64,000 nucleotides of DNA from Clostridia bacterium (GTDB lineage: Bacteria; Bacillota; Clostridia; Oscillospirales; Acutalibacteraceae), in contig JAGAMO010000009.1 of assembly GCA_017624675.1 (NCBI GenBank), positions 62,001 to 126,000 of the forward strand. The letters are read 5' to 3'. The notes below the pieces were generated by a model that was not told the origin of the DNA, searched no databases, and worked only from the letters and a program-made list of their open reading frames with translations. Below, in pieces: positions 1-64,000 of this stretch. Made by a program: the position numbers and the translations under genes. The first letter of the stretch is position 1; each line of letters begins with the position of its first letter.

Positions 1-1
1 T

Positions 2-250
2 AAATTTTTAATCGGTTTAATCAAGTTCTACAGAAAATGTATTTCACCCTTAAAGCTACCCTGTTGCAGATTTACTCCCACCTGTTCTCAATATGCTATT
101 GAGGCTATTACCATTCACGGTGCCTTTAAGGGCACAATGCTTGCAATTTGGCGAGTTTTGCGTTGCAACCCCTTTTGTAAAGGCGGTTTCGACCCCGTTC
201 CCGAAAATAAGAAAACAGAGTTAAAAATTACCGACAAGGACGGTGTATAA
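2..250 (+). CDS. yidD: Membrane protein insertion efficiency factor YidD (5' truncated)
   Basis: The open frame enters from the left edge, so the true start lies outside the window. The visible 82 residues carry the YidD signature: an [10 protein letters not shown] stretch, then cysteine-containing [11 protein letters not shown], and RCNPF followed by GGFDPVP near the end. YidD is a small membrane-associated protein thought to assist YidC-dependent insertion. Its stop overlaps the proposed yidC start by 8 bases, as expected for the conserved rnpA-yidD-yidC-jag block. Only the N-terminal residues are missing. Confidence 0.93.
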
Positions 251-1163
251 ATTGTTTGATATTCCATTTATCAATAAACCCCTTGGCTGGGTTTTGGAAT
301 TTATCGCAAACCTTATGGGCGGTAACTTTGCCGCTTCCATCTTTTTATTCACATTGCTTATAAACCTTTTGCTAATACCTCTAAGCATCAAGAGTCAAAA
401 GTCTTCGGTTCAGCAAACCCGTATTAAGCCGAAACTTGACGATTTGAAAAAGCGTTACGGAAATGACAAGCAAAAGTATTCCGCAGCAATGCAAAAGCTT
501 TATCAAGAAGAAAATGTTTCAATGTCGGGCGGATGTTTGCCAATGATTTTGAGACTTGTATTAATGATGTCTATTTACTGGATTATCATGTCTCCTCTTA
601 CCTATTTGATGGGCGTTGATAAGGGCATTATTACCGAGGCAACTAACGCTTTCAAAGAAGCTTTCCCCAAAGGTCAGTTGACTCAGCTTAATATGATTGC
701 CGAAATTAACAACCCTGCATACACCTTTAAGGGTATTGAATCAGTAAGAGACGCTATCGGCACCATCGATTTTAATTTCTTAGGTATTAACTTGACCGAA
801 AAACCCGTTTTCAGCTTTGATATCTTCCACGATTTCAAGGCTATTTGGTTTATGCCTATAATTGCATTTGCAGCTCAAATTTTAACAAGCTTTATTTCAA
901 TGCAAATGCAAAAGAAAATTAATCCCGACGCTCCAAGTATGACCGGTATGTTACTTACAATGCCTTTGATTTCATTGTTTATCGGTTTTTCACTCCCAGG
1001 TGGCGTTACCTTCTATTGGGCTTGTTCATCACTCATCGGCGGTCTTATTCAAACTGCAATTCAGTATTTCTACGGACCCCACAAAATGCTTGCAAAAGAG
1101 CGTGTTAAGGAACTAAGTAAACAAGCTGAGTTTGAAGAGGGTCAGATTAAAAAATTAGGTTAA
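243..1163 (+). CDS. yidC: Membrane protein insertase YidC/Oxa1 family
   Basis: This is a polytopic inner-membrane insertase that works with SecYEG or alone. At about 306 residues it has the short Gram-positive form without the large periplasmic domain. Hydrophobic segments lie near residues 15-50, 100-125, 195-215 and 230-265. The conserved cytoplasmic hairpin after the first membrane segment ([21 protein letters not shown]) is clear. The GTG at 243 overlaps the yidD stop, but an AAGGA at 236-240 is only 2 bases from it. The in-frame TTG at 252 is better spaced and may be the real start. khpB follows after 24 bases, so the genes are probably co-transcribed. No signal peptide cysteine is present, unlike the lipoprotein-type YidC of some Firmicutes. 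Confidence 0.95.
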
Positions 1164-1187
1164 TTAGTAATATAAGGAGGATTTACC

Positions 1188-2123
1188 TTGATTAAGGAAG
1201 CAAAAGGCTTTGGTGCTACTATTGAAGAAGCCAAGGAAAATGCTATTTTAAATTTAGGCGCATCAGATTTTGACGATGTTCAGTTTGATGTTATTTCGAT
1301 GCCTAAGAAAAAAGTGTTAGGTATCTTCGGCGGAAACGACGCTGAGGTTAGGGCATATATTGAAATCCCTGACAAAAAGCTTGAAAAGAAAAAGTCTCCC
1401 AAGAAGAGCGAAAATAAAGAAAAAAATAAACCTACAAAGACTGAGGTTAAACCCCAACCCAAAAAGGTTACAGTCACTCCCGAATTCTCAGAGAGTGTAA
1501 GTGAAAATGAAATTTCCGCAGATTCAGTTCCAGGTAAGGCTATTGCTTATATCAGAACTGTTCTTGCAGGTATGAGCTTGGAGGGCGTTGAAATCACCGT
1601 TGCAAGTCGTGAAAACGCTTCTCTCATTAACTTAGACGGAGAAGATTTAAGCATACTTATCGGTCGCAGAGGCGAAACTCTTGATGCTTTGCAGTATCTT
1701 ACAGGTCTTGTTGCAAACAATGGCGGCGGTCATTATAAGATTTCTCTAAATATCAGCGGTTACCGTGAAAAGCGTGAAGAAACCCTCATTCAGTTAGCAA
1801 ACCGCCTTGCCGCTCAGGCTTTGAATGCGGGTAAATGCCGCACCTTAGAGCCTATGAACCCCTATGAGCGCAAAATCATTCACACTGCAGTTCAAAATAT
1901 TGAGGGTGTGCATTCAGGCTCCTTCGGCGAGGGTGCTGAGCGACGTGTTGTAATAGCACCCGAGGGTGTTGAACTTAAACCCCGTATGATGAGAAACGGC
2001 AGAAATGACCGTAAAGGCAGAGGTAACAGACGCCAAGCTCCCAAATCTAACACTGTGGCTTCTACTCCTACAAGAGAGCCCAAGCGCGACAGTGACATTC
2101 CCCTTTACGGTAAAATAAACTAA
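1188..2123 (+). CDS. khpB: RNA-binding protein KhpB (Jag/EloR)
   Basis: The order of domains is typical of Jag/KhpB. An N-terminal Jag_N domain (residues 1-55, ending KKKVLGIFGGNDAEVRAYIE) comes first, then a lysine-rich linker (about 65-95), a KH domain (about 115-190, with a GRRGETLDALQYL loop), an R3H domain (about 195-260, with MNPYERKIIHTA) and a basic disordered tail. The family binds RNA, partners with KhpA (a khpA lies at 56.2 kb here) and affects cell elongation and division. The TTG start is preceded by a strong TAAGGAGG at 1173-1180. A rho-independent terminator follows directly. The linkage to yidC is a conserved arrangement. Confidence 0.95.
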   Translation: MIKEAKGFGATIEEAKENAILNLGASDFDDVQFDVISMPKKKVLGIFGGNDAEVRAYIEIPDKKLEKKKSPKKSENKEKNKPTKTEVKPQPKKVTVTPEFSESVSENEISADSVPGKAIAYIRTVLAGMSLEGVEITVASRENASLINLDGEDLSILIGRRGETLDALQYLTGLVANNGGGHYKISLNISGYREKREETLIQLANRLAAQALNAGKCRTLEPMNPYERKIIHTAVQNIEGVHSGSFGEGAERRVVIAPEGVELKPRMMRNGRNDRKGRGNRRQAPKSNTVASTPTREPKRDSDIPLYGKIN

Positions 2124-2130
2124 ACTTTAA

Positions 2131-2154
2131 GGCGCTGTTTTCAGCGCCTTTTTT
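2131..2154 (+). terminator. Rho-independent terminator after khpB
   Basis: A GGCGCTG stem pairs with CAGCGCC around a TTTT loop and is followed by a run of six T. It sits 8 bases past the khpB stop and closes the yidD-yidC-khpB transcript. Confidence 0.88.
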
Positions 2155-2175
2155 CTTAAAACAGGAGGTGGAAAT

Positions 2176-2703
2176 ATGAAAAACCGAAATGTTTCACTAA
2201 CCTTTACCGCTCTTTTCACAGCGTTAATTTGCGTTACCGCCCAAATTTCATTTGCTACACCAACTGTTCCTATCACATTACAGGTTTTAGGAATTTGCCT
2301 TTGCGCTTACACCCTGTCATTAAAACAGTCCTTAGCGGCGGTTATTACATATCTTTTAATGGGTGCTGTGGGACTTCCTGTTTTTTCTAATTTCAGAGGT
2401 TCGGTGCAAATTCTTTTAGGCCCCACAGGCGGATTTTTGTTTGGGTTTATTCTACTCGCCCTTTTTTGTTCTCTTGCAAGAAATTGCAAACCACATCTCT
2501 CAAAAATCGCATTGAGCGGTATCGGACTTTTACTTTGCCATATTTTTGGAGTTTTGCAGTACAGCATTGTTACAGGAAACGGAATTTTTATTTCTTTTGT
2601 ATCCTCATCTTTACCATTTATTTTAAAGGATGCCTTGCTCGTCTTAATCTCCTATTTTATGTCAAATTTAATACTAAAAAGAGTGAAAAATTTCAGTCTT
2701 TGA
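2176..2703 (+). CDS. bioY: Biotin transporter BioY (ECF S component)
   Basis: This 175-residue, very hydrophobic protein has about six membrane segments and the BioY pattern: TPTVPITLQVLG near residue 28, GAVGLPVFSNFRG near 63 and GPTGGFLFGF near 83. BioY is the substrate-binding component that captures biotin and docks with the shared EcfAA'T energising module, which is not in this window. AGGAGGTG at 2163-2170 is an excellent ribosome site. No separate promoter or biotin operator is evident between the khpB terminator and the start, so expression may come from read-through. No biotin synthesis genes are adjacent, which suggests scavenging. Confidence 0.93.
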   Translation: MKNRNVSLTFTALFTALICVTAQISFATPTVPITLQVLGICLCAYTLSLKQSLAAVITYLLMGAVGLPVFSNFRGSVQILLGPTGGFLFGFILLALFCSLARNCKPHLSKIALSGIGLLLCHIFGVLQYSIVTGNGIFISFVSSSLPFILKDALLVLISYFMSNLILKRVKNFSL

Positions 2704-2721
2704 CTTTTATTACATATATAG

Positions 2722-2755
2722 AAAACCCTCATTCCCGTTTAGGAATGAGGGTTTT
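2722..2755. terminator. Bidirectional terminator between bioY and the nucleoside phosphorylase
   Basis: A 14-base arm, AAAACCCTCATTCC, pairs perfectly with GGAATGAGGGTTTT around a 6-base loop. It has A/T tracts on both sides and lies between two convergent genes. Confidence 0.88.
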
Positions 2756-2791
2756 TGGCAAGTTGCACCGAAAAAGATATTTCCTCAAAAA

Positions 2792-3619
2792 TCATTTTTC
2801 AGTTGACATTTCGCTAAATACCTTTGTGATAATTTCAGGGAATAGGTTGTTTCTTACAAATCTGCGATATTTCATATCACTTTCAGTTCTGCCGCTAATC
2901 AAAGATTTGTTGGCGACAGTGTTATCTGATACGCTAAAAACAGCCGCAAGTCTTAAATTTGCAATTTCTGCCGCTCTAAAGGCTGATGCCGTCTCCATTT
3001 CGATAACATTGCAACCCATATTCAAAATCTCATCAATATGCGCATATTGAGCGAATACCGAATCAATACTAATTGCTCTGCCAATGTGAAATTTCACATT
3101 GTTTTTATTACACAAATTTTCTGTGATTCTGCATATCACATCAAATATTTTCTTGTCCGGCTCTACCTTTGTCCCAAACACATCGTTAATTCTAAGTGTA
3201 TCTGATGCAATGTATCGGCTTGCACCATCACCGCAGATGCTATATTGAGGAATGACAATATCTCCTATACCTATATCTTCGTCCAAAGAGCCAACAGACC
3301 CTACGAAAATAACATTTTTGCATTTCGTTACCCCTAAAGCCAAAAGAGCATCCATAAACACTGGTGCGCCGATGCCGGTTTTTATGTAGGTTATATCACA
3401 AATTTCGCTTTTTATATTCCATACTTTTATGGCAGAAAACTGAGACTCACTCAAGTATTCAGCATCGCCAAGAAGCGCCAATGATTTAGGTTCCCACCAA
3501 GGCGCAATAACTACATTTGTATTTATTTGTTCGGGCATTACGCCAAGACAATGAAGACATATATCCGTTTCGGTCGATTTGTATTTTTTCATTCCGTCTA
3601 TCAATTGATGAAAATTCAT
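2792..3619 (-). CDS. Nucleoside phosphorylase family protein (PNP/UDP type)
   Basis: This 275-residue protein matches the PNP_UDP_1 fold. It has a glycine-rich GIGAP segment near residue 103, the phosphate-site-like VGSVGSLDEDIGIGDIVIP stretch near 126, and the substrate-site VIEMETASAFRAAEIA near 225, which contains the MET motif typical of the family. It probably cleaves a purine or pyrimidine nucleoside with phosphate, but the exact substrate cannot be read from the sequence. AAGGAGC lies just before the ATG. The 63-residue orphan upstream is only 14 bases away, so the two are likely co-transcribed. It could serve nucleoside salvage together with the nearby uraA-upp pair. Confidence 0.85.
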   Translation of the reverse strand: MNFHQLIDGMKKYKSTETDICLHCLGVMPEQINTNVVIAPWWEPKSLALLGDAEYLSESQFSAIKVWNIKSEICDITYIKTGIGAPVFMDALLALGVTKCKNVIFVGSVGSLDEDIGIGDIVIPQYSICGDGASRYIASDTLRINDVFGTKVEPDKKIFDVICRITENLCNKNNVKFHIGRAISIDSVFAQYAHIDEILNMGCNVIEMETASAFRAAEIANLRLAAVFSVSDNTVANKSLISGRTESDMKYRRFVRNNLFPEIITKVFSEMSTEK

Positions 3620-3633
3620 AATCGCTCCTTTTG

Positions 3634-3825
3634 TTATACAATCAAATTTTTGTATTGTTCTATTTTATTTGGAAATTCTGCATCAAAAATTTTCTTTTCA
3701 ATAATGAGTTGCGCTCTCCGTAATATTTGCAAAATTTCGGGATCATCTTCCGTTCTTCTCAAATCTGCCATAGCCATAATGATTTTACCGCGAACAAAAT
3801 ACAGTATTTTCAAGTCGCATTCCAT
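3634..3825 (-). CDS. Small hypothetical protein (63 aa)
   Basis: I do not recognise this protein. It starts with an ATG preceded by AAAGGCGG at a sensible distance. It is mostly alpha-helical in character, with the charged segment DLRRTEDDPEILQILRRAQ near residues 21-39, and has no cysteines suggesting metal binding beyond one near the start. It ends 14 bases before the nucleoside phosphorylase start and begins 57 bases after the four-helix-bundle gene, so it sits in a probable three-gene transcript. The good ribosome site and tight spacing argue that it is translated. Confidence 0.55.
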   Translation of the reverse strand: MECDLKILYFVRGKIIMAMADLRRTEDDPEILQILRRAQLIIEKKIFDAEFPNKIEQYKNLIV

Positions 3826-3882
3826 ATAATCTGCCGCCTTTCAAGCAACAGATTATACCGAAAGATTTTCAAAAGTCCAGCG

Positions 3883-4233
3883 TTATTTTTCAGTGTTTTG
3901 TTTAGCGGTGTTGATAGATGAAATCAAAATTCGTTTAACCTCGGTACATTTGTCAAGCAAGGTTTTATCATTATAATATCCGCTTTCAACAATGAGTTCA
4001 ATCCAGTATTCAGTTTCGGAACACTCTTTTAATGCAATTTGTAATTTTGCGATAAAATCAGCCTTACCGTGAGCATAAAACGCTTCTCTTATGTTTGCAC
4101 CGATACTTGTTCCGGAACGCAAAAACTGATTGATTAAAGTACTTTCGCATTTTGCAGTTCTTAGTTCTTTGCATACTTTTATTACATCAAGCGCAAAGGC
4201 TTTCGATTTCATCATCAACTGGCTTTCTTTCAT
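3883..4233 (-). CDS. Four-helix-bundle protein (23S rRNA intervening-sequence protein family)
   Basis: This 116-residue helical protein matches the TIGR02436/S23 family. It has the conserved SGTSIGANIREA stretch near residue 43, FIAKLQIALKECSETEYWIEL near 60 and a C-terminal helix with TEVKRILISSI. The family's cellular role is unknown. Members were first seen inside 23S rRNA intervening sequences but are usually free-standing genes. I prefer the ATG at 4233 over the in-frame GTG at 4242, because AAGGGG sits 8 bases before this ATG. A sigma-A-like promoter directly precedes it. Imperfect AGTGAAA heptad repeats lie upstream, between this gene and tRNA-fMet. Confidence 0.85.
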   Translation of the reverse strand: MKESQLMMKSKAFALDVIKVCKELRTAKCESTLINQFLRSGTSIGANIREAFYAHGKADFIAKLQIALKECSETEYWIELIVESGYYNDKTLLDKCTEVKRILISSINTAKQNTEK

Positions 4234-4253
4234 CACTTTCACCCCTTAAACTT

Positions 4254-4282
4254 ATTATACTTCCTAAAAATAAAAAGTGCAA
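4254..4282 (-). promoter_or_regulatory. Probable sigma-A promoter for the four-helix-bundle operon
   Basis: On the minus strand TTGCAC is followed after 17 bp by TATAAT, about 20 bases before the chosen start codon. The -35 box overlaps the palindrome GCAAGGC-AAA-GCCTTGC at 4279-4295, which could act as an operator or as the tail of an upstream terminator. Confidence 0.6.
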
Positions 4283-4303
4283 GGCAAAGCCTTGCAAAAC
4301 ACT

Positions 4304-4388
4304 TCTTCACTATTCACTATTACTTATTACCTCCAAAAATCTTCTCGGACGGATTTAGTGAAAAGTGAAGAGTGAAAAGTGAAAAAGT
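4304..4388. repeat. Inverted clusters of AGTGAAA-like heptads
   Basis: Positions 4357-4388 hold four tandem 7-bp units on the plus strand (AGTGAAA, AGTGAAG, AGTGAAA, AGTGAAA) plus a partial unit. Positions 4304-4331 hold similar units in inverse orientation (TTCACTA, TTCACTA). Between them, 4336-4352 is a near copy of the inverted arm of the adjacent tRNA terminator. The block looks like a short non-coding repeat element rather than coding sequence. Confidence 0.7.
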
Positions 4389-4421
4389 AAAACCTTCCCG
4401 AACTTCGTCCGAGAAGGTTTT
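4389..4421 (-). terminator. Terminator of tRNA-fMet
   Basis: Read on the minus strand, CCTTCTCGGAC pairs with GTTCGGGAAGG (with G-U pairs) around GAA and is followed by TTTTAC. It begins directly after the tRNA CCA end. Confidence 0.75.
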
Positions 4422-4497
<76 letters not shown>

Positions 4498-4520
4498 ATA
4501 TTCAATTTTACTGTATTAGT

Positions 4521-4549
4521 ATTATACACCAAAAGGCAGTACTTTGCAA
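4521..4549 (-). promoter_or_regulatory. Promoter of tRNA-fMet
   Basis: The minus strand shows TTGCAA, a 17-bp spacer and a perfect TATAAT, placed about 24 bases upstream of the tRNA 5' end. Confidence 0.82.
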
Positions 4550-4738
4550 CCCCTTTTTTAAAAAAATTTATATTTTTATAGTATGTATAAAATTCATTAT
4601 ATAACACCTTTAAATTTAAATACTAAACAGTCCAATCAAAAGCTTAACATTCACCCTTTTTAGTGGGTATCTGTTTTTATTATTGGATTGCACTTTAACC
4701 GACGGATATTTTATGCAATCTATCCCCCTCCTATAAAG
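4550..4738. other. AT-rich intergenic stretch with no recognised feature
   Basis: This is the left part of the 326-base gap between tRNA-fMet and uraA. I see no ORF of substance, no riboswitch consensus and no PyrR-type attenuator. The only internal symmetry is a 6-bp TCCAAT...ATTGGA pair (4631/4682), which is too short to interpret. Confidence 0.6.
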
Positions 4739-4767
4739 TTGACTTTTTTGGGCAAAAATGATAAAAT
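4739..4767 (+). promoter_or_regulatory. Promoter of the uraA-upp operon
   Basis: TTGACT and TAAAAT are separated by 17 bp. The start codon lies about 57 bases downstream, behind AGGAGA at 4810-4815. The leader is too short for a pyr attenuator. Confidence 0.75.
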
Positions 4768-4823
4768 ATTCTCGGTAAAATCTTTCATAAAGGGAAAATA
4801 AAAAACAATAGGAGAATCAAAAA

Positions 4824-6203
4824 ATGGCTAAAAATCTTGTTTACGACATTCACGACAAACCAAAGTTTAACAACCTGATTGTATTTGCTATTCAGCAGTT
4901 ACTTGCAATCATGGCGGCAACAATCGCTGTTCCCGCAATTGTCGGCAACGGTATGTCCATTTCCGCAGCGCTTTTCGGTGCAGGTGTTGGTACACTTGTT
5001 TACCAGCTTTTCACAAAGTTCCGCAGTCCCGTATTCCTAGGTTCCTCTTTCGCATTTATCGGCTCTATGTCTGCAGCATTTGCAGGTAGCGCTTCTATGG
5101 CACTAGGCTACCTCGGACTTCTCCTCGGCGCCCTCTTTGCAGCTCTTGTTTATGTTATTATTGCTCTTGTTGTTAAGTTTGTTGGCGTTGGTTGGATTAA
5201 CAAGCTTATGCCCGCAGCAGTAATTGGACCCACCGTTGCTCTTATCGGTCTTTCCTTAGCATCCGCTGCTATAAATGATGTATTCTCTTACGGTCCTAAA
5301 GATGGTAACGGTGCATTTATTATGACCGGAAACATTTGGGTATCCTTTATTTGTGCAATGGTAACCTTAGTAGTTGTGGTTCTCTGCTCAACCTATGGAA
5401 GCAAAATGACCAAGCTTATCCCCTTTATCATTGGTGTTCTTGCAGGTTATGGCGTGGCGTTAATCTTCACAGTTATAGGCTATTTTGCAAAGGTTGATGC
5501 ATTAAAGGTTATCGACTTTGCACCTTTCACAAATCTTGTAGCAGACGGCGTAACTCTTAAAACCTTTATTGATATTCCTGAATTCACATTTTTGACCGCC
5601 GCCAAAGGCATTAAAGATTTTGATATAACCTATCTTGTAACAGTTGCTGTAGCATATATTCCTGTGGCTTTCGTTGTATTTGCAGAGCATATTGCAGACC
5701 ACAAAAATCTTTCCAGCATTGTTGAAGAAGACCTTCTTGAGAATCCCGGACTTCACCGAACACTTTTAGGCGACGGTGTAGGCTCCTTTGCGGGTGCTCT
5801 CTTTGGTGGTTGCCCCAACACCACCTATGGTGAATCGGTTGGCTGTGTTGCTATTACCCGCAATGCTTCTGTTGCTACCATTACAACCACCGCTATTATG
5901 GCAATACTCATTTCCTTCCTCTCACCCTTTGTTGCATTCCTTGATTCCATCCCCGGCTGTGTAATGGGCGGTGTTTGTATAACACTTTACGGTTTCATCG
6001 CAGTTTCAGGTCTTAAGATGATTCAAAAGGTTGATTTGGAAGATAACGCAAATCTCTTTACCGTTTCGGTTATTCTTATCACTGGTATCGGCGGTATGGC
6101 AATTTCTATCGGCAAGGTTACCATTACAGCTATTGCTTGTGCATTAATCAGTGGTATCCTTGTTAACATTCTCTTGAATAAATTCAAAAAACCCCAAGCA
6201 TAA
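4824..6203 (+). CDS. uraA: Uracil/xanthine permease (NCS2 family), probably uracil
   Basis: This 459-residue membrane protein has about 12-14 hydrophobic segments and the NCS2 layout. FAIQQLLAIMAATIAVP is in the first membrane helix, LGSSFAFIGSM follows near residue 73, AEHIADHKN is near 290 and the signature segment GGCPNTTYGESVG is near 329. These match the substrate-site helices of UraA-type H+ symporters. The upp gene 14 bases downstream makes uracil the best-supported substrate, because the imported base would be converted directly to UMP. The start follows AGGAGA with 8-base spacing. A xanthine or other nucleobase specificity is possible but less likely in this context. Confidence 0.9.
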   Translation: MAKNLVYDIHDKPKFNNLIVFAIQQLLAIMAATIAVPAIVGNGMSISAALFGAGVGTLVYQLFTKFRSPVFLGSSFAFIGSMSAAFAGSASMALGYLGLLLGALFAALVYVIIALVVKFVGVGWINKLMPAAVIGPTVALIGLSLASAAINDVFSYGPKDGNGAFIMTGNIWVSFICAMVTLVVVVLCSTYGSKMTKLIPFIIGVLAGYGVALIFTVIGYFAKVDALKVIDFAPFTNLVADGVTLKTFIDIPEFTFLTAAKGIKDFDITYLVTVAVAYIPVAFVVFAEHIADHKNLSSIVEEDLLENPGLHRTLLGDGVGSFAGALFGGCPNTTYGESVGCVAITRNASVATITTTAIMAILISFLSPFVAFLDSIPGCVMGGVCITLYGFIAVSGLKMIQKVDLEDNANLFTVSVILITGIGGMAISIGKVTITAIACALISGILVNILLNKFKKPQA

Positions 6204-6217
6204 AGGAAGATAAAATC

Positions 6218-6859
6218 ATGAAAAATTACGAAAATGTAGTTGTATTCAACCACCCGCTAATTCGTCATAAAATCGCAATTTTGCGAGACGAAAAAACAAG
6301 TATGAAAGAGTTTCGTGAGTTAGTTGAAGAAATCACAACTCTTATGACATACGAAAGCCTCAAAGATGGCGTTCAGACCACCGAGATTGAGGTTAAAACC
6401 CCTCTTGAAACCTGTAAGCAAATGGTTGTGTCGGACAATTCTATTGCTATTATCCCCATTCTCCGTGCAGGACTTGGTATGGTAAACGGTATTCATGTAT
6501 TGTTCCCATCAGCAAGAGTGGGTCACATCGGAATGTATCGAAACGAAGAAACACTTATGCCCGAAACTTACTATTGCAAGTTGCCCGATGGTATTGAGGA
6601 CAAACTTGTAATGGTTGTTGACCCCATGCTTGCAACAGGCGGAAGTGCTTGTGACGCTGTGCAATTACTCAAAGACAAGGGATGCAAATACATTAAGTTT
6701 ATGGCTATTATTGCCGCACCCGAGGGTCTTTCAAAATTGGCCGAAACCCACCCTGATATTGACATTTATGTTTCGACCCTTGACAGAGGTCTTAACGAAA
6801 ACGGATATATTCTACCGGGTTTAGGTGACGCAGGCGACAGACTTTTCGGCACAAAGTAA
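6218..6859 (+). CDS. upp: Uracil phosphoribosyltransferase
   Basis: This soluble 213-residue enzyme converts uracil and PRPP to UMP and pyrophosphate. Family marks include the N-terminal HPLIRHKIAILRDEKT, the IPILRAGLGM segment near residue 81, the PRPP-binding VVDPMLATGGSA near 130 and the uracil-loop-like YILPGLGDAGDR near the C terminus. The length is the usual size for bacterial Upp. It follows uraA by 14 bases with AGGAAG before the ATG and ends just before a strong terminator, so the pair forms a two-gene salvage operon. Confidence 0.97.
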   Translation: MKNYENVVVFNHPLIRHKIAILRDEKTSMKEFRELVEEITTLMTYESLKDGVQTTEIEVKTPLETCKQMVVSDNSIAIIPILRAGLGMVNGIHVLFPSARVGHIGMYRNEETLMPETYYCKLPDGIEDKLVMVVDPMLATGGSACDAVQLLKDKGCKYIKFMAIIAAPEGLSKLAETHPDIDIYVSTLDRGLNENGYILPGLGDAGDRLFGTK

Positions 6860-6883
6860 AATTTATTTCAGCAAATACACAAA

Positions 6884-6914
6884 AAAACAGCGAGGTGTTT
6901 TACCTCGCTGTTTT
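6884..6914. terminator. Bidirectional terminator between upp and the EPS operon
   Basis: AAAACAGCGAGGT pairs with ACCTCGCTGTTTT around a 5-base loop. T-rich sequence follows on the plus side and an A/T tract on the other, so it can end both the upp transcript and the convergent polysaccharide operon. Confidence 0.88.
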
Positions 6915-6922
6915 AATTTTCT

Positions 6923-7420
6923 TTAAGCCTTTTTTACAGAATACCATATAAACTCTTTAATTTGCTCCTCGGTATATCCAACACATTTTATCTCATTATG
7001 CGGTACACGGGGATATCCGTTTTTATCATAAAAACGAACTGCTCTTTTATTAACGGGAGAAACGCACCAATAAACCTCGTCAAGTCCCATTTCTTCAAGA
7101 CCTACTCTTATAATCTCTGCCATACCGTATTTAGAAAAGCCTTTACCCATGGCGCAGGTGCGCATAGCAATTGCAAATTCGGCATTCTTGCTTTCTCTGT
7201 TAATATGCTTGAGGCTAGCCGTACCCATATATTCGTCATTTTCGTCAACAATTGCAAGATTTAAATTATTCTCATCTTTTTTACTAAATTCGATAAAAGC
7301 CTCACAGTCTTCTATCTTTTTCGCAGCAAAATTCGCCGCAAGATTTTCAACAACGCTTTCATCGTGCATCCATTCAAGCATTAACGGAGCATCTTTCATT
7401 TCTAATTTTCTAAGTTTCAT
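6923..7420 (-). CDS. GNAT-family N-acetyltransferase (RimJ/RimL-like)
   Basis: This 165-residue protein has the GNAT fold pattern: an N-terminal MKLRKLEMKDAPLMLEWM, a beta4 segment MGTASLKHINRESKNAEFAIAM, an acetyl-CoA loop region (GKGFSKYGMAEII, near residue 92) and a C-terminal NKRAVRFYDKNGY. It starts 3 bases after the flippase stop and is the last gene of the long EPS operon. The position suggests that it acetylates an amino sugar or lipid-linked intermediate, perhaps the 3-amino sugar made by this operon. A protein or antibiotic substrate cannot be excluded from sequence alone. Confidence 0.8.
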   Translation of the reverse strand: MKLRKLEMKDAPLMLEWMHDESVVENLAANFAAKKIEDCEAFIEFSKKDENNLNLAIVDENDEYMGTASLKHINRESKNAEFAIAMRTCAMGKGFSKYGMAEIIRVGLEEMGLDEVYWCVSPVNKRAVRFYDKNGYPRVPHNEIKCVGYTEEQIKEFIWYSVKKA

Positions 7421-7423
7421 AAA

Positions 7424-8977
7424 CTACACCTTCTTAGGTTTTAAAATTCCCAAAACCAATGATTTTACATATTTGAATTCATCGGTTTTATAAAAACTAA
7501 TTAAATAAAATACACCCACTATTACTGTGCAAAGTATTATACCTATAAATATGTTTAATAACTGATTTTCGGTATAAATAAACATTGAACACACCTTGCA
7601 TAAAAGTAAAGCGATTCCACCTATAAGCATATATTTAAAATAAATGGCAAAAAATTCGTGCAAGGGTCGTTTGAATAAAAATTTATAAACAATCCAAGGA
7701 ACTGCTATGGTAGATACTACCGTGCTTATTGAAGTTCCAAGAAAAACGCCTAGTATACGGTCTTCTAAAATAAAGATAAATGCCAACGAAGCAACTAAGT
7801 TTATAACACCTTCAAGCAAAGCAATATACTTAACAAAGGGTCTTGGACTATAAAGCCCCATAGCACCTCTAAAGCATTCGCAAGCTTGTAAAATAAATCT
7901 CGAATAGTTATTAAAAGCCAATAAGAATACTATAGAGCCTGATAGCAAAAAGCTTTTGCCCATCCATAATTCAATTACAGGATTAGCAACAACATAAATA
8001 CCTATTGTTGTAAAGCTTGTAAATATAAAATTTATGAAAAATATATTTTTAAACAGTTGATAGAGATAGCTGTTATCTCCTTGGGCAATAAAGTTACCTA
8101 CACCGGCTTTGGCTTTATCAAAAATGGTGTTAAAGGTCTTATTTATTAGATTTAAGATTGTCAGATAGTTTGCATAAATTGCAACAGAAGTTATTGAAAC
8201 GAAAGAAGACAAAAGCATATTATCGGTTCCGCTTACAATAAAATATGAAACCTTTGTTACAAATAGTGCTTTAACATTATCAATAAGCTCTTTTAAATAC
8301 TCTTTAGAAAGTTTTTTGGTTTGCTTTTCCTTTATATATGGGTGCATTTTAATGGAAACAAAATGCAGGATAATATTTCTGCCAAAAGCAATTACAAGCT
8401 TTATAACCAAATAAAGAATATAATTTCTTGTAAAAATTAAAACTGCTATTTGAAAAATAGTAGTTATTATTTGGGTAATAGAGTCAGCGTTTGTAACAAT
8501 ATAATCTTTTTGGTCAGCTGTTATAATATTTCGGCTATACGCTAGGCAATAACTCAAAAAGGTGTCAAACAAGAAAATAAAATATATTTTGTAAATATAT
8601 GAAAAAGGAAGTGTAACATCAGGACCTATAACTACCTTCAAAAAGGGAGTGATAGCCAGGCCAATAACGATAATTGCACCAGCAATACCCAAATAAAGCT
8701 TTTTGTAAAGCTTCATTATGGCGTTTACTTGCTCTTTATCACCATTTGCAAGCGGTTTATAAAGACTGTAGTTTATGGCTTCGCCTACACCCAATTCAGC
8801 AATGCTTAACATTCCGATAATACTTGTCATCAGACCGTTAAGACCCAGTAATTCTGCAGTTAAATATACAACAAATATTTTTCTGGCAACGAATCCTAGC
8901 ACAGTTTGAATAACTGCAGAAAACATTTGTGCTACAACATTCTTTATAACACTAATTTTTCTTCCATCTTGACTCAT
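7424..8977 (-). CDS. Polysaccharide flippase (Wzx-type, MOP superfamily)
   Basis: This 517-residue protein is hydrophobic throughout, with about 12-14 membrane segments. The N-terminal SVIKNVVAQMFSAVIQTVLGFVARKIFV is typical of Wzx/RfbX-type repeat-unit flippases. It would turn the undecaprenyl-linked repeat unit across the membrane before polymerisation. The ribosome site AAGAGGT precedes the ATG, and the gene lies 25 bases after a glycosyltransferase. Together with the polymerase at 20.2 kb it points to Wzx/Wzy-dependent assembly. Base composition is lower in GC than the housekeeping genes nearby, as is usual for such loci. Confidence 0.9.
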   Translation of the reverse strand: MSQDGRKISVIKNVVAQMFSAVIQTVLGFVARKIFVVYLTAELLGLNGLMTSIIGMLSIAELGVGEAINYSLYKPLANGDKEQVNAIMKLYKKLYLGIAGAIIVIGLAITPFLKVVIGPDVTLPFSYIYKIYFIFLFDTFLSYCLAYSRNIITADQKDYIVTNADSITQIITTIFQIAVLIFTRNYILYLVIKLVIAFGRNIILHFVSIKMHPYIKEKQTKKLSKEYLKELIDNVKALFVTKVSYFIVSGTDNMLLSSFVSITSVAIYANYLTILNLINKTFNTIFDKAKAGVGNFIAQGDNSYLYQLFKNIFFINFIFTSFTTIGIYVVANPVIELWMGKSFLLSGSIVFLLAFNNYSRFILQACECFRGAMGLYSPRPFVKYIALLEGVINLVASLAFIFILEDRILGVFLGTSISTVVSTIAVPWIVYKFLFKRPLHEFFAIYFKYMLIGGIALLLCKVCSMFIYTENQLLNIFIGIILCTVIVGVFYLISFYKTDEFKYVKSLVLGILKPKKV

Positions 8978-9002
8978 TAGTATATATACCTCTTAAATTA
9001 TA

Positions 9003-9974
9003 CTACCGCTTTATCAGCATTTTTACTGTTTGCTTTAAAAAAATTAGATTTAATTTTAATCTTTTATCTAAAGGAATTGCTTTCCATAACGAAAATTCTT
9101 TCCACATTTTTTCAAGTTGTGCATTAAAAGCCTTTAACTGCCAAGTTACTGCAAACCAGCGTGCCTGTAAAATGCGGTTTGTAATATTCTCTGCAAATTC
9201 TTGTGGATTAAAATAATCCTTATACTTATACAGACTTTGAATTTCTGAATCGAATAATAACCTTTTTCTCTTTTCCAAATTTTTATTATTTGTAGAAGAA
9301 GTCATTGAATTTGCATTGATTCTATAGTAAATCAACGCTTTATCTAAAAAATCAATCTTAATTTTTTTGTCTTTTAAAATTCTAAGCCAAAACTCGAAAT
9401 CTTCAACCTTTATGGTTTCGTCATAAAATCCATATTCTTCAAACACTTTTCTTCGCAAAAATGCTGCTGGTGCAGAAATAATATTACATCTTGCAACACG
9501 TTCTAATAAATCTTCCTCAGAAAAATCGGGAATTTCATTATATATTTTGCTTTGAAAAGTAAAATTAGGATAATGCTCTTCCTCTAAAACTGTATATCCG
9601 TTAGATATCAAAACATCGGTTTTTTCATTTTCCTCTAAAAACTCTACCATATTGCTTATAGCATCAGGGGCTATTGCATCATCGCTTGCAAGAACCTTTA
9701 TATATTTTCCTTTTGAGAGTTCCAACATACGGTTGATGTTTTTAGTTACACCTGCATTCACTTCATTTTTAAGAATTGTAACAGACTCAAATCTTTCCTC
9801 AAGTTTTGCCTGCCATCCACATATAACTGCAAACGAATTATCGGGCGAAGCGTCATCACAAATATAAAATTCTATATTTTCATAATCTTGATTAATTATA
9901 CTGCCGATGCAGTCATCTAAAAACGCCTCGTGATTATAACAAGGTATTAGAATTGATACCAATGGCTTATTCAT
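9003..9974 (-). CDS. Glycosyltransferase family 2
   Basis: This 323-residue GT-A enzyme has an N terminus, PLVSILIPCYNHEAFLDDCI, with the nucleotide-binding strand. YICDDASPDNS follows near residue 37, the metal-binding region ASDDA is near 95, and RRKVFEEYGFYDE / VEDFEFWLRI lies near 175-198. It transfers a sugar from a nucleotide donor to the lipid-linked acceptor in the cytoplasm; the sugar and linkage cannot be predicted. Its ATG overlaps the preceding gene's stop in a TAATG junction with TGGAGAA upstream, which indicates translational coupling in the EPS operon. Confidence 0.88.
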   Translation of the reverse strand: MNKPLVSILIPCYNHEAFLDDCIGSIINQDYENIEFYICDDASPDNSFAVICGWQAKLEERFESVTILKNEVNAGVTKNINRMLELSKGKYIKVLASDDAIAPDAISNMVEFLEENEKTDVLISNGYTVLEEEHYPNFTFQSKIYNEIPDFSEEDLLERVARCNIISAPAAFLRRKVFEEYGFYDETIKVEDFEFWLRILKDKKIKIDFLDKALIYYRINANSMTSSTNNKNLEKRKRLLFDSEIQSLYKYKDYFNPQEFAENITNRILQARWFAVTWQLKAFNAQLEKMWKEFSLWKAIPLDKRLKLNLIFLKQTVKMLIKR

Positions 9975-11113
9975 TAATTATTCTCCAAAAGTTTAGTATA
10001 TAACTCCATATAATGTTTGCTAACTTCATTAATTTCAAAATTTTCAAAGGCATAATTGTAAATGGTTTCGCTTCTAAATTCAGGCAACCTTTCAATCATT
10101 TGCTGTATACCAAAAATCAAAGCTTCTTTACTGCCCTTATCAACCACAATAGCAACATCATCATTCACAAGGGAATTTGCACCGCCAGAACGAGTTACAA
10201 GCATGGGTTTACCCAAAAGCAACGCCTCTTCAACCGAAACGCCCGAACACTCGTAAATACTTGCGGAAATATTAAAGTCCATCTGCGAAACTATAGAATA
10301 AACCTTTTGTTTCACGCAGTTGCCGTAAAAGATACAGCACTCCTCAATATCCAATTCCTTTGCCATATTAACATAATAGTCAAAGTAATCTCCGCCACCA
10401 ACAATATGGAGTGCTATAGGTTTCCCTTGCTTTTTAAGCTCTGCAACAGCAGGTAAAAGATACTGATATCCCTTTATATCCTTGCTGTAAAATCCCGCAA
10501 CAATACAGGCGTTTATTTTACCATCCACACGGTAATTGCCGCCGTCGTTTCCTATGGTTTCAGGCGAATAAATGCCATTATAAATAACCCTGAAATCACA
10601 ATTCGGAAAATTTGCCTTCATTTTATTCATTGAGTCTATTGAAACACAAATATTCGCCTTGCTGTTTGAATAGGCAAAATTTACCTGTGATTTTATAAGC
10701 TTTTTATCAAGTGCAAAATGTTCAATTGGGTTATGTTCGGTAATAACAACAGGAATTTTATGAATTTTACCAAACAATGTAACAGCAAAACCCGCAGGTA
10801 TAACACAGTGAGCGTGGATAACATCGGGCTTATATTCTTTGCAAATCTTCTTTAAATCCGAAAAAATATTACAAATTTGAACAACAAAGTTCATTTTAGG
10901 AATTCTTGACTTTCCAAGTTTTCTTCGATAAGTAAGAAGTCCTCTTTCCTCACCCTTTTCAAAATCAGAAGACAAAGTTTCGTCATAAGGATAATATAGT
11001 GCTGTATCACAGTAAGGCTTAAGCGCCATAGATTGTTCATAATGGAACACACCCGCAGACATAACCTTAGCATCTTTAGGACTATACCAAGAAACAACCA
11101 TTAAAACTTTCAT
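9974..11113 (-). CDS. Glycosyltransferase family 4 (GT-B)
   Basis: This 379-residue GT-B enzyme has an N-terminal MKVLMVVSWYSPKDAKVMSAG, the acceptor-domain HAHCVIPAGFA near residue 100, and a donor-domain signature SASIYECSGVSVEEALLLGKP near 300, which contains the family's E-x7-E motif. I place the start at 11113, not at the further upstream in-frame codon at 11152, because AAGGTGA directly precedes this ATG and the longer form would overlap the upstream acyltransferase. It is one of several transferases in the EPS operon; the sugar is unknown. Confidence 0.88.
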   Translation of the reverse strand: MKVLMVVSWYSPKDAKVMSAGVFHYEQSMALKPYCDTALYYPYDETLSSDFEKGEERGLLTYRRKLGKSRIPKMNFVVQICNIFSDLKKICKEYKPDVIHAHCVIPAGFAVTLFGKIHKIPVVITEHNPIEHFALDKKLIKSQVNFAYSNSKANICVSIDSMNKMKANFPNCDFRVIYNGIYSPETIGNDGGNYRVDGKINACIVAGFYSKDIKGYQYLLPAVAELKKQGKPIALHIVGGGDYFDYYVNMAKELDIEECCIFYGNCVKQKVYSIVSQMDFNISASIYECSGVSVEEALLLGKPMLVTRSGGANSLVNDDVAIVVDKGSKEALIFGIQQMIERLPEFRSETIYNYAFENFEINEVSKHYMELYTKLLENN

Positions 11114-11126
11114 AAAATCACCTTTG

Positions 11127-12212
11127 TTATGTGTTTTCAGGAGATAATACATTGTCTAAACAAGTAAGTTTTGAACCTATAAACTTAAATACGGGACGGG
11201 TTACAAAATCGTAAATCACCCAAACTACCCAAGAAACTAAAAATATACCCACTGCTGATACAAGCATATGAGCCACAAGCAAAATCGGTGAAGCATTTAC
11301 AAAGTTCGCAATACCTATTTTTCCAAGAAAAATACCGTGTATTAAAAAACAGGTAAAAGTAGCCTTTGAAAGGCTATTTATGAATTTGCTTTTAAAATTA
11401 ATCTTTTTAAATAGCAAGAATATAATCACAGCCAAAGCAATAACAAGCGGGTTAGAATACGCTCTTGCCACTTGAGGCTGTTTAAATTGCCACACAAACA
11501 AGATACCCAAGCAAACAACAAAGGCTGTTAACAAAGCATAAAAATTAAAATTATACGACTTTTTTCTTAAAAATGCGCCTATTATATACATAAGTGCAAA
11601 GTTAATAAAACTATAGCCGTATTGGCTTCCCGAAGAATTTGTGGTATAAAGTCCGCCATAAATCAGACCGTAGCCTTGCAAAATATCTAATATTGTAGGC
11701 CAAACCGAAAACAAAACAAACAATAGAACTGTAAATATTGTTAGTTGCTTATCGGTCAGTCGGTTTATAACAATATTGATATAAGGGGACACTAGATAAA
11801 CGGTTATGTAAAGAATTGCATAATAATTATTAGGTACTGCACTATTTAATAAACCTGCAATTGTAAAACTGCCCGAAAATAACGCAGTTAACAAATAACA
11901 GGCTATATTCATACATATAACCTGTATTACCAACTCCAAAGCTTTAACTGCTTTTCGTTTTTGTGTTGACACCGAAAAATAACCCGAAATCAACACAAAA
12001 ACATTTACCGCACAGATAAATAAGCCCTCAAGCAAAACCAAAATATATTGATTAATTGAATTAGGTGTTACCAAGGAAAGTGCAAAATAACCGTTGTAAT
12101 GCAAAATCATTACGCCGAAAATAGCAAATAACCTTAAAAGCTCAATATTAGAATCTCTTATAACGCTCTTTTTAAGGTCCTTATTTAAAGGCGTTAATAC
12201 TGCTGATGACAT
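11127..12212 (-). CDS. Membrane acyltransferase (acyltransferase family 3)
   Basis: This 361-residue protein has about ten membrane helices and the acyltransferase-3 opening [22 protein letters not shown]. The conserved arginine and histidine in that segment are thought to be catalytic. Such proteins O-acetylate or otherwise acylate polysaccharide units. The gene lies directly after the 3-aminotransferase and overlaps its end by 32 bases, with GAGGAAA before the ATG. It may acylate the amino sugar made by its neighbours, which would parallel the third step of Fuc3NAc/Qui3NAc synthesis, although that step is normally done by a soluble enzyme. That assignment is inference. Confidence 0.85.
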
Positions 12213-13278
12213 AATCTATTTCCTCATCGGTCATACCGTAATATAAAGGCAGACTTAACTGTGTTGCACTAATCTCCTCTGCTATGGGAAGTTCTCCCTC
12301 TTTGATTCCTAAATCTTTATAGCACTCCTGCAAATGAATTGCTATAGGATAGTGCTTATTTACGCCAATTCCTAAATCCTCAAGATATTTTGCCAATTCG
12401 TCTCTTCTATTTGAACGAATCGCAAAAACGTGCCATACATGCTCACACTCAGGCATAGTGTAGGGCAAAATAACATCGGAGTTATTAATCTCGGTTAAAT
12501 AACGGTTAGCAATACGTCTTCTGTCGTTATTCATCTTATCCATAAAAGGAACCTTTGCAGAAAGGAATGCAGCCTGAAGCTCATCTAATCTGGAGTTCGT
12601 TCCTTTATAAATATGATGATATTTATAGTCAGAGCCATAGTTTCCTAACGCTCTTAATTTATCGGCAAGTTCTTTATTGTTAGTAACAGTAGCACCTGCA
12701 TCACCCAAAGCACCTAAGTTCTTTCCGGGATAGAAGCTAAAACCCGCAGCGTCGCCAAAATTACCTATAATCTTTCCCTTATAAGTTGCACCGTGTGCCT
12801 GAGCGCAGTCCTCTATAACATAAAGATTATATTTTTTAGCAATGGCAAGAATAGGGTCCATATCACAAGCCTGTCCGTAAAGGTGAACGGGCATAATTGC
12901 TTTTGTTCTTTCGGTAATTTTTTCCTCTATAAGCGCGGGGTTAATATTAAATGTGTTTATATCAGGCTCTACCAAAATTGGTGTTGCACCAACATAAGTA
13001 ACAGCCAGAGCAGTTGCAATATATGTGTTTGAGGGAACAATTACCTCGTCCCCTTCTTTAATACCAAGAGCTTTAAGAGTAAGCATCAAAGCGTCAAGTC
13101 CGTTGCCGCAGCCAACACAGTACTTGGCACCGCAGAACTCAGCAAATGCTTCTTCAAAGTTTTTATCCTCAACACCGTCAATATACCAGCTTCTCTCTAA
13201 AACACGGTCAAATGCGGCACGAAGTTCGGTGTTTAATTCTTTTTCCATAGGTTTAAAACTAACAAAAGGTATCTTCAT
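12181..13278 (-). CDS. DegT/DnrJ/EryC1 sugar aminotransferase (FdtB/QdtB-type)
   Basis: This 365-residue PLP enzyme has the DegT fold: [14 protein letters not shown] at the N terminus, [13 protein letters not shown] near residue 57, [12 protein letters not shown] near 158, the lysine-bearing [17 protein letters not shown] near 180 and [14 protein letters not shown] near 220. It sits 2 bases after a 3,4-ketoisomerase gene. That pairing is characteristic of FdtA-FdtB or QdtA-QdtB, which convert dTDP-4-keto-6-deoxyglucose to a dTDP-3-amino-3,6-dideoxyhexose. rmlA and rmlB in the same operon supply the precursor. GGAGAG before the ATG supports the start. Confidence 0.88.
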
Positions 13279-13280
13279 AA

Positions 13281-13691
13281 TTAATTCTCTCCCTGCTCTT
13301 TTATCATTTTCAAAAAGTCATCATAGTTTCTTATATAATCATCTTCGGTATATAACTCACTAGCCAAAACCAAAAGAACTGCATCGGGAGAAAAATCATA
13401 CATTTCTCTCCACATATTGTTGGCTATATATAGTCCCTCATTGGGTTTATCTAATACAACCTCAGCAGTTTCGTATCCGTTATCAAGATGTATTTTACAA
13501 CTTCCCGAAACGCAAATCAAAATCTGCTGGAGTTTTAAATGTGCATGAAATCCGCGGCGAACACCATCTTTAGTATCGTATATATAGTAAACACGCTTAA
13601 ATTCAAAAGGTAAATCCTTTCGAGCTTCAATAGCAACCAATTGACCGCGTTCATCTCCATGCGGAGGAAAAGTGTATTTAATTACTTCCAT
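13281..13691 (-). CDS. dTDP-4-keto-6-deoxyglucose 3,4-ketoisomerase (FdtA/QdtA family)
   Basis: This 136-residue cupin of the WxcM/FdtA type carries the conserved [20 protein letters not shown] segment with the two catalytic-type histidines at about 49 and 51, and an [17 protein letters not shown] segment near 86. It isomerises the 4-keto sugar to the 3-keto form before transamination by the next gene. I use the ATG at 13691; the in-frame GTG at 13697 has no better ribosome site. Whether the product is the galacto (Fuc3N) or gluco (Qui3N) form cannot be decided by eye. Confidence 0.87.
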
Positions 13692-13711
13692 AATCACATT
13701 TCAGCACATTT

Positions 13712-14671
13712 CTATGCCGAGTTCCTTTCCGTTATTTTTTCAAAAAAATTAAGATTAAAATTCTCACATTTATAACTTTTTAAAACGATTTTTTGCTTTA
13801 TGCTTCGAAAAATATTGTCTATTAAAGTTAAACGATATAAATAATAACCTATTCTATCATTTTTAACTATTAAATCAAATTTTCTTTTTGCAGTTTCAAG
13901 ATAAGCATTTTTAGGATATTTTTGAGATAAAAGTTTGTAAAATCGAATAAAATCATCCATAATCCTATTTGACCCGAAATTATTTCCTGCAGAAATTCCA
14001 CTTGCATACTCATAAAAGACTACAAATTCATCAAATTTTAAGATTTTCTTGCCTTCTATTGCAAAAAACTGTGTAATCGCATCCTCAGCGTAAATAAGCG
14101 TGCCAATTACTTGAGACAAAAACTCAGTCAATACCGAGGTTTTATAAAATAACGACGCACCACATATAAAATCCGAGTATTTAATTAAACTTTTTGCAAT
14201 TTTTTGACTATTGTAGTTTTTATAATTTAAATAGATGTCATCGCATATAGGAGTCTTTATGTCAAAAACCTTGAACTTTTCATCATTAGAATAATAAACT
14301 ATATTGCCAAAGGTTGCGTCAGCGTTATGCTCTTTCATAAATTCATAAACCTTATAAAGAGTATCTTCGCTGTAAAAATAATCGCCTGGGGATATCGGTT
14401 TTACAATTTCACCCTCTGCTTCTTTTAAAGCATCATAAAAATTAATAACTGTTCCCTTATTTTCTTTATGCGCCACAAATTTGAAATTGTTGAAATTATA
14501 TTCATTCATCATTTCTTCAATTTCTTCTCTGTAAAAATTATCCGAACCGTCATCTGCAACTAAAATTTCGTATGAAATATTTTTTTGCATTAAAACCGAT
14601 TTCAATGTAGAAAACAATTTTTCTTTTTCTGGGAAATAGGTTAAAATTATAACCGAAGCATCAAATTTCAT
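13712..14671 (-). CDS. Glycosyltransferase family 2
   Basis: This 319-residue GT-A enzyme opens with FDASVIILTYFPEKEKLFSTL, followed by EILVADDGSDNFYREEIEE and the SPGDYFYSEDTL metal-site region near residue 95. Later residues are AT-rich and less conserved. I choose the ATG at 14671, with GAGTGAT upstream, over the in-frame TTG at 14686. It lies between rmlC and the ketoisomerase in the EPS operon. Its donor sugar is not known, though the position next to dTDP-sugar genes makes a deoxysugar transferase plausible. Confidence 0.85.
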   Translation of the reverse strand: MKFDASVIILTYFPEKEKLFSTLKSVLMQKNISYEILVADDGSDNFYREEIEEMMNEYNFNNFKFVAHKENKGTVINFYDALKEAEGEIVKPISPGDYFYSEDTLYKVYEFMKEHNADATFGNIVYYSNDEKFKVFDIKTPICDDIYLNYKNYNSQKIAKSLIKYSDFICGASLFYKTSVLTEFLSQVIGTLIYAEDAITQFFAIEGKKILKFDEFVVFYEYASGISAGNNFGSNRIMDDFIRFYKLLSQKYPKNAYLETAKRKFDLIVKNDRIGYYLYRLTLIDNIFRSIKQKIVLKSYKCENFNLNFFEKITERNSA

Positions 14672-14689
14672 TATAAAATCACTCAATAA

Positions 14690-15292
14690 TTAAAATTTAA
14701 ATGTATCCTTAATACCTGACCATTTTTGGTCTTTATCGCTTAAATTAAGTGGAGTACCGTCGCTTAAGGTATAACCTTCTGCACTTGCAGTGCCGTTATA
14801 TTCACCCACAAGGTCGGGCCACTGAATATTAATTTCGGGGTCGTTCCAAGCAAGACCGCCCTCATCGCCCGGATGATAAAAATCGGTTACTTTATAGCAG
14901 AATTCTGCAGTGTCAGAAAGCACTAAAAATCCATGAGCAAAGCCTTCGGAAATATAAAACTGCTTTTTATTTTCCTCGGTAAGCTCAACACCGTACCACT
15001 GACCGTAGGTCTCACTGTCAGAACGCAAATCCACTGCCACATCAAAAACTCTGCCCTTGATTACGCGCACAAGCTTGCCTTGGGGGAACTCTTTTTGGAA
15101 ATGAAGACCTCTAAGAACACCTTTAACCGACATAGACTGGTTATCCTGAACGAAGTTCAGATTAAGACCTGCTTCTTCCATATCACGCTTGTTGTAGGTC
15201 TCCATAAAATATCCTCTGTTATCACCAAAAACGGAGGGTTCAATTATGAAAAGCCCCTCAATCGGGCATTTTGTAACAGTGATTTTTCCCAT
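14690..15292 (-). CDS. rmlC: dTDP-4-dehydrorhamnose 3,5-epimerase
   Basis: This 200-residue cupin carries the RmlC signature: GYFMETYNKRDMEEAGL, QDNQSMSVKGVLRGLHFQ near residue 52, GKLVRVIKGRVFDVAVDLR near 72 and EGFAHGFLVLSD near 116. It carries out the double epimerisation in dTDP-L-rhamnose synthesis. AAGGAG precedes the ATG. The gene starts 2 bases after the rmlD stop, and all four rml genes are contiguous in the order A-B-D-C. The length is slightly above the roughly 185 residues usual for the family because of a C-terminal tail. Confidence 0.96.
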   Translation of the reverse strand: MGKITVTKCPIEGLFIIEPSVFGDNRGYFMETYNKRDMEEAGLNLNFVQDNQSMSVKGVLRGLHFQKEFPQGKLVRVIKGRVFDVAVDLRSDSETYGQWYGVELTEENKKQFYISEGFAHGFLVLSDTAEFCYKVTDFYHPGDEGGLAWNDPEINIQWPDLVGEYNGTASAEGYTLSDGTPLNLSDKDQKWSGIKDTFKF

Positions 15293-15294
15293 AA

Positions 15295-16209
15295 TTAAAA
15301 TTCAATCTCCTTTAAATATCTTGCCAAAGCGTCCTGCCAAGTGGGAAGACGCTCAAATCCATTATCAGAAAGTTTTGATTTGTCAAGACGGCTGTTAAAA
15401 GGTCTTGCCGCCTTGCTAACACCGTATTCTGCAGTGGTAACGGGGGTAACATTCATTTCAACTCCTGCTTGACGGAAAATCTCACAGGCAAAATCATACC
15501 AGCTTATATATCCGCCCTCATTAGTTGCGTGGTAATATCCGTATTTTTCAGATTCCGCCATATCGACCAAAAGTCTTGATAAATCCAAGGTATAGGTGGG
15601 TGTTCCTATCTGGTCGCAAACCACACGCAAGGAATCGTATTTTTTGCTGAGCGCCAACATTGTTTTTATAAAGTTGTTTCCGTTAACACCAAAAACCCAC
15701 GCAATACGCACAATGAAATACTTATCCAAGGTTTCTGCAACGGCTTTTTCGCCCTCTAATTTAGACATTCCATAAACATTTTGGGGTGCATAGTCTTTAC
15801 AGTCTGCCTCCCAAGGGGTTTCGCCCTTGCCGTCAAAAACATAGTCGGTAGAAATGTAAATCATTTTGCAATCTGCTTTTTTACAAGCCTTAGCAATATT
15901 CAAAGTGCCTTTTGCATTAACGGCAAATACGGTATCTCTCTTATCCTCGTCTTCTGCTAAATCAACAGCAGTCCAAGCGGCGCAGTGAATAACCGCATCA
16001 GGCTTCACACTTTCAATAACACTTTCGACCGCATCGGCATCAGTAATATCAAGTGATACATAAGGCATTGTGCAAACAGCAGTGCCGTCCTTGGCACCGC
16101 TGTACTCTATTGCAATATCAGAGCCGACACCCTCGTGTCCCCTCTTATGAAGTTCGTTCATTACGTCATGGCCCAACTGACCGCCAACGCCTGTAACCAA
16201 AACCTTCAT
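15295..16209 (-). CDS. rmlD: dTDP-4-dehydrorhamnose reductase
   Basis: This 304-residue short-chain reductase has an N-terminal TGVGGQLGHDV nucleotide loop, STDYVFDGKGETPWEAD near residue 128, the catalytic-type YGMSKLEGE near 151, and RIAWVFGVNGNNFIKTML near 170. It makes the last NADPH-dependent step to dTDP-L-rhamnose. The ATG at 16209 is preceded by AAGGAGC; the in-frame TTG directly before it (16212) is an unlikely start. It lies 11 bases after rmlB. Confidence 0.96.
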   Translation of the reverse strand: MKVLVTGVGGQLGHDVMNELHKRGHEGVGSDIAIEYSGAKDGTAVCTMPYVSLDITDADAVESVIESVKPDAVIHCAAWTAVDLAEDEDKRDTVFAVNAKGTLNIAKACKKADCKMIYISTDYVFDGKGETPWEADCKDYAPQNVYGMSKLEGEKAVAETLDKYFIVRIAWVFGVNGNNFIKTMLALSKKYDSLRVVCDQIGTPTYTLDLSRLLVDMAESEKYGYYHATNEGGYISWYDFACEIFRQAGVEMNVTPVTTAEYGVSKAARPFNSRLDKSKLSDNGFERLPTWQDALARYLKEIEF

Positions 16210-16220
16210 CAAATTGCTCC

Positions 16221-17240
16221 TTATCTGTCTTTATACATTTTTTCGTAGTAATTCTGGTATTCGCCAGAAATGATGGTTTCCCACCACTCCTTATTATCTA
16301 AATACCACTGAATTGTCTTCTGAATACCGTCAACAAATTTAGTTTCGGGCAACCAACCCAATTCGTTGTGAATCTTAGTGGGGTCAATAGCATAACGCAT
16401 ATCGTGACCCTTACGGTCGGTAACATAGGTAATAAGGCTTTCGGGCTTTCCTAATGCCTTGCAGATGATTTTTACAATATCAATGTTCTTCATTTCGTTA
16501 TGACCGCCGATATTGTAAACCTCGCCAACCTTACCCTTGTGAATAATAAGGTCAATAGCCTTGCAGTGGTCCTCAACATATAACCAGTCACGAACATTAA
16601 GACCCTCACCGTAAACAGGAAGAGGTTTATCGTTCAAAGCGTTAGCTATCATCAAGGGGATTAACTTCTCGGGGAAGTGATAGGGTCCGTAGTTGTTAGA
16701 ACAACGGGAAATTGTAACCGGAAGTCCAAATGTGCGGTGATAAGCCAAAACCAAAAGGTCAGCACCGGCTTTAGAACTTGAATAAGGAGAAGAAGTGTGA
16801 ATTGGGGTTTCCTCGGTAAAGAAAAGGTCGGGGCGGTCTAATGGAAGGTCGCCGTAAACCTCATCAGTAGAAACCTGATGATAACGCTGAATACCGTATT
16901 TGCGACAAGCGTCCATAAGCACCTGAGTACCTAAAATGTTGGTCTGCAAGAAAATCTCAGGATTTTCGATAGAACGGTCAACATGGCTTTCAGCCGCAAA
17001 GTTAACGATAATATCAGGTTTTTCTTCCTCGAAAAGCTTGTAAACGCCCTCACGGTCGCAAATATCAAGCTTTACAAAGCGGAAGTTAGGATTATCCATT
17101 ACAGGCGCTAAGGTTGAAAGGTTACCTGCATAGGTAAGCTTGTCCAAACAAACAATTCTGTAATCAGGATATTTCTTAAGCATGTGGAAAACAAAGTTTG
17201 AGCCAATAAATCCGGCTCCTCCGGTTACGATAATAGTCAT
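16221..17240 (-). CDS. rmlB: dTDP-glucose 4,6-dehydratase
   Basis: This 339-residue extended SDR enzyme has VTGGAGFIGSNFVFHML at the N terminus, NFAAESHVDRSIENPE near residue 80, STDEVYGDLP near 124 (the family's D-E catalytic pair), YSSSKAGADLL near 152 and ISRCSNNYGPYHFPEKLIPL near 177. It makes dTDP-4-keto-6-deoxyglucose, which here feeds both the rhamnose branch (rmlC, rmlD) and the 3-amino sugar branch. AAGGAG precedes the ATG. Confidence 0.97.
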   Translation of the reverse strand: MTIIVTGGAGFIGSNFVFHMLKKYPDYRIVCLDKLTYAGNLSTLAPVMDNPNFRFVKLDICDREGVYKLFEEEKPDIIVNFAAESHVDRSIENPEIFLQTNILGTQVLMDACRKYGIQRYHQVSTDEVYGDLPLDRPDLFFTEETPIHTSSPYSSSKAGADLLVLAYHRTFGLPVTISRCSNNYGPYHFPEKLIPLMIANALNDKPLPVYGEGLNVRDWLYVEDHCKAIDLIIHKGKVGEVYNIGGHNEMKNIDIVKIICKALGKPESLITYVTDRKGHDMRYAIDPTKIHNELGWLPETKFVDGIQKTIQWYLDNKEWWETIISGEYQNYYEKMYKDR

Positions 17241-17259
17241 AATAAATTCTCCTTAAAAA

Positions 17260-18156
17260 TTAATGCAAAATATCAATATATTTTCCGTCAAGTACATCTT
17301 TTAAGTACTGTCCGTATTGATTTTTCTTTAACACTTCATAGGTTTTTAAAACCTCTTCTTTGGTTATCCAACCGTTTAGGTATGCAATTTCTTCAAGACA
17401 AGCAATTTTTCTATGTTGATGAGTTTCTATGGTCTTAACGAAGTTTGTTGCCTCAACTAGACTCTCGTGTGTTCCTGTGTCAAGCCAGGTAAATCCTTGA
17501 CCCAAAAGTTCAACATTCAAATCGCCTTTTTCAAGATAGATGCGGTTTAAATCGGTAATTTCAAGTTCGCCTCTTGCAGAAGGTTTGAGATTTTTCGCAA
17601 ACTCAACAACACGGTTATCGTAGAAATAAAGACCGGTTACACAGTAATTGCTCTTTGGTTGCAAAGGTTTTTCTTCTATAGATATTGCGTGTCCGTCTTT
17701 ATCAAATTCAACAATACCAAAACGCTCGGGGTCGTCAACATAATAACCGAAAACTGTGGCGCCCTTGCCGCTTTCAGCATTCTCTACAGCGGCTTTAAGG
17801 CGTTTTTTGAGTCCATGACCTGCAAAAATATTATCTCCAAGAACCATAGCAACAGTATCGTCGCCTATAAAATCTGCGCCGATTATAAAGGCTTGTGCCA
17901 AACCGTCAGGAGAGGGTTGAACAGCATAAGAAAGGTTTACACCGAACTGTTTTCCGTCGCCTAAAAGTTCTTTAAATCTTGGCGTATCCTGTGGAGTAGA
18001 TATTATTAAAATATCACGAATACCCGCATTCATTAAAACCGACATTGGATAGTAAATCATAGGTTTGTCATAAATGGGAAGTAGTTGTTTAGAAGTAACC
18101 TTTGTGAGCGGATATAGTCTTGTACCCGAACCACCTGCTAAAATAATACCTTTCAT
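17260..18156 (-). CDS. rmlA: Glucose-1-phosphate thymidylyltransferase
   Basis: This 298-residue nucleotidyltransferase opens with [18 protein letters not shown], the nucleotide-binding loop, and continues with [16 protein letters not shown] near residue 22, [14 protein letters not shown] near 103, [21 protein letters not shown] near 160 and [13 protein letters not shown] near 220. It makes dTDP-glucose, the entry point of both dTDP-sugar branches in this operon. The ribosome site GGAAAGGTGA is strong. The length is typical. Confidence 0.97.
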
Positions 18157-18193
18157 TTTATATCACCTTTCCTTTTCGGATTTAATGATTTCT

Positions 18194-19312
18194 TTAATTA
18201 TCCTTAAAAACTCTTTTAACTGCTTCAAGATAGGCTAAGCCATAATCTGTATCAGGCTCTAAATAAGTACCTTCAGCCCACTCGTTCCAAGCATTTACAA
18301 AAACATAATCGTTTGAGTCGGTATGCTTCTTGGCTTCTATTTGTGATAATTTCTTTAAATATGCTTCAAACTTATTCGGTGTGCAACCGTGATAAACAGT
18401 AGCTTTTTCTTTATATCTTGCGGTGTTATCCCATCCTAAGAAAGCCATATTGTAAGTGTCCTTATTCTTATATTTAAACTTTCTTTTAAGGACGGTTTCG
18501 AAAACCTTTTCATAAGAATGCAGAACAAAATGGGTTCTTGCTTTACTGCGAAGTGTTCTCATTTTTTCCACAAGGCTTTCAGGACAGTGTCTTAACAAAT
18601 TTTCTAAATAAACTTTTGCACCTTTATACTCTTTGGAATTTACTGCCTCATGAGGTTGGAATAAAAGAACTCCATCGAATGCATCAAGAATGCTGTTGTC
18701 GGGAAAATCAAAGGATTTAACAGCCATAAAGTAAAGTTCTCCTATTCCCTCTTCACGGGCAAGTTTTCGCCAATAGGCTAACATTTCCTTTACCTTGGTA
18801 ACCAGATGTGGACGGTATATTTGGAAAACGGGCTTTCCGTCAATCTTTATTGCTCTTTCGTCAGTAAGGTATGCCTTTACATAATCAAAATGCTCTTTCC
18901 ATTTCTCTTCAGTTGGTTCGTAGGTTTGTTCTTGCAAAACCTCAGAATCTTTTCCTTCCCAACGTCTTGCCCAAGTCTCATTAGCCCAAGTAAGACAAAA
19001 CGGAATATCCAAATCCTTGTTATTTAGAATCATTTCCTTTGGTTTTTCAAGAAGCTGCTTTCCATCAAACCAATAATGATAAATTGCAAATCCGTAAACA
19101 CCATATTCTTTTGCAAGGTCAATTTGATGAGCTATGACTTCCTTCTTTGATAAATCATAATATCCCTCTGCAGGGACTCTGGGTTGCTGATGGTCTTCAA
19201 AAAGTTTATAACCTTCCTTTACCTTTGTCCAGTCAGTAAAGCCTTTGCCCCACCATTCATCATTTTCAGGTATTGCGTGAAATTGTGGAAAATAAAGTGC
19301 AATAAGTTTCAT
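18194..19312 (-). CDS. WbsX-like / glycoside hydrolase 99-like protein
   Basis: This 372-residue protein has the WbsX pattern: MKLIALYFPQFHAIPENDEWWGKGFTDW at the N terminus, FAIYHYWFDGKQLLEKP near residue 76, CLTWANETWARRWEG near 108 and VFVNAWNEWAEGTYLEPD near the C terminus. WbsX proteins are common in O-antigen and EPS loci and are related to GH99 alpha-mannosidases. They are suspected glycosyltransferases or trimming enzymes, and their exact reaction is not settled. The start at 19312 overlaps the preceding stop in a TAATG junction with AGGAGA upstream. Confidence 0.85.
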   Translation of the reverse strand: MKLIALYFPQFHAIPENDEWWGKGFTDWTKVKEGYKLFEDHQQPRVPAEGYYDLSKKEVIAHQIDLAKEYGVYGFAIYHYWFDGKQLLEKPKEMILNNKDLDIPFCLTWANETWARRWEGKDSEVLQEQTYEPTEEKWKEHFDYVKAYLTDERAIKIDGKPVFQIYRPHLVTKVKEMLAYWRKLAREEGIGELYFMAVKSFDFPDNSILDAFDGVLLFQPHEAVNSKEYKGAKVYLENLLRHCPESLVEKMRTLRSKARTHFVLHSYEKVFETVLKRKFKYKNKDTYNMAFLGWDNTARYKEKATVYHGCTPNKFEAYLKKLSQIEAKKHTDSNDYVFVNAWNEWAEGTYLEPDTDYGLAYLEAVKRVFKDN

Positions 19313-20238
19313 TAACAATCTCCTTTGTAAAGCAAAACAGAACTATAGAAAAACAATGTATTTAAAGTTCTTTGTCTTGAAACATGGTTTCTGACTAATG
19401 CCATGATTAACGATATTCTGCCTTGCATTTTCGCATTACAAATATCTTCAAGTAATTTCCTTTGTTGGGGCTTGATAAGTTCGCCGTGAGTTTCTAAAAG
19501 CAGCTTAGCTTGATTTAATCTTAAATAAGAGTTTTTTGAAACATTTTTCATTTCAACTGTCATTCTTCTAAACCTTGCAACAAAACTGTCCGAATCGGCT
19601 CTGCCTGTTGCATTGCTACTGTGAAAACGGTGCATAATGGTTTGAATCGGCATATAGATAAGATTTCCCACCGACGCTGCAGTTAAAGAAATCCAACAGT
19701 CGTGCATTTCTATCCCTGCAGGGGGATATTTTACCATTTCTGCTAATTTTCTATTAATAACAGCCGCACACCCAAAAACATAAGGTTGTGCTAAAATTTT
19801 AGGCAGAATCTTATCGCCTTTCTCAATTTGTAAACCGCAATGCTTCTCATAAGATTCGCTTGTAACGGCACTATTTTCATCAATCATAGTGAAATCAGAA
19901 AAAACCATTGTGGGCTCATCATATTTTTCTATTTCCCTGAGCATTAATTCAATTTTATCAGGATACCATTCATCGTCTTGGTCGCAGAAAAATATATACT
20001 CACAATCGTCAACCTGCCTTAGCAAATCGAAGAAGCTTTCTGCAGGTCCCACATTTTCAGCACAAATCAAACAAATTCTTTCGTCTTTATATTCCTTGAT
20101 TATGTTAACAGTGTTGTCGGTCGAGCCATCATCTCTAATATAAAGTAAAAAATCAGAAAATGTTTGGTTCAAAATACTGTCAATCTGCTTTTTAATATAT
20201 TTTTGTCCGTTATAAGTTGACATTAAAACTGCAACCAT
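19312..20238 (-). CDS. Glycosyltransferase family 2 (rhamnosyltransferase-like)
   Basis: This 308-residue GT-A enzyme starts VAVLMSTYNGQKYIKKQIDSIL and continues with IRDDGSTDNTV near residue 34 and YIFFCDQDDEWYPDKIE near 80. The latter is the FCDQDD motif common in rhamnosyltransferase-type GT2 enzymes. The operon makes dTDP-L-rhamnose, so a rhamnosyl transfer is a reasonable inference, but not one the sequence proves. The gene lies 3 bases after the polymerase stop. Confidence 0.87.
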   Translation of the reverse strand: MVAVLMSTYNGQKYIKKQIDSILNQTFSDFLLYIRDDGSTDNTVNIIKEYKDERICLICAENVGPAESFFDLLRQVDDCEYIFFCDQDDEWYPDKIELMLREIEKYDEPTMVFSDFTMIDENSAVTSESYEKHCGLQIEKGDKILPKILAQPYVFGCAAVINRKLAEMVKYPPAGIEMHDCWISLTAASVGNLIYMPIQTIMHRFHSSNATGRADSDSFVARFRRMTVEMKNVSKNSYLRLNQAKLLLETHGELIKPQQRKLLEDICNAKMQGRISLIMALVRNHVSRQRTLNTLFFYSSVLLYKGDC

Positions 20239-20241
20239 AAT

Positions 20242-21756
20242 TTACATATCGCTCTTTTCTTCACATTCAATTTCAGAGTTTGTATTAATGAAGGTTAATA
20301 TAAACAATATCATTGAAAATCCCGAAAATGTAAATAGGAAAGGATTTGTCTGTACCGCCATACCGAAAGCGACTGACATGCCAACCCACCATAGTAATGT
20401 CTTTTTGTCTTTTTTCCAAAAGTTCGTTACTGCTGTAACGATAGCAGCTATTATTAAAATAACCCATGGAATTAATCCAACTAACCCTAACTTCATCATC
20501 ATAGCAGGGAAAACACTTTCATACATATACGGTGCCGTCTCATTTCTTATGCAATCCTCTGCATATGCACCGTAACCAAAACCAACCCACTTGCTTTGCT
20601 TCCATTTATTTAGCAAAGCGCCTGTTTGTTTTTGACGCTGTTCGTTTGCCGATTTTGTTCCCTCAATATCCTTAATAGCATTTTCTTTTTCCTTGATTTC
20701 GGATAAAAGCTTCTCTTTTTCCTTTTGCGAATCCTCATTCAACTCATCACCATCAGAATCATGCTCGTTGATTTCATTGAGTTTTTCATACAAATCCTGA
20801 ACTTTCTGCATTTCTGTGGTACTGTTTGCTGACGGTGCCGAATTAATCAGACGTTGGAAAATTGTATTATTAAAAGCAACATAATTTAATGCAACAGTTA
20901 CAGAAATCATAAAACAAATAACCGATGCCAAACGATATTTATGAGTCTTGTTAGAACGAACAAATAATGAGCCTATTAAATAAATTGCAATACCCGTGGC
21001 ATAGCCTAACCAGATGGATTTTGTATAGGTGATGCATATAGCGTAAAGAAAAACTGCTAAAGGTATTAAGTTCCAGTACTTTCCTTTTACTACATATTTG
21101 GCCGAAAGAGCGCCCCCCAACAAAAGCATGGGGGAAGTAACCTGAACTATTCTGGTTATTCCAAAACCTAACACAACATCAGTTCTTACAGCCGTGCCAA
21201 AAGAAATTATATCAATAAAATCATAATACGACTCATAAAATCCTGTATGTATTGTTTCTCCGATATACATAACCGAATGCCAAAAGGCAAGTAAAATCAA
21301 TAAGAAATAAATGATTTTTTCGAATTTTTTATATTCTATACGGCCTGTCCTCATTAAAAAGACAATAGGAAAATATAAAATCAATACCAATATCGTGCTG
21401 AAATCTTTAATTCCAAAAGAGGTTTCTCCACGCACTACCATAGGAACCACAGTTGCCCAAACGAAATTCAAGCATAAAAAACCAGCAACAATATAATCTA
21501 ACGGTTTAATATAATCAAAAAAGAATTTTTCGCCTGTTTTTCTTTTGAAAATTGACATTTTCTCTTTATATGCTACCAATAAGCAATATGAAAACAACAC
21601 AACTGTTGTTATGCAAAAAAGCAGTATCCTAATACCAATGCCGCCCACGGTAAATTGGTATCCGTTCAGCCCTAAAATATCATCAATTAAAAATAATACT
21701 GGAAATAACCATATTAAAACTATTTTCCAGTCTATTTTTTTCGTGGTTTTATTCAT
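20242..21756 (-). CDS. O-antigen polymerase/ligase-type membrane protein (Wzy-like)
   Basis: This 504-residue protein has about ten to twelve membrane segments and an O-antigen-ligase-like C-terminal part (WVGFGYGAYAEDC followed by hydrophobic helices). It would polymerise repeat units on the outer face of the membrane. Unusually, the large extracytoplasmic loop at about residues 300-380 is highly charged and predicted coiled coil, rich in Glu, Lys and Asp, instead of the usual compact loop. AAGGAG precedes the ATG. Its place just downstream of the initiating transferase and a glycosyltransferase supports a Wzy role over a ligase role. Confidence 0.85.
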   Translation of the reverse strand: MNKTTKKIDWKIVLIWLFPVLFLIDDILGLNGYQFTVGGIGIRILLFCITTVVLFSYCLLVAYKEKMSIFKRKTGEKFFFDYIKPLDYIVAGFLCLNFVWATVVPMVVRGETSFGIKDFSTILVLILYFPIVFLMRTGRIEYKKFEKIIYFLLILLAFWHSVMYIGETIHTGFYESYYDFIDIISFGTAVRTDVVLGFGITRIVQVTSPMLLLGGALSAKYVVKGKYWNLIPLAVFLYAICITYTKSIWLGYATGIAIYLIGSLFVRSNKTHKYRLASVICFMISVTVALNYVAFNNTIFQRLINSAPSANSTTEMQKVQDLYEKLNEINEHDSDGDELNEDSQKEKEKLLSEIKEKENAIKDIEGTKSANEQRQKQTGALLNKWKQSKWVGFGYGAYAEDCIRNETAPYMYESVFPAMMMKLGLVGLIPWVILIIAAIVTAVTNFWKKDKKTLLWWVGMSVAFGMAVQTNPFLFTFSGFSMILFILTFINTNSEIECEEKSDM

Positions 21757-21772
21757 CTTAACTCCTTAAAAT

Positions 21773-22762
21773 TTATTCTCCTAAACACTTTTCTACAAAT
21801 GTTTTTGGGGAATATTTTTCCACTACTTCCTTTGAAGCCTCTATATAATGGCTTTCAAAAAACTCTTCACTTATCTGAGGATTATCTCTATCTATAATCA
21901 AAAAGTTATTTTCACTGTAAAAATCAAAATCCTTAACATGCTTGTTCGTTGTAATGATTTTCTTCTTCATAGGAAGCAACTCAACAGGGCGTGTTGTAGT
22001 TCCCTTTTGTTTTGGATGCTCAATATCAAGAACGCATTTACTTGAATTGTATATTTCGCAAACCTCGTTAGCAGTCAAGCCCTTAAAATTTATTTCCCTA
22101 AGTGAAATATATTTATAATCTCGATTTGTAAACTTGTTAAGCAAATACACTAAAATGTGAGGTGAGTAAAAGTAAGTAAAGCATTTTCTACCCATTTCCT
22201 CGCATTGCTGCTTTATAGACTTAACAATTCTCGGTCTTACTGAATGAGCGGTACCGATAAAAGCAACATCGTATTTAAAAGTATCGTTCTGCTTGGCTTC
22301 GCTATACTCTTTTCCATAAGGAATGGGCAAGAATGGAATATTGTATTTTTCGGCATCATTAGGGTCAAAGGTAAGTGCTCTATCATAATATGCTATTTTC
22401 TTCTCACCGTCAGGTATGTTTACAACAGAATCCCATAAATAAAGGATAAATTCGGCATTTGTATAAGCGTTTCTAAGCAGTTCAATTTCCTTTTCACCGA
22501 ATGCTTCGCTTTTTACCACCAAAACATAGTCATATTGCTTATTCTTGTTTTGCTCTATAACCTTTTTGATATACTTCTGCACCACAGCTTTATATGGTTT
22601 AAAATTAAGCCTCAAAAGAGTTTTGCAAACAAAGCTGTTATTTGGGCGTTCATCATAAAGGTCAACCGAATATCCCTCATCTTTAAAGGCTTGAGCGATT
22701 CTGTTTTGATATCCAAAAAAGGCAGGACAAAATATTAAAATATTTTTCCTTGCTTGTGCCAT
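21773..22762 (-). CDS. Probable glycosyltransferase (CgeB/GT-B-like)
   Basis: This 329-residue protein opens with a Rossmann-like NILIFCPAFFGYQNRIAQAFKD. FILYLWDSVVNIPDGEK comes near residue 103, DVAFIGTAHSVRPRIV near 166, and a C-terminal part has IYNSSKCVLDIEHPKQKGTTTRPVELL near 240, which resembles the donor-site region of CgeB-like transferases. I recognise the family only loosely, so the reaction and sugar remain unknown. Strong AAGGAGC precedes the ATG. It is the second gene of the EPS operon, directly after the initiating transferase, so it may add the second sugar. Confidence 0.7.
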   Translation of the reverse strand: MAQARKNILIFCPAFFGYQNRIAQAFKDEGYSVDLYDERPNNSFVCKTLLRLNFKPYKAVVQKYIKKVIEQNKNKQYDYVLVVKSEAFGEKEIELLRNAYTNAEFILYLWDSVVNIPDGEKKIAYYDRALTFDPNDAEKYNIPFLPIPYGKEYSEAKQNDTFKYDVAFIGTAHSVRPRIVKSIKQQCEEMGRKCFTYFYSPHILVYLLNKFTNRDYKYISLREINFKGLTANEVCEIYNSSKCVLDIEHPKQKGTTTRPVELLPMKKKIITTNKHVKDFDFYSENNFLIIDRDNPQISEEFFESHYIEASKEVVEKYSPKTFVEKCLGE

Positions 22763-22774
22763 AGAAAATGCTCC

Positions 22775-24172
22775 TTAGTCTTTATTTTTATGAGTTTCTT
22801 CTATCAAATCTTGAACGAGTTTTTCGTTTTCTCTCGCTTTATCCATACCTTCTGTGCTATCCTTGCTAAACATAATACGGATAGTTGTAAGAATAAGTTT
22901 AATATCCAATAAAAGCGAATAGTTTTCAATATACATTAAATCCAAACGCAATTTGTCATAAGCGCCGGTATTATACTTGCCGTAAATCTGGGCGTATCCT
23001 GTAAGACCACCCTTTACCTTCAAACGATAGCTAAATTCGGGCATATCCTTGCAGAATTCCTCAATAAAGGTTCTTCTTTCAGGGCGAGGACCTACCACAC
23101 TCATATCGCCTTTAAGAATATTGAGGATTTGGGGGAGTTCGTCAAGACGTGTAGCCCTGATAAACTTACCAACCTTTGTGATACGGGGGTCGTTATCCTC
23201 CGCTAAAACAGCGCCGCTGTATTTTTCAGCGTCCACAATCATACTTCTGAATTTTAAGATTCCAAACTCTTTTCCGCCGATAGTAACACGGTCTTGCTTA
23301 TAAAATGCAGGGCCGCCATCTTCCAACTTGATAGCAAGTGCCACAAAGAGCATAACAGGTGCAGCGGGAATAAGTACGATTAAGGACATAATAATATCCA
23401 TTAAACGCTTTATTGTTCTTTGAACAATAGTGAGACCTGTGCCTTTAACCAAGAAAATAGGTGTGTCAAACGAACTTACAGTCCTTGCGCCACGCATAAT
23501 AAGGTCGGTTATTTTAGGAACCACATAACTTCTGATTTCGTTTTGATAACAGAATTTTAGTATATCATTTCTAATTTGTGCCGGTACATCGTTAATTACA
23601 ACCGCTTGGTAATTCAAGATTTCTTTGCAAATCTTATCAAAATCTTCCTCTGCAGAAATTAATTTTTCGATACGATACTTGTCCCATCTTGAATCAATTT
23701 TGATTTTGAGTCCCAACGCAGTGTCAGTACCAAAAATCATAAGCATTTTATATGGGGGATAAATAATATGATAAAGATATGTGTACAAGAAAACAAAAAT
23801 TGTGCTGACAAGTATATCTGTAGCTGCGAGAAGAAGCATCGGCACAGGATTTATAAGGTGGTTTTCTATAAGGCATAACTGGAAATAGGTTACAAAATTA
23901 ACAATTAAGCTTCCAATCCACTGTGCCAACGACAAATCCAAACGGCGCAAATTTCCAAATTCAAAACCGTCCATATTCTTAAATAAGAAAAATGTAATTA
24001 CAGCATAAATACCCATAAGGACATATTTACCCTTAAAGGCAAAAAGACCGGGCACATCATATCCAAAACGCCAAAACAAGTAATAAATTATAGAAAGTGC
24101 AATAACTTCAACAATCGACTCGATTAGCCTCACGAGACTTTTTGTGCTCTCTCTTTTTATGTTAGTTTTCAT
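22775..24172 (-). CDS. Initiating sugar-phosphate transferase (polyprenyl glycosylphosphotransferase)
   Basis: This 465-residue membrane protein has four or five N-terminal membrane segments (about residues 15-140), a nucleotide-fold-like middle, another membrane helix at about 260-285 and the C-terminal bacterial sugar transferase domain. That domain has KRLMDIIMSLIVLIP, QDRVTIGGKEFGILKFRSM, RLDELPQILNILKGDMSVVGPRPE and KGGLTGYAQIYGKYNTG. It moves a sugar-1-phosphate to undecaprenyl phosphate and starts the repeat unit. It is the first gene of the long operon behind a promoter at 24.26 kb. The sugar, commonly glucose, galactose or a HexNAc derivative, cannot be read. Confidence 0.93.
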   Translation of the reverse strand: MKTNIKRESTKSLVRLIESIVEVIALSIIYYLFWRFGYDVPGLFAFKGKYVLMGIYAVITFFLFKNMDGFEFGNLRRLDLSLAQWIGSLIVNFVTYFQLCLIENHLINPVPMLLLAATDILVSTIFVFLYTYLYHIIYPPYKMLMIFGTDTALGLKIKIDSRWDKYRIEKLISAEEDFDKICKEILNYQAVVINDVPAQIRNDILKFCYQNEIRSYVVPKITDLIMRGARTVSSFDTPIFLVKGTGLTIVQRTIKRLMDIIMSLIVLIPAAPVMLFVALAIKLEDGGPAFYKQDRVTIGGKEFGILKFRSMIVDAEKYSGAVLAEDNDPRITKVGKFIRATRLDELPQILNILKGDMSVVGPRPERRTFIEEFCKDMPEFSYRLKVKGGLTGYAQIYGKYNTGAYDKLRLDLMYIENYSLLLDIKLILTTIRIMFSKDSTEGMDKARENEKLVQDLIEETHKNKD

Positions 24173-24259
24173 TTATCATTTGGCTCCTTCAAAAGAATTT
24201 CCTTAAAACTTTAAACAATATTTGAAAAAGGCATAATAAACCTATTTGTACTTATAATT

Positions 24260-24288
24260 ACTATACCATATCACAATTAAAAAAACAA
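24260..24288 (-). promoter_or_regulatory. Probable promoter of the EPS operon
   Basis: On the minus strand TTGTTT and TATAGT are 17 bp apart, about 88 bases before the first EPS gene. The remaining leader shows no clear hairpin. Confidence 0.6.
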
Positions 24289-24330
24289 GTCTATTTTTCG
24301 ACATCTATCTTAGTGAAAACATACAAAAAA

Positions 24331-24366
24331 GCAGCAAAAAAGAGATTTACTACTCTTTTCTGCTGC
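24331..24366 (-). terminator. Terminator of the holin-amidase cassette
   Basis: On the minus strand GCAGCAGAAAAGAG pairs with CTCTTTTTTGCTGC across a 9-base loop and is followed by a T run. It separates the phage-type cassette from the EPS promoter. Confidence 0.82.
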
Positions 24367-24373
24367 TTTAAAT

Positions 24374-24580
24374 TTATTTCACTTCAGGCAAGCCTTTTAT
24401 ACAGGTTAAAACTGTAATAATTCCTGATAAAGCGCAGGTGCTAAGCAATCCTAACCAATCAACCTGAGTTATTCCAAAAGTATTGCTTCCTATAATAGCC
24501 AAGGCGGTTTCTGCGACTGTTTTAACGCTTCTCACCGCTGTTGCCTTAATCCATCTTTTTGTTTTATCACCTAACTGCAT
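24374..24580 (-). CDS. Phage holin (r1t-like)
   Basis: This 68-residue protein has an N-terminal basic amphipathic segment (KTKRWIKATAVRSVKTVAETAL) and two short hydrophobic stretches, about 20-34 and 42-58. It closes with IKGLPEVK, an ending typical of r1t-type holins. Holins form membrane pores that let an endolysin reach the wall. The gene lies 2 bases after an amidase gene, the classic lysis pairing. No other prophage structural genes except a fibre module are nearby. Confidence 0.78.
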   Translation of the reverse strand: MQLGDKTKRWIKATAVRSVKTVAETALAIIGSNTFGITQVDWLGLLSTCALSGIITVLTCIKGLPEVK

Positions 24581-24582
24581 TT

Positions 24583-25590
24583 CTACACCACCTTTATTTG
24601 TATGGCATCGATTTCCTGACCCAAAATACCGGCATATCCGTTTTCGGAATCTTTTTTGTTATATCCCGTAACCCACGGGAGCCATTTTTTTGCCTTTTTT
24701 AGGTGAATGCGATATTTGAGCGTTTTTTCGGTATCGGTTTTCATCATAAGTCCATCAATAGATTTACCGTAAATACCGGCATAATCACTACGGTTTCTAA
24801 CCTCAGGCAACCATTTTCCACCCTTATAATGTACAGCGTATATAATATTTCCACTTGTTAAATTTGCAAAAGCGCCGCATACACTGTGACCAAAAACGCC
24901 TGCATAATCTTCATCATTTTTTACATTTGGAAGCCATCTTTTTTGAACCGAATCCCAAACCTGATAAATGACATCGATTTCGTTTTTTTGCTTGTCTGCT
25001 ACTTTGTTAAGACCCAAAAACTCAGCGATACCTTCAGAAACCGACTTTGCATAAGCCTTTTGCCCCGCTTCTGATGTTATTATTTTATAGTCGTTTTCGC
25101 CATCCATAAAACCACCCTCGCACAATACGGCAGGTATCCTGTCTTGATTTATTATGTAAAAATCAGACTGCTTGATTCCTCTGCCACGAAGACCTGTGTA
25201 AGCCACCATTTTATTGTAAATTATTTCGGCTAATTTCGCATCTTCGGCAGTGGGGTTTTTATCGGTGTAAACCTCAACTCCAGTTGCACTGCTCCAATCA
25301 GATTTCAAGGCGTTATGGTGAATTGAAACAATCAATTTAACACCGCTTTTAATATATTTTGCAAAACGGTTTTGTAAACTTTCATCGACCCTCCCCTCAT
25401 CGTTATCAAGGCGGATTATTTCTAAGTCATACCCGCAAAGAAGTTCCTGTATTTTATCGCAGACCTTATCGTTGAGCGACCATTCTTTTATACCGTCAGG
25501 AGTTTGTTTTCCTGCCGTATTCAGTCCGTGTCCTGCATCTAAAGCAATTTTTATACTCATATACTCCCCTCCTATTCTATAACCAACCAA
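24583..25590 (-). CDS. N-acetylmuramoyl-L-alanine amidase (phage endolysin type)
   Basis: This 335-residue enzyme has an N-terminal Amidase_3 domain (about 10-190) with the zinc-site pattern IALDAGHGLNTAGKQTP, SIHHNALKSDWSSATGVEVY and LCEGGFMDGENDY. After a short linker come three similar repeats of about 45 residues with the core W-LP-V then YAGI-G--ID, ending in IDAIQIKVV. These repeats are presumably a wall-binding region of the kind seen in clostridial lysins. It lacks a signal peptide, which fits holin-dependent release. The frame starts in the 3' end of the preceding gene with an 18-base overlap. A later start at the MSIKIALD methionine (about 25560) behind AGGGGAG is better supported. 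Confidence 0.88.
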   Translation of the reverse strand: MVGYRIGGEYMSIKIALDAGHGLNTAGKQTPDGIKEWSLNDKVCDKIQELLCGYDLEIIRLDNDEGRVDESLQNRFAKYIKSGVKLIVSIHHNALKSDWSSATGVEVYTDKNPTAEDAKLAEIIYNKMVAYTGLRGRGIKQSDFYIINQDRIPAVLCEGGFMDGENDYKIITSEAGQKAYAKSVSEGIAEFLGLNKVADKQKNEIDVIYQVWDSVQKRWLPNVKNDEDYAGVFGHSVCGAFANLTSGNIIYAVHYKGGKWLPEVRNRSDYAGIYGKSIDGLMMKTDTEKTLKYRIHLKKAKKWLPWVTGYNKKDSENGYAGILGQEIDAIQIKVV

Positions 25591-25976
25591 TTATAGGTTA
25601 CGCCTGTTAATAGCTGATAACCACCGTGTCGCCCGGACACTTCCGCATAGGTCTCGGTTAACTGTCTTAAAGTTTGTGGATAACCACTTAAATGCTCTGG
25701 CACTGTATAAGTTATTCCATCTTCAAGCGTTGCATTTAAATTCAGCGGCATTATTCCACTGTAAGAAACACCCAAACAAGCATCGCTTCTTTCTTCAGGA
25801 ATATCAGTCCAAATAAATAAGAAACGAGGAATTTTTCCTAAATTGTGATAAAAAACAAAATTATCAGCGTCAACAAACTCAACTGTGCCACTTGCATATT
25901 TAAGATTTTTTTCAACCATTTCGGGTTTAATCATTTTCGGACTGAATAAAACTTCTTTTCCGTTTATATAAGCCAT
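25572..25976 (-). CDS. Phage-type tail fibre-associated protein (134 aa)
   Basis: I do not recognise a specific function. The 134-residue protein starts MAYINGKEVLFSPKMIKPE, has beta-rich composition and a FYHNLGKIPRFLFIWTDIPE segment near residue 45. Both are features often seen in short proteins encoded next to phage fibre genes. GGAGGT lies 6 bases before the ATG. It sits between the fibre gene and the amidase with 12-base and overlapping junctions. A role as fibre tip, adaptor or chaperone is inferred from position only. Confidence 0.6.
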   Translation of the reverse strand: MAYINGKEVLFSPKMIKPEMVEKNLKYASGTVEFVDADNFVFYHNLGKIPRFLFIWTDIPEERSDACLGVSYSGIMPLNLNATLEDGITYTVPEHLSGYPQTLRQLTETYAEVSGRHGGYQLLTGVTYNWLVIE

Positions 25977-25988
25977 TTAAATACCTCC

Positions 25989-27176
25989 TTATTTCCATCT
26001 GCCTTTTGCAATTATAGAAACCTTTGCATTTCCACTAACAGCCCACTTAGTTAAATAATGAAGTATTATTGCGGTGTTTGTCAAACTGTTGATAACCGTC
26101 ATAGGATAACCTGGTGCATAAGTATCGTATGTGCAAGCAGGGGTATTTTTAAAAAGATTAGCAGGGAAGTTCCAAGATTCTGATGAACCAATATATATAG
26201 TTTGTCCCAATGCGTCAGCTTCGGTTGTTGTTATCGTTGTACCAATGGTAGCCCAACATTCAGAATCTCCACTTGCCCATTTTCGATAAGTCCATATATC
26301 GCTTGTAGCTTGCTCAACAATATAGTCTTTTTGAGAATTCAACACCTCGGCAACTATTTCGTTTCTAGAATTATCATCAGTTATTATATAAAAACACCCT
26401 TGAACTTTTTCATCTATTGCATCATACTCTGCTTGTGTTCCTACCCAAACGGTAAATTCACCACTCTTATTTTGTTCTTTAAGGGCCTCCGCAGGTTTGC
26501 TGTTTCCAACCTGCGTTTTGATTGCTTCGTCAACAGCTTTTCCTGACTGTGCATTTTCACTTTCTGGGTTGAAATTTTGGTCTACTTTAATGCCACCATC
26601 ACCTGAAAATTCAATGCCCGAAATTGCTTCTGCTACAGCTTTTCCCGACTGCGGATTTTCACTTTGAGGATTATAGGCAAGGTCAACCACCCCGCCGTTT
26701 CCGCTTTCTCCCTTGTCTCCCTTTTCGCCTTTGAATTTGCCGTTATCGGCATCATCTCTGACCGACTGAGCAATTTGGGTTGCTTTTTTAGTCTCATCTA
26801 AAATCTGAGCATATATGCTTTGTGTCGGCTCTTTCGGCTCATCTCCCAATTCATAACCGCTCTCTAAAACTTCAATTTCTCCCCTTATGGTAGTGGCAAG
26901 AGTATCACCTCTGCTACCAAAAACGGAAACTGTGAAAAAGGGCGGTTTTATGACCTCAAAAGGCACAAAACACTCGTCCTTTCCCGTGCAATAATCACTG
27001 CCGGAATTAAGCAGAATTTCTACTGCCGTTTCACCGTTTTTAAAGACAGCGGTTTTCGTGAAATCCTTCCAACTTTCAGGAAAAGAAAACCTAATTTTTT
27101 CGAATTTGACACTGTCAGAAACAGTCCTTTCCAAAATCAATAAAGAGCCATTTTCCAAAACATCAACTTTAATCAT
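25989..27176 (-). CDS. Phage baseplate/tail fibre-like protein with collagen-like segment
   Basis: This 395-residue protein has an N-terminal domain (about 1-110) like the baseplate/fibre attachment domains of clostridial phages (SFPESWKDFTKTAVFKNGE). A helical linker with TQIAQSVRDDADNGKF follows, then a short collagen-like run (KGEKGDKGESGNGG, about residue 150). Two copies of an 18-residue repeat come next (about 169-186 and 203-220), both with the core SEN-QSGKAV-EAI, and then a C-terminal beta-rich domain. AAAGGAG precedes the ATG. In a phage it would bind host surface carbohydrate. Here it stands without capsid, portal or tape-measure genes. Confidence 0.78.
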   Translation of the reverse strand: MIKVDVLENGSLLILERTVSDSVKFEKIRFSFPESWKDFTKTAVFKNGETAVEILLNSGSDYCTGKDECFVPFEVIKPPFFTVSVFGSRGDTLATTIRGEIEVLESGYELGDEPKEPTQSIYAQILDETKKATQIAQSVRDDADNGKFKGEKGDKGESGNGGVVDLAYNPQSENPQSGKAVAEAISGIEFSGDGGIKVDQNFNPESENAQSGKAVDEAIKTQVGNSKPAEALKEQNKSGEFTVWVGTQAEYDAIDEKVQGCFYIITDDNSRNEIVAEVLNSQKDYIVEQATSDIWTYRKWASGDSECWATIGTTITTTEADALGQTIYIGSSESWNFPANLFKNTPACTYDTYAPGYPMTVINSLTNTAIILHYLTKWAVSGNAKVSIIAKGRWK

Positions 27177-27290
27177 ATTTTTTCTCCTTTCTTTTTGTAC
27201 CGAAAGCCCATACCTCCACTAGGCTTTTAAATTTGATACTACTCATAGAAAGTTAGGTTTCTGCAATTTGTAAGGATTACAAAATAAAAA

Positions 27291-27314
27291 AGCCCACTGC
27301 AAAAGCAGTGAGCC
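27291..27314 (-). terminator. Terminator after rubrerythrin
   Basis: On the minus strand GGCTCACTGC and GCAGTGGGCT pair around TTTT, followed by a run of T. It lies 18 bases past the rubrerythrin stop and closes the sufC-sufB-rubrerythrin transcript. Confidence 0.85.
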
Positions 27315-27331
27315 GTTTTGAATTTCAATTA

Positions 27332-27865
27332 TTAATAATTTTCTTTTCTAACCTCAAAATAAGCCTTGGGATGAGCGCAAACAGGACAAACTTCGGGAGC
27401 CTTTTTGCCGATTACCAAATGACCGCAGTTGCGGCATTCCCACATGGTTTCCTCAGCTTTTTCAAACACTTTTTGCATCTCAACATTATTTAAAAGCTTA
27501 AGATATCTTTCCTCGTGGGTCTTTTCAATAGCAGCTACCATACGGAACTTTTTAGCAAGTTCTGTAAAGCCCTCTTCCTCTGCCTCATCAGCAAAGGTAG
27601 CATACATATCGGTCCACTCGTAATTTTCACCCTCGGCTGCTGCCTTAAGGTTTTCTGCGGTGGAGCCTAAAGCCTTTAATTCTTTAAACCACATTTTAGC
27701 GTGTTCTTTTTCGTTGTTGGCAGTATCAAGGAAGATGGCGCTTATCTGTTCGTATCCTTCCTTTTTTGCAACAGAGGCAAAGTAAGTGTACTTATTACGA
27801 GCCTCAGATTCACCCGAAAAAGCTGCTCTTAAATTTTGTTCTGTCTTTGTACCTTTTAAATCCAT
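27332..27865 (-). CDS. rbr: Rubrerythrin
   Basis: This 177-residue protein has an N-terminal ferritin-like di-iron domain with repeated E-x-x-H/E patterns ([34 protein letters not shown] and [13 protein letters not shown]). A C-terminal rubredoxin-like domain has two Cys-x2-Cys pairs, ECRNCGHLV and [10 protein letters not shown]. It reduces hydrogen peroxide in anaerobes. I use the ATG at 27865 behind GAGGTGA rather than the GTG within that ribosome site. It is 36 bases downstream of sufB and likely co-transcribed, linking peroxide defence and Fe-S assembly. Confidence 0.96.
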
Positions 27866-27901
27866 TTTTATCACCTCAAAATATATTTAAAGCTGAGCGC
27901 T

Positions 27902-28819
27902 TTATTTCAAAAATCCGTTAACTATCTGTTCCTCGGCTTCTTGCTCGGTAAGACCCAGGGTCATAAGCTTGATTAATTGCTCTCCCGCAATTTTACCGAT
28001 TGCCGCCTCATGAATAAGGGAAGCATCAATATGGTTAGCAGTAATTTCGGGCACTGCCGAAACCTTTGCATTATCCATAATAATAGCATCACATTCGGTG
28101 TGGCCGTTACAAATATTATTACCATTTATTCTCGATAAAAACAACTGATATGAATTATCTTTTGCAACCGAACGGGAAACCACATTAGCACTTGAATTTT
28201 CACCATCTAAATCAACGACAAAATCGGTTTTTGCAGTTTCTACACCGCTTGTCATCAACTTTTCTCTGATAACGAGAGTTGCATTGTCTTTGAGCTTGGC
28301 GGTAGTTTTGCGGTCGGTAGAGTCAACACCGCTTAGCTGTGTTGTTTCCATCTCCATATATCCGCCCTCGTCAATATTTATAACTGTGGTGGGGTTCATA
28401 TTGCTTTCTCCCTTACCGTCAGCAATACCAATGTGTTTTTCGGTATAGGTAACCTTTGCATTTTTACCGACAAAGAATGTATGAACACCGTCATGACGGG
28501 ATTCTTCATCTCCGCAGTTATGAATACCGCAACCGGCAACAATTTCAACATCACAGTTATCGCCAATGTAAAAATCATTGTAAACCAGTTCTTTAAGACC
28601 TGTTTGGCTGATAATTACGGGAATATGCACCTTTTCACCTTTAGTATTGGGTTTAATTATGATATCTATTCCGGGTTTATCAGTTTTTGTCTTAATATCA
28701 ATATTTTCAGTAACACGTCTGCTTTCAAGTTCACTGTTAGCGCGGATATTATAGGCTCCCTCGGGGGTGCCCTCCATATCGGCTATAATCTTTAAAAGCT
28801 CTAATTCGGTATTATTCAT
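27902..28819 (-). CDS. sufB: SufB/SufD-family Fe-S scaffold protein (short, SmsB-like)
   Basis: This 305-residue protein has the SufBD core: VYNDFYIGDNCDVEIVAGCGIHNCG near residue 79, FVGKNAKVTYTEKHIG near 115 and the C-terminal AIIMDNAKVSAVPEITANHIDASLIHEAAIGKIA, which has the conserved histidine and alanine-rich turn. It is much shorter than the roughly 470-residue SufB of E. coli and matches the compact partner of SufC found in anaerobes. Together they form a minimal two-component Fe-S cluster assembly system. Its start directly abuts the sufC stop. No sufS, sufU or sufD is present here. Confidence 0.88.
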   Translation of the reverse strand: MNNTELELLKIIADMEGTPEGAYNIRANSELESRRVTENIDIKTKTDKPGIDIIIKPNTKGEKVHIPVIISQTGLKELVYNDFYIGDNCDVEIVAGCGIHNCGDEESRHDGVHTFFVGKNAKVTYTEKHIGIADGKGESNMNPTTVINIDEGGYMEMETTQLSGVDSTDRKTTAKLKDNATLVIREKLMTSGVETAKTDFVVDLDGENSSANVVSRSVAKDNSYQLFLSRINGNNICNGHTECDAIIMDNAKVSAVPEITANHIDASLIHEAAIGKIAGEQLIKLMTLGLTEQEAEEQIVNGFLK

Positions 28820-29554
28820 TTATTTTTCCTCCGTTTGAGCTTTAAGTACAGAACAGCCCATATCAGTAGCGTGAAGAAGTTCGGGCAGAATTTCATCTTT
28901 TGTGCCCTCTGCCTTAAGTGTGCCGTTTGCAAGTACTATTACCTTATCGGCAATATTCAAAATTCTCTCTTGGTGAGAAATAATTATAATCGAACCGCCT
29001 AAGTTATCGTGCATTTTTTCAAATACTTTAATAAGGCTTTTGAAACTCCAAAGGTCAATTCCTGCCTCAGGCTCGTCAAAAATTGAAATCTTGGTAGAAC
29101 GGGCAAGAACAGTTGCAATTTCAATTCTTTTAAGCTCACCACCCGAAAGAGAGGCGTTAACCTCACGGTTAATATAATCTCTAGCACAGAGACCTACTTG
29201 AGACAAATAATCACAAGCCTCGCTGATGCTAACATCTCTGCCAGATGCCAAACTAATTAAATCGTGCACAGTAATGCCCTTAAAGCGAACGGGTTGCTGA
29301 AAAGCAAAGCTTACGCCTTTCTTGGCTCTTTCAGTAATGGATAAATCGGTAATATCCTCTCCGTCAAGCAAAATCTGACCGCTTGTGGGCTTTATAATTC
29401 CTGCGATAAGCTTAGCTAGAGTGGATTTGCCGCCACCGTTGGGGCCTGTAATTACTACAAAGCCATTATCTATTTTTAAACTTAGATTTTTAATAATATC
29501 CTTTGAGCCTTCCTCATTTTCGGCTGTAAAGGAGACATTTTTAAGTTCTAACAT
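28820..29554 (-). CDS. sufC: SufC Fe-S assembly ATPase
   Basis: This 244-residue ABC-type ATPase has Walker A GPNGGGKSTLAKLIAGI near residue 38, the Q-loop SFAFQQPVRF near 85, the signature ASLSGGELKRIEIATVLA near 143, Walker B KISIFDEPEAGIDLWS near 165 and the switch histidine in IIIISHQERIL. SufC drives cluster formation on the SufB scaffold. GGAGGA precedes the ATG. It is the first gene of a sufC-sufB-rubrerythrin operon behind a sigma-A-like promoter. Absence of membrane domains and the SufB neighbour exclude a transport role. Confidence 0.95.
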   Translation of the reverse strand: MLELKNVSFTAENEEGSKDIIKNLSLKIDNGFVVITGPNGGGKSTLAKLIAGIIKPTSGQILLDGEDITDLSITERAKKGVSFAFQQPVRFKGITVHDLISLASGRDVSISEACDYLSQVGLCARDYINREVNASLSGGELKRIEIATVLARSTKISIFDEPEAGIDLWSFKSLIKVFEKMHDNLGGSIIIISHQERILNIADKVIVLANGTLKAEGTKDEILPELLHATDMGCSVLKAQTEEK

Positions 29555-29584
29555 TTTTTCCTCCGTTTTATTAATCCTTACAAT

Positions 29585-29613
29585 ATAATACCCCTTTTTA
29601 TGGAAAAAATCAA
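29585..29613 (-). promoter_or_regulatory. Promoter of sufC-sufB-rubrerythrin
   Basis: The minus strand has TTGATT, a 17-bp spacer and TATTAT about 30 bases before the sufC start. Confidence 0.7.
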
Positions 29614-29672
29614 CACTATAATTATTATGTTTTGTGTCTTTTTGAGTATTTTTTAAAAATATGAAAAAAATG

Positions 29673-29701
29673 TTGATTATAACTTTGTAAAGTGATAAAA
29701 T
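29673..29701 (+). promoter_or_regulatory. Promoter of the diaminopimelate dehydrogenase gene
   Basis: TTGATT and TAAAAT are separated by 17 bp. The start codon lies 27 bases beyond the -10 box, behind TAGGAGTG. Confidence 0.75.
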
Positions 29702-29728
29702 TAACCTTGTAATTTAGGAGTGATTAAA

Positions 29729-30709
29729 ATGATTAGAATAGGAATTGTAGGTTACGGCAACTTAGGACGCGGCACCGAAAGCGCTATTTTGCAAAATCCC
29801 GATACCGAGCTTTACGGTGTTTTTTCACGCCGTGACCCCGCCACTGTTAAAACACTTAGCGGTGCTAAGGTTTACCATTTAGACAATATTTTAGAGCACA
29901 AGGAAAATATTGATGTGCTTATAATTTGCGGCGGTTCGGCTACCGATTTACCCGTTCAGACCCCTGCACTTGCTGAGCATTTCAATGTTGTTGACAGTTT
30001 TGATACCCACGCTAAAATCCCCGAGCATTTTGAAAAGGTTGATGCACAGGCTAAAAAAGGTTATAACATTGCCGTTATTTCAACAGGTTGGGACCCCGGT
30101 ATGTTCTCCTTAAACCGCCTTTACGCCGAGGCTGTTTTGCCCGACGGCAAAGACTATACATTTTGGGGAAAGGGTGTAAGCCAAGGTCACTCTGACGCTA
30201 TCAGAAGAATTGAGGGTGTTATTGACGCCCGTCAGTATACTATCCCTGTTGAAAGTGCAGTTGAAAAGGTAAGAAAGGGCGAAAACCCCGACCTTACAAC
30301 ACGCGAAAAGCACACAAGGCTTTGCTTTGTTGTGGCACAAGATGGTGCCGACCTTGAACGCATTGAAAAAGAAATTGTAACAATGCCCAACTATTTTGCC
30401 GATTACGACACCACAGTTAATTTCATTTCTGCCGAAGAAATGAAGCGCGACCACAGCGGTATTCCCCACGGCGGTATGGTTATCCGCAGCGGCAAAACGG
30501 GTCTTAACAAAGAGAATACTCACATTATCGAATACAGTTTAAAGCTTGACTCTAACCCAGAGTTTACATCAAGTGTTATTTTGGCGTATGCAAGGGCTGC
30601 TGTTAGAATGAAAAAAGAGGGAATGACAGGTTGTAAAACTGTATTTGATATCCCTCCCGCATATCTTTCTCCCAAATCGGGCGAAGAATTAAGAAAAAAT
30701 TTGCTATAA
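29729..30709 (+). CDS. ddh: meso-Diaminopimelate D-dehydrogenase
   Basis: This 326-residue NADP-dependent enzyme opens with MIRIGIVGYGNLGRGTE, the nucleotide-binding loop, and continues with GVFSRRDP near residue 32, STGWDPGMFSLNRLYAEA near 118 and WGKGVSQGHSDAIRRIEGV near 147. It makes meso-diaminopimelate from tetrahydrodipicolinate in one step for lysine and peptidoglycan. The ATG at 29729 follows AGGAG by 8 bases; the in-frame GTG at 29720 overlaps that site. The gene stands alone, with its own promoter and terminator. Confidence 0.96.
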   Translation: MIRIGIVGYGNLGRGTESAILQNPDTELYGVFSRRDPATVKTLSGAKVYHLDNILEHKENIDVLIICGGSATDLPVQTPALAEHFNVVDSFDTHAKIPEHFEKVDAQAKKGYNIAVISTGWDPGMFSLNRLYAEAVLPDGKDYTFWGKGVSQGHSDAIRRIEGVIDARQYTIPVESAVEKVRKGENPDLTTREKHTRLCFVVAQDGADLERIEKEIVTMPNYFADYDTTVNFISAEEMKRDHSGIPHGGMVIRSGKTGLNKENTHIIEYSLKLDSNPEFTSSVILAYARAAVRMKKEGMTGCKTVFDIPPAYLSPKSGEELRKNLL

Positions 30710-30712
30710 TGA

Positions 30713-30741
30713 AAAAACTCCCTTTTGAAAGGGAGTTTTTT
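30713..30741. terminator. Bidirectional terminator between ddh and spo0A
   Basis: AAAAACTCCC pairs with GGGAGTTTTT around a TTTTGAAA loop, placed between the convergent ddh and spo0A stops. Confidence 0.87.
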
Positions 30742-30746
30742 ATGTA

Positions 30747-31523
30747 TTAACTGATTTTCAATTTTAATCTAAGCTTATCGCTTATCATTGCAATAAATTC
30801 GCTGTTGGTCGGCTTTCCGCGCTCATTTTGGATAGTGTATCCAAAGTAGGAATTAAGAACATCAATATCCCCTCTGTCCCAAGCCACCTCAATAGCATGA
30901 CGGATAGCTCTCTCCACTCGGGAAGCGGTGGTGCTGTGTTTTTTTGCAACAGTTGGATATAAAAGCTTAGTTACTGAATTTATAATATCGCTGTTTTTAA
31001 TTGAAAGCATAATGGCTTCCCTTAAATAGTGATAGCCCTTTATATGAGCAGGAACGCCGATTTGATGAATAATATCGGTTATCATTACTTCTAAATTAGT
31101 GTCAGTAATCACACTGTCCTTAACCACCAAGGGCTGACGCTCGTTTTTCCAGCCCGAAAGTTGTATGATTCTTTGTGCCATTATATTAACATCAAAGGGC
31201 TTCAAGAAATAATAATTAACTCCGCCGTCGATAAGTTCTTTTTCAAGTCTCTCGTTGTCAAATCCCGACATTGCCATTATCATTGGCTTGTCCTTTAAAT
31301 TGCTTTCATCTATGCTTTTAATAACACCTAAGATATCCATATTGGGCATAAAAACATCCGCCAAAACAATATCGGGTGTCTCCCTTTTTATAGCTTCAAT
31401 AACCTTTAAGCCATCTTTTTGACAAAGTATAACATTCATTCCATAAGCCTTAAAAGTTCTTGCACAATTTTCACCTAATAGCGATGAATCGTCAGCAACA
31501 ACTATTTTTAACTGTTTTTCCAT
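30747..31523 (-). CDS. spo0A: Sporulation response regulator Spo0A
   Basis: This 258-residue protein has a receiver domain (1-125) with the acidic pair DD at 11-12, the phospho-acceptor aspartate at about 56 (LADVFMP) and a conserved lysine in YFLKPF. The DNA-binding domain (about 145-258) contains the strongly conserved [19 protein letters not shown] and [17 protein letters not shown]. It is the master switch of endospore formation. The GAGGAGAG ribosome site is strong. A sigma-A-like promoter lies 34 bases upstream. No spoIVB is adjacent, unlike in many clostridia. Confidence 0.97.
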
Positions 31524-31556
31524 AAAATTTTACTCTCCTCTTCTGGTTTTTTCCAT

Positions 31557-31585
31557 ATATTACCATATTTTGCATACCATTTCAA
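31557..31585 (-). promoter_or_regulatory. Promoter of spo0A
   Basis: The minus strand shows TTGAAA, 17 bp and TAATAT. I could not identify a convincing sigma-H promoter or a full Spo0A box nearby. Confidence 0.62.
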
Positions 31586-31681
31586 GCATTTTTACTAAAA
31601 TAGCATAATTTTTATTGAAATATATAGAAATCTCCCTTTTTCGAGTTTTTTGGACAAATTCATCCTACAAATTTTGCTATT

Positions 31682-31764
31682 TGAATCACAATAAAAGCGT
31701 AATAACCTTTGACAAGACCTATAAATTTTTGTATAATAATTTATATATATGAATCACAACAAAA
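31682..31764 (+). repeat. Direct repeat pair flanking the hydrogenase operon promoter
   Basis: TGAATCACAATAAAA at 31682-31696 and TGAATCACAACAAAA at 31750-31764 differ at one of 15 positions. The first lies just upstream of the -35 box and the second just past the predicted transcription start. They are candidate operator sites for an unknown regulator. Confidence 0.55.
31709..31737 (+). promoter_or_regulatory. Consensus promoter of the hydrogenase/phosphatase operon
   Basis: A perfect TTGACA and a perfect TATAAT are separated by exactly 17 bp, about 54 bases before the first gene. Confidence 0.88.
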
Positions 31765-31790
31765 CAAATATAAAAAGCGAGGTTGATTTT

Positions 31791-32030
31791 ATGAAAATCA
31801 CTGTTTGTATTGGAAGTTCTTGCCACATTAAAGGCTCAAGAATTGTTGTTGAAGAACTCCAAAAGCTTATTTCAGAAAACAATTTAACCGAAAAAATTGA
31901 ACTTGCGGGAACGTTTTGTATGGGCAAATGTCAACAGGGTGTTTGCGTGACTGTTGATGATGAGTTTTATTCGGTAAGTCCCGAAACAGTTAAAAACTTT
32001 TTTGAAGAAACCGTTAAAAACAAGATTTAA
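31791..32030 (+). CDS. Thioredoxin-like [2Fe-2S] ferredoxin
   Basis: This 79-residue protein has four cysteines in a thioredoxin-like [2Fe-2S] arrangement: CIGSSC at the N terminus and FCMGKC near residue 43, with another cysteine in QGVCV. It resembles the NuoE C-terminal domain. It is the first gene of an operon with two [FeFe]-hydrogenase-like proteins and a SpoIIE-type phosphatase, so it probably exchanges electrons with them. The ATG at 31791 is preceded by GAGG with suitable spacing; the longer frame from 31749 has no ribosome site. Confidence 0.88.
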   Translation: MKITVCIGSSCHIKGSRIVVEELQKLISENNLTEKIELAGTFCMGKCQQGVCVTVDDEFYSVSPETVKNFFEETVKNKI

Positions 32031-32080
32031 TTTTAGCACAACGAGTTTTTACTACTCTTATTACATTAAGGTGAAGAATT

Positions 32081-33757
32081 ATGCCAAATTGTTTAACGCT
32101 TAAAAAATCCAACTGTAAAAACTGTTATAAATGTATCCGCCATTGCCCCGTAAAATCCATTCGTTTTTCGGGCAATCAGGCACATATCATAGGAAACGAG
32201 TGTATTCTTTGCGGACATTGTTTTGTTGTTTGCCCCCAAAACGCCAAAAAGATTGTAAACGAGACCGAAAAGGTTAAAGTGCTTCTCCAAACAGGCGACC
32301 CCGTTATTGTAAGTCTTGCTCCATCCTTTATTGCAAACTATGAGGGCGTAGGTATAAACTCTATAAAAAAAGCTCTTAAGTCTTTGGGATTTTATGATGT
32401 AGAGGAAACCGCAATAGGTGCAACCATTGTTAAAAACGAATACGAAAGAATGCTTAAAGAGGATAACAGAGATGTTCTTATTTCCTCTTGTTGCCATTCC
32501 ATAAATCTACTTATTCAAAAATATTTCCCACAAGCCTTGGGATATTTAGCAGATGTTATGTCCCCTATGCAAGCACATTGCAACGACATAAAGAAGCGTA
32601 TCCCAAATGCCAAAACCGTATTCATTGGTCCTTGTGTTGCAAAAAAAGATGAAGCCGAGCATTACAGCGGTATTGTAGATGCCGTTTTAACCTTTGAAGA
32701 GCTTACCGCTTGGCTTAAGGAAGAAAACATTATATTGGAGCCTGAAACCGATGAAAATCCAAACAGCCGTGCCAGATTTTTCCCAACAACAGGCGGCATT
32801 TTAAAGACAATGGCACAAGACGCCCCCGGTTATACATATTTAGCTCTCGACGGCGTTGCAAACTGTATTGAAGCCATCAAGGATATCATCGATGGCAAAA
32901 TCAGTAAATGCTTCATTGAAATGTCGGCTTGTGTAGGTAGCTGTATCGGCGGACCGATTATGGAGAAAAACCACCGTTCCCCCGTTAGAGACTATATTGC
33001 CGTTTCAAACTTTGCGGGTGAAAAAGATTTTGTGGTTGATATGCCTTCTATTTCAGAACTTAAAAAAGATTTCGAATATATAGAACACAAGCTGCCACAG
33101 CCCAGTGAAACCGAAATTAACAGCATATTGCGTCAAATGGGCAAATTCAAGCCCTCTCAAGAGTTAAACTGCGGCTCTTGCGGTTATAATACCTGCCGCG
33201 AAAAAGCAACCGCCATAGCACAGGGCAAGGCTGAAATTTCAATGTGCCTGCCATATTTAAAGGACAAAGCTGAAAGCTTTTCAGATACCATCGTTAAAAA
33301 CACTCCCAACGGACTTATTGTTTTAAATGAACAGTTGGAGGTTCAACAGATTAACGATGTTGCTATGAATATTATGAATATCCGCTCGGCTTCCGATGTT
33401 TTGGGCGATGGTGTAATCCGTATTCTTGACCCAACCGTCTTTATGAATGTCCTAAGAACGGGTAAAAATGTAAAAGACGAACGTGTTTATCTTGCAGAAT
33501 ACCGCCGTTTTGTAGAGCAGACCATTGTTCACGACAAGGAATCCCACCTTATCGTAGCTATTATTAAAGATATTACCGAGCAAGAAACCGAAAGAGAGAA
33601 AAAAGAAAGTATCAGCCGTCAGACCGTTGAGGTTGCCGACAAGGTGGTTGACAAGCAGATGCGAATTGTTCAGGAAATTGCATCTTTACTTGGTGAAACT
33701 GCCGCTGAAACAAAAATTGCTTTAGCAAAGCTAAAGGAGTCTATAAGCGATGAATGA
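32081..33757 (+). CDS. Sensory-type [FeFe]-hydrogenase with PAS domain (HfsB-like)
   Basis: This 558-residue protein has two [4Fe-4S] motifs (cysteines at 12, 15, 18, 22 and 41, 44, 47, 51). A hydrogenase H-domain follows, with L1 SSCCHS near 134, L2 GPCVAKKDEAE near 183 and L3 MSACVGSC near 281. Then come a further four-cysteine FeS domain (CGSCGYNTC near 364) and a PAS domain (about 405-505). The H-cluster cysteines are kept, but the motifs deviate from TSCCP and MACxGGC. That, together with the PAS domain, matches the group C sensory hydrogenases rather than a bulk H2 producer. Its end overlaps the phosphatase gene by 8 bases. Confidence 0.88.
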   Translation: MPNCLTLKKSNCKNCYKCIRHCPVKSIRFSGNQAHIIGNECILCGHCFVVCPQNAKKIVNETEKVKVLLQTGDPVIVSLAPSFIANYEGVGINSIKKALKSLGFYDVEETAIGATIVKNEYERMLKEDNRDVLISSCCHSINLLIQKYFPQALGYLADVMSPMQAHCNDIKKRIPNAKTVFIGPCVAKKDEAEHYSGIVDAVLTFEELTAWLKEENIILEPETDENPNSRARFFPTTGGILKTMAQDAPGYTYLALDGVANCIEAIKDIIDGKISKCFIEMSACVGSCIGGPIMEKNHRSPVRDYIAVSNFAGEKDFVVDMPSISELKKDFEYIEHKLPQPSETEINSILRQMGKFKPSQELNCGSCGYNTCREKATAIAQGKAEISMCLPYLKDKAESFSDTIVKNTPNGLIVLNEQLEVQQINDVAMNIMNIRSASDVLGDGVIRILDPTVFMNVLRTGKNVKDERVYLAEYRRFVEQTIVHDKESHLIVAIIKDITEQETEREKKESISRQTVEVADKVVDKQMRIVQEIASLLGETAAETKIALAKLKESISDE

Positions 33758-34922
33758 TTTATGTGCTGATATAGGCTTTAAAAGTATAAACCATTACGGC
33801 GAACAGCTTTGCGGAGACCATATTGATATTGTAGAGCCTGACGATAATTCCACCGTTATAGTTTTATCTGACGGACTTGGAAGCGGTGTTAAGGCAAGTA
33901 TTTTATCTACCCTTACCTCTAAAATTATTTCAACAATGATGGCAGAGGGATTACCTCTTGAAGAGTGTGTTTCTACTATTGCAGCCACTCTTCCTGTTTG
34001 TTCTGTAAGAGGAGTAGCCTATTCGACCTTTACTATTATTCACATTAAAGATAATAGAGAAGCTGAAATAATCCAATACGATAATCCTCAAGTCATATTC
34101 CTTAGAAACAATAAAAATTTTGACTACCCCAAGACCGAAATGAATATTGGGGGAAAGAAAATTTTCAAATCTCTCATTAAACTTGAAGAAAATGATATTT
34201 TTGTTGCTATGAGCGACGGTTGTCCCCACGCAGGCATTGGAATTTCCTACAACTTTGGTTGGAAACGCGAGGATATTGCAAATTTCTTAGAAACCTTGGC
34301 ACCCGTGGGTTATACCGCAAAAACTCTTTCTACTATGCTTGTGGATGAATGTGACAAGCTTTACAACTATATGCCGGGCGACGATGCTACCGCTTGTGTT
34401 GTTAAAATCAGAAAGAGAGAGCCAATGAATATTCTCTTTGGTCCTCCCTCTAACCGAGATGACGCCGAGCGTATGATGTCTTTGTTCTTCTCTAAGATAG
34501 GAAAGCATATCATTTGTGGCGGGACAACATCTTCTATTGCCGCAAAGTATTTAAGAAAGCCCTTAAAAGCCACCCTTAATTTTGAAAATTCTGATATTCC
34601 CCCAACTGCAGAGCTTGAGGGTGCAGACCTTGTTACAGAAGGCGTTATCACTGTAAATCGCGTTCTTGAATATGCTAGAGATTATCTTGACGAAAACAAA
34701 CGATATGAAGAATGGTGTTTCAGCCGTGACGGTGCTTCCCTTATAAGCCGTCTGCTTTTCGAGGAAGCGACCGATATTAACTTCTTCGTTGGCAAGGCTA
34801 TAAATCCTGCCCACCAAAACCCTGATTTGCCAATAAATTTCAGTATAAAAATGAATTTGGTAGACGAATTATCCGACTGTCTTAAAAAGATGGGCAAAAA
34901 AATCAAAATCAGTTACTTCTAG
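33750..34922 (+). CDS. SpoIIE-family (PP2C-like) serine phosphatase
   Basis: This 390-residue protein has an N-terminal SpoIIE/PP2C domain with metal-site motifs VIVLSDGLGSGVKAS near residue 33, IFVAMSDGCPHAGIG near 150 and MPGDDATACVVK near 207. A C-terminal extension of about 170 residues (GKHIICGGTTSSIAAKYL and on) is of unknown function and conserved in hydrogenase-linked phosphatases. It would dephosphorylate a protein partner in response to the PAS-hydrogenase encoded just upstream, with which it overlaps. AAAGGAG lies 10 bases before the ATG. The target is not in the window. Confidence 0.88.
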   Translation: MNDLCADIGFKSINHYGEQLCGDHIDIVEPDDNSTVIVLSDGLGSGVKASILSTLTSKIISTMMAEGLPLEECVSTIAATLPVCSVRGVAYSTFTIIHIKDNREAEIIQYDNPQVIFLRNNKNFDYPKTEMNIGGKKIFKSLIKLEENDIFVAMSDGCPHAGIGISYNFGWKREDIANFLETLAPVGYTAKTLSTMLVDECDKLYNYMPGDDATACVVKIRKREPMNILFGPPSNRDDAERMMSLFFSKIGKHIICGGTTSSIAAKYLRKPLKATLNFENSDIPPTAELEGADLVTEGVITVNRVLEYARDYLDENKRYEEWCFSRDGASLISRLLFEEATDINFFVGKAINPAHQNPDLPINFSIKMNLVDELSDCLKKMGKKIKISYF

Positions 34923-34934
34923 AAGGAGAAAATT

Positions 34935-36356
34935 ATGCGAAAATTTGATACTAAAGTTCAATATCTTAAATATAAAGTTCTCCGCGAAGTGGCGCGTAAA
35001 GCCTGGGACGGAACTCTTTATGACGAACTTTTAGATATTCCTAAAACCATTGTACCAGGCAAAACACCCACTATGCGTTGCTGCGTATACAAAGAACGCG
35101 CTATTTTGGGCGAGCGTGTTAAAATCGCTATGGGCGGAGATAAAACCAACCCCAATATTATTGAGGTTATAGATATTGCTTGTGACGAATGTCCCGCCGC
35201 TGGTTATGAGGTTACCGACTCTTGCCGTGGCTGTTTGGCGCACCGTTGCGAAGATGTTTGTAAAAGAGGAGCAATCACATTTGACCACAACCATGTGGCT
35301 CATATTGATAAGTCTAAATGTGTTGAGTGTGGACTTTGCGCTAAAGTTTGTCCCTTCTCGGCTATTACCAACCGCAAACGACCTTGCCAAAACGCATGTA
35401 AGGTAAAAGCTATCACAATAAACGAGGATAACGCCGCCGCTATTAATAACGATAAATGTATCCAATGCGGTGCTTGTGTTTACCAATGTCCTTTTGGTGC
35501 GATTACCGATAAATCATATATTTTAACTGCCATTGATGCTATTAAAAACAGCAATAACAATAGAGATTATAAAGTTTACGCTATGGTTGCCCCATCAATT
35601 TCCAGTCAGTTTACCTATGCAAAGCTTGGTCAGGTTATCACAGGACTTAAGGAATTAGGTTTCTTTACTGTTATTGAAGCCGCCCTTGGCGCAGACATGG
35701 TTGCAAATGCCGAGGCTAAAGAACTAGCTCAAAAAGGCTTTTTAACAAGCTCTTGCTGTCCTGCTTTCGTAGAGTATATTAAATCTGCTTTTCCGCAGTT
35801 GCTCCCCTTGGTTTCGCACAATTTGTCGCCTATGACAACACTTGCGAAATACATAAAGGAAACCGATAAAAACGCAAAGGTTATCTTTATCGGTCCTTGT
35901 ACCGCTAAAAAGGCAGAGGCTCAGTTAGACGAGGTTAAACCTTATATCGACGCGGTTTTAACCTTTGAAGAGTTACAGGCTTTGTTTGATAGCCGTGATA
36001 TAAATATTACCGAGCTAGAAGATGATGTGCTTGATAACGCCTCCTACTTCGGCAGAATTTTTGCCCGTTCGGGCGGCCTTACAGATGCAGTGTCACAAGC
36101 CCTTAAAGAACAGCAAATCGACTTCCCCCTAAAGGCTGTTTCCTGTGACGGAATTGAAGCCTGTAAGGTTGCACTTCTCAAAAAAAGCAAGAATGTTCTT
36201 GATGCAAACTTTATTGAGGGTATGGCTTGTGTCGGAGGTTGTATTGGTGGTGCAGGTTGCCTTACTCACGGTGTTAAAGACAAATCTCAGGTTGACGAAT
36301 ACGGTAGAGAAGCACTTGAAAAAAGTATTAGTGATGCTATATCAATGTTAAAGTAA
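34935..36356 (+). CDS. [FeFe]-hydrogenase, ferredoxin-type N terminus (HfsD-like)
   Basis: This 473-residue protein has several N-terminal [4Fe-4S] motifs between about residues 80 and 195 (including CVECGLCAKVCP and CIQCGACVYQCP). A hydrogenase H-domain follows, with L1 TSSCCPAF near 271, L2 GPCTAKKAEAQ near 318 and L3 MACVGGCIGGAG near 430. These motifs are closer to catalytic hydrogenases than those of the upstream protein, although the last lacks the common GGGQP ending. It is probably the catalytic or electron-transferring member of the operon. AGAAGGAG precedes the ATG, 12 bases after the phosphatase stop, and a terminator follows. Confidence 0.88.
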   Translation: MRKFDTKVQYLKYKVLREVARKAWDGTLYDELLDIPKTIVPGKTPTMRCCVYKERAILGERVKIAMGGDKTNPNIIEVIDIACDECPAAGYEVTDSCRGCLAHRCEDVCKRGAITFDHNHVAHIDKSKCVECGLCAKVCPFSAITNRKRPCQNACKVKAITINEDNAAAINNDKCIQCGACVYQCPFGAITDKSYILTAIDAIKNSNNNRDYKVYAMVAPSISSQFTYAKLGQVITGLKELGFFTVIEAALGADMVANAEAKELAQKGFLTSSCCPAFVEYIKSAFPQLLPLVSHNLSPMTTLAKYIKETDKNAKVIFIGPCTAKKAEAQLDEVKPYIDAVLTFEELQALFDSRDINITELEDDVLDNASYFGRIFARSGGLTDAVSQALKEQQIDFPLKAVSCDGIEACKVALLKKSKNVLDANFIEGMACVGGCIGGAGCLTHGVKDKSQVDEYGREALEKSISDAISMLK

Positions 36357-36357
36357 G

Positions 36358-36392
36358 AAAAAGCGAAGCATTTTATCTGCTTCGCTTTTCTT
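36358..36392 (+). terminator. Terminator of the hydrogenase operon
   Basis: AAAAAGCGAAGCA pairs with TGCTTCGCTTTT around a short loop, followed by CTTTTTT, directly after the final stop. Confidence 0.88.
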
Positions 36393-36397
36393 TTTTC

Positions 36398-36426
36398 TTG
36401 AAAAACAGCAAATGTTATGCTATAAT
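36398..36426 (+). promoter_or_regulatory. Promoter of the BY-kinase operon
   Basis: TTGAAA and a perfect TATAAT are 17 bp apart, immediately after the upstream terminator and about 40 bases before the first start codon. Confidence 0.82.
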
Positions 36427-36466
36427 AACACTGTATGTAAAGTTATTACACTGTGAGGTATGTTTA

Positions 36467-37297
36467 ATGTATAGATTACGAGTTACCGTATCCATTTTAT
36501 CGGTTATAACTGTCTCTCTAATGCTGTTATTCGGTTTTATGGATATGAACAAAAGAAACGCCCCTACAATCCACTGTAAGGAAAAGGAAACCATAAGCGT
36601 TCCTACCGACACTACCGATGCCGAATTGTTAAAATTCGTAACCGCAAAAGACCCTGAGGACGGCGATTTAACCAAAAAAATTGTAGTTGAGCGTCAGTTC
36701 TATTTCTTGGAAAAGGGACTTACAACAGTTATTTTCTCGGTTTGCGACAGCGATAATAACACTGCCAAATTAGAGCGTCAGCTTCGTTTTACAGACTATC
36801 ACTCCCCCGAAATCAAACTTAATAATGACCTCATCGTTCCCATTAAAGGTAATGTTATATTCAGAAACTCCGTATCTCTTATTGATAAATACGACGGAAA
36901 CTTGACCTCACATATAAAAATAATTTCTCCAAGCTACAACCGTCTTGTAGCAGGAAAATATGATATTAATTTCAAGGTAACAAATTCTTTCAGCGATACC
37001 TGTGATATAACAGTTCAAGCAATTGTTACCGAAGAAGATTATTCGGCAGCCACTATCCGCCTTTCTGAGTATTTGATTTATGCTGATAAGGGCGAGGAAA
37101 TAGATTTTAAAAAGTATATTACCACCGTTTTAAATCATTTTGGACAAAGTTATTCTGTAAGCAATGTACAGATTGATGATTCTGAATATAATCCCGATAA
37201 AGCCGGCACATATAACATATTCTATTCTATAAAATCAGGCGAAACAACCGTAACTAAAACCCGTCTTGTAGCAATTGTAAGGGAGGAAAATAAATAG
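36467..37297 (+). CDS. Membrane-anchored protein with bacterial Ig-like domains
   Basis: This 276-residue protein has one N-terminal membrane helix (about 7-27), then an extracellular part made of about three repeats of the DUF5011/Ig-like kind: AKDPEDGDLTKKIVV near 65, DKYDGNLTSHIKIISPSYNRLVAGKYDINFKV near 140 and YNPDKAGTYNIFYSI near 245. I place the start at 36467 behind GAGGT; the longer frame from 36398 begins inside the promoter. The stop overlaps the GTG of the BY-kinase gene by one base. It is the leading gene of the operon, so it probably acts on the outer face with the chain-length regulators. No enzyme motif is seen. Confidence 0.75.
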   Translation: MYRLRVTVSILSVITVSLMLLFGFMDMNKRNAPTIHCKEKETISVPTDTTDAELLKFVTAKDPEDGDLTKKIVVERQFYFLEKGLTTVIFSVCDSDNNTAKLERQLRFTDYHSPEIKLNNDLIVPIKGNVIFRNSVSLIDKYDGNLTSHIKIISPSYNRLVAGKYDINFKVTNSFSDTCDITVQAIVTEEDYSAATIRLSEYLIYADKGEEIDFKKYITTVLNHFGQSYSVSNVQIDDSEYNPDKAGTYNIFYSIKSGETTVTKTRLVAIVREENK

Positions 37298-38676
37298 TGA
37301 GAGAACTTAAATTATCCCTAATTAACCCTTTCTCCCTTGTTGACGACCTTATTCGCAACTGGTGGGTTATACTCCTTTCTGCTGTAATCGGGTTTAGCGG
37401 TTTTCAGGTTTATAACTCTGCCTTTGTTGTTGAAAAGTACACCAGCACTACAACAATTGCAGTTAATTTAAGCGGATATACTGACAGCGCTACCGCAACC
37501 TCTCTTTCAAGAACAATTGAAATTGCAGAAGCTTTCCAGAACGTTCTTAAAAGCTCTGCTTTAATAGATGTTGTTGAAGACGAGATAGGCAGTAAAATTA
37601 CAGGAACCTTAAATGCTATTCAAAAGAGCGAAACTAACCTTATTGACATTTCGGTAACCGATGTTTCTCCCGAAAAGGCATACAAAACCTTAAAAGCAAT
37701 TTATGAGAATCATCATCTTTTGACCGACAGCGCATTTAGCAATATTGTAATAAGCGTGGTTACTCCCCCCTCTATGGCAACACGCTCTAATTTAAGGGGA
37801 ATTATAATAAATTCCTGTATTTGTGCTTTTGCTATGGCAGTTTTATGCGTGGCTATAATTCTAACGCTTTCTTATTTCAGAGACACTGTAAAGAATACCT
37901 CTGATGTAGAAGAATTACTTGACTGTAAGCTCTTTGGGAAAATCGACCATGTAAATAAAAACAGTGCAAAACTCAAAGATAAGGTTATTGGTCTTATGAT
38001 GAATAACCCGCTTATAGACTACCGTTTTAGCAACTGTTTCAGAGAGATGGCAATTAAGCTTATAAGCCTTAAAAGAACAAAAAACATTAAATCTATAATG
38101 GTAACAAGTATTGCCGAAAACGAAGGCAAAACCACAGTTAGTGTAAACTTAGCGCTTGCTTTAGCAGAAACAGGCAAAAAAGTAATTCTTGTTGACTGTG
38201 ACTTTAAACTTCCTGCAGTTTATAAGTTCTTTACAAACACACCTGTTAATAATTCTCAAGAACTCGCACATTATCTTAAGGGCAATACCGACGATTATAA
38301 AACCGCTGTTAGATATGACAAAAACACAAGTGTTTACTTAGCAGGCGGAAAAAAACAATACCGCAATTCTTCGGAAATTATAAACAGCCGCCGTTTTAGC
38401 AACTTTATAAAGTTTTTGGAAGAAGATTACGATTTCGTTATTATAGATACTCCACCCGGTGGAATTACGGTCGACTCGGAAATTGCTTCTGAAAAGGTTG
38501 ACGGTATGTTACTTGTTGTAAGACAAGATTTTACCGAGGTTGAACCGATTAACGACTATATTTCCAACATTATTCCAGACAAACTATTGGGTTGCGTATT
38601 CAATAATGTTTCAACCCTTAATTTCGCTCATATGTCCGACTCGGATGACGAATTATATAACAGAGGAGGGATTTAA
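37297..38676 (+). CDS. Polysaccharide co-polymerase fused to BY-kinase (Wzc/CpsCD-like), active-type ATP site
   Basis: This 459-residue protein has an N-terminal Wzz-type domain between two membrane helices (about 22-42 and 165-195). The C-terminal tyrosine kinase domain has Walker A VTSIAENEGKTTVS near 269 with its lysine, Walker A' KVILVDCDFKLP near 300 and Walker B FVIIDTPPGG near 383. Such proteins set chain length of surface polysaccharide. The C-terminal tail (LNFAHMSDSDDELYNRGGI) has a single tyrosine instead of the usual tyrosine cluster. The GTG start is 10 bases after GGAGG and abuts the following kinase-like gene. Confidence 0.9.
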   Translation: MRELKLSLINPFSLVDDLIRNWWVILLSAVIGFSGFQVYNSAFVVEKYTSTTTIAVNLSGYTDSATATSLSRTIEIAEAFQNVLKSSALIDVVEDEIGSKITGTLNAIQKSETNLIDISVTDVSPEKAYKTLKAIYENHHLLTDSAFSNIVISVVTPPSMATRSNLRGIIINSCICAFAMAVLCVAIILTLSYFRDTVKNTSDVEELLDCKLFGKIDHVNKNSAKLKDKVIGLMMNNPLIDYRFSNCFREMAIKLISLKRTKNIKSIMVTSIAENEGKTTVSVNLALALAETGKKVILVDCDFKLPAVYKFFTNTPVNNSQELAHYLKGNTDDYKTAVRYDKNTSVYLAGGKKQYRNSSEIINSRRFSNFIKFLEEDYDFVIIDTPPGGITVDSEIASEKVDGMLLVVRQDFTEVEPINDYISNIIPDKLLGCVFNNVSTLNFAHMSDSDDELYNRGGI

Positions 38677-40191
38677 GTGAGCACAGCTAATAAAACAAAC
38701 GTAAATGAGAACGAATATAGTGATATTCTCACTATAATAGGCAGAATGTTCTTGCTTATGAAAAGGCATTTTTTAAAAGTTTTAGCCATTGTTATTGTTT
38801 TTATTATAATGGCTTTGTCTTACTTACTTTTAACCTATTCTCCAAGTTATAAATCAAGTGTAACATTCACTATTACTCCCCTTGTTTTAAGTGACTCTGA
38901 AAGCGGTATTTCGGTTTATAAGTTTAACTCGGTAACCTCTTTTTCAGACCAAATGAACAAAACCTTCCAACATATTGCCCAATCTGAAGCTCTGAGAGAC
39001 ACCATAACCTATGACTTAGGAAGACCTATGAACGGCAGAATAGTTGCCGAACCCATTACAGGCTCTAACATCTTTAAAGTTACGGCAATTAGCTCCTCGG
39101 CAAAAGACGCTAACGATATTATGGAGTCCTTTGTAAAATCCTATCCAAGTATTGCCGAGCACATTATAGGCGACACTCGAATTCAAATCATACATTCCTC
39201 GGGTAAACCCCAAAAGCCCTATAATGTTCCAAATTATTTCCTCTACGGTTTTATAGGTCTGTTAGTAGGAATTTGTATTAATTTGTTAATATTCTATGTT
39301 ATCGCAAACTATGCGCAAACAATTAAGGATAAAACCGATATCACAACCAAGCTTAACAGCCATTATATTTGCACCATTCCCCACGTTTATATCAAACGCA
39401 ACAGTAATGACAATGTTTCCTTGATTAAAATGAGCCCCAAACTTCCCGATTTTTCTGAGGCTGTTCGTGTTCTTAAAAAGAGAGTATCTGCCCTTCTAAG
39501 AGAAAACGAAAAAATCGTTGCTATCACAGGCACTACCTTGGGCGAGGGCTCCACAACCATTTCTTACAACCTAGCTCACGCTATGGCAAACGGAAATCAA
39601 AGGACCTTGCTTGTAGATATGGATATGGTTAGCCGCACTCTTCAAAATGTTTTGCTAAAAGACCCCAAAAAATGCATTGGCATCTCAGATGTCGTTTCTA
39701 AAAATGCCGATTTAGATAAGGTTATTTGCAATATATCTGAAAACTTTGATGTACTTTTTGCAGGTTTATCAGACTGCAAATACACTAACTCAGGATTTAA
39801 ACGCGTATTCAAAGAACTTCGCGACAATTATGATATAATAATTGTTGATATGCCTCCCACAGGCGTGCTTCCCTCAGTTTCGTTGGTAACTGAACTTTGC
39901 GACAATATTATATTTAATGTTAAATCCGATGATACGGGTATTAGCCGAATCAAACGCGCTTTGCAGTATATTCTTTACAGCAAAGCAAGACTTATTGGCT
40001 TTGTTATAAATAACCACAATACAGGTTCGAGCTACGGCTACGGCGGTTATACCGGCCGTTACCGTTCGGGCTACGGTTACCGTTCAAAATACCGTTACCT
40101 CTCGCGTTACCGTTATGGCAAATACAGAGGCTACGGCGGTTACGGTTACGGTGGCTACGGCATAGACTCTATTGAACCTAAGAAGAAATAA
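38677..40191 (+). CDS. Second Wzc-like protein: degenerate Walker A and tyrosine-rich tail (probable pseudokinase)
   Basis: This 504-residue protein has the same layout: membrane helices at about 34-54 and 185-210 and an ATPase-like domain at about 280-440. The Walker A region reads GTTLGEGSTTIS, so the key lysine is replaced by serine at about residue 292 (codon TCC at 39550). Walker A' (LLVDMDMVSRT) and Walker B-like (IIIVDMPPTG) segments remain. The last 50 residues contain 15 tyrosines among Gly, Arg and Lys. It may be the phosphorylated partner of the adjacent intact kinase, which lacks such a tail. GGAGGG precedes the GTG start. Confidence 0.88.
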   Translation: MSTANKTNVNENEYSDILTIIGRMFLLMKRHFLKVLAIVIVFIIMALSYLLLTYSPSYKSSVTFTITPLVLSDSESGISVYKFNSVTSFSDQMNKTFQHIAQSEALRDTITYDLGRPMNGRIVAEPITGSNIFKVTAISSSAKDANDIMESFVKSYPSIAEHIIGDTRIQIIHSSGKPQKPYNVPNYFLYGFIGLLVGICINLLIFYVIANYAQTIKDKTDITTKLNSHYICTIPHVYIKRNSNDNVSLIKMSPKLPDFSEAVRVLKKRVSALLRENEKIVAITGTTLGEGSTTISYNLAHAMANGNQRTLLVDMDMVSRTLQNVLLKDPKKCIGISDVVSKNADLDKVICNISENFDVLFAGLSDCKYTNSGFKRVFKELRDNYDIIIVDMPPTGVLPSVSLVTELCDNIIFNVKSDDTGISRIKRALQYILYSKARLIGFVINNHNTGSSYGYGGYTGRYRSGYGYRSKYRYLSRYRYGKYRGYGGYGYGGYGIDSIEPKKK

Positions 40192-40193
40192 AC

Positions 40194-40225
40194 ATAGAGC
40201 TGACAGATTATTCTGTCAGCTCTAT
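40194..40225. terminator. Perfect 14-bp hairpin at the convergent gene ends
   Basis: ATAGAGCTGACAGA pairs perfectly with TCTGTCAGCTCTAT around TTAT. The loop contains the stop codon of the minus-strand pgeF, and the BY-kinase operon ends just before it. T runs are weak on both sides, so it may act as a bidirectional terminator or mainly stabilise 3' ends. Confidence 0.6.
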
Positions 40226-41032
40226 TATTATGCCTATTGTTCCTCTCTTGCCCTTTGATGCTCTGTGCGAGTGTAAATCTTCACTATTACAGCAAGTGCA
40301 AATATCGGTAACGTCTATGTTTTTAGGGTTAATACCCGAATGTATTAAAATTTGTCTATTCGCCTCAGCTAAATTAAGCATATATTTTCCGCTGCCTTTG
40401 GGTGTCACAAAATCGGGCAGATTTAAAAATGTAAGCTTTTTAAATTCGTCAATTACAGGGTCGTCAACCTCATAACAGCACTGCCCAATATTTGGACCTA
40501 TCCCCGCAATTATATCCTTGGGGTCACAGTCAAATTCCTTTACCATTTTATCGACTGTGCATTTGCCTATGAGCTTAACAGTGCCTCTCCAGCCTGCGTG
40601 AGAGGTGGCAATAACCCTTTTTACAGGGTCATAGAAAACTAATGGGGTGCAGTCGGCATACTGAGTAACCAAACCGACTTTGGGACAGTTGGTAATAAGT
40701 CCGTCAACATCATTAAATGAGGGTTTTGAAATCCCTGTTCCTCTATGTTTCTCAGTGACCGTTACAACATTGTTAGTGTGGGTTTGTTTGCTTAAAACCA
40801 AGCCGTCAAAATCAATTCCCACTGCATCGCAGAGAATCTTGTAATTCTTAATTACATTTTCTCTGCTTGAATCTCGCTCGAAATTCAAGTTCATACTCTT
40901 GCAGTCGCCCTCACTTACACCGCCGTGGCGTGTGGAGAAAATATGACGCACACCGTCACACTTCAAAAGCTTTGGAAACTGAATATAAACAAGCTCGTCT
41001 TTTTTTACTATTTTAAGGGTTTTACTTTCCAT
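40208..41032 (-). CDS. pgeF: Peptidoglycan-editing factor / purine nucleoside phosphorylase PgeF (YfiH, laccase-domain)
   Basis: This 274-residue protein has the Cu-oxidase_4/YfiH fold: IFSTRHGGVSEGDCKSMNLNF near residue 31, LSKQTHTNNVVTV near 79, DGLITNCPKVGLVTQYADCTPLVFYDP near 108 and the histidine pair region ATSHAGWRGTVKLIGKC near 140. Cysteines and histidines of the metal site (H, C, H pattern, with GPNIGQCCYEV near 178) are present. Family members act on nucleosides or edit peptidoglycan precursors. The start overlaps the preceding gene by 11 bases. The stop lies in a terminator loop. Confidence 0.88.
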   Translation of the reverse strand: MESKTLKIVKKDELVYIQFPKLLKCDGVRHIFSTRHGGVSEGDCKSMNLNFERDSSRENVIKNYKILCDAVGIDFDGLVLSKQTHTNNVVTVTEKHRGTGISKPSFNDVDGLITNCPKVGLVTQYADCTPLVFYDPVKRVIATSHAGWRGTVKLIGKCTVDKMVKEFDCDPKDIIAGIGPNIGQCCYEVDDPVIDEFKKLTFLNLPDFVTPKGSGKYMLNLAEANRQILIHSGINPKNIDVTDICTCCNSEDLHSHRASKGKRGTIGIIIELTE

Positions 41033-41816
41033 AAATCTCGCCCTTTATATTTAAAAGTTTATTATATGACTCAAAAATTTCCTTTTCATGCTTGTAAGAA
41101 AAACGGTAAACCTCGGTCATTAAAGCGCCTTTATAATCTTTATTCTTTAAAAACTCAAAAAATCCCGTAAAATCGAATTTTCCGTTTAAAGGCAACAAGC
41201 AGTCTCCTGCAACCGAATGGTCGCTTATGTGAAAATGCCTTATATTATCATAAAACTCTTCTATAAGTTCCATCGGCAGATAACCGCTGCGAATACACTG
41301 CTTTATATCAAAGCAAAACTCGGCTTCTTCCCTTAAGATATTCTTCATACTGCGCAAAAAATCAATATCGCCCGAGCGGTAATTCACTACATTTTCCTGT
41401 AAAACAGTAACCGAGTTTTTGCGGCATTCCTCTTTTATTGCCATAAAACGCTGACAGTATTCCTCGTCTGTCAAAACCCCGTTGGGTTTTCCGCCGTGCA
41501 TTATAATATACTTGGCGCCAAGTTCCTTTGCAACCTCAGAATAACGGCGGTATTTTTTTATAGCCTCATTAAAACGGCGCTCATAAGCCGAAAAAATCAT
41601 AAAAGATTCTGCAAGGGACATTGTGGGGTGAACAGCTGTTATATTCATATTGTATTTTTCTTTAATTTCGAGCAAAATATCAACAAAACTGTCTTTAAGT
41701 TCACTCTCGCAGTTAAAAAATATTTCGGTATTTTTCACCCCTGCTTTGCCTATTTCCTCTAAAGCCAATTCGGTCTCTAAAGGATAAAAGGATGCAGTCG
41801 AAATACCTAAATTCAT
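41022..41816 (-). CDS. Sugar phosphate isomerase/epimerase-like TIM-barrel protein
   Basis: This 264-residue protein matches the AP_endonuc_2/xylose isomerase-like barrel: NLGISTASFYPLETELALEEIGKAGV at the start, NITAVHPTM near residue 55, YIIMHGGKPNG near 106, VLQENVVNYRSGD near 140, EFCFDIKQCIRSGY near 165 and HFHISDHSVAGD near 192. The metal-binding glutamate, aspartate and histidines are in the usual places. The substrate is not predictable. I prefer the ATG at 41816 behind AGGGGAAG; the GTG at 41825 directly abuts that site. It sits between rqcH and pgeF in a minus-strand operon. Confidence 0.82.
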   Translation of the reverse strand: MNLGISTASFYPLETELALEEIGKAGVKNTEIFFNCESELKDSFVDILLEIKEKYNMNITAVHPTMSLAESFMIFSAYERRFNEAIKKYRRYSEVAKELGAKYIIMHGGKPNGVLTDEEYCQRFMAIKEECRKNSVTVLQENVVNYRSGDIDFLRSMKNILREEAEFCFDIKQCIRSGYLPMELIEEFYDNIRHFHISDHSVAGDCLLPLNGKFDFTGFFEFLKNKDYKGALMTEVYRFSYKHEKEIFESYNKLLNIKGEIYGK

Positions 41817-41830
41817 CTTACTCACTTCCC

Positions 41831-43510
41831 CTAAATCTTTTTTGGGTCTACATATACAGTTTTGTTTGTGGTGTATATAACCATACCCGCTTTAGCACCC
41901 TTTGGCTTTTTGACAAATTTTACAGGTGTGTAATCAACGGGGACTTGTGAAGACTCTTTTGCCTTGGAGTTTTTGGCAGCCAATGTAGCAGCTAATATAA
42001 CAGTTTCGTCGCTAACCTCTTTACCGCCACACAACACAACAACATGAGAGCCCGGTATATCCTTTGTGTGAAACCACATATCGTTTTTAGAGGCAAATTT
42101 AGTTGTCAAATAGTCGTTTTGGGTGTTGTTTTTGCCCACCAAAATCCTATAACCCTCAGTCGACATAAACTCTAAAGGCTTCAAGATTTCTTTTCTTTTG
42201 GCACCCTTTTGAAGGGGACGTTTTATATATCCGCCGTCGTAAAGCTCTTCTCTGATTTCACCGATTTCTAAAATGGTAGAACAGCGTTCTATACTTTCTA
42301 AAACCGAATCAAAATACACAAGCTCTAATCTGTCTTCCTCGGTAAATTTCGTTAAAGCCTCAGCGGCGGTATAAGTTTTCTTATATTCTTTAAAATATCT
42401 GTCTGCGTTCTTAGAGGGAGAAAGTGCGGGGTTCAGAGGAATTTTTATAACCGATAAATTCTCGTCATAATAATTCTCAACTTCCGCCTCACTGTCGCCC
42501 GATTTTAATTTATAAAGATTAGCCTTTATAAGCTCACCGTAAATTCTAAAGGTTTCACGGTTTTCACATTTTTTGAGTTCTTCAAGTCTAAGGGCTAATC
42601 TCCTTGTTGTCCTGTCTTTAAGATTTTTAACAAGCTTTACAATATCTCTCGCGGCATTATTTATACGGCTTAAATTATCTTTTTCTAAGTAAAATTCATC
42701 TAAAAGCAATGAGAAACTGTCGCAAACCTTAAGATTATAACCCGTACCATACTGCTCAATTTTTGTATAGGAATAATCTAGAGGTGTTCCGTCAGGCTTT
42801 AAGACTAAAACCGGCAATGTATTTACTTTTAAATCGGCCAAACATAAATCAAAAGACGACTCAATGCCCAAACGCTCAGCCTTATATTCGATTTCTCGGC
42901 AAATAAGGGGAGAAAAACCCTCTGCACGGCTTAAAAGCTTTTTGGCAAGGTCGGGTGTGTCCTTCGATAAATTCTTTAAAATTTCCGCCTTGTTTTCTAT
43001 CGGGTTTAGCTTTTCTTCCTTTTCGGGATATTCGTAAACCGCATTCGGCAAAATATACCGCTTTGCAGTTTCAACATCGCTGCGCTTTAGAGCGTCTACA
43101 ATTCTACCGTTTTCTCTAAGCAAAATAACATTGGCTTTAGCGCCAATAAGTTCGCAAACCAGACGGTAATTTTCAATATCTCCCATCTCGTTAGAGGCAG
43201 AAAAATGAAATTCTGCAACCCTTTCCAGTGATGGCTGAGTAATTTTCACAAGCTTTGCAGAGGAAATATATTTCCTCAAAAGCATACAAAAATTAGGTGG
43301 CACTGCAGGGTTTTCGGGTCGGCTTTCGGTAAAATGAAGTCGCACCGAGCCTGTTTTTATATTTATATAAAGCCTTTTTGCAAAACCTTTCTTACGAAGC
43401 AGTAAAACCAGCTCGTCCCGAGACGGCTGGTATATTTTATCAATATGGGAGTCTAAGGCTTCATTTAATTCGCCCAAGACTTTGTTTAGGAATCCGCCGT
43501 CAAACGCCAT
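41831..43510 (-). CDS. rqcH: Ribosome quality control protein RqcH (NFACT family)
   Basis: This 559-residue protein has the NFACT-N domain (MAFDGGFLNKVLGELNEALDSHIDKIYQPSRDELVLLL and on), a helical coiled-coil middle (about 250-420) and the C-terminal NFACT-R domain (GYRILVGKNNTQNDYLTTKFASKNDMWFHTKDIPGSHVVV and the following VDPKKI). RqcH adds alanine tails to stalled nascent chains on 50S subunits. It was formerly called a fibronectin-binding protein. It overlaps the upstream trmK by 25 bases and has AAGGAG upstream of the ATG. Confidence 0.94.
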   Translation of the reverse strand: MAFDGGFLNKVLGELNEALDSHIDKIYQPSRDELVLLLRKKGFAKRLYINIKTGSVRLHFTESRPENPAVPPNFCMLLRKYISSAKLVKITQPSLERVAEFHFSASNEMGDIENYRLVCELIGAKANVILLRENGRIVDALKRSDVETAKRYILPNAVYEYPEKEEKLNPIENKAEILKNLSKDTPDLAKKLLSRAEGFSPLICREIEYKAERLGIESSFDLCLADLKVNTLPVLVLKPDGTPLDYSYTKIEQYGTGYNLKVCDSFSLLLDEFYLEKDNLSRINNAARDIVKLVKNLKDRTTRRLALRLEELKKCENRETFRIYGELIKANLYKLKSGDSEAEVENYYDENLSVIKIPLNPALSPSKNADRYFKEYKKTYTAAEALTKFTEEDRLELVYFDSVLESIERCSTILEIGEIREELYDGGYIKRPLQKGAKRKEILKPLEFMSTEGYRILVGKNNTQNDYLTTKFASKNDMWFHTKDIPGSHVVVLCGGKEVSDETVILAATLAAKNSKAKESSQVPVDYTPVKFVKKPKGAKAGMVIYTTNKTVYVDPKKI

Positions 43511-44169
43511 AAATTCTCGTAAATCTCCTTATGGAAAGCTAATTCTTCCTTTTTATTCTCTACCGTGCAAAGAGCCGCCATACACTTATATGCACGGTCT
43601 CTTTGTTTTTCTATATACTTTTTACCAATAGGGTTTTTAGGGTCCACAAGACCCGAAAAATAAAAATATTCTTCACGCTTTGCTTTTTCACCCGAATAAA
43701 CACAACGCATAACAGAATAAAGCTTCCCGTTTTCTTCCACGGGAGCTTCACTCAAAATTTCAAATCCGTTTTCGTATAGATTTTTTCGCAAAAACTCAGG
43801 CGAGGTTGTAGGTTGTAAAATAAGGGTTGTATCCTTGTTTGCGACAATTTCCATACCACGGGATATAATTCCCCAAATGACCTCGCCACCGATACCAGCT
43901 ATAATCACAGTATCAGCCTCGCCTTTTTCAAGCTTTGAAAGTCCGTCGCAAAGGCGGAGAGATATATTCTCCACCCCTGCTTTTTTGATATTTTCCTCTG
44001 CCTTTTTCAAAGGTTTTTCGTTAATATCGGCGGCAATAACGCTTTTAGCCTTACCGCTTTTTACAAGCTCAATTGATAAAAAGGCGTGGTCGCAACCAAT
44101 ATCACAAACCTTGGCATTTTGAGGGATTAAATCAAAAATTGTTTTAAGTCTTAAAGACAAATTTTGCAT
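43486..44169 (-). CDS. trmK: tRNA (adenine(22)-N1)-methyltransferase TrmK
   Basis: This 227-residue class I methyltransferase has motif I VCDIGCDHAFLSIELV near residue 21, ADINEKPLKKAEENI near 46, CDGLSKLEKGEADTVIIAGIGGEVI near 73 and a LQPTTSPEFLRKNLYENGF stretch near 117. All are characteristic of TrmK/YqfN, which methylates A22 of tRNAs. It starts at the last base of the DUF1858 gene and overlaps rqcH, so translational coupling is likely. Confidence 0.92.
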   Translation of the reverse strand: MQNLSLRLKTIFDLIPQNAKVCDIGCDHAFLSIELVKSGKAKSVIAADINEKPLKKAEENIKKAGVENISLRLCDGLSKLEKGEADTVIIAGIGGEVIWGIISRGMEIVANKDTTLILQPTTSPEFLRKNLYENGFEILSEAPVEENGKLYSVMRCVYSGEKAKREEYFYFSGLVDPKNPIGKKYIEKQRDRAYKCMAALCTVENKKEELAFHKEIYENLWRLTADS

Positions 44170-44369
44170 TACTTATCTTTAAAATACTCGTTTAATTTTT
44201 CAAGTAATGCATCACAATCGGTACCGTGTGCCATACAAGCCTGTTCAACAGTCTCACTTCTGGAAACAGGGCAACCGAGACAGTGCATACCAATCTCAAG
44301 GAAATATTGAGCACAGCCCGAATCAATATCCAAAATTTCGCCTATAATCATATCTTTTGTAATTTTCAT
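44169..44369 (-). CDS. DUF1858 domain protein (66 aa)
   Basis: This small acidic protein, MKITKDMIIGEILDIDSGCA at the start and HCLGCPVSRSETVEQACMAHG in the middle, matches DUF1858, a domain also found at the N terminus of some di-iron (ScdA-like) and redox proteins. The Cys-x2-Cys pair and two further cysteines suggest a metal or redox role, but the function is not known. AAGGAGAA precedes the ATG. It lies between yhaM and trmK and overlaps the latter by one base. Confidence 0.83.
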   Translation of the reverse strand: MKITKDMIIGEILDIDSGCAQYFLEIGMHCLGCPVSRSETVEQACMAHGTDCDALLEKLNEYFKDK

Positions 44370-44381
44370 AATATTTTCTCC

Positions 44382-45353
44382 TTAAAAAAGTTTTGTTTCT
44401 TTAGTTATATCTTTTCTTGCATGGTTATAAAGCTTGCGGTTTTCCATAGCCCAAATTCTACCTGTAAACTCTCCGCTTTGGGCAGCTTCTACCGCCTCTT
44501 TCATTTCGTAAACCCTTGAGTCCATCAGGTCAAGTTCGCTAAGCAGTTCAGCCTCAATAAACATAGGTCTCACAGCGGCGCCAAACTCAGGCTCACCGTG
44601 GTGTGAAAGGCACATATGCTTTAACAAAACGGGCACATTACTGGTGATTCCTAACTTTTCAGCATATTTTCCTATAACCTCAGCACCCATTGTAAGATGA
44701 CCCAAAAGATTGCCTTCAACCGAATATCCCGTTGCCATTCCTGTATCAGCAACCTCGAACTCAGAAAGCTTAGCTATATCGTGAAGAATTGCACCTGCAA
44801 TCAAAAGTTCTTCATCCACAAAGGGATAAACCTTACACACATTTTGAGCCAAACGCACAATCGAGAGTGTATGAAGCATAAGTCCCGAACGAACAGCGTG
44901 ATGAAGTTTAAATGCGGCAGGCCAATAAAGAAGTTTTAGTCTATTGTCCTCTAAAATGGCGCAAACAATTTTTCTCAAATCCTCATCCTCAAAGCTATCA
45001 GCCAAGCCGTAAAGTTCAGAAAACATTTCCTCCCCCGAATAAAGGGCGGTTTTCACAAAATCAGCAGGGTCAACGCCGTCGCTTTGAACGGCAGGGCGGA
45101 TTTTATCAATCTTCAACTGGTCCACGCCGTTATAAGGGGAAATATTACCTCTCACCTTTACTAAGGCGTTAGGTGTGTATTCGCCGTGAATTTCTTTGGA
45201 ATAACGCCAGAGCTTCGCATTAATTTCACCGTCGGCATCGGAGAGCATCATATCAAGATAGTTGTCTCCTCTTGAGGAGGTTTTAACATCTATGCTTTTT
45301 ATAATACAAAAGCCCTCAACCAAACCATTATTATCTAAAGGATTAAAATTCAT
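44382..45353 (-). CDS. yhaM: 3'-5' exoribonuclease YhaM
   Basis: This 323-residue protein has an N-terminal OB-fold (about 5-90, with DNYLDMMLSDADGEINAKLW). The HD domain follows, with LHHAVRSGLMLHTLSIVRLA near 152, AGAILHDIAKLSEFE near 190 and LLKHMCLSHHGEPEFG near 237. These metal-binding histidines and aspartates match YhaM/CbfI, a 3'-5' exonuclease on RNA and single-stranded DNA. I use the ATG at 45353; the TTG at 45359 is closer to AAAGGAA but less likely. It heads the yhaM-DUF1858-trmK-rqcH-isomerase-pgeF operon. Confidence 0.93.
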   Translation of the reverse strand: MNFNPLDNNGLVEGFCIIKSIDVKTSSRGDNYLDMMLSDADGEINAKLWRYSKEIHGEYTPNALVKVRGNISPYNGVDQLKIDKIRPAVQSDGVDPADFVKTALYSGEEMFSELYGLADSFEDEDLRKIVCAILEDNRLKLLYWPAAFKLHHAVRSGLMLHTLSIVRLAQNVCKVYPFVDEELLIAGAILHDIAKLSEFEVADTGMATGYSVEGNLLGHLTMGAEVIGKYAEKLGITSNVPVLLKHMCLSHHGEPEFGAAVRPMFIEAELLSELDLMDSRVYEMKEAVEAAQSGEFTGRIWAMENRKLYNHARKDITKETKLF

Positions 45354-45404
45354 ACTCAAATTCCTTTGCTTTTTTAAAAATTATATTACATTTCGGTGTT
45401 GTTT

Positions 45405-47048
45405 TCAAGGTGTTACCTCTAAGTAACTTGTAACCGCATAAAGTGTTTGACCTTGCCAAATCACTCTAGACCAACCACGGTCGCTATATCCTGTTCTTTC
45501 AACAATTTCTCCGTTTTTAAGGAGATATACTACCTGAGAGTCCTCTCCGCCAGCGGGATTGGAACGCAAATTGGTTTCGGTTTTTGCCGTTACTCTATCT
45601 GCAGTTTTATGAAAGAACATCTCATTATTTTGGTCTGATGGTGGCTCGGAATTATAAGGCTTGTAATTAAGGTCGGTAGTAAGATACTGGCTTACCGCAT
45701 ATAAAATTTCACCGTTATATGAAATTTTAGACCAACCTTTGTCATTATTCTTTGCTACACGCTCTAAAACCGTACCGTTGGAAATTTCCACAATCACTTC
45801 AGAATTGGTTGTGGGTTCACGCCTTAAATTCACAGAGTTTTTAGGCGTTACCTTATCGTTTGCAATAGTATATCCATCACTTACTGAAGAAGTTTGTGAA
45901 TTTTCTTGCGGCTTTTGATAATTCTCCTCATTAGTTAAATAACTTGAGACAGCATACACAGTTCTTCCGCCAAATATTAATTTGGACCAACCATTACTTC
46001 CTATAGCAGTTCTTTCTAAATATTCACCTGCATTTAGGACACCTACCTGTGCAGAGGTAGAGGTTGCGCTTTCACGCAAGTTTACCTGATATTTTGCCGT
46101 AACACGGTCACTTACGGATTTATATGTGTTATCAACAGGTTTAGGTGCTTGAACCTCTGAAACTACGCCGTTTTCGAGAGGCGCTTTTTTTGAAAATTGC
46201 TCATAAGAAACAACCAAGTCAACATCTGAATTAATACCGTCAACCACACCCTTGTTGGTGTATTGCCACATTGCATATTTACCGCTGTATTGTGGATTTT
46301 GCACCTCGGGATAAATTTTACCGTCAAAATGGGCTATCCAAATTTTTGCAACATTTTCTATTCTTTGAGTTTCAAATTCTCCTAGCAAATCATTTTTAGA
46401 AGCATAGAACATAGCCTCATAGCCAAAGTTCTTTATAGTGCTTATAAAACTCAACGCATTATCGGTTTTTTCCTTTGAACCTAAGTTATACATTCTGCTA
46501 TCGCTTTTTGTAAAACCTTCGCAGTCATAAACAACGGGAAGTGATATTGGGTAATTCTTAATATTTTCTTTTACCCACTCTGCCTCGGCTTTGGCTTCGG
46601 CAGTATTTACAGCTGTGGAGAAAAAATATACTCCCACCAAAATACCAGCCTTATCAGCCTGTTGAATATTATAATCGGCATACTCATCTTTATAGATATT
46701 ACCGTTTTCTCCTCTGTAACCTATTCTTATAATGGCAAAATCTATTTTTTGGTTTTTAACCTTACCCCAATCAATTTTGCCTTGCCACTTGGAAACATCT
46801 ATACCGTTTTGCAAACCTTTTTTAGCGTTTATATTCTTAATATCTACAGTTTCGCCTAACGGTCTTCCGGTTTCTCCGCCTTGAGGGTCTTCGGCAACTG
46901 ATGTTGCAATAGTATTTTCTATTTTCGAAGAAGAAACCTGTGAGCTTTGATTTTCCTTTTTAGGCTCTTTTTCACTACCGCAACCACATACAAATGGCAC
47001 TACCAAAACAATAGCTAAAATAATTGTTATACCTTTTGTGAATTTCAT
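45405..47048 (-). CDS. Lipoprotein GH25 lysozyme with three SH3 domains
   Basis: This 547-residue exported protein has a signal peptide with a lipobox-like cysteine (VCGC at about 20-23) and a Ser/Glu-rich spacer. A GH25 muramidase domain (about 75-290) shows the catalytic-type GIDVSKWQGKIDW, PVVYDCEGF and AMWQYTNKG. Three SH3_3 wall-binding repeats (about 310-375, 395-460 and 480-545) each contain the L-R sequence plus a G-W-K/R pattern. It would cleave or remodel cell-wall glycan from the outer membrane face. The ATG immediately follows the trkH stop, with AAGGTGA as ribosome site. Confidence 0.9.
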   Translation of the reverse strand: MKFTKGITIILAIVLVVPFVCGCGSEKEPKKENQSSQVSSSKIENTIATSVAEDPQGGETGRPLGETVDIKNINAKKGLQNGIDVSKWQGKIDWGKVKNQKIDFAIIRIGYRGENGNIYKDEYADYNIQQADKAGILVGVYFFSTAVNTAEAKAEAEWVKENIKNYPISLPVVYDCEGFTKSDSRMYNLGSKEKTDNALSFISTIKNFGYEAMFYASKNDLLGEFETQRIENVAKIWIAHFDGKIYPEVQNPQYSGKYAMWQYTNKGVVDGINSDVDLVVSYEQFSKKAPLENGVVSEVQAPKPVDNTYKSVSDRVTAKYQVNLRESATSTSAQVGVLNAGEYLERTAIGSNGWSKLIFGGRTVYAVSSYLTNEENYQKPQENSQTSSVSDGYTIANDKVTPKNSVNLRREPTTNSEVIVEISNGTVLERVAKNNDKGWSKISYNGEILYAVSQYLTTDLNYKPYNSEPPSDQNNEMFFHKTADRVTAKTETNLRSNPAGGEDSQVVYLLKNGEIVERTGYSDRGWSRVIWQGQTLYAVTSYLEVTP

Positions 47049-48512
47049 CTATTTCACCTTTTTCTTGGTCCAAATATGGGGTGAGAAAAGAAGTATTATC
47101 GGGTAAATCTCCAGTCTCCCCAACAGCATTGCCGCCGATAATGTGAGTTTTGAAATCACCGAATAATCGGCATAACTCGCCGCAGGACCGACAAAACCAA
47201 AACCGGGGCCTACATTGTTAAAACAAGCAGCAGCAGCCGAAAAATTGGTTTCAAAATCGAAAATATCGAAACCTAAAATAACCACAATGGCGGCAAAGCA
47301 AAAAACATATATACACAAATATCCGTTAACACCCGAAACCATTTCTCTGTCAAGGGGTTTGCCCTCAAATTTTACGGTTTCTACCGAACGTGAATGAAGA
47401 GCGTGTTTTAAGTTCGCTTTAATCGATTTGAAAAGCATTATAACACGCGACACCTTTAAGCCACCCGCAGTTGAACCCGCACAAGCACCAATAAACATTA
47501 AAAGAAGTAAAATTGTTTTGGAAAGTGTGGGCCAAAGGTTAAAATCAGTTGTAGCATATCCCGTTGTAGTCATAATGGATGCCGTCTGAAAAGCTGCATG
47601 GCGTATACTGTCAGATACAGTAGCCATTTCTCTTATATTATTGAAAATATTTACAGCAATTACGCCCGAAGAAACAAATGCAACAGACAAATACACCCAA
47701 AACTCTTCGCTTTTTAAAACTGCCTTGAAGCGTTTTGCCAAAATAAAATAGTAAAGGTTGAAATTAACGCCAAATATAATCATAAATATGGTTATAACCC
47801 ATTGTAAATAAGGGCTGTAACTAGCAATACTATCTGCATTCACACTAAAACCGCCTGTGCCTGCAGTGCCAAACATATGGATAAGACTTTCATAAAGACT
47901 CATACCGCCAAAAAGTAGAAATGCTACCTGTAAAGCACTTAAAAAGATATAGATAAGATACAGTATCTTAGCTGTGCTTTTAACTCTCGGCAAAAGTTTT
48001 CCAACAGTAGGTCCCGGCATTTCGGCGCGAAGAATGTGCATTGTGCGACCCGAATCGGAAACCAAAATTGCCATTACAAGCACTAAAACGCCGACACCGC
48101 CTACCCAGTGGGTAAAGCTTCGCCAGAAAAGCAGACCTTTAGACAAAGCCTCGATATTTGTTAAAATTGATGCTCCTGTTGTTGTAAATCCGCTTACCGT
48201 TTCGAAAAAAGCGTCAACAAACTCAGGAATTTCTCCGCTTATAACAAAGGGTAACGCTCCTAAAGCCGACATTATTATCCAAGCAAGTGCTACTATAACA
48301 AAGCCCTCTTTTGCAAAAATTACCTTGTCACGAGGTTTGCCTATAAGGCTTAGTAAGAGACCTACTCCAAGACATAGAAGAATTGTAACAGCAAAGGCTA
48401 AAATCACCTGATTTTCTCTATATATAATCGAACAAATAAGTGAGGGAAGCATAATAACCGCTTCAAGTTGAGCAATTTTACCCAACATATAAATTATCAT
48501 TTTTCCGTTCAT
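47049..48512 (-). CDS. trkH: Trk-type potassium uptake protein TrkH
   Basis: This 487-residue membrane channel has repeated membrane-pore-membrane units with selectivity-filter-like TTTGAS near residue 110, GTAGTGGF near 217, TTTGYAT near 315 and FNNVGPGFG near 430. It works with the TrkA gating protein encoded 3 bases upstream. It takes up K+ driven by membrane potential. It starts with MNGKMIIYMLGKIAQLEAV, shorter than in E. coli. The gene ends directly against the GH25 lipoprotein start, an unusual coupling of ion transport and wall hydrolysis. Confidence 0.92.
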   Translation of the reverse strand: MNGKMIIYMLGKIAQLEAVIMLPSLICSIIYRENQVILAFAVTILLCLGVGLLLSLIGKPRDKVIFAKEGFVIVALAWIIMSALGALPFVISGEIPEFVDAFFETVSGFTTTGASILTNIEALSKGLLFWRSFTHWVGGVGVLVLVMAILVSDSGRTMHILRAEMPGPTVGKLLPRVKSTAKILYLIYIFLSALQVAFLLFGGMSLYESLIHMFGTAGTGGFSVNADSIASYSPYLQWVITIFMIIFGVNFNLYYFILAKRFKAVLKSEEFWVYLSVAFVSSGVIAVNIFNNIREMATVSDSIRHAAFQTASIMTTTGYATTDFNLWPTLSKTILLLLMFIGACAGSTAGGLKVSRVIMLFKSIKANLKHALHSRSVETVKFEGKPLDREMVSGVNGYLCIYVFCFAAIVVILGFDIFDFETNFSAAAACFNNVGPGFGFVGPAASYADYSVISKLTLSAAMLLGRLEIYPIILLFSPHIWTKKKVK

Positions 48513-48515
48513 AAT

Positions 48516-49880
48516 TTACCTCTGATTCAAAATGTCAGAAAGGCGGTTGATTCTCTGACCTGCTGCCAAAATAATAACCTTATCTCCGGTTTTTATACAG
48601 TCGTCACCGGACGGAATGATAATTTTCCTATCTCTTATAATACCAGCTACCAGGATGTTTTTCTTCAAATCAAGTTCTTTGAATGATTTATTAAGCAACG
48701 GCATATCGGTTTTAACATTAAACTCTAAAGCCTCTACCATATCATCCATTAGCTTGTAAAGGGTCTCAACACTTGAGTCCTCAGAATTTTGTAGGGCTCT
48801 CGCATATCTTAAAATCACGTTTGAAATTAGTTTTTTAGGGGTAACAATGGTATCAAGTCCCCAATGTTCAGCCATAGGTATTAAAGAATTGCGGTTTACA
48901 TTTGCAATAACCTTAGGAACACCCTGCGAGGAAGCATAGGAAGAAAGAAGTATATTTTGTTCGTCAGTTTCAGTGAGGGATACAAAAGCATCACACGACA
49001 TAAGACCCTCTTCAAGCAAAAGCTCGTGATTGGCAGGGTCGCCGCAGATTACGGTTGCCTTTGGAACAGCTTCGCTAAGTTGTTCGCAACATTCACGGCT
49101 TTTATCAATAATAGTAACCTTACTGCCCGACATACAAAGGCGTCTTGCAAGATAAAAGGCTGTTCGGCTTGCACCCAAAATCATAACATTTTTAGCCTTT
49201 GTAGAAACAATTCCCATTTCTTTTAAAAGCTTGACAATTTCTGAGTTTTCGGCCACAATACCGATTCTGTCGCCGCTCTTAAGAACAAAGTTACCATCAG
49301 GTATGTAGGCTTCACTCCCTCTTTTAACGGCGCAGATGAGAAACTTTGCTTTATATTTTGAACGAAGTTCACTTAAAGCCACACCGTCTAAGGGAGAATT
49401 ATCTCTTAAGACATGCTCTATCATTTCAAAGTTTCTAACACTGAAGGTCTCCACCTTAGCAGCAGAGGGAAGCTTTAGATTATGAAATAATTCCCTTGCC
49501 GCCACAAGTTCAGGATTAATAACCATTGAAAGTTCTAGGTTTTGCTTCATAATGCCAAGACTTTTATCGTTATATTCAGGGGCTCTTACGCGCGCAATGG
49601 TGTTTTTAGTTCCCATTTTCTTGGCTAAAAAACAGCTTAACATATTAAGCTCGTCAGAACCTGCAACAGCTATAAGAAGCTCTGCGGATTTAGCACCCGC
49701 TTCCTCTAAAGCATCAGTATCGGCACAGTTTCCGCAAACACCCATAACATCATAGATATTAGTAATTTCTTCAACAACCGTAGGGTCGCGGTCGATTACG
49801 ACCACATCATGCCCCTCGTCAACAAGACTTGAAATCAATGTGGCTCCTATTTCGCCTGAACCCGCAATGATAATTTTCAT
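48516..49880 (-). CDS. trkA: Trk potassium transporter gating protein TrkA
   Basis: This 454-residue cytoplasmic protein is duplicated: RCK_N domains at about 1-125 (MKIIIAGSGEIGATLISSL) and 225-345 (NVMILGASRTAFYLARRL), and RCK_C domains at about 140-220 and 370-454. It binds NAD(H) or nucleotide and regulates TrkH opening. GAGG precedes the ATG. The position directly upstream of trkH, 3 bases away, fits the usual operon. Two RCK pairs in one chain distinguish it from single-RCK KtrA. Confidence 0.94.
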   Translation of the reverse strand: MKIIIAGSGEIGATLISSLVDEGHDVVVIDRDPTVVEEITNIYDVMGVCGNCADTDALEEAGAKSAELLIAVAGSDELNMLSCFLAKKMGTKNTIARVRAPEYNDKSLGIMKQNLELSMVINPELVAARELFHNLKLPSAAKVETFSVRNFEMIEHVLRDNSPLDGVALSELRSKYKAKFLICAVKRGSEAYIPDGNFVLKSGDRIGIVAENSEIVKLLKEMGIVSTKAKNVMILGASRTAFYLARRLCMSGSKVTIIDKSRECCEQLSEAVPKATVICGDPANHELLLEEGLMSCDAFVSLTETDEQNILLSSYASSQGVPKVIANVNRNSLIPMAEHWGLDTIVTPKKLISNVILRYARALQNSEDSSVETLYKLMDDMVEALEFNVKTDMPLLNKSFKELDLKKNILVAGIIRDRKIIIPSGDDCIKTGDKVIILAAGQRINRLSDILNQR

Positions 49881-49906
49881 GACAAAACCTCTTTCCCAGT
49901 GAAAAG

Positions 49907-49940
49907 AAAACCCGCCAAATTAAAACACCATTGGCGCATT
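49907..49940 (-). terminator. Weak terminator candidate after the LCP gene
   Basis: CGCCAA pairs with TTGGCG over a 12-base loop, with TTTTC after the stem on the minus strand. The short stem makes this uncertain, and trkA may be partly co-transcribed with the LCP gene. Confidence 0.35.
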
Positions 49941-49942
49941 TT

Positions 49943-51223
49943 TTACTTACCGCTAACATTACTCTCGGTGTCTTTTGGTATATCTTCACCGTTTAAAACA
50001 GCCTTAATAGCCTCTTTTGCAGTATTTACCGTATCCATTTTAGGTATCATTACATACAATTCCTGTGCAGAGTATGAATAAGTAAATCTGTAAGCTCCTG
50101 TACCGTCAACCGATATAGATTCAAACTGCCACTCTTTACCCATTGAACTCATCTGATAGCTTATAAGTTTTTTAATTTCCTTTTCAGAAAAGTTTGTCTT
50201 TGTGTTGTTTGAGATAGACTCAAGCATACTCTCTATATTAGACGGAACAAACATAGAAGGTGAAATTGCCTTTTTAACAACTGCCGAAATTAATTCCTGT
50301 TGATGTTTGCCTCTTTGACGGTCGCCGTCTGCGAAGAGCTTTCTCTCTCTCACAAAAGCTAAAGCGGCATCGCCCAAAACATAATTTTCGCCTTTTTTGA
50401 AGGTATAGGCTTTTCCTGTGTATGAGTGAGTAGATGTGAAATTATAATCCGAATGAATAGTCACGCCGTCTAAAGAGTTTACAATATCATAAACCGACTT
50501 AAAGTTAACCTTGGCATAATAGTTAAATTCAATATCATAAAGTGCTTCCAAGGTAGACATGGAACAATCAATACCATAGCTTCCGGCATGTGTAAGCTTG
50601 TCCATCTTATTAGCATTTCCCTCTAATGGAACATAATAATCACGAGGGGTTGAAACCATTAAAACCTTTTTATCTTTGGGGTTTATAACCACAATCATAT
50701 TAACATCAGACAAATCTTTGTCTTTAATTTCAGTTGCATTCTTTGTGTCAACACCCGAAAGATAAACTATAAACGGTTCTCTTGCAACGTTTTTAACCTG
50801 GTCCGCGTTTTCGCCCGTTCCCAAAGCAATATCACCTATAGCACCGTTTAATATACCCATATAAGACATACCAAAGCCAGAAACCACAAACATCATAACG
50901 CTAAGGCATAAACTTATTATTCTTTTTCTTCTGATTCTTCTCTTCCTTCCCGACAAAAGTTTAATGTGAACTCCTGCCAAAATGCCTAGAAGAACTATAA
51001 AAATAAAGATATATAAAATTGGGAAAATTTGTATTAAGGTTGCATAAAGAATTAAAGCAATTACCAACATCATCTCTATGGGAAAAAGTATCTTGCTTAT
51101 AATATCCAATATTATTTTTGATTTCGGAGTTTTTGAAACAATATCCCTACCTGCAAAAGAATTAAGGTCGCGGCTTTTTGAAGAGGAATATATTTCTCTT
51201 TGAGAATGTTTTGCGTGTTTCAA
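49943..51223 (-). CDS. LytR-CpsA-Psr (LCP) family wall-polymer transferase
   Basis: This 426-residue protein has three N-terminal membrane segments (about 38-60, 62-85 and 102-125) and an LCP domain (about 150-380). The domain has DVNMIVVINPKDKKVLMVSTPRDYYVPL, MDKLTHAGSYGIDCSMSTLEALYDI and ALAFVRERKLFADGDRQRGKHQQELISA, which contain the conserved Arg and Asp residues. LCP enzymes move polysaccharide or teichoic acid from undecaprenyl carriers to peptidoglycan. The TTG start follows AAAGGAAG. It is 22 bases downstream of the nucleotide-sugar dehydratase, suggesting an envelope-polymer pair. Confidence 0.92.
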   Translation of the reverse strand: MKHAKHSQREIYSSSKSRDLNSFAGRDIVSKTPKSKIILDIISKILFPIEMMLVIALILYATLIQIFPILYIFIFIVLLGILAGVHIKLLSGRKRRIRRKRIISLCLSVMMFVVSGFGMSYMGILNGAIGDIALGTGENADQVKNVAREPFIVYLSGVDTKNATEIKDKDLSDVNMIVVINPKDKKVLMVSTPRDYYVPLEGNANKMDKLTHAGSYGIDCSMSTLEALYDIEFNYYAKVNFKSVYDIVNSLDGVTIHSDYNFTSTHSYTGKAYTFKKGENYVLGDAALAFVRERKLFADGDRQRGKHQQELISAVVKKAISPSMFVPSNIESMLESISNNTKTNFSEKEIKKLISYQMSSMGKEWQFESISVDGTGAYRFTYSYSAQELYVMIPKMDTVNTAKEAIKAVLNGEDIPKDTESNVSGK

Positions 51224-51245
51224 GTTTACTTACTTCCTTTGTTGA

Positions 51246-53114
51246 TTAATTTTCGGTTATTTTATAAGTAGGAACTATCTCGGCTACAATTTGCTTCATA
51301 TCGGTAGTTTCTTCCTTGTAAGCCACCTCAAGGCGTTTAAGATGTTCCTTAAATAGTTCGTCATCCATTTCAATAGGTTTTCCAATATGAATGAGTTTGT
51401 TTTCGGTCTCTTGCAAACCTTCCTCATCCATAAGAAGTTCTTCATAAAGCTTCTCACCGGGACGAAGACCGGTGTATTCAATCATAATATCAACATCAGG
51501 CTGATAACCCATAAGTCTTATAAGCTTTCTTGCCATATCGGCAATTTTTACAGGCTCACCCATATCAAGAACATAAATTTCCCCGCCCTTAGCATAGTAA
51601 CCCGCTTGAAGCACCAAGGAAACTGCCTCAGGAATAGTCATAAAGAAACGGGTAATTTCAGGGTGTGTAACAGTAACGGGACCGCCTTGCTCAATTTGTT
51701 TTTCGAACAAGGGCACAACACTTCCGTTAGAGCCTAAAACATTACCAAAACGCACTGCAACAAAATCGGTATCAGGTGCTTCGCGGTTCATCATTTGAAC
51801 TATCATTTCACAAAGACGCTTTGATGCACCCATTATATTAGTAGGATTTACCGCTTTGTCGGTTGAAATTAAAACAAATTTTTTAACGCCGTATTTAACT
51901 GCCGCCTGAGCTAATTTGTAGGTACCGAAAACATTGTTTTTAATGGCTTCGTTGGGACTTTCCTCCATTAACGGCACATGCTTGTGAGCTGCCGCGTGGA
52001 AAATTATGTCTGGCTTATATTTTGATAAAACATAGTCAAGTCTTGCAGTATTTCTAACAGAGCCTATAAGCACCTCTAAATCAAGATAAGGGTATTTTTT
52101 TACAAGCTCCATCTGAATATCGTATGCGTTATTTTCGTAAATTTCAAAAATTATAAGTTTCTTGGGTGCAGACATTGCTATCTGACGGCAAAGCTCACTG
52201 CCTATAGAACCGCCGCCGCCTGTAACCATTACAACCTTGCCCGAAATGTAATTATAAATTTCGTCAAGATTAACCTTTATAGCGTCGCGCTCCAAAAGGT
52301 CTTGGATTTTAACCTTTCGGCGTTTACCCAAAACATATTGACCGCTTACCATTTGGTAAATTCCGGGCAGAATTTCAACGCTGCATTTAGTTGTGCTGCA
52401 AATTTCAAGAACTTTTTTTCTTTCCTCGGCGCTACTGCTTGGAATAGCATAGATTATCTTGTCAACATTATATTTGTCTACAGCCTCTACAATATAATCA
52501 CGACCGCCAACAACAGGAATGCCATCTAAAAGACATCCTACTTTAGCAGGATCATCATCAATGATACAAACCGCCTTGGAGTTCAATTTCTCAGTTCTTG
52601 CAATTTCTCTTATAAGTGTTCTGCCACCTGCTCCCGCACCGATAATCATAACACGTTCATCAGAATCAGAATGCATCCTTTTTACCATTCTTCTAAAATC
52701 CTTCAAAACTCTGCACGCGAAATGAATAGTAGCGGTAAGAATAAAGTTTATTACTATTGTTATTATGTAGTAAGAGGGTGCTAAGTTAATAAAGTTCAAG
52801 TGATATGCTACCATCATTGTTGCAGAAATCACGGCATAAGAGGCAAATACACGCAACAAGATATCTACACTTGCAAAGCTTAAGACGTTATTGTAAAGCC
52901 TCATAAGTGCAAAAACCACCACATAAAACGGTACCCAAATCCACACCGTTCTAAAAAATTCGTCAACATAAGTTTGCTGTATGTTTGCAGGAGTAAAGTC
53001 AAATTTAACCCACATCGATGCTAAAAATGACAATGCCACAGAACAAGCATCAAGCAAAACTAAAACCGTGTAAACTTTTATTCTGCTTTTATATGTTTTT
53101 AACCAGTTTATCAT
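51246..53114 (-). CDS. Membrane-bound nucleotide-sugar 4,6-dehydratase (CapD/PglF family)
   Basis: This 622-residue protein has four N-terminal membrane helices (about 15-125) and a first Rossmann domain (MIIGAGAGGRTLIREIA, about 152). A SDR domain then starts VMVTGGGGSIGSELCRQI near 293, with HAAAHKHVPLMEESPNEA near 372, FVLISTDKAVNPTNIMGASKRLCEMI near 411 and VRFGNVLGSNGSVVPLF near 450. The methionine-lysine pair in NIMGASK matches UDP-GlcNAc 4,6-dehydratases of the PglF/WbpM type. It would make a precursor of a diamino- or 6-deoxy-HexNAc sugar, possibly for the EPS operon. Confidence 0.9.
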   Translation of the reverse strand: MINWLKTYKSRIKVYTVLVLLDACSVALSFLASMWVKFDFTPANIQQTYVDEFFRTVWIWVPFYVVVFALMRLYNNVLSFASVDILLRVFASYAVISATMMVAYHLNFINLAPSYYIITIVINFILTATIHFACRVLKDFRRMVKRMHSDSDERVMIIGAGAGGRTLIREIARTEKLNSKAVCIIDDDPAKVGCLLDGIPVVGGRDYIVEAVDKYNVDKIIYAIPSSSAEERKKVLEICSTTKCSVEILPGIYQMVSGQYVLGKRRKVKIQDLLERDAIKVNLDEIYNYISGKVVMVTGGGGSIGSELCRQIAMSAPKKLIIFEIYENNAYDIQMELVKKYPYLDLEVLIGSVRNTARLDYVLSKYKPDIIFHAAAHKHVPLMEESPNEAIKNNVFGTYKLAQAAVKYGVKKFVLISTDKAVNPTNIMGASKRLCEMIVQMMNREAPDTDFVAVRFGNVLGSNGSVVPLFEKQIEQGGPVTVTHPEITRFFMTIPEAVSLVLQAGYYAKGGEIYVLDMGEPVKIADMARKLIRLMGYQPDVDIMIEYTGLRPGEKLYEELLMDEEGLQETENKLIHIGKPIEMDDELFKEHLKRLEVAYKEETTDMKQIVAEIVPTYKITEN

Positions 53115-53166
53115 ACTTTTTACTCTCTCTTTTTTATTATTCTAGAAAAAGCGCATATCCGTTTAT

Positions 53167-53195
53167 ATAATAGCAGATTTATCCTATTTTTTCAA
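53167..53195 (-). promoter_or_regulatory. Promoter of the CapD-LCP operon
   Basis: The minus strand shows TTGAAA, a 17-bp spacer and TATTAT, about 53 bases before the start codon. Confidence 0.72.
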
Positions 53196-53231
53196 CATAT
53201 TTTTAACTGTTAATAATTTCTTAAATTACAC

Positions 53232-53260
53232 TTGACAAGATATGATTTGGGGTCTATAAT
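53232..53260 (+). promoter_or_regulatory. Consensus promoter upstream of the TPP riboswitch
   Basis: Perfect TTGACA and TATAAT boxes are separated by 17 bp, and the riboswitch begins about 15 bases after the -10 box. Confidence 0.88.
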
Positions 53261-53274
53261 GAAGAAAAAGTGAA

Positions 53275-53365
53275 TGGGGTGCTGAGGCTACTCGGCTGAG
53301 ACTAAGCAATAACGCTGCTTTAACCCTTTAACCTGATACGGATAATGCCGGCGTAGGGAAAGAGT
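53275..53365 (+). promoter_or_regulatory. TPP riboswitch (THI element)
   Basis: The aptamer core is clear. GGGGTGCT is followed by GGCTGAGA, an internal stem AAGCAATAACGCTGCTT, then ACCCTTTAACCTGATACGGAT and AATGCCGGCGTAGGGAA. These match the conserved pyrimidine- and pyrophosphate-sensing elements of the class. It lies between a consensus promoter and a terminator hairpin upstream of thiT, so thiamine pyrophosphate would shut off thiamine uptake by premature termination. Confidence 0.96.
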
Positions 53366-53377
53366 ATTTGTGTTTTC

Positions 53378-53411
53378 GCGTCTGCATTTATTTGTGCAGA
53401 CGCTTTTGTTT
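53378..53411 (+). terminator. Riboswitch-controlled terminator before thiT
   Basis: GCGTCTGCA pairs with TGCAGACGC around a short loop, followed by TTTTGTTTT. It ends just before the thiT ribosome site and is the likely expression platform. Confidence 0.85.
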
Positions 53412-53434
53412 TGCAAAAAAAGGAGAAAAAGACA

Positions 53435-54082
53435 ATGTTTAAAACAACAAAAACCGAAAAATTAACTGTGAGTGCAATTTTTATTGCCCTTGGCACGATT
53501 TTATCCATTATTCAGCCCTTCAGCCTACCACAGGGCGGCGGAATTACCCTTTTAAGTATGTTGCCAGTTATAATTCTGGCTTACCGTTACGGTGTAGCCT
53601 GGGGTGCTGTTTCATCCCTTACTTATGCGGTTTTGCAAATGCTTGTAGGCTTTAAAACAGTTTCAGGATTTTTTGTGGGAGACAGCAAAATGGCTCTCCC
53701 AGCCGCTCTCGCTTCATGTCTTTTAGATTACATTGTGGCTTATTCTGTCCTTTGTGTTGCGGGACTTTTCAGAAAAAAGGGCGAGGCACCCGTTTCACTC
53801 TGCTTTGGCGCTATTGTGGCTGTTAGTGCAAGATATTTGGTACATATTTTATCTGGCGCAATTATCTTTGGCACTTGGGCTGAGTGGTTTTTTACCGACG
53901 CTTTAGGCGGAGAGTTTGGTGCCGAAATGTTAACAAGATACAGCGGTTTTGGACTTTCTTTGATTTACTCGGTAATTTATAACGGACTTTATATGATTCC
54001 CGAAATAATCTTCACTGCCATAGGTGCATATTTCATAGGCAAAATTCCCACAATTACGGGTGCTAAATCTATTCACAATTAA
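53435..54082 (+). CDS. thiT: Thiamine transporter ThiT (ECF S component)
   Basis: This 215-residue protein has about six membrane helices and the ThiT pattern: KLTVSAIFIALGTILSII at the start, LPVIILAYRYGVAWGAVSSLTYAVLQMLVG near residue 50-80, PAALASCLLDYIVAY near 97 and WAEWFFTDALG near 155. The tyrosines and tryptophans near the loops are those used for thiamine binding in the family. It needs the shared EcfAA'T module. Transcription is controlled by the TPP riboswitch. I use the ATG at 53435 behind AAGGAG; the open frame extends upstream to a TTG at the end of the riboswitch terminator. Confidence 0.94.
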   Translation: MFKTTKTEKLTVSAIFIALGTILSIIQPFSLPQGGGITLLSMLPVIILAYRYGVAWGAVSSLTYAVLQMLVGFKTVSGFFVGDSKMALPAALASCLLDYIVAYSVLCVAGLFRKKGEAPVSLCFGAIVAVSARYLVHILSGAIIFGTWAEWFFTDALGGEFGAEMLTRYSGFGLSLIYSVIYNGLYMIPEIIFTAIGAYFIGKIPTITGAKSIHN

Positions 54083-54086
54083 ACCC

Positions 54087-54115
54087 TTGAAAGAGCGCCA
54101 AAAAAAAGGTATAAT
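54087..54115 (+). promoter_or_regulatory. Promoter of mtaB-thiN
   Basis: TTGAAA and TATAAT are 17 bp apart, 5 bases after the thiT stop and about 28 bases before the mtaB start. Confidence 0.8.
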
Positions 54116-54142
54116 TAAAGCAATAAACATCAGGAGAAGAGT

Positions 54143-55411
54143 ATGAATATTGCTTTTTATACCTTGGGCTGCAAGGTTAATCAATATGAAACACAAAGCC
54201 TTAGAGAGCTTTTTGTAAACAGGGGTCATAATGTGGTTTCCCACCGTGATAATTTTGACTGTATTGTTGTTAATTCCTGCACGGTTACCGCCGAAAGTGA
54301 CCGCAAAACCCGTCAGCTTTTAAATCGTTTCCGCCGTGAAAACCCAAAAGCCTTAATTGTGCTGACAGGCTGTATGGCTCAAGTTTTAAAGGACACATCT
54401 AACATTAATGCAGATATTATAACGGGTAACACCGATTTGGAAAAACTCGTAGACTTAGCCGAAAAGGGCGAAAAGACAAATCAAATCGAGCCCCACACAA
54501 GAGACGAGGTCTTTAACACACCCCTAATTTCAGATTTTGCCGAGAGAACAAGGGCATATCTTAAAATTGAGGACGGATGTGAGAGATACTGCACCTACTG
54601 TATGATTCCCTATGCCAGAGGTTTTGTTCGTTCAAAGCCTTTGGATGACATTAAAAAAGAGGCTTCAAACCTTGCTTTAAAGGGTTTTAAGGAGATTGTT
54701 CTTGTTGGAATTAATCTTTCGGCTTACGGCAAGGGCGAGGATATTAACCTTTGCGATGCGGTAGACGCTGTGTGCAGTATTAACGGCATTAAAAGGGTGC
54801 GTTTAGGTTCCCTTGAGCCCGACCATATAAGCGACGAAATGCTCACCCGCTTTTCGCAACAAGAAAAGTTTTGCCCCCAATTCCATCTATCTTTACAATC
54901 AGGTAGCGACAGTGTGCTTAAAAGAATGAACAGACATTATGATTCGACATTTTATGAGGATTTAGTAAACAGAATCCGCAAAATTTTCCCCGATGCCGCA
55001 ATTTCTACCGATATTATGGTGGGCTTCCCCGCCGAAACCGAAGAAGAATTTGAAGAAAGCCTTACATTTGCCGAAAAAATCGGCTTTGCAAAAACCCACG
55101 TTTTTGCTTATTCAAGGCGTGCGGGAACAGTTGCCGACAAGATGGATTTTCAAATTTCAAACGCCAAAAAAACTGAACGCAGTCAAAAAATGATAAAGAC
55201 AACCCTTAAAAGCGAGGCAGATTTCCTCAATTCCTTAATAGGTCAAACGCTTGAGGTTTTATTTGAAACCGAGGAAGACGGCAAATGGGTGGGTTACACT
55301 AAAAATTACGCCCGAGTGGAAACCACCTCAAAAGAAAACCTTAGCGGCAAACTTAAAAAAGTTAAAATAAATTTTGCCTCGGGCGAGACGGTTGAGGGTG
55401 AAATAGTATGA
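54143..55411 (+). CDS. mtaB: tRNA methylthiotransferase MtaB
   Basis: This 422-residue radical-SAM enzyme has an N-terminal UPF0004 domain with three cysteines (LGCKVNQYE, VVNSCTVT and LTGCMAQ), the radical-SAM motif DGCERYCTYCMIPYARG near residue 147 (Cys-x3-Cys-x2-Cys) and a C-terminal TRAM-like domain. It converts N6-threonylcarbamoyladenosine-37 to its 2-methylthio form in tRNAs reading ANN codons. AGGAGA precedes the ATG. It overlaps thiN by 4 bases. The N-terminal GCKVNQYET pattern separates it from MiaB. Confidence 0.94.
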   Translation: MNIAFYTLGCKVNQYETQSLRELFVNRGHNVVSHRDNFDCIVVNSCTVTAESDRKTRQLLNRFRRENPKALIVLTGCMAQVLKDTSNINADIITGNTDLEKLVDLAEKGEKTNQIEPHTRDEVFNTPLISDFAERTRAYLKIEDGCERYCTYCMIPYARGFVRSKPLDDIKKEASNLALKGFKEIVLVGINLSAYGKGEDINLCDAVDAVCSINGIKRVRLGSLEPDHISDEMLTRFSQQEKFCPQFHLSLQSGSDSVLKRMNRHYDSTFYEDLVNRIRKIFPDAAISTDIMVGFPAETEEEFEESLTFAEKIGFAKTHVFAYSRRAGTVADKMDFQISNAKKTERSQKMIKTTLKSEADFLNSLIGQTLEVLFETEEDGKWVGYTKNYARVETTSKENLSGKLKKVKINFASGETVEGEIV

Positions 55412-56049
55412 GTATATGCTATATTTTTGGTTCCGCTTTGGGAGAACCTGACTCTTTTACACCAAAAAACAATGACCTTGTGATAGCCGCCGATGCAGGT
55501 TACCTGAAACTTAAAAATTTGGGAGTCACACCCGATTTAGCGGTGGGTGATTTTGATTCCTTAGGAGAAATTCCAACCGACACCGAGGTTGTAAAACACC
55601 CTGTAAAAAAAGATGATACCGACACACTTTTGGCGATAAAAATCGGAATAGAAAAAGGCTTTAGGGAGTTTCATTTTTACGGTTGCACCGGAAACCGCTT
55701 AGACCACACGCTAGGTGCTTTGCAAAACCTTTCATTTTTAGCTGAAAGAGGCTGCCGCGGTTACTTGTTTGGCGAGGATTTTATTGCAACGGCCATTAAA
55801 GATGACAGTTTGGAGTTCGGCGAAGAAAGAAAGGGCAACATTTCGGTTTTTGCCGCAACAAGCGAATGCGAAGTGTCGATAGACGGGCTTTTATACACCA
55901 CAGAAAACAAAAAAATCACCTATGATTTTCCCATAGGTGTCAGCAACGAATTTATAGGCAAAAAAGCCAAAATCACTGCCCACAAGGGAACAGCAATTAT
56001 AATGGTTATGATTAGTCGAAACAATAATGTTTCGACACAAAATCTTTGA
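55408..56049 (+). CDS. thiN: Thiamine pyrophosphokinase
   Basis: This 213-residue enzyme has VIAADAGYLKLKNLGVTPDLAVGDFDSLG near residue 25, HPVKKDDTDTLLAIKIGIEKG near 63 and FYGCTGNRLDHTLGALQNL near 90. All are signature segments of ThiN, which makes thiamine pyrophosphate from thiamine and ATP. It overlaps mtaB by 4 bases in an ATGA junction. The family usually ends near GTAIIMVM; here about eleven extra residues follow, all encoded within the first hairpins of a repeated palindromic element, so the C terminus was probably altered by insertion of that element. Confidence 0.93.
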   Translation: MSICYIFGSALGEPDSFTPKNNDLVIAADAGYLKLKNLGVTPDLAVGDFDSLGEIPTDTEVVKHPVKKDDTDTLLAIKIGIEKGFREFHFYGCTGNRLDHTLGALQNLSFLAERGCRGYLFGEDFIATAIKDDSLEFGEERKGNISVFAATSECEVSIDGLLYTTENKKITYDFPIGVSNEFIGKKAKITAHKGTAIIMVMISRNNNVSTQNL

Positions 56050-56182
56050 TTTTGCAACAAATTTCTTTTGAAATTTGTTCATATCCATTGCAATGAGTGT
56101 TGTGCAAAATTGAATTTATAAATTCGATTTTGCCAAATCCACTTGTAAAGTGGATTGTCGAAGCGCTTTTTCGCGTTTCGAC
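56015..56182 (+). repeat. Chain of seven consecutive hairpins (novel palindromic element)
   Basis: Seven adjacent inverted repeats fill 168 bases. Stem arms are at 56015-22/29-36 (GTCGAAAC), 56038-44/48-54 (CAAAATC), 56056-65/70-79 (AACAAATTTC), the palindrome 56086-95 (CATTGCAATG), 56104-18/19-33 (15 bp, one G-T), 56136-44/48-56 (AATCCACTT) and 56157-66/73-82 (GTCGAAGCGC, one G-T). The element begins and ends with GTCGAA/TTCGAC. Almost every base can pair, so it is far from random AT-rich sequence. No long ORF exists inside. It resembles a dispersed palindromic repeat or structured RNA, and I do not recognise a known family. Confidence 0.8.
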
Positions 56183-56212
56183 AAACTACAATCATTATAA
56201 TTTATAAAAGAT

Positions 56213-56238
56213 AAAACCACCCAAAAGGGTGGTTTTTT
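56213..56238. terminator. Bidirectional terminator between thiN and khpA
   Basis: AAAACCACCC pairs with GGGTGGTTTT around AAAA, with a T run on the plus side and A-rich sequence on the other, between convergent transcripts. Confidence 0.85.
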
Positions 56239-56240
56239 AA

Positions 56241-56474
56241 TTAATCAATCTCAACCGAAACGGTTTCATTTTTTCTGGTGGCGGCGGCACGCATTACAAC
56301 ACGTATAGCGTTGGCAATTCTGCCCTGCTTTCCGATAACACGGCCCATATCACCCTCAGCAACGTGAAGATGGTAAACTGTAACGCCTTCCTCATTGGGC
56401 TCGTCAACAGTAACCTCTACAGCCTCAGGATTTTCAACCAAACCCGAAGCCAAAGATACTAAAAGTTCTTTCAT
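56241..56474 (-). CDS. khpA: RNA-binding protein KhpA (YlqC, KH domain)
   Basis: This 77-residue single KH-domain protein has YHLHVAEGDMGRVIGKQGRIANAIRVVMRAAA, which contains the canonical GxxG loop as GKQG. It pairs with KhpB (gene at 1.2 kb) as a heterodimer in other Firmicutes. It is the last gene of the conserved ylxM-ffh-rpsP-khpA operon, 21 bases after rpsP. Confidence 0.94.
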   Translation of the reverse strand: MKELLVSLASGLVENPEAVEVTVDEPNEEGVTVYHLHVAEGDMGRVIGKQGRIANAIRVVMRAAATRKNETVSVEID

Positions 56475-56495
56475 GGTTAATTCCTCTGTTAAAGA

Positions 56496-56738
56496 TTAAA
56501 GTACACCGTTCTTCTTGAGTAAAGCCTTAACTGTATCAGTAGGCTGAGCTCCGTTAGAAATCCACTTTTTAGCCTTCTCACTGTCGATATTTACGATAGC
56601 GGGGTCTTTAGTGGGGTCATAGGTGCCGATTTCCTCGATGAAACGACCATCTCTGGGGTAACGGGAATCAGCAACAACTACACGATAGAAAGGAGCGCGC
56701 TTTGCACCCATTCTGCGAAGTCTGATTTTAACTGCCAT
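56496..56738 (-). CDS. rpsP: 30S ribosomal protein S16
   Basis: This 80-residue protein has the S16 start [42 protein letters not shown] and a typical [16 protein letters not shown] near residue 60. GGAGGT lies a few bases before the ATG. It follows ffh in the standard order and is highly conserved. Confidence 0.98.
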
Positions 56739-56787
56739 TGTTTTTCCACCTCCGTTTGTGAAATTTATATATTTAAGATTTTAAACC

Positions 56788-58140
56788 TTAAAAACCGAAA
56801 TTACCGAAGTTTGGGGGCAAATTCATACCCCTCATCATCTTCTTTTTGCCACCCTTTGAATTCATTTGCTTAAACATCTTTTTCATCTGTTCGTATTGCT
56901 TCATAAGGCGGTTTACATCCTCAACCTTAACTCCCGCACCTGCGGCAATTCTCTTTCTTCTTGAGGCATTTATAATGTCAGGCTTTGCTCTCTCTTTTTT
57001 AGTCATCGAGGTTATAACCGCCTCAATGCGAAGCATCTGCCTGTCGTCAATATCAACATCTCTGAGTTGTTTTTCCATACCCGGCATCATTGAAAGGATG
57101 CTCTTTAAAGAACCCATTTTCTTGATTTGATGGAACTGGTCGAGCAAATCGTTCATATCGAACTTGTTTTCAGCCAAGCGTCTTGCGGTTTCCTCAGCTT
57201 TTTTCTCGTCAAGCTGAGTTTCTGCTCTCTCAATTAGCGACAGAACATCGCCCATACCGAGAATTCTTGAAGCCATTCGGTCGGGGTGAAACTCATCCAA
57301 CTGGTCAAGCTTTTCGCCCATACCTGCAAACATAATGGGTTTGCCTGTAACCGCTTTAACAGAAAGCGCCGAACCGCCTCTTGTGTCACCGTCAAGCTTG
57401 GTTAAGATTATGCCGTCAATTTCCAAAATATCATTGAAAGCCTTGGCAATGTTAACCGCATCCTGACCCACCATTGAGTCAACAACAAGCAAAATGTTAT
57501 CAACCTCAACCGCTTGGGTGATACGCTTTAATTCGTCCATAAGCTCGGTGTCAACGTGGAGTCGACCCGCAGTATCTATAATAAGGTAATCGTGGCCGTA
57601 GTCTCTCGCATATGCCACTGCCTTTTTAACAATTTTTTCAGGCTTTTCGATGCCCATTTCGAAAACGGGTGTATCCACCGCACGTCCGACAACCTTTAAC
57701 TGCTCGATAGCGGCGGGACGGTAAATATCACAAGCCGCAAGTAAAGGTCTGTGGCCCTTAGCCTTTAAATATTTTGCAAGTTTTGCCGAGTGGGTAGTTT
57801 TACCCGAACCCTGCAAACCGCACATCATAATTATTGTGGGGATTTTGTTGGCGGTTTTAAGACGGGCATGCTCACTTCCCATTAAAGCGGTAAGCTCTTC
57901 TTTAACGATTTTTACCACCATTTGAGGTGCGGTAAGACTTTCCATAACATTGGCGCCGATACATTTTTCGGCAACAGTGTTGGTAAAGTCCTTGGCTACC
58001 TTGTAGTTGACATCGGCTTCAAGCAAAGCTAAACGCACTTCACGCATTGCGGTTTTAACATCAGACTCGGTAAGTCTGCCTTTAGAACGCAATTTTTTGA
58101 ATACGCCGCTTAACTTATCAGATAAATTTTCGAATGCCAC
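56788..58140 (-). CDS. ffh: Signal recognition particle protein Ffh
   Basis: This 450-residue GTPase has the N domain (1-90), the G domain with GLQGSGKTTHSAKLA near residue 108, IIDTAGRLHVDTELMDEL near 187, ILTKLDGDTRGGSAL near 244 and GMGEKLDQLDEFHPDRMASRILGMGD near 275. It also has a methionine-rich M domain (about 325-440). It binds signal sequences and 4.5S RNA. The start lies 14 bases after ylxM. GGGTGACAA before the ATG is the probable ribosome site. Confidence 0.98.
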   Translation of the reverse strand: MAFENLSDKLSGVFKKLRSKGRLTESDVKTAMREVRLALLEADVNYKVAKDFTNTVAEKCIGANVMESLTAPQMVVKIVKEELTALMGSEHARLKTANKIPTIIMMCGLQGSGKTTHSAKLAKYLKAKGHRPLLAACDIYRPAAIEQLKVVGRAVDTPVFEMGIEKPEKIVKKAVAYARDYGHDYLIIDTAGRLHVDTELMDELKRITQAVEVDNILLVVDSMVGQDAVNIAKAFNDILEIDGIILTKLDGDTRGGSALSVKAVTGKPIMFAGMGEKLDQLDEFHPDRMASRILGMGDVLSLIERAETQLDEKKAEETARRLAENKFDMNDLLDQFHQIKKMGSLKSILSMMPGMEKQLRDVDIDDRQMLRIEAVITSMTKKERAKPDIINASRRKRIAAGAGVKVEDVNRLMKQYEQMKKMFKQMNSKGGKKKMMRGMNLPPNFGNFGF

Positions 58141-58154
58141 TACTTGTCACCCCT

Positions 58155-58463
58155 TTACAAAGTTTCGATTATTTTTAAAATTTCATTTACTGCCTTTTTA
58201 TCGCCCGTTTCGGCCTTTTCAGAAAGTTCTTTGAGTCTCAAAAAACTTTGACAAAAGCCACATTCCTTTTCCCAAGAAAGCATTTTGTTTTCGGCACGGC
58301 GGATATTATCGCTAACGCCCTGCCTTGTAATGCCCTCGTTTTCGGCAATTTCCGAAAGGGAAAGGTCTTCGTTGTAATAATGCTCGGTCAGACTTTTTTG
58401 CTTTTGGCTTAAAAATCTGCCATAAACATCTAAAAGGGCAGAAAATTCTAAATTTTTTCCCAT
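58155..58463 (-). CDS. ylxM: YlxM family DNA-binding protein (UPF0122)
   Basis: This 102-residue helix-turn-helix protein has LLDVYGRFLSQKQKSLTEHYYNEDLSLSEIAENEGITRQGVSDNIRRAENKML, the family's sigma-4-like domain. It is regularly encoded directly before ffh and thought to regulate or assist SRP. It is the first gene of this operon behind a consensus promoter, with GGTGAG as ribosome site. Confidence 0.93.
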   Translation of the reverse strand: MGKNLEFSALLDVYGRFLSQKQKSLTEHYYNEDLSLSEIAENEGITRQGVSDNIRRAENKMLSWEKECGFCQSFLRLKELSEKAETGDKKAVNEILKIIETL

Positions 58464-58482
58464 ATAATCTCACCGAGTTTGA

Positions 58483-58511
58483 ATTATAGCACACATTTTA
58501 CGCTCTGTCAA
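58483..58511 (-). promoter_or_regulatory. Consensus promoter of ylxM-ffh-rpsP-khpA
   Basis: The minus strand has perfect TTGACA and TATAAT boxes with a 17-bp spacer, 19 bases before the start codon. Confidence 0.9.
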
Positions 58512-58540
58512 GTTTTTTTCTTTACACCCGAAAGAAAAAA

Positions 58541-58574
58541 TAAAAAAACATACACCTCTTTTCAAGGTGTATGT
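58541..58574 (-). terminator. Terminator after yebC
   Basis: ACATACACCT and AGGTGTATGT pair around a short loop; on the minus strand a run of T follows. It closes the dusB-yebC transcript just upstream of the ylxM promoter. Confidence 0.82.
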
Positions 58575-58591
58575 TATAATATACATATAAG

Positions 58592-59323
58592 TTATTCTTC
58601 AGCCATTTCCCAGTTGTGCCAAACAGCCTGAACATCATCGTTTTCTTCCAGCATATCAATAAGCTTTTCCATCTTCTTGATAGATTCCTCGTCATCAAGA
58701 CTAGACATTGTCTGAGGTATATACTCAACCTCGGCAGAGAGGAATTTATAACCCTGACTCTCCAAGCCGTCACGAACTGTTCCCAAGTCGTTAGGCTCAC
58801 AGGTAATGCAGAAAACATCGCCGTCAAACTCAAAATCATCGGCTCCGCATTCAAGTGCCGCTTCCATAACGGTATCCTCATCAAGACCCTCAGCCTCAAT
58901 GTTGATAACACCCTTGCGGTCAAACATAAACATAACCGAGCCCGACTGACCGAGGTTGCCGCCGCACTTATCAAAATAGTGACGCATCTCACCCGCGGTT
59001 CTGTTGCGGTTATCAGACAAGGTTTCAACCACAACGGCAATGCCGTTAGGTCCGTAACCCTCGTAAATCAATTCCTCGTAGTTGTTAGCCTCACCATCGC
59101 CTGCAGCCTTTTTGATGATACGCTCAATATTTTCGTTAGGCACATTGTTAGCCTTTGCCTTTGCGATAGCGTCCTTTAACTTGCTGTTTTCGTTGGGGTT
59201 AGCGCCGCCTGTTTTAACGATAACCGCAATTTCTCTGCCAATTTTGGTAAAAATTTTAGCTTTAGCGGCATCGGTTTTTTCCTTTTTCTTTTTTATATTG
59301 TTCCATTTAGAATGTCCTGACAT
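58592..59323 (-). CDS. yebC: YebC/PmpR family transcriptional/translation regulator
   Basis: This 243-residue protein opens with MSGHSKWNNIKKKKEKTDAAKAKIFTKIGREIAV, the family signature, and has NLGQSGSVMFMFDRKGVI near residue 115 and the acidic C-terminal domain. The family was annotated as a DNA-binding regulator, and newer work assigns a role in relieving ribosome stalling. It is 29 bases downstream of dusB. The length is normal. Confidence 0.95.
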   Translation of the reverse strand: MSGHSKWNNIKKKKEKTDAAKAKIFTKIGREIAVIVKTGGANPNENSKLKDAIAKAKANNVPNENIERIIKKAAGDGEANNYEELIYEGYGPNGIAVVVETLSDNRNRTAGEMRHYFDKCGGNLGQSGSVMFMFDRKGVINIEAEGLDEDTVMEAALECGADDFEFDGDVFCITCEPNDLGTVRDGLESQGYKFLSAEVEYIPQTMSSLDDEESIKKMEKLIDMLEENDDVQAVWHNWEMAEE

Positions 59324-59352
59324 AAATACAACTTCCTTTCAACCCTAACATA

Positions 59353-60324
59353 TTACCACAAATCGCGGTTGAGTTCAAGTGCCTTTTGGCAGACTGCCTC
59401 AATATCTTCATAAGAACTAACCGCACCCGCAAGGCGCCTCAGCTCTGCCGCGCCTTTAAGACCTTGCATATACCAAGCGGTGTGCTTTCTTGCCTCTAAA
59501 AATGCTCGATGGTCGGCTTTATATTCCACCATTCGTCGTACCTGTTCCATTAAAACCTCAAACCGTTTTTCCAAAGTGGGCGGTGTGTAGGCTTTGTTTT
59601 CCATAAAAGCATTAATTTCCTCAAAAACAAAGGGGTTACCTCTTGCGGCTCTGCCCACCATTACAAAATCACAGCCTGTGGCTTCATACATATATTTGGC
59701 GCCCTTGCCGTCACAAATATCGCCGTTTGCAATAACGGGAATTTTAACCGCTTTAACGGTTTTTTCAATGGTTTTAAAGTCTATCCCCTCGGCATACATC
59801 TGCTTTTTCGTTCTGCCGTGAATAGTGATAGCCTTAGCGCCCTCGCTCTCGCAAATTTTAGCGAGTTCGGGAGAAACCAAACTGTCATCATCCCAACCTG
59901 TTCGCATTTTGACCGTAACGGGAATATCGACAGCTTCTACCACAGCCTTGACAATTTTCTCAGCCAAGGGCAAATCTTTCAAAAGGGCGCTTCCGCCCCC
60001 GTTACCCGAAACCTTTGGGGCGGGACAACCCATATTTATATCAATAAAATCGGGGTTAAATTCCAAGGCTTTTTTGGCGGCTTCTGCCATAGTTTCAGGC
60101 TCACGGCCGAAAAGCTGAGAAGCCATGGGGCGTTCCTTATCGCCACAAAAAAGAAGTGTATGGGACTTTTTATCCCCAACACTTATACCCTTAGAGCTTG
60201 TAAGCTCACCAACGCTGAACGCCGAGCCGTGCTCTTTACATATTTCCCTCATAGCCCTGTCGGCGACACCCGCCATAGGAGCCAGAGCGGCATAACCTTT
60301 AATTTCAATATTTCCTATTTTCAT
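59353..60324 (-). CDS. dusB: tRNA-dihydrouridine synthase DusB
   Basis: This 323-residue flavoenzyme has YAALAPMAGVADRAMREICKEHGSAF at the N terminus, IDINMGCPAPKVSGNGGGSALLKDL near residue 94 with the catalytic cysteine, VTVKMRTGWDDDS near 137 and VIANGDICDGKGAKYMYEATGCDFVMVGRAARGNPFVF near 198. It reduces uridines in tRNA using NADPH and FMN. The start lies behind a short AT-rich stretch, so the ribosome site is only moderate. Confidence 0.95.
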   Translation of the reverse strand: MKIGNIEIKGYAALAPMAGVADRAMREICKEHGSAFSVGELTSSKGISVGDKKSHTLLFCGDKERPMASQLFGREPETMAEAAKKALEFNPDFIDINMGCPAPKVSGNGGGSALLKDLPLAEKIVKAVVEAVDIPVTVKMRTGWDDDSLVSPELAKICESEGAKAITIHGRTKKQMYAEGIDFKTIEKTVKAVKIPVIANGDICDGKGAKYMYEATGCDFVMVGRAARGNPFVFEEINAFMENKAYTPPTLEKRFEVLMEQVRRMVEYKADHRAFLEARKHTAWYMQGLKGAAELRRLAGAVSSYEDIEAVCQKALELNRDLW

Positions 60325-60372
60325 AACAAAAAGATTATACCTAAGCCATAAAGAAAAGTCAAATAATTATAA

Positions 60373-61668
<1,296 letters not shown>

Positions 61669-61670
<2 letters not shown>

Positions 61671-63261
61671 AATCCTTACTGAAATCCTCTAAAATAAGAC
61701 CCTCGTTGCGCTCGAGCGCCCAGTTAATATTCCACTCACTTGTGAAAATGAGAAGATTATTACCCTTAAAATCCTGCACCCACTTTGTATCTGAAGTGAG
61801 GTTGAGTTTCTTAATGTCAATATCCTTGTTCTTAACCCAACGGATATAACTGTAAGGCAAATCATTTCGGATAACATCAACATTGTATTCGTTTTTAAGG
61901 CGGTATTCAAGCACCTCAAACTGAAGCACACCAACAACGCCAACGATTACCCTTTCCATACCTGTTCCGGGGTCGTGGAAAATTTGGATTGCACCCTCTT
62001 GGGCTATCTGCTCAACACCCTTTACAAACTGTTTTCTCTTCAAAGAGTCCTTTTGCTCAATTTGGCAAAAATGCTCAGGAGCAAAGGTGGGAATACCCTC
62101 AAAGGTAACCTTTCTTTTAGCAGAGCAAACTGTATCACCAATGGAATAAATACCGGGGTCGAAAACACCGATAATATCACCTGCATAGGCTTCGTTTATA
62201 ATTTGTCTGTCATCCGCCATCATCTGCTGAGGCTGAGAAAGTCTGACGGGTTTGCCGGCTTGCATATGGAAATAATCAGCGCCACGCTCAAACTTACCCG
62301 AACAAATGCGGAAAAATGTTATTCTGTCACGGTGGTTTTTATTCATATTTGCCTGAATTTTAAAGGCAAAAGCGGAAAAGGTTTCCTCAAAGGGACTTAC
62401 CTCTTCATCCCCCGATTTACGAGCCAAGGGAGAGGTGGTCATTTTAAGGAAGTTTTCCAAAAACGGCTCGATACCAAAGTTTGTAAGGGCCGAACCAAAG
62501 AAAACGGGGGTAAGCTTTCCGCATCTCACCTTTTCCAAATCAAACTCGAAACTTGCGCCGTCAAGCAGTTCAATCTGGTCTACCAATTCTTCTCTTTGAT
62601 AGGGTCCGATTAACTCATCCAACTTTTCAGTATCGGTAATATCACACTGGATAGGTTTGATTTTATCCTGACCTCTATGAAACTCATTAAATGTTAAAAT
62701 TTCGCGTTTTTCTCTATCAAAAACGCCCTTGAAACTAACACCGCAGCCTATGGGCCAGTTGATGGGATAGGTGCCGATGCCAAATTCCTTTTCAACCTCG
62801 TCCAAAAGTTCAAAGGGGTCTCTTGCCTCTCGGTCAAGCTTGTTTATAAAGGTGAAAATGGGGATATTTCGCATAGCGCAAACCTTGAAAAGCTTACGGG
62901 TTTGAGCCTCGATACCCTTTGCAGCGTCTATTACCATTACAACACTATCCGCCGCCATAAGTGTACGGTAGGTGTCCTCCGAGAAGTCTTGGTGACCTGG
63001 GGTATCAAGAATATTTATACAATATCCGTCATATTCAAACTGCATAACAGAAGATGTAATTGAAATACCTCTTTGTTTTTCAAGCTCCATCCAGTCGCTG
63101 ACAGCGTGTTTGGCGGTTGCCTTTCCTTTTACCGAACCTGCAGTTTGAATTGCGCCGCCGTAAAGCAAAAACTTTTCAGTCAAGGTTGTTTTACCTGCAT
63201 CGGGGTGGGAAATTATCGCAAAAGTTCTGCGCCTTTCAATTTCTTTTCTTAGGTCTGCCAC
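61669..63261 (-). CDS. prfC: Peptide chain release factor 3
   Basis: This 530-residue GTPase has G1 ISHPDAGKTTLTEKFLLYGGAIQ near residue 17, ISITSSVMQFEYDGYCINILDTPGHQDFSEDTYRTL near 65 (G2-G3), FINKLDREARDPFELL near 138 (G4) and the RF3 C-terminal domains (QFEVLEYRLKNEYNVDVIRN). It recycles RF1/RF2 after termination. The GTG start overlaps the preceding gene's stop in a TAGTG junction, with GAGGAG 9 bases upstream. Confidence 0.97.
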
Positions 63262-63776
63262 TAAAAATTCTCCTCGTAAATAATCTTAAAGCTGTCGGGA
63301 TTATTTGAACATACCGACAATATAAATTCGTTTTCTTCAAAGGTTTTAATTTCACTGTTTTCCAAAACTTGAGCCTTTGAAATATCCTTTAAGCCTTCCC
63401 CCGTTTTTTTAAGGAGGGCTTCTTTTCTTGTCCAAACATAAAAAAAGCTGTTGTTGTCTTTCACAAAGTCTTTTTCCTCTTCTGAGAAAAACCGCTCGGC
63501 AATTTTCAAATTTGTGTCTCTCTTTTTTTCAATATCAACACCAACTCGGGAGTCCGCCACTGCCACCGCAATTAAATTTTCACTGTGGGAAATGTTGAAA
63601 TGAAAATTTGGGTAATCCTCAAAAAAAGGCTTGCCGCTGCTTTCACAGGTAAGCCTTGGTTTTTGATTTATTTTAAGCCGTTTCATTGCTAAAGCGATAA
63701 CAAAATCATACGCGATTTTTGAAATGGCTTTTTTGTTTTTTTCGGTTGTTTTTAAAATGTATATGGCATTTTCCAT
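63261..63776 (-). CDS. 4'-Phosphopantetheinyl transferase (Sfp/AcpT type)
   Basis: This 171-residue protein has ESSGKPFFEDYPNFHFNISHSENLIAVAVADSRVGVDIE, RFFSEEEKDFV and FFYVWTRKEALLKKTGEGLKDI, the three signature blocks including the magnesium-binding aspartate and glutamate of GVDIE. It transfers the phosphopantetheine arm of CoA to acyl-, aryl- or peptidyl-carrier proteins. It is a compact member lacking part of the N-terminal half of Sfp. It abuts the LOG-family gene by 1 base and prfC by overlap. The carrier-protein partner is not in the window. Confidence 0.9.
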   Translation of the reverse strand: MENAIYILKTTEKNKKAISKIAYDFVIALAMKRLKINQKPRLTCESSGKPFFEDYPNFHFNISHSENLIAVAVADSRVGVDIEKKRDTNLKIAERFFSEEEKDFVKDNNSFFYVWTRKEALLKKTGEGLKDISKAQVLENSEIKTFEENEFILSVCSNNPDSFKIIYEENF

Positions 63777-63777
63777 A

Positions 63778-64000
63778 TTACTTTAAATCCTTGAGTATAG
63801 AAAAATCTCCCGTACCGCCTTTATTTTCCTCTAAATACTTTAAAAGAGCGGTTTCGTCATCATAAAAGGGCGATAGCTTTATCATTTCCTCGGTCATAAA
63901 ACCGCCGTTGAAAGCCGTTTCAAGCATACCCTTTAAGTTATCATAATAACCGTTCACATTGAAAACTGCCATAGGTTTATTGTGGTGACCCAGTTGTCTT
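63778..64000 (-). CDS. LOG/TIGR00730-family Rossmann-fold protein (5' truncated)
   Basis: Only the C-terminal 73 residues are in the window. The open frame continues to the right edge, upstream of the internal methionine near 63972. The segment RQLGHHNKPMAVFNVNGYYDNLKGMLETA matches the end of the LOG (lysine decarboxylase-like) family, which hydrolyses nucleotide 5'-monophosphates to the free base and is linked to cytokinin-type compounds in some bacteria. The conserved GYYD is visible, and the catalytic glycine-rich part lies outside. It would be the first known gene of a LOG-Sfp-prfC transcript. Confidence 0.8.
   Translation of the reverse strand, partial: RQLGHHNKPMAVFNVNGYYDNLKGMLETAFNGGFMTEEMIKLSPFYDDETALLKYLEENKGGTGDFSILKDLK

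What the first reader, a model, noticed from the sequence alone, without database searches (positions are those of the whole stretch)
56015..56182. Seven back-to-back hairpins in 168 bp: an unrecognised palindromic element
Seven consecutive inverted repeats with stems of 7-15 bp (one of them the loopless palindrome CATTGCAATG) follow one another with almost no unpaired spacer. The block starts and ends with the same GTCGAA/TTCGAC arms. Such density is not expected from AT-rich intergenic DNA and is not explained by the separate terminator at 56213-56238. It could be a dispersed non-autonomous element (MITE or REP type), a structured regulatory RNA, or a recombination target. I do not recognise a named family with this order of hairpins.
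Basis: seen in the sequence. Interest (0 to 1): 0.78.

Follow-up and report, generated by a model that had tools for sequence, protein, structure and literature searches.

The report
Double-cloverleaf mobile DNA element
A 200-letter stretch of DNA that carries no gene and can fold into two cloverleaf shapes has spread around the genomes of gut bacteria, and the folded shape is kept even in relatives whose letters have largely changed.

Summary
It is one copy (55999-56198) of a dispersed mobile element: 14 near full-length copies in this 1.58-Mb genome and 92 more collected from other Clostridia assemblies. It is not seven hairpins in a row but two domains, each a closing stem around three hairpins; 42 of 77 pairs changed on both sides. 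The loopless CATTGCAATG is not a supported hairpin; its halves belong to the two closing stems. Pairing is strand-symmetric (91 G-T vs 91 A-C cells), pointing to folded DNA rather than one RNA. Ends are imperfect inverted repeats; targets prefer TT-AT-AA, with AT on both sides in 99 of 103 copies. Empty sites, one inside a coding frame, show mobility. Single-domain and 54-bp relatives exist. The 3+3 architecture recurs in distant elements in other families and one other order. No mover was found: IS630-type DDE_3 0 of 70 genomes, IS30 not in this genome, a REP-type transposase present but not linked. Best reading: a MITE-like, trans-mobilised element; a new variant of a known kind.

The parts
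55999..56198 (+). whole element (200 bp), one copy of the family
   Evidence: borders from the alignment of 14 own-genome copies with flanks; profile match 55999-56198
55999..56022 (+). left terminal inverted repeat (24 bp), begins with the flanking AT
   Evidence: pattern match C1:117999-118022, contig offset 62000
56175..56198 (-). right terminal inverted repeat (24 bp), ends with the flanking AT
   Evidence: pattern match C1:118175-118198
56000..56090 (.). left domain: closing stem 56000-56011 with 56079-56090 around three hairpins
   Evidence: fold; helix 1: 8 of 10 pairs changed on both sides
56015..56036 (.). hairpin 1 (9 pairs, arms GTCGAAACA/TGTTTCGAC)
   Evidence: (helix 2: 5 of 9 pairs changed on both sides)
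56038..56054 (.). hairpin 2 (7 pairs)
   Evidence: (helix 3: 3 of 7)
56057..56078 (.). hairpin 3 (9 pairs)
   Evidence: (helix 4: 4 of 9)
56092..56196 (.). right domain: closing stem 56092-56103 with 56185-56196 around three hairpins
   Evidence: fold; helix 5: 4 of 10 pairs changed on both sides
56104..56133 (.). hairpin 4 (13 pairs)
   Evidence: (helix 6: 9 of 13)
56136..56156 (.). hairpin 5 (9 pairs); the window copy carries a GC to TA double change against the own-genome consensus
   Evidence: (helix 7: 3 of 9)
56157..56182 (.). hairpin 6 (10 pairs)
   Evidence: (helix 8: 6 of 10)
55408..56049 (+). thiamine pyrophosphokinase gene (PF04263, PF04265, TIGR01378) whose frame now ends inside the element
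   Evidence: the G014 relative ends differently

Best explanation
It is a copy of a non-autonomous DNA mobile element of MITE type, built as a tandem dimer of two cloverleaf modules (a closing stem plus three hairpins each). Shown: many dispersed copies, sharp ends, presence/absence between relatives, AT on both sides where an interrupted reading frame fits only one, a TT-AT-AA target preference that is independent on the two sides, and stems kept by compensatory change. Inferred: a transposase encoded elsewhere recognises the ends, probably folded as extruded or single-stranded DNA, cuts the target with a 2-bp stagger and inserts the element, duplicating AT. Single modules can move alone; two modules joined through a 2-bp seam (CATT-NN-AATG) move as one unit, and insertion beside an existing end gives tandem copies that share AT. 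The six hairpins are inferred to matter as DNA, as substrate or protein-binding scaffold, not as a transcript.
For: 14 near full-length copies with unrelated flanks in this genome. Empty orthologous sites: L157 for L067, G095 for L152, and an uninterrupted thiamine pyrophosphokinase end in G014 for the window copy (left side only). Copy L065 interrupts a REP-type transposase frame that continues into the conserved motif only with the element and one AT left out. Same two bases on both sides in 100 of 103 copies, AT in 99 of 103. TT and AA preferences are independent (Fisher p 0.83, 95 copies), as for a two-fold symmetric target. Covariation of the two-domain fold; strand symmetry; no orientation bias. 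Modules of 52-64, 107, 126 and 160 bp with the same ends. Stem divergence 3.3% vs 17.4% unpaired among own copies. 3+3 fold in 9 of 11 distant elements tested, the window copy being one of the 2 misses when its halves are folded alone.
Against: No transposase was found: no own-genome end pair encloses one (ORFs between three neighbouring-copy pairs were not transposases); DDE_3 0 of 70; IS30 absent from G000. Empty-site flanks are only about 71-75% identical, so the duplication rests mainly on one frame (L065) and on the AT statistics. G-T/A-C symmetry is indirect and was not calibrated on known RNAs. Shuffle controls ignore relatedness. Distant elements keep weak sequence similarity (z 2.2-9.5), so shape-only conservation is not proved.
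Confidence: 0.65

Rival explanations
1. REP/REPIN-like element moved by a RAYT (REP-associated HUH tyrosine transposase) through single-stranded hairpins, without target duplication.
For: Multi-hairpin ends; RAYT-like gene in G000 205 bp from copy C27 (NCBIfam REP_Tyr_transpos E 2e-17 but 63.4 bits against a cut-off of 80); Y1_Tnp matches in 49 of 70 same-genus genomes.
Against: 0 of 40 RAYT-type loci and 0 of 20 stronger Y1 loci carry an element within 300 bp; the other close case (L065) is a copy inserted into the gene. TT and AA are enriched on both sides and independent, not one-sided as I would expect for an HUH tetranucleotide target (recalled).
Confidence: 0.13
2. The stems are kept perfect by mutation, not selection: arms of a hairpin are copied onto each other (template switching), so covariation is a by-product in a passive MITE.
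For: Strand symmetry; loops vary (17.4%) while stems stay (3.3%) and 15 of 18 doubly changed pairs are Watson-Crick in own copies, though several are shared by copies; loop reversals: reverse-complement pairs 23, complement 17, reverse 10, only suggestive.
Against: It explains perfect stems but not why three hairpins per domain and the closing stems persist in distant elements, nor double changes in closing stems whose arms lie about 70-80 nt apart.
Confidence: 0.17
3. A mobile structured RNA: the copies are transcribed and the RNA fold acts in gene regulation or in movement through RNA.
For: Strong covariation; many copies lie close to gene starts or ends; copy L152 sits between a conserved -10-like box and the ribosome site region.
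Against: G-T and A-C cells equal; both orientations equally common, 23 vs 24; no Rfam match.
Confidence: 0.08
4. Ordinary AT-rich intergenic palindromes or terminators.
For: The region lies between convergent genes next to a terminator.
Against: z -12, multicopy with sharp ends, covariation.
Confidence: 0.01

Closest known systems
Bacterial MITEs in general (RUP, NEMIS, Bcr1, ERIC, YPAL, Nezha, EFAR; listed in PMC3733652, passages seen)
   Same: Size 70-300 bp, 15-30 bp inverted ends, no coding capacity, dispersed next to genes, robust secondary structure
   Different: Two closed three-hairpin domains with covariation; no parent insertion sequence found
bcr1 of the Bacillus cereus group (cited in PMC3733652 and PMC2267715, passages seen; original paper not held)
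   Same: About 150-170 bp, low-GC Firmicutes, mobile, folded (size 147-167 in PMC2267715)
   Different: A 5-bp TTTAT duplication is recalled for bcr1, from no call; here a shared 5-bp word occurs in 2 of 103 copies. No sequence comparison was made
REP/REPIN with RAYT (PMC3116915, PMC2817692: search listings only; PMC3733652 passages)
   Same: Palindromic, dispersed, hairpin ends, RAYT-like genes in the same genomes
   Different: REPs are 20-40 bp; here 200 bp with end repeats, and RAYT genes are not linked to copies
IS30 insertion sequences (PMC9333248, passages seen)
   Same: 2-bp target duplication, preference for hot spots and for sites beside its own ends, tandem dimers as active forms: a working model for AT-sharing tandem copies and the dimeric build
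   Different: No IS30 transposase in G000; 9 of 70 same-genus genomes have a match; the repeats found around five of six IS30 loci examined do not resemble the element's ends, and none was found around the sixth

Membership tests
MITE | 70-300 bp, dispersed in many copies | tested here: met
   200 bp, 14 near full-length copies
MITE | Terminal inverted repeats of 15-30 bp | tested here: met
   Imperfect 24-bp repeats at both ends
MITE | No coding capacity | tested here: met
   No ORF of 60 aa or more lies within 55999-56198; the two that overlap it extend outside
MITE | Target-site duplication | tested here: inconclusive
   AT on both sides in 99 of 103 copies, one frame fits only one AT; an AT carried by the element end cannot be fully excluded
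MITE | Ends shared with an autonomous insertion sequence that can move it | tested here: not met
   None found in G000 or in the loci scanned; genomes were not searched exhaustively, so filed as MITE-like, not as derived from a known insertion sequence
REP/REPIN-RAYT | Unit of 20-40 bp with a conserved GTAG or CGTC tag | tested here: not met
   200 bp; end repeat ATAATG(R)TT(R)T(R)(R)TT(W)GTCGAAAC varies at the GTAG-like position
REP/REPIN-RAYT | Linkage to RAYT genes | tested here: not met
   0 of 40 and 0 of 20 loci within 300 bp; one RAYT-like gene 205 bp from copy C27
Rfam families | Score at or above gathering | tested here: not met
   Window 55800-56400: best 31.3 bits against 57; 12 loci of relatives: only an unrelated tRNA in L039
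IS630/mariner-derived | Resident DDE_3 transposase | tested here: not met
   0 of 70 same-genus genomes at E 0.001 or better
IS30-derived | Resident IS30 transposase with like ends | tested here: not met
   Not in G000; ends unlike where found
bcr1 | Sequence similarity to bcr1 | not tested
   No bcr1 sequence was fetched

The most novel reading that the evidence does not exclude
A superfamily of mobile elements defined by folded DNA shape more than by sequence: two four-way-junction cloverleaves (three hairpins each) in tandem, recognised as folded DNA by a still unknown enzyme that inserts them at TT-AT-AA. Hairpin sequences turn over freely while the 3+3 architecture, the ends and the 2-bp seam persist across families and at least one other order of Clostridia.
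Probability: 0.35. Interest if true: 0.85.

Novelty: new variant of a known kind. Interest (0 to 1): 0.6.

Why it matters
Covariation is normally taken as proof of a functional RNA. Here it appears strand-symmetrically in a mobile DNA element, with the same architecture in elements that share little sequence. If the shape is the substrate, these elements would be a natural test bed for DNA recognition by fold, and covariation pipelines would need a strand-symmetry check before calling such motifs RNAs. They are also a widespread, unannotated source of insertions next to genes in gut Clostridia: the copy in this window displaces the native end of a thiamine pyrophosphokinase gene, as judged from one relative.

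Tried and rejected
Loopless hairpin CATTGCAATG: rejected. Pairing of the two ends with each other as the conserved outer stem: 6 of 16 pairs changed on both sides, 112 of 500 shuffles reach that, although cells paired and the covariation score exceed all shuffles; the inner arms fit better. TA duplication of the mariner kind: rejected because seams between tandem copies read CATT-AT-AATG/AACG and DDE_3 is absent. IS30 as resident mover: not found in G000. RAYT: I first concluded that G000 lacks any Y1 transposase; some searches showed that was wrong; the association test then failed to link RAYT genes to the element. Recurrent gene next to copies: among the top 25 clusters shown, judged by eye, the only transposase cluster was the RAYT one (three loci). 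ORFs between neighbouring inverted copies in L032, L060 and L202: no transposase; those in L063, L164 and L177 were only looked at. Phage carriage: one viral contig with one end pattern, not followed. Loop inversion as proof of DNA hairpin activity: reverse-complement 23, complement 17, reverse 10 distinct pairs, only suggestive; the first version (21, 0, 1) was biased by paired loop-closing bases and is discarded. Frame-spanning test over 87 copies: my script mishandled stops at the junction; discarded. Promoter/terminator scan, composition profile, structure prediction and a search with the L129 flanks were not run. Literature: nine searches listed no description of this element in the titles and abstract starts that I saw; one search was swamped by rumen ecology papers; most subscription papers are not held.

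Rows dropped: L135 (cut by a contig end, empty row) from the 107 rows; non-Clostridia hits of the end pattern (11 loci, listed in the script); 8 rows with an element-like right neighbour; G099 (E 8e-4, sequence unlike the element) and G812 (flanks nearly the same as those of G003 locus L011, so probably contamination) from the taxon range.

Full report
Observation. The stretch 56000-56250 folds at -92.1 kcal/mol against -42.05 (sd 4.16) for 200 shuffles; the reverse strand is nearly as strong. So the hairpins are real. Their description changes once copies are compared.

It is one copy of a dispersed repeat. A search of the window's own genome (1.58 Mb, 41 contigs, 96.7% complete) returned 24 match rows, 14 of which cover at least 179 of the 186 query bases at 83-100% identity. 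Aligned with their flanks, the 14 copies are alike from ATAATG to CATTAT and unrelated outside, which sets the element at 55999-56198. Its ends are imperfect 24-bp inverted repeats. The same genome also holds a 54-bp single-hairpin relative (C31), a shortened copy (C13) and a 207-bp element at C35 with the same build but almost no sequence similarity in its core.

Relatives. 19 of 60 genomes have a match, own genome included, so 18 of 59 others. The end pattern with up to two mismatches occurs in 30 of 61 genomes, own included; the reversed pattern in 6 of 61. From the fetched sequences I took 107 full-length rows, 14 of them own and one empty, so 106 usable, 75 below 95% identity.

Structure. 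On 66 aligned copies (A1) the fold with two closed domains of three hairpins has 93.3% of cells paired, 42 of 77 pairs changed on both sides (19.6 in shuffles) and 245 doubly changed cells (68 in shuffles); no shuffle of 500 reaches any measure and every slid version is far lower. These shuffles ignore relatedness, as the tool warns. The closing stem of the left domain joins the left end to the bases up to CATTG (8 of 10 pairs changed on both sides). Pairing of the two ends with each other and the loopless palindrome are much weaker. Folded alone, 64 of 66 left halves and 58 of 66 right halves are closed with three hairpins, against 2 of 132 mononucleotide-shuffled halves. The window's own right half does not come out closed with three hairpins when folded alone, although it does in full length.

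Which strand, DNA or RNA. If one transcript were selected, G-U pairs should be tolerated and A-C mismatches not. Both occur in 91 cells when alignment pair 77-82 is left out (117 and 91 with it). In same-direction gene pairs, copies lie 23 times with and 24 times against the genes; of 83 copies 47 lie between same-direction, 30 between divergent and 6 between convergent genes (a simple ORF rule). This favours a role as DNA, but is indirect.

Constraint inside one genome. In the 14 own copies stems differ from the consensus at 3.3% of sites and unpaired positions at 17.4%; 18 pair cells are changed on both sides (15 Watson-Crick) where 1.2 are expected from independent change, and 35 on one side only. 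Five of the 18 are one change shared by five copies and two another shared by two, so events are fewer than cells. Either copies keep being selected, or hairpin arms are copied onto each other.

Insertion. The same two bases flank 100 of 103 copies and no longer shared word is common; they are AT in 99. The outer neighbours prefer TT and AA (0.82/0.82 and 0.73/0.74 against 0.31 background), and the two sides are independent (Fisher p 0.83; 15 of 95 copies have neither, 15.8 expected). Empty orthologous sites: L157 for L067 and G095 for L152, with flanks of about 73-75% identity; for the window copy, G014 (71%) has an uninterrupted gene end, but only the left flank could be compared. Copy L065 lies inside a REP-type transposase frame that continues into the conserved motif only with the element and one AT left out. 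In the window the insertion displaces the last codons of a thiamine pyrophosphokinase gene, judged from G014.

Modules. Elements with the same ends but 52-64 bp (single hairpin; 13 distinct loci), 107 bp, 126 bp and 160 bp exist; the 107- and 126-bp ones look like the left and right domain alone. Tandem copies share AT at the seam (seven rows: L165, L170, L177, L194, L202, L204, L214; also G057 and G077). The inner seam of the standard element has the same layout with GC in place of AT. I read the element as two modules fixed as a dimer; this is inference.

Range. With model R1, 12 of 394 genomes of the order match; without own genome and the doubtful G099 these are 10 genomes in 8 listed families, own family included. 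In the class 3 of 391 match: own, G635 (another order, six matches) and G812, probably contamination. Only six candidates per genome were scored and filters were strict, so these are lower bounds. Of 11 elements tested one by one, 9 fold as 3+3 closed at the best of the candidate seams; G181 is 3+1 with its left half not closed, and the window misses by the half-fold noted above. Core identity of the other ten to the window copy is 0.57-0.68 against 0.52-0.59 for shuffles (z 2.2-9.5; the C35 element 0.61 vs 0.58, z 2.4), so several are distant relatives rather than unrelated.

What moves it. No end pair enclosing a transposase was found in G000 or in the loci scanned; the wide pairs seen are ends of neighbouring copies or weak matches. 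DDE_3 (IS630) is absent from all 70 same-genus genomes at E 0.001. IS30 occurs in 9 of 70, not G000, and the repeats found around those loci differ. A RAYT-like gene is present in G000, 205 bp from copy C27, but 0 of 40 RAYT-type loci and 0 of 20 stronger Y1 loci have an element within 300 bp and the two-sided target does not fit. IS30 is still the best working model for the 2-bp target, insertion beside its own ends and dimers (PMC9333248, passages).

Known kinds. By the MITE features listed in PMC3733652 (passages) it meets size, ends, absence of coding and dispersal, and probably target duplication; a parent element is missing. It matches no Rfam family at gathering score. The nine literature searches named in Tried and rejected listed no description of a double-cloverleaf element. 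I therefore call it a new variant of a known kind.

Noticed in passing
L264 about 1791-1998 (G000:C35:3291-3498): A 207-bp element with the same ends, CATTGCAATT seam and 3+3 fold but almost no core similarity to the window copy, in the same genome.
   Followed up: partly
L037 3395-3880 (G000:C27): RAYT-like (REP-associated tyrosine transposase) gene 205 bp from element copy C27; no REP partner of its own was identified.
   Followed up: partly
L032 2993-4472 (G000:C38:31683-33162): Two inverted element copies 1.1 kb apart flank a 350-aa ORF without a Pfam match, a composite-transposon-like layout.
   Followed up: partly
L131, L133, L150, L154, L156, L166, L173, L174, L178, L191, L207, L224: Contigs of several assemblies stop about 135-150 bp into the element, so these genomes probably hold further near-identical copies that broke the assembly.
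   Followed up: no
L086 2926-3135: One copy has GT instead of AT on both sides, which would fit a true duplication of the target; a single case.
   Followed up: no
L262 1982-2004 (viral contig IMGVR_UViG_3300021958_000210): A single end-pattern match in one viral contig, possibly chance.
   Followed up: no
L321 798-998 (G812:C105): Element with flanks nearly identical to those in G003 (L011) although G812 is in another family of the class: probably contamination of that assembly.
   Followed up: partly
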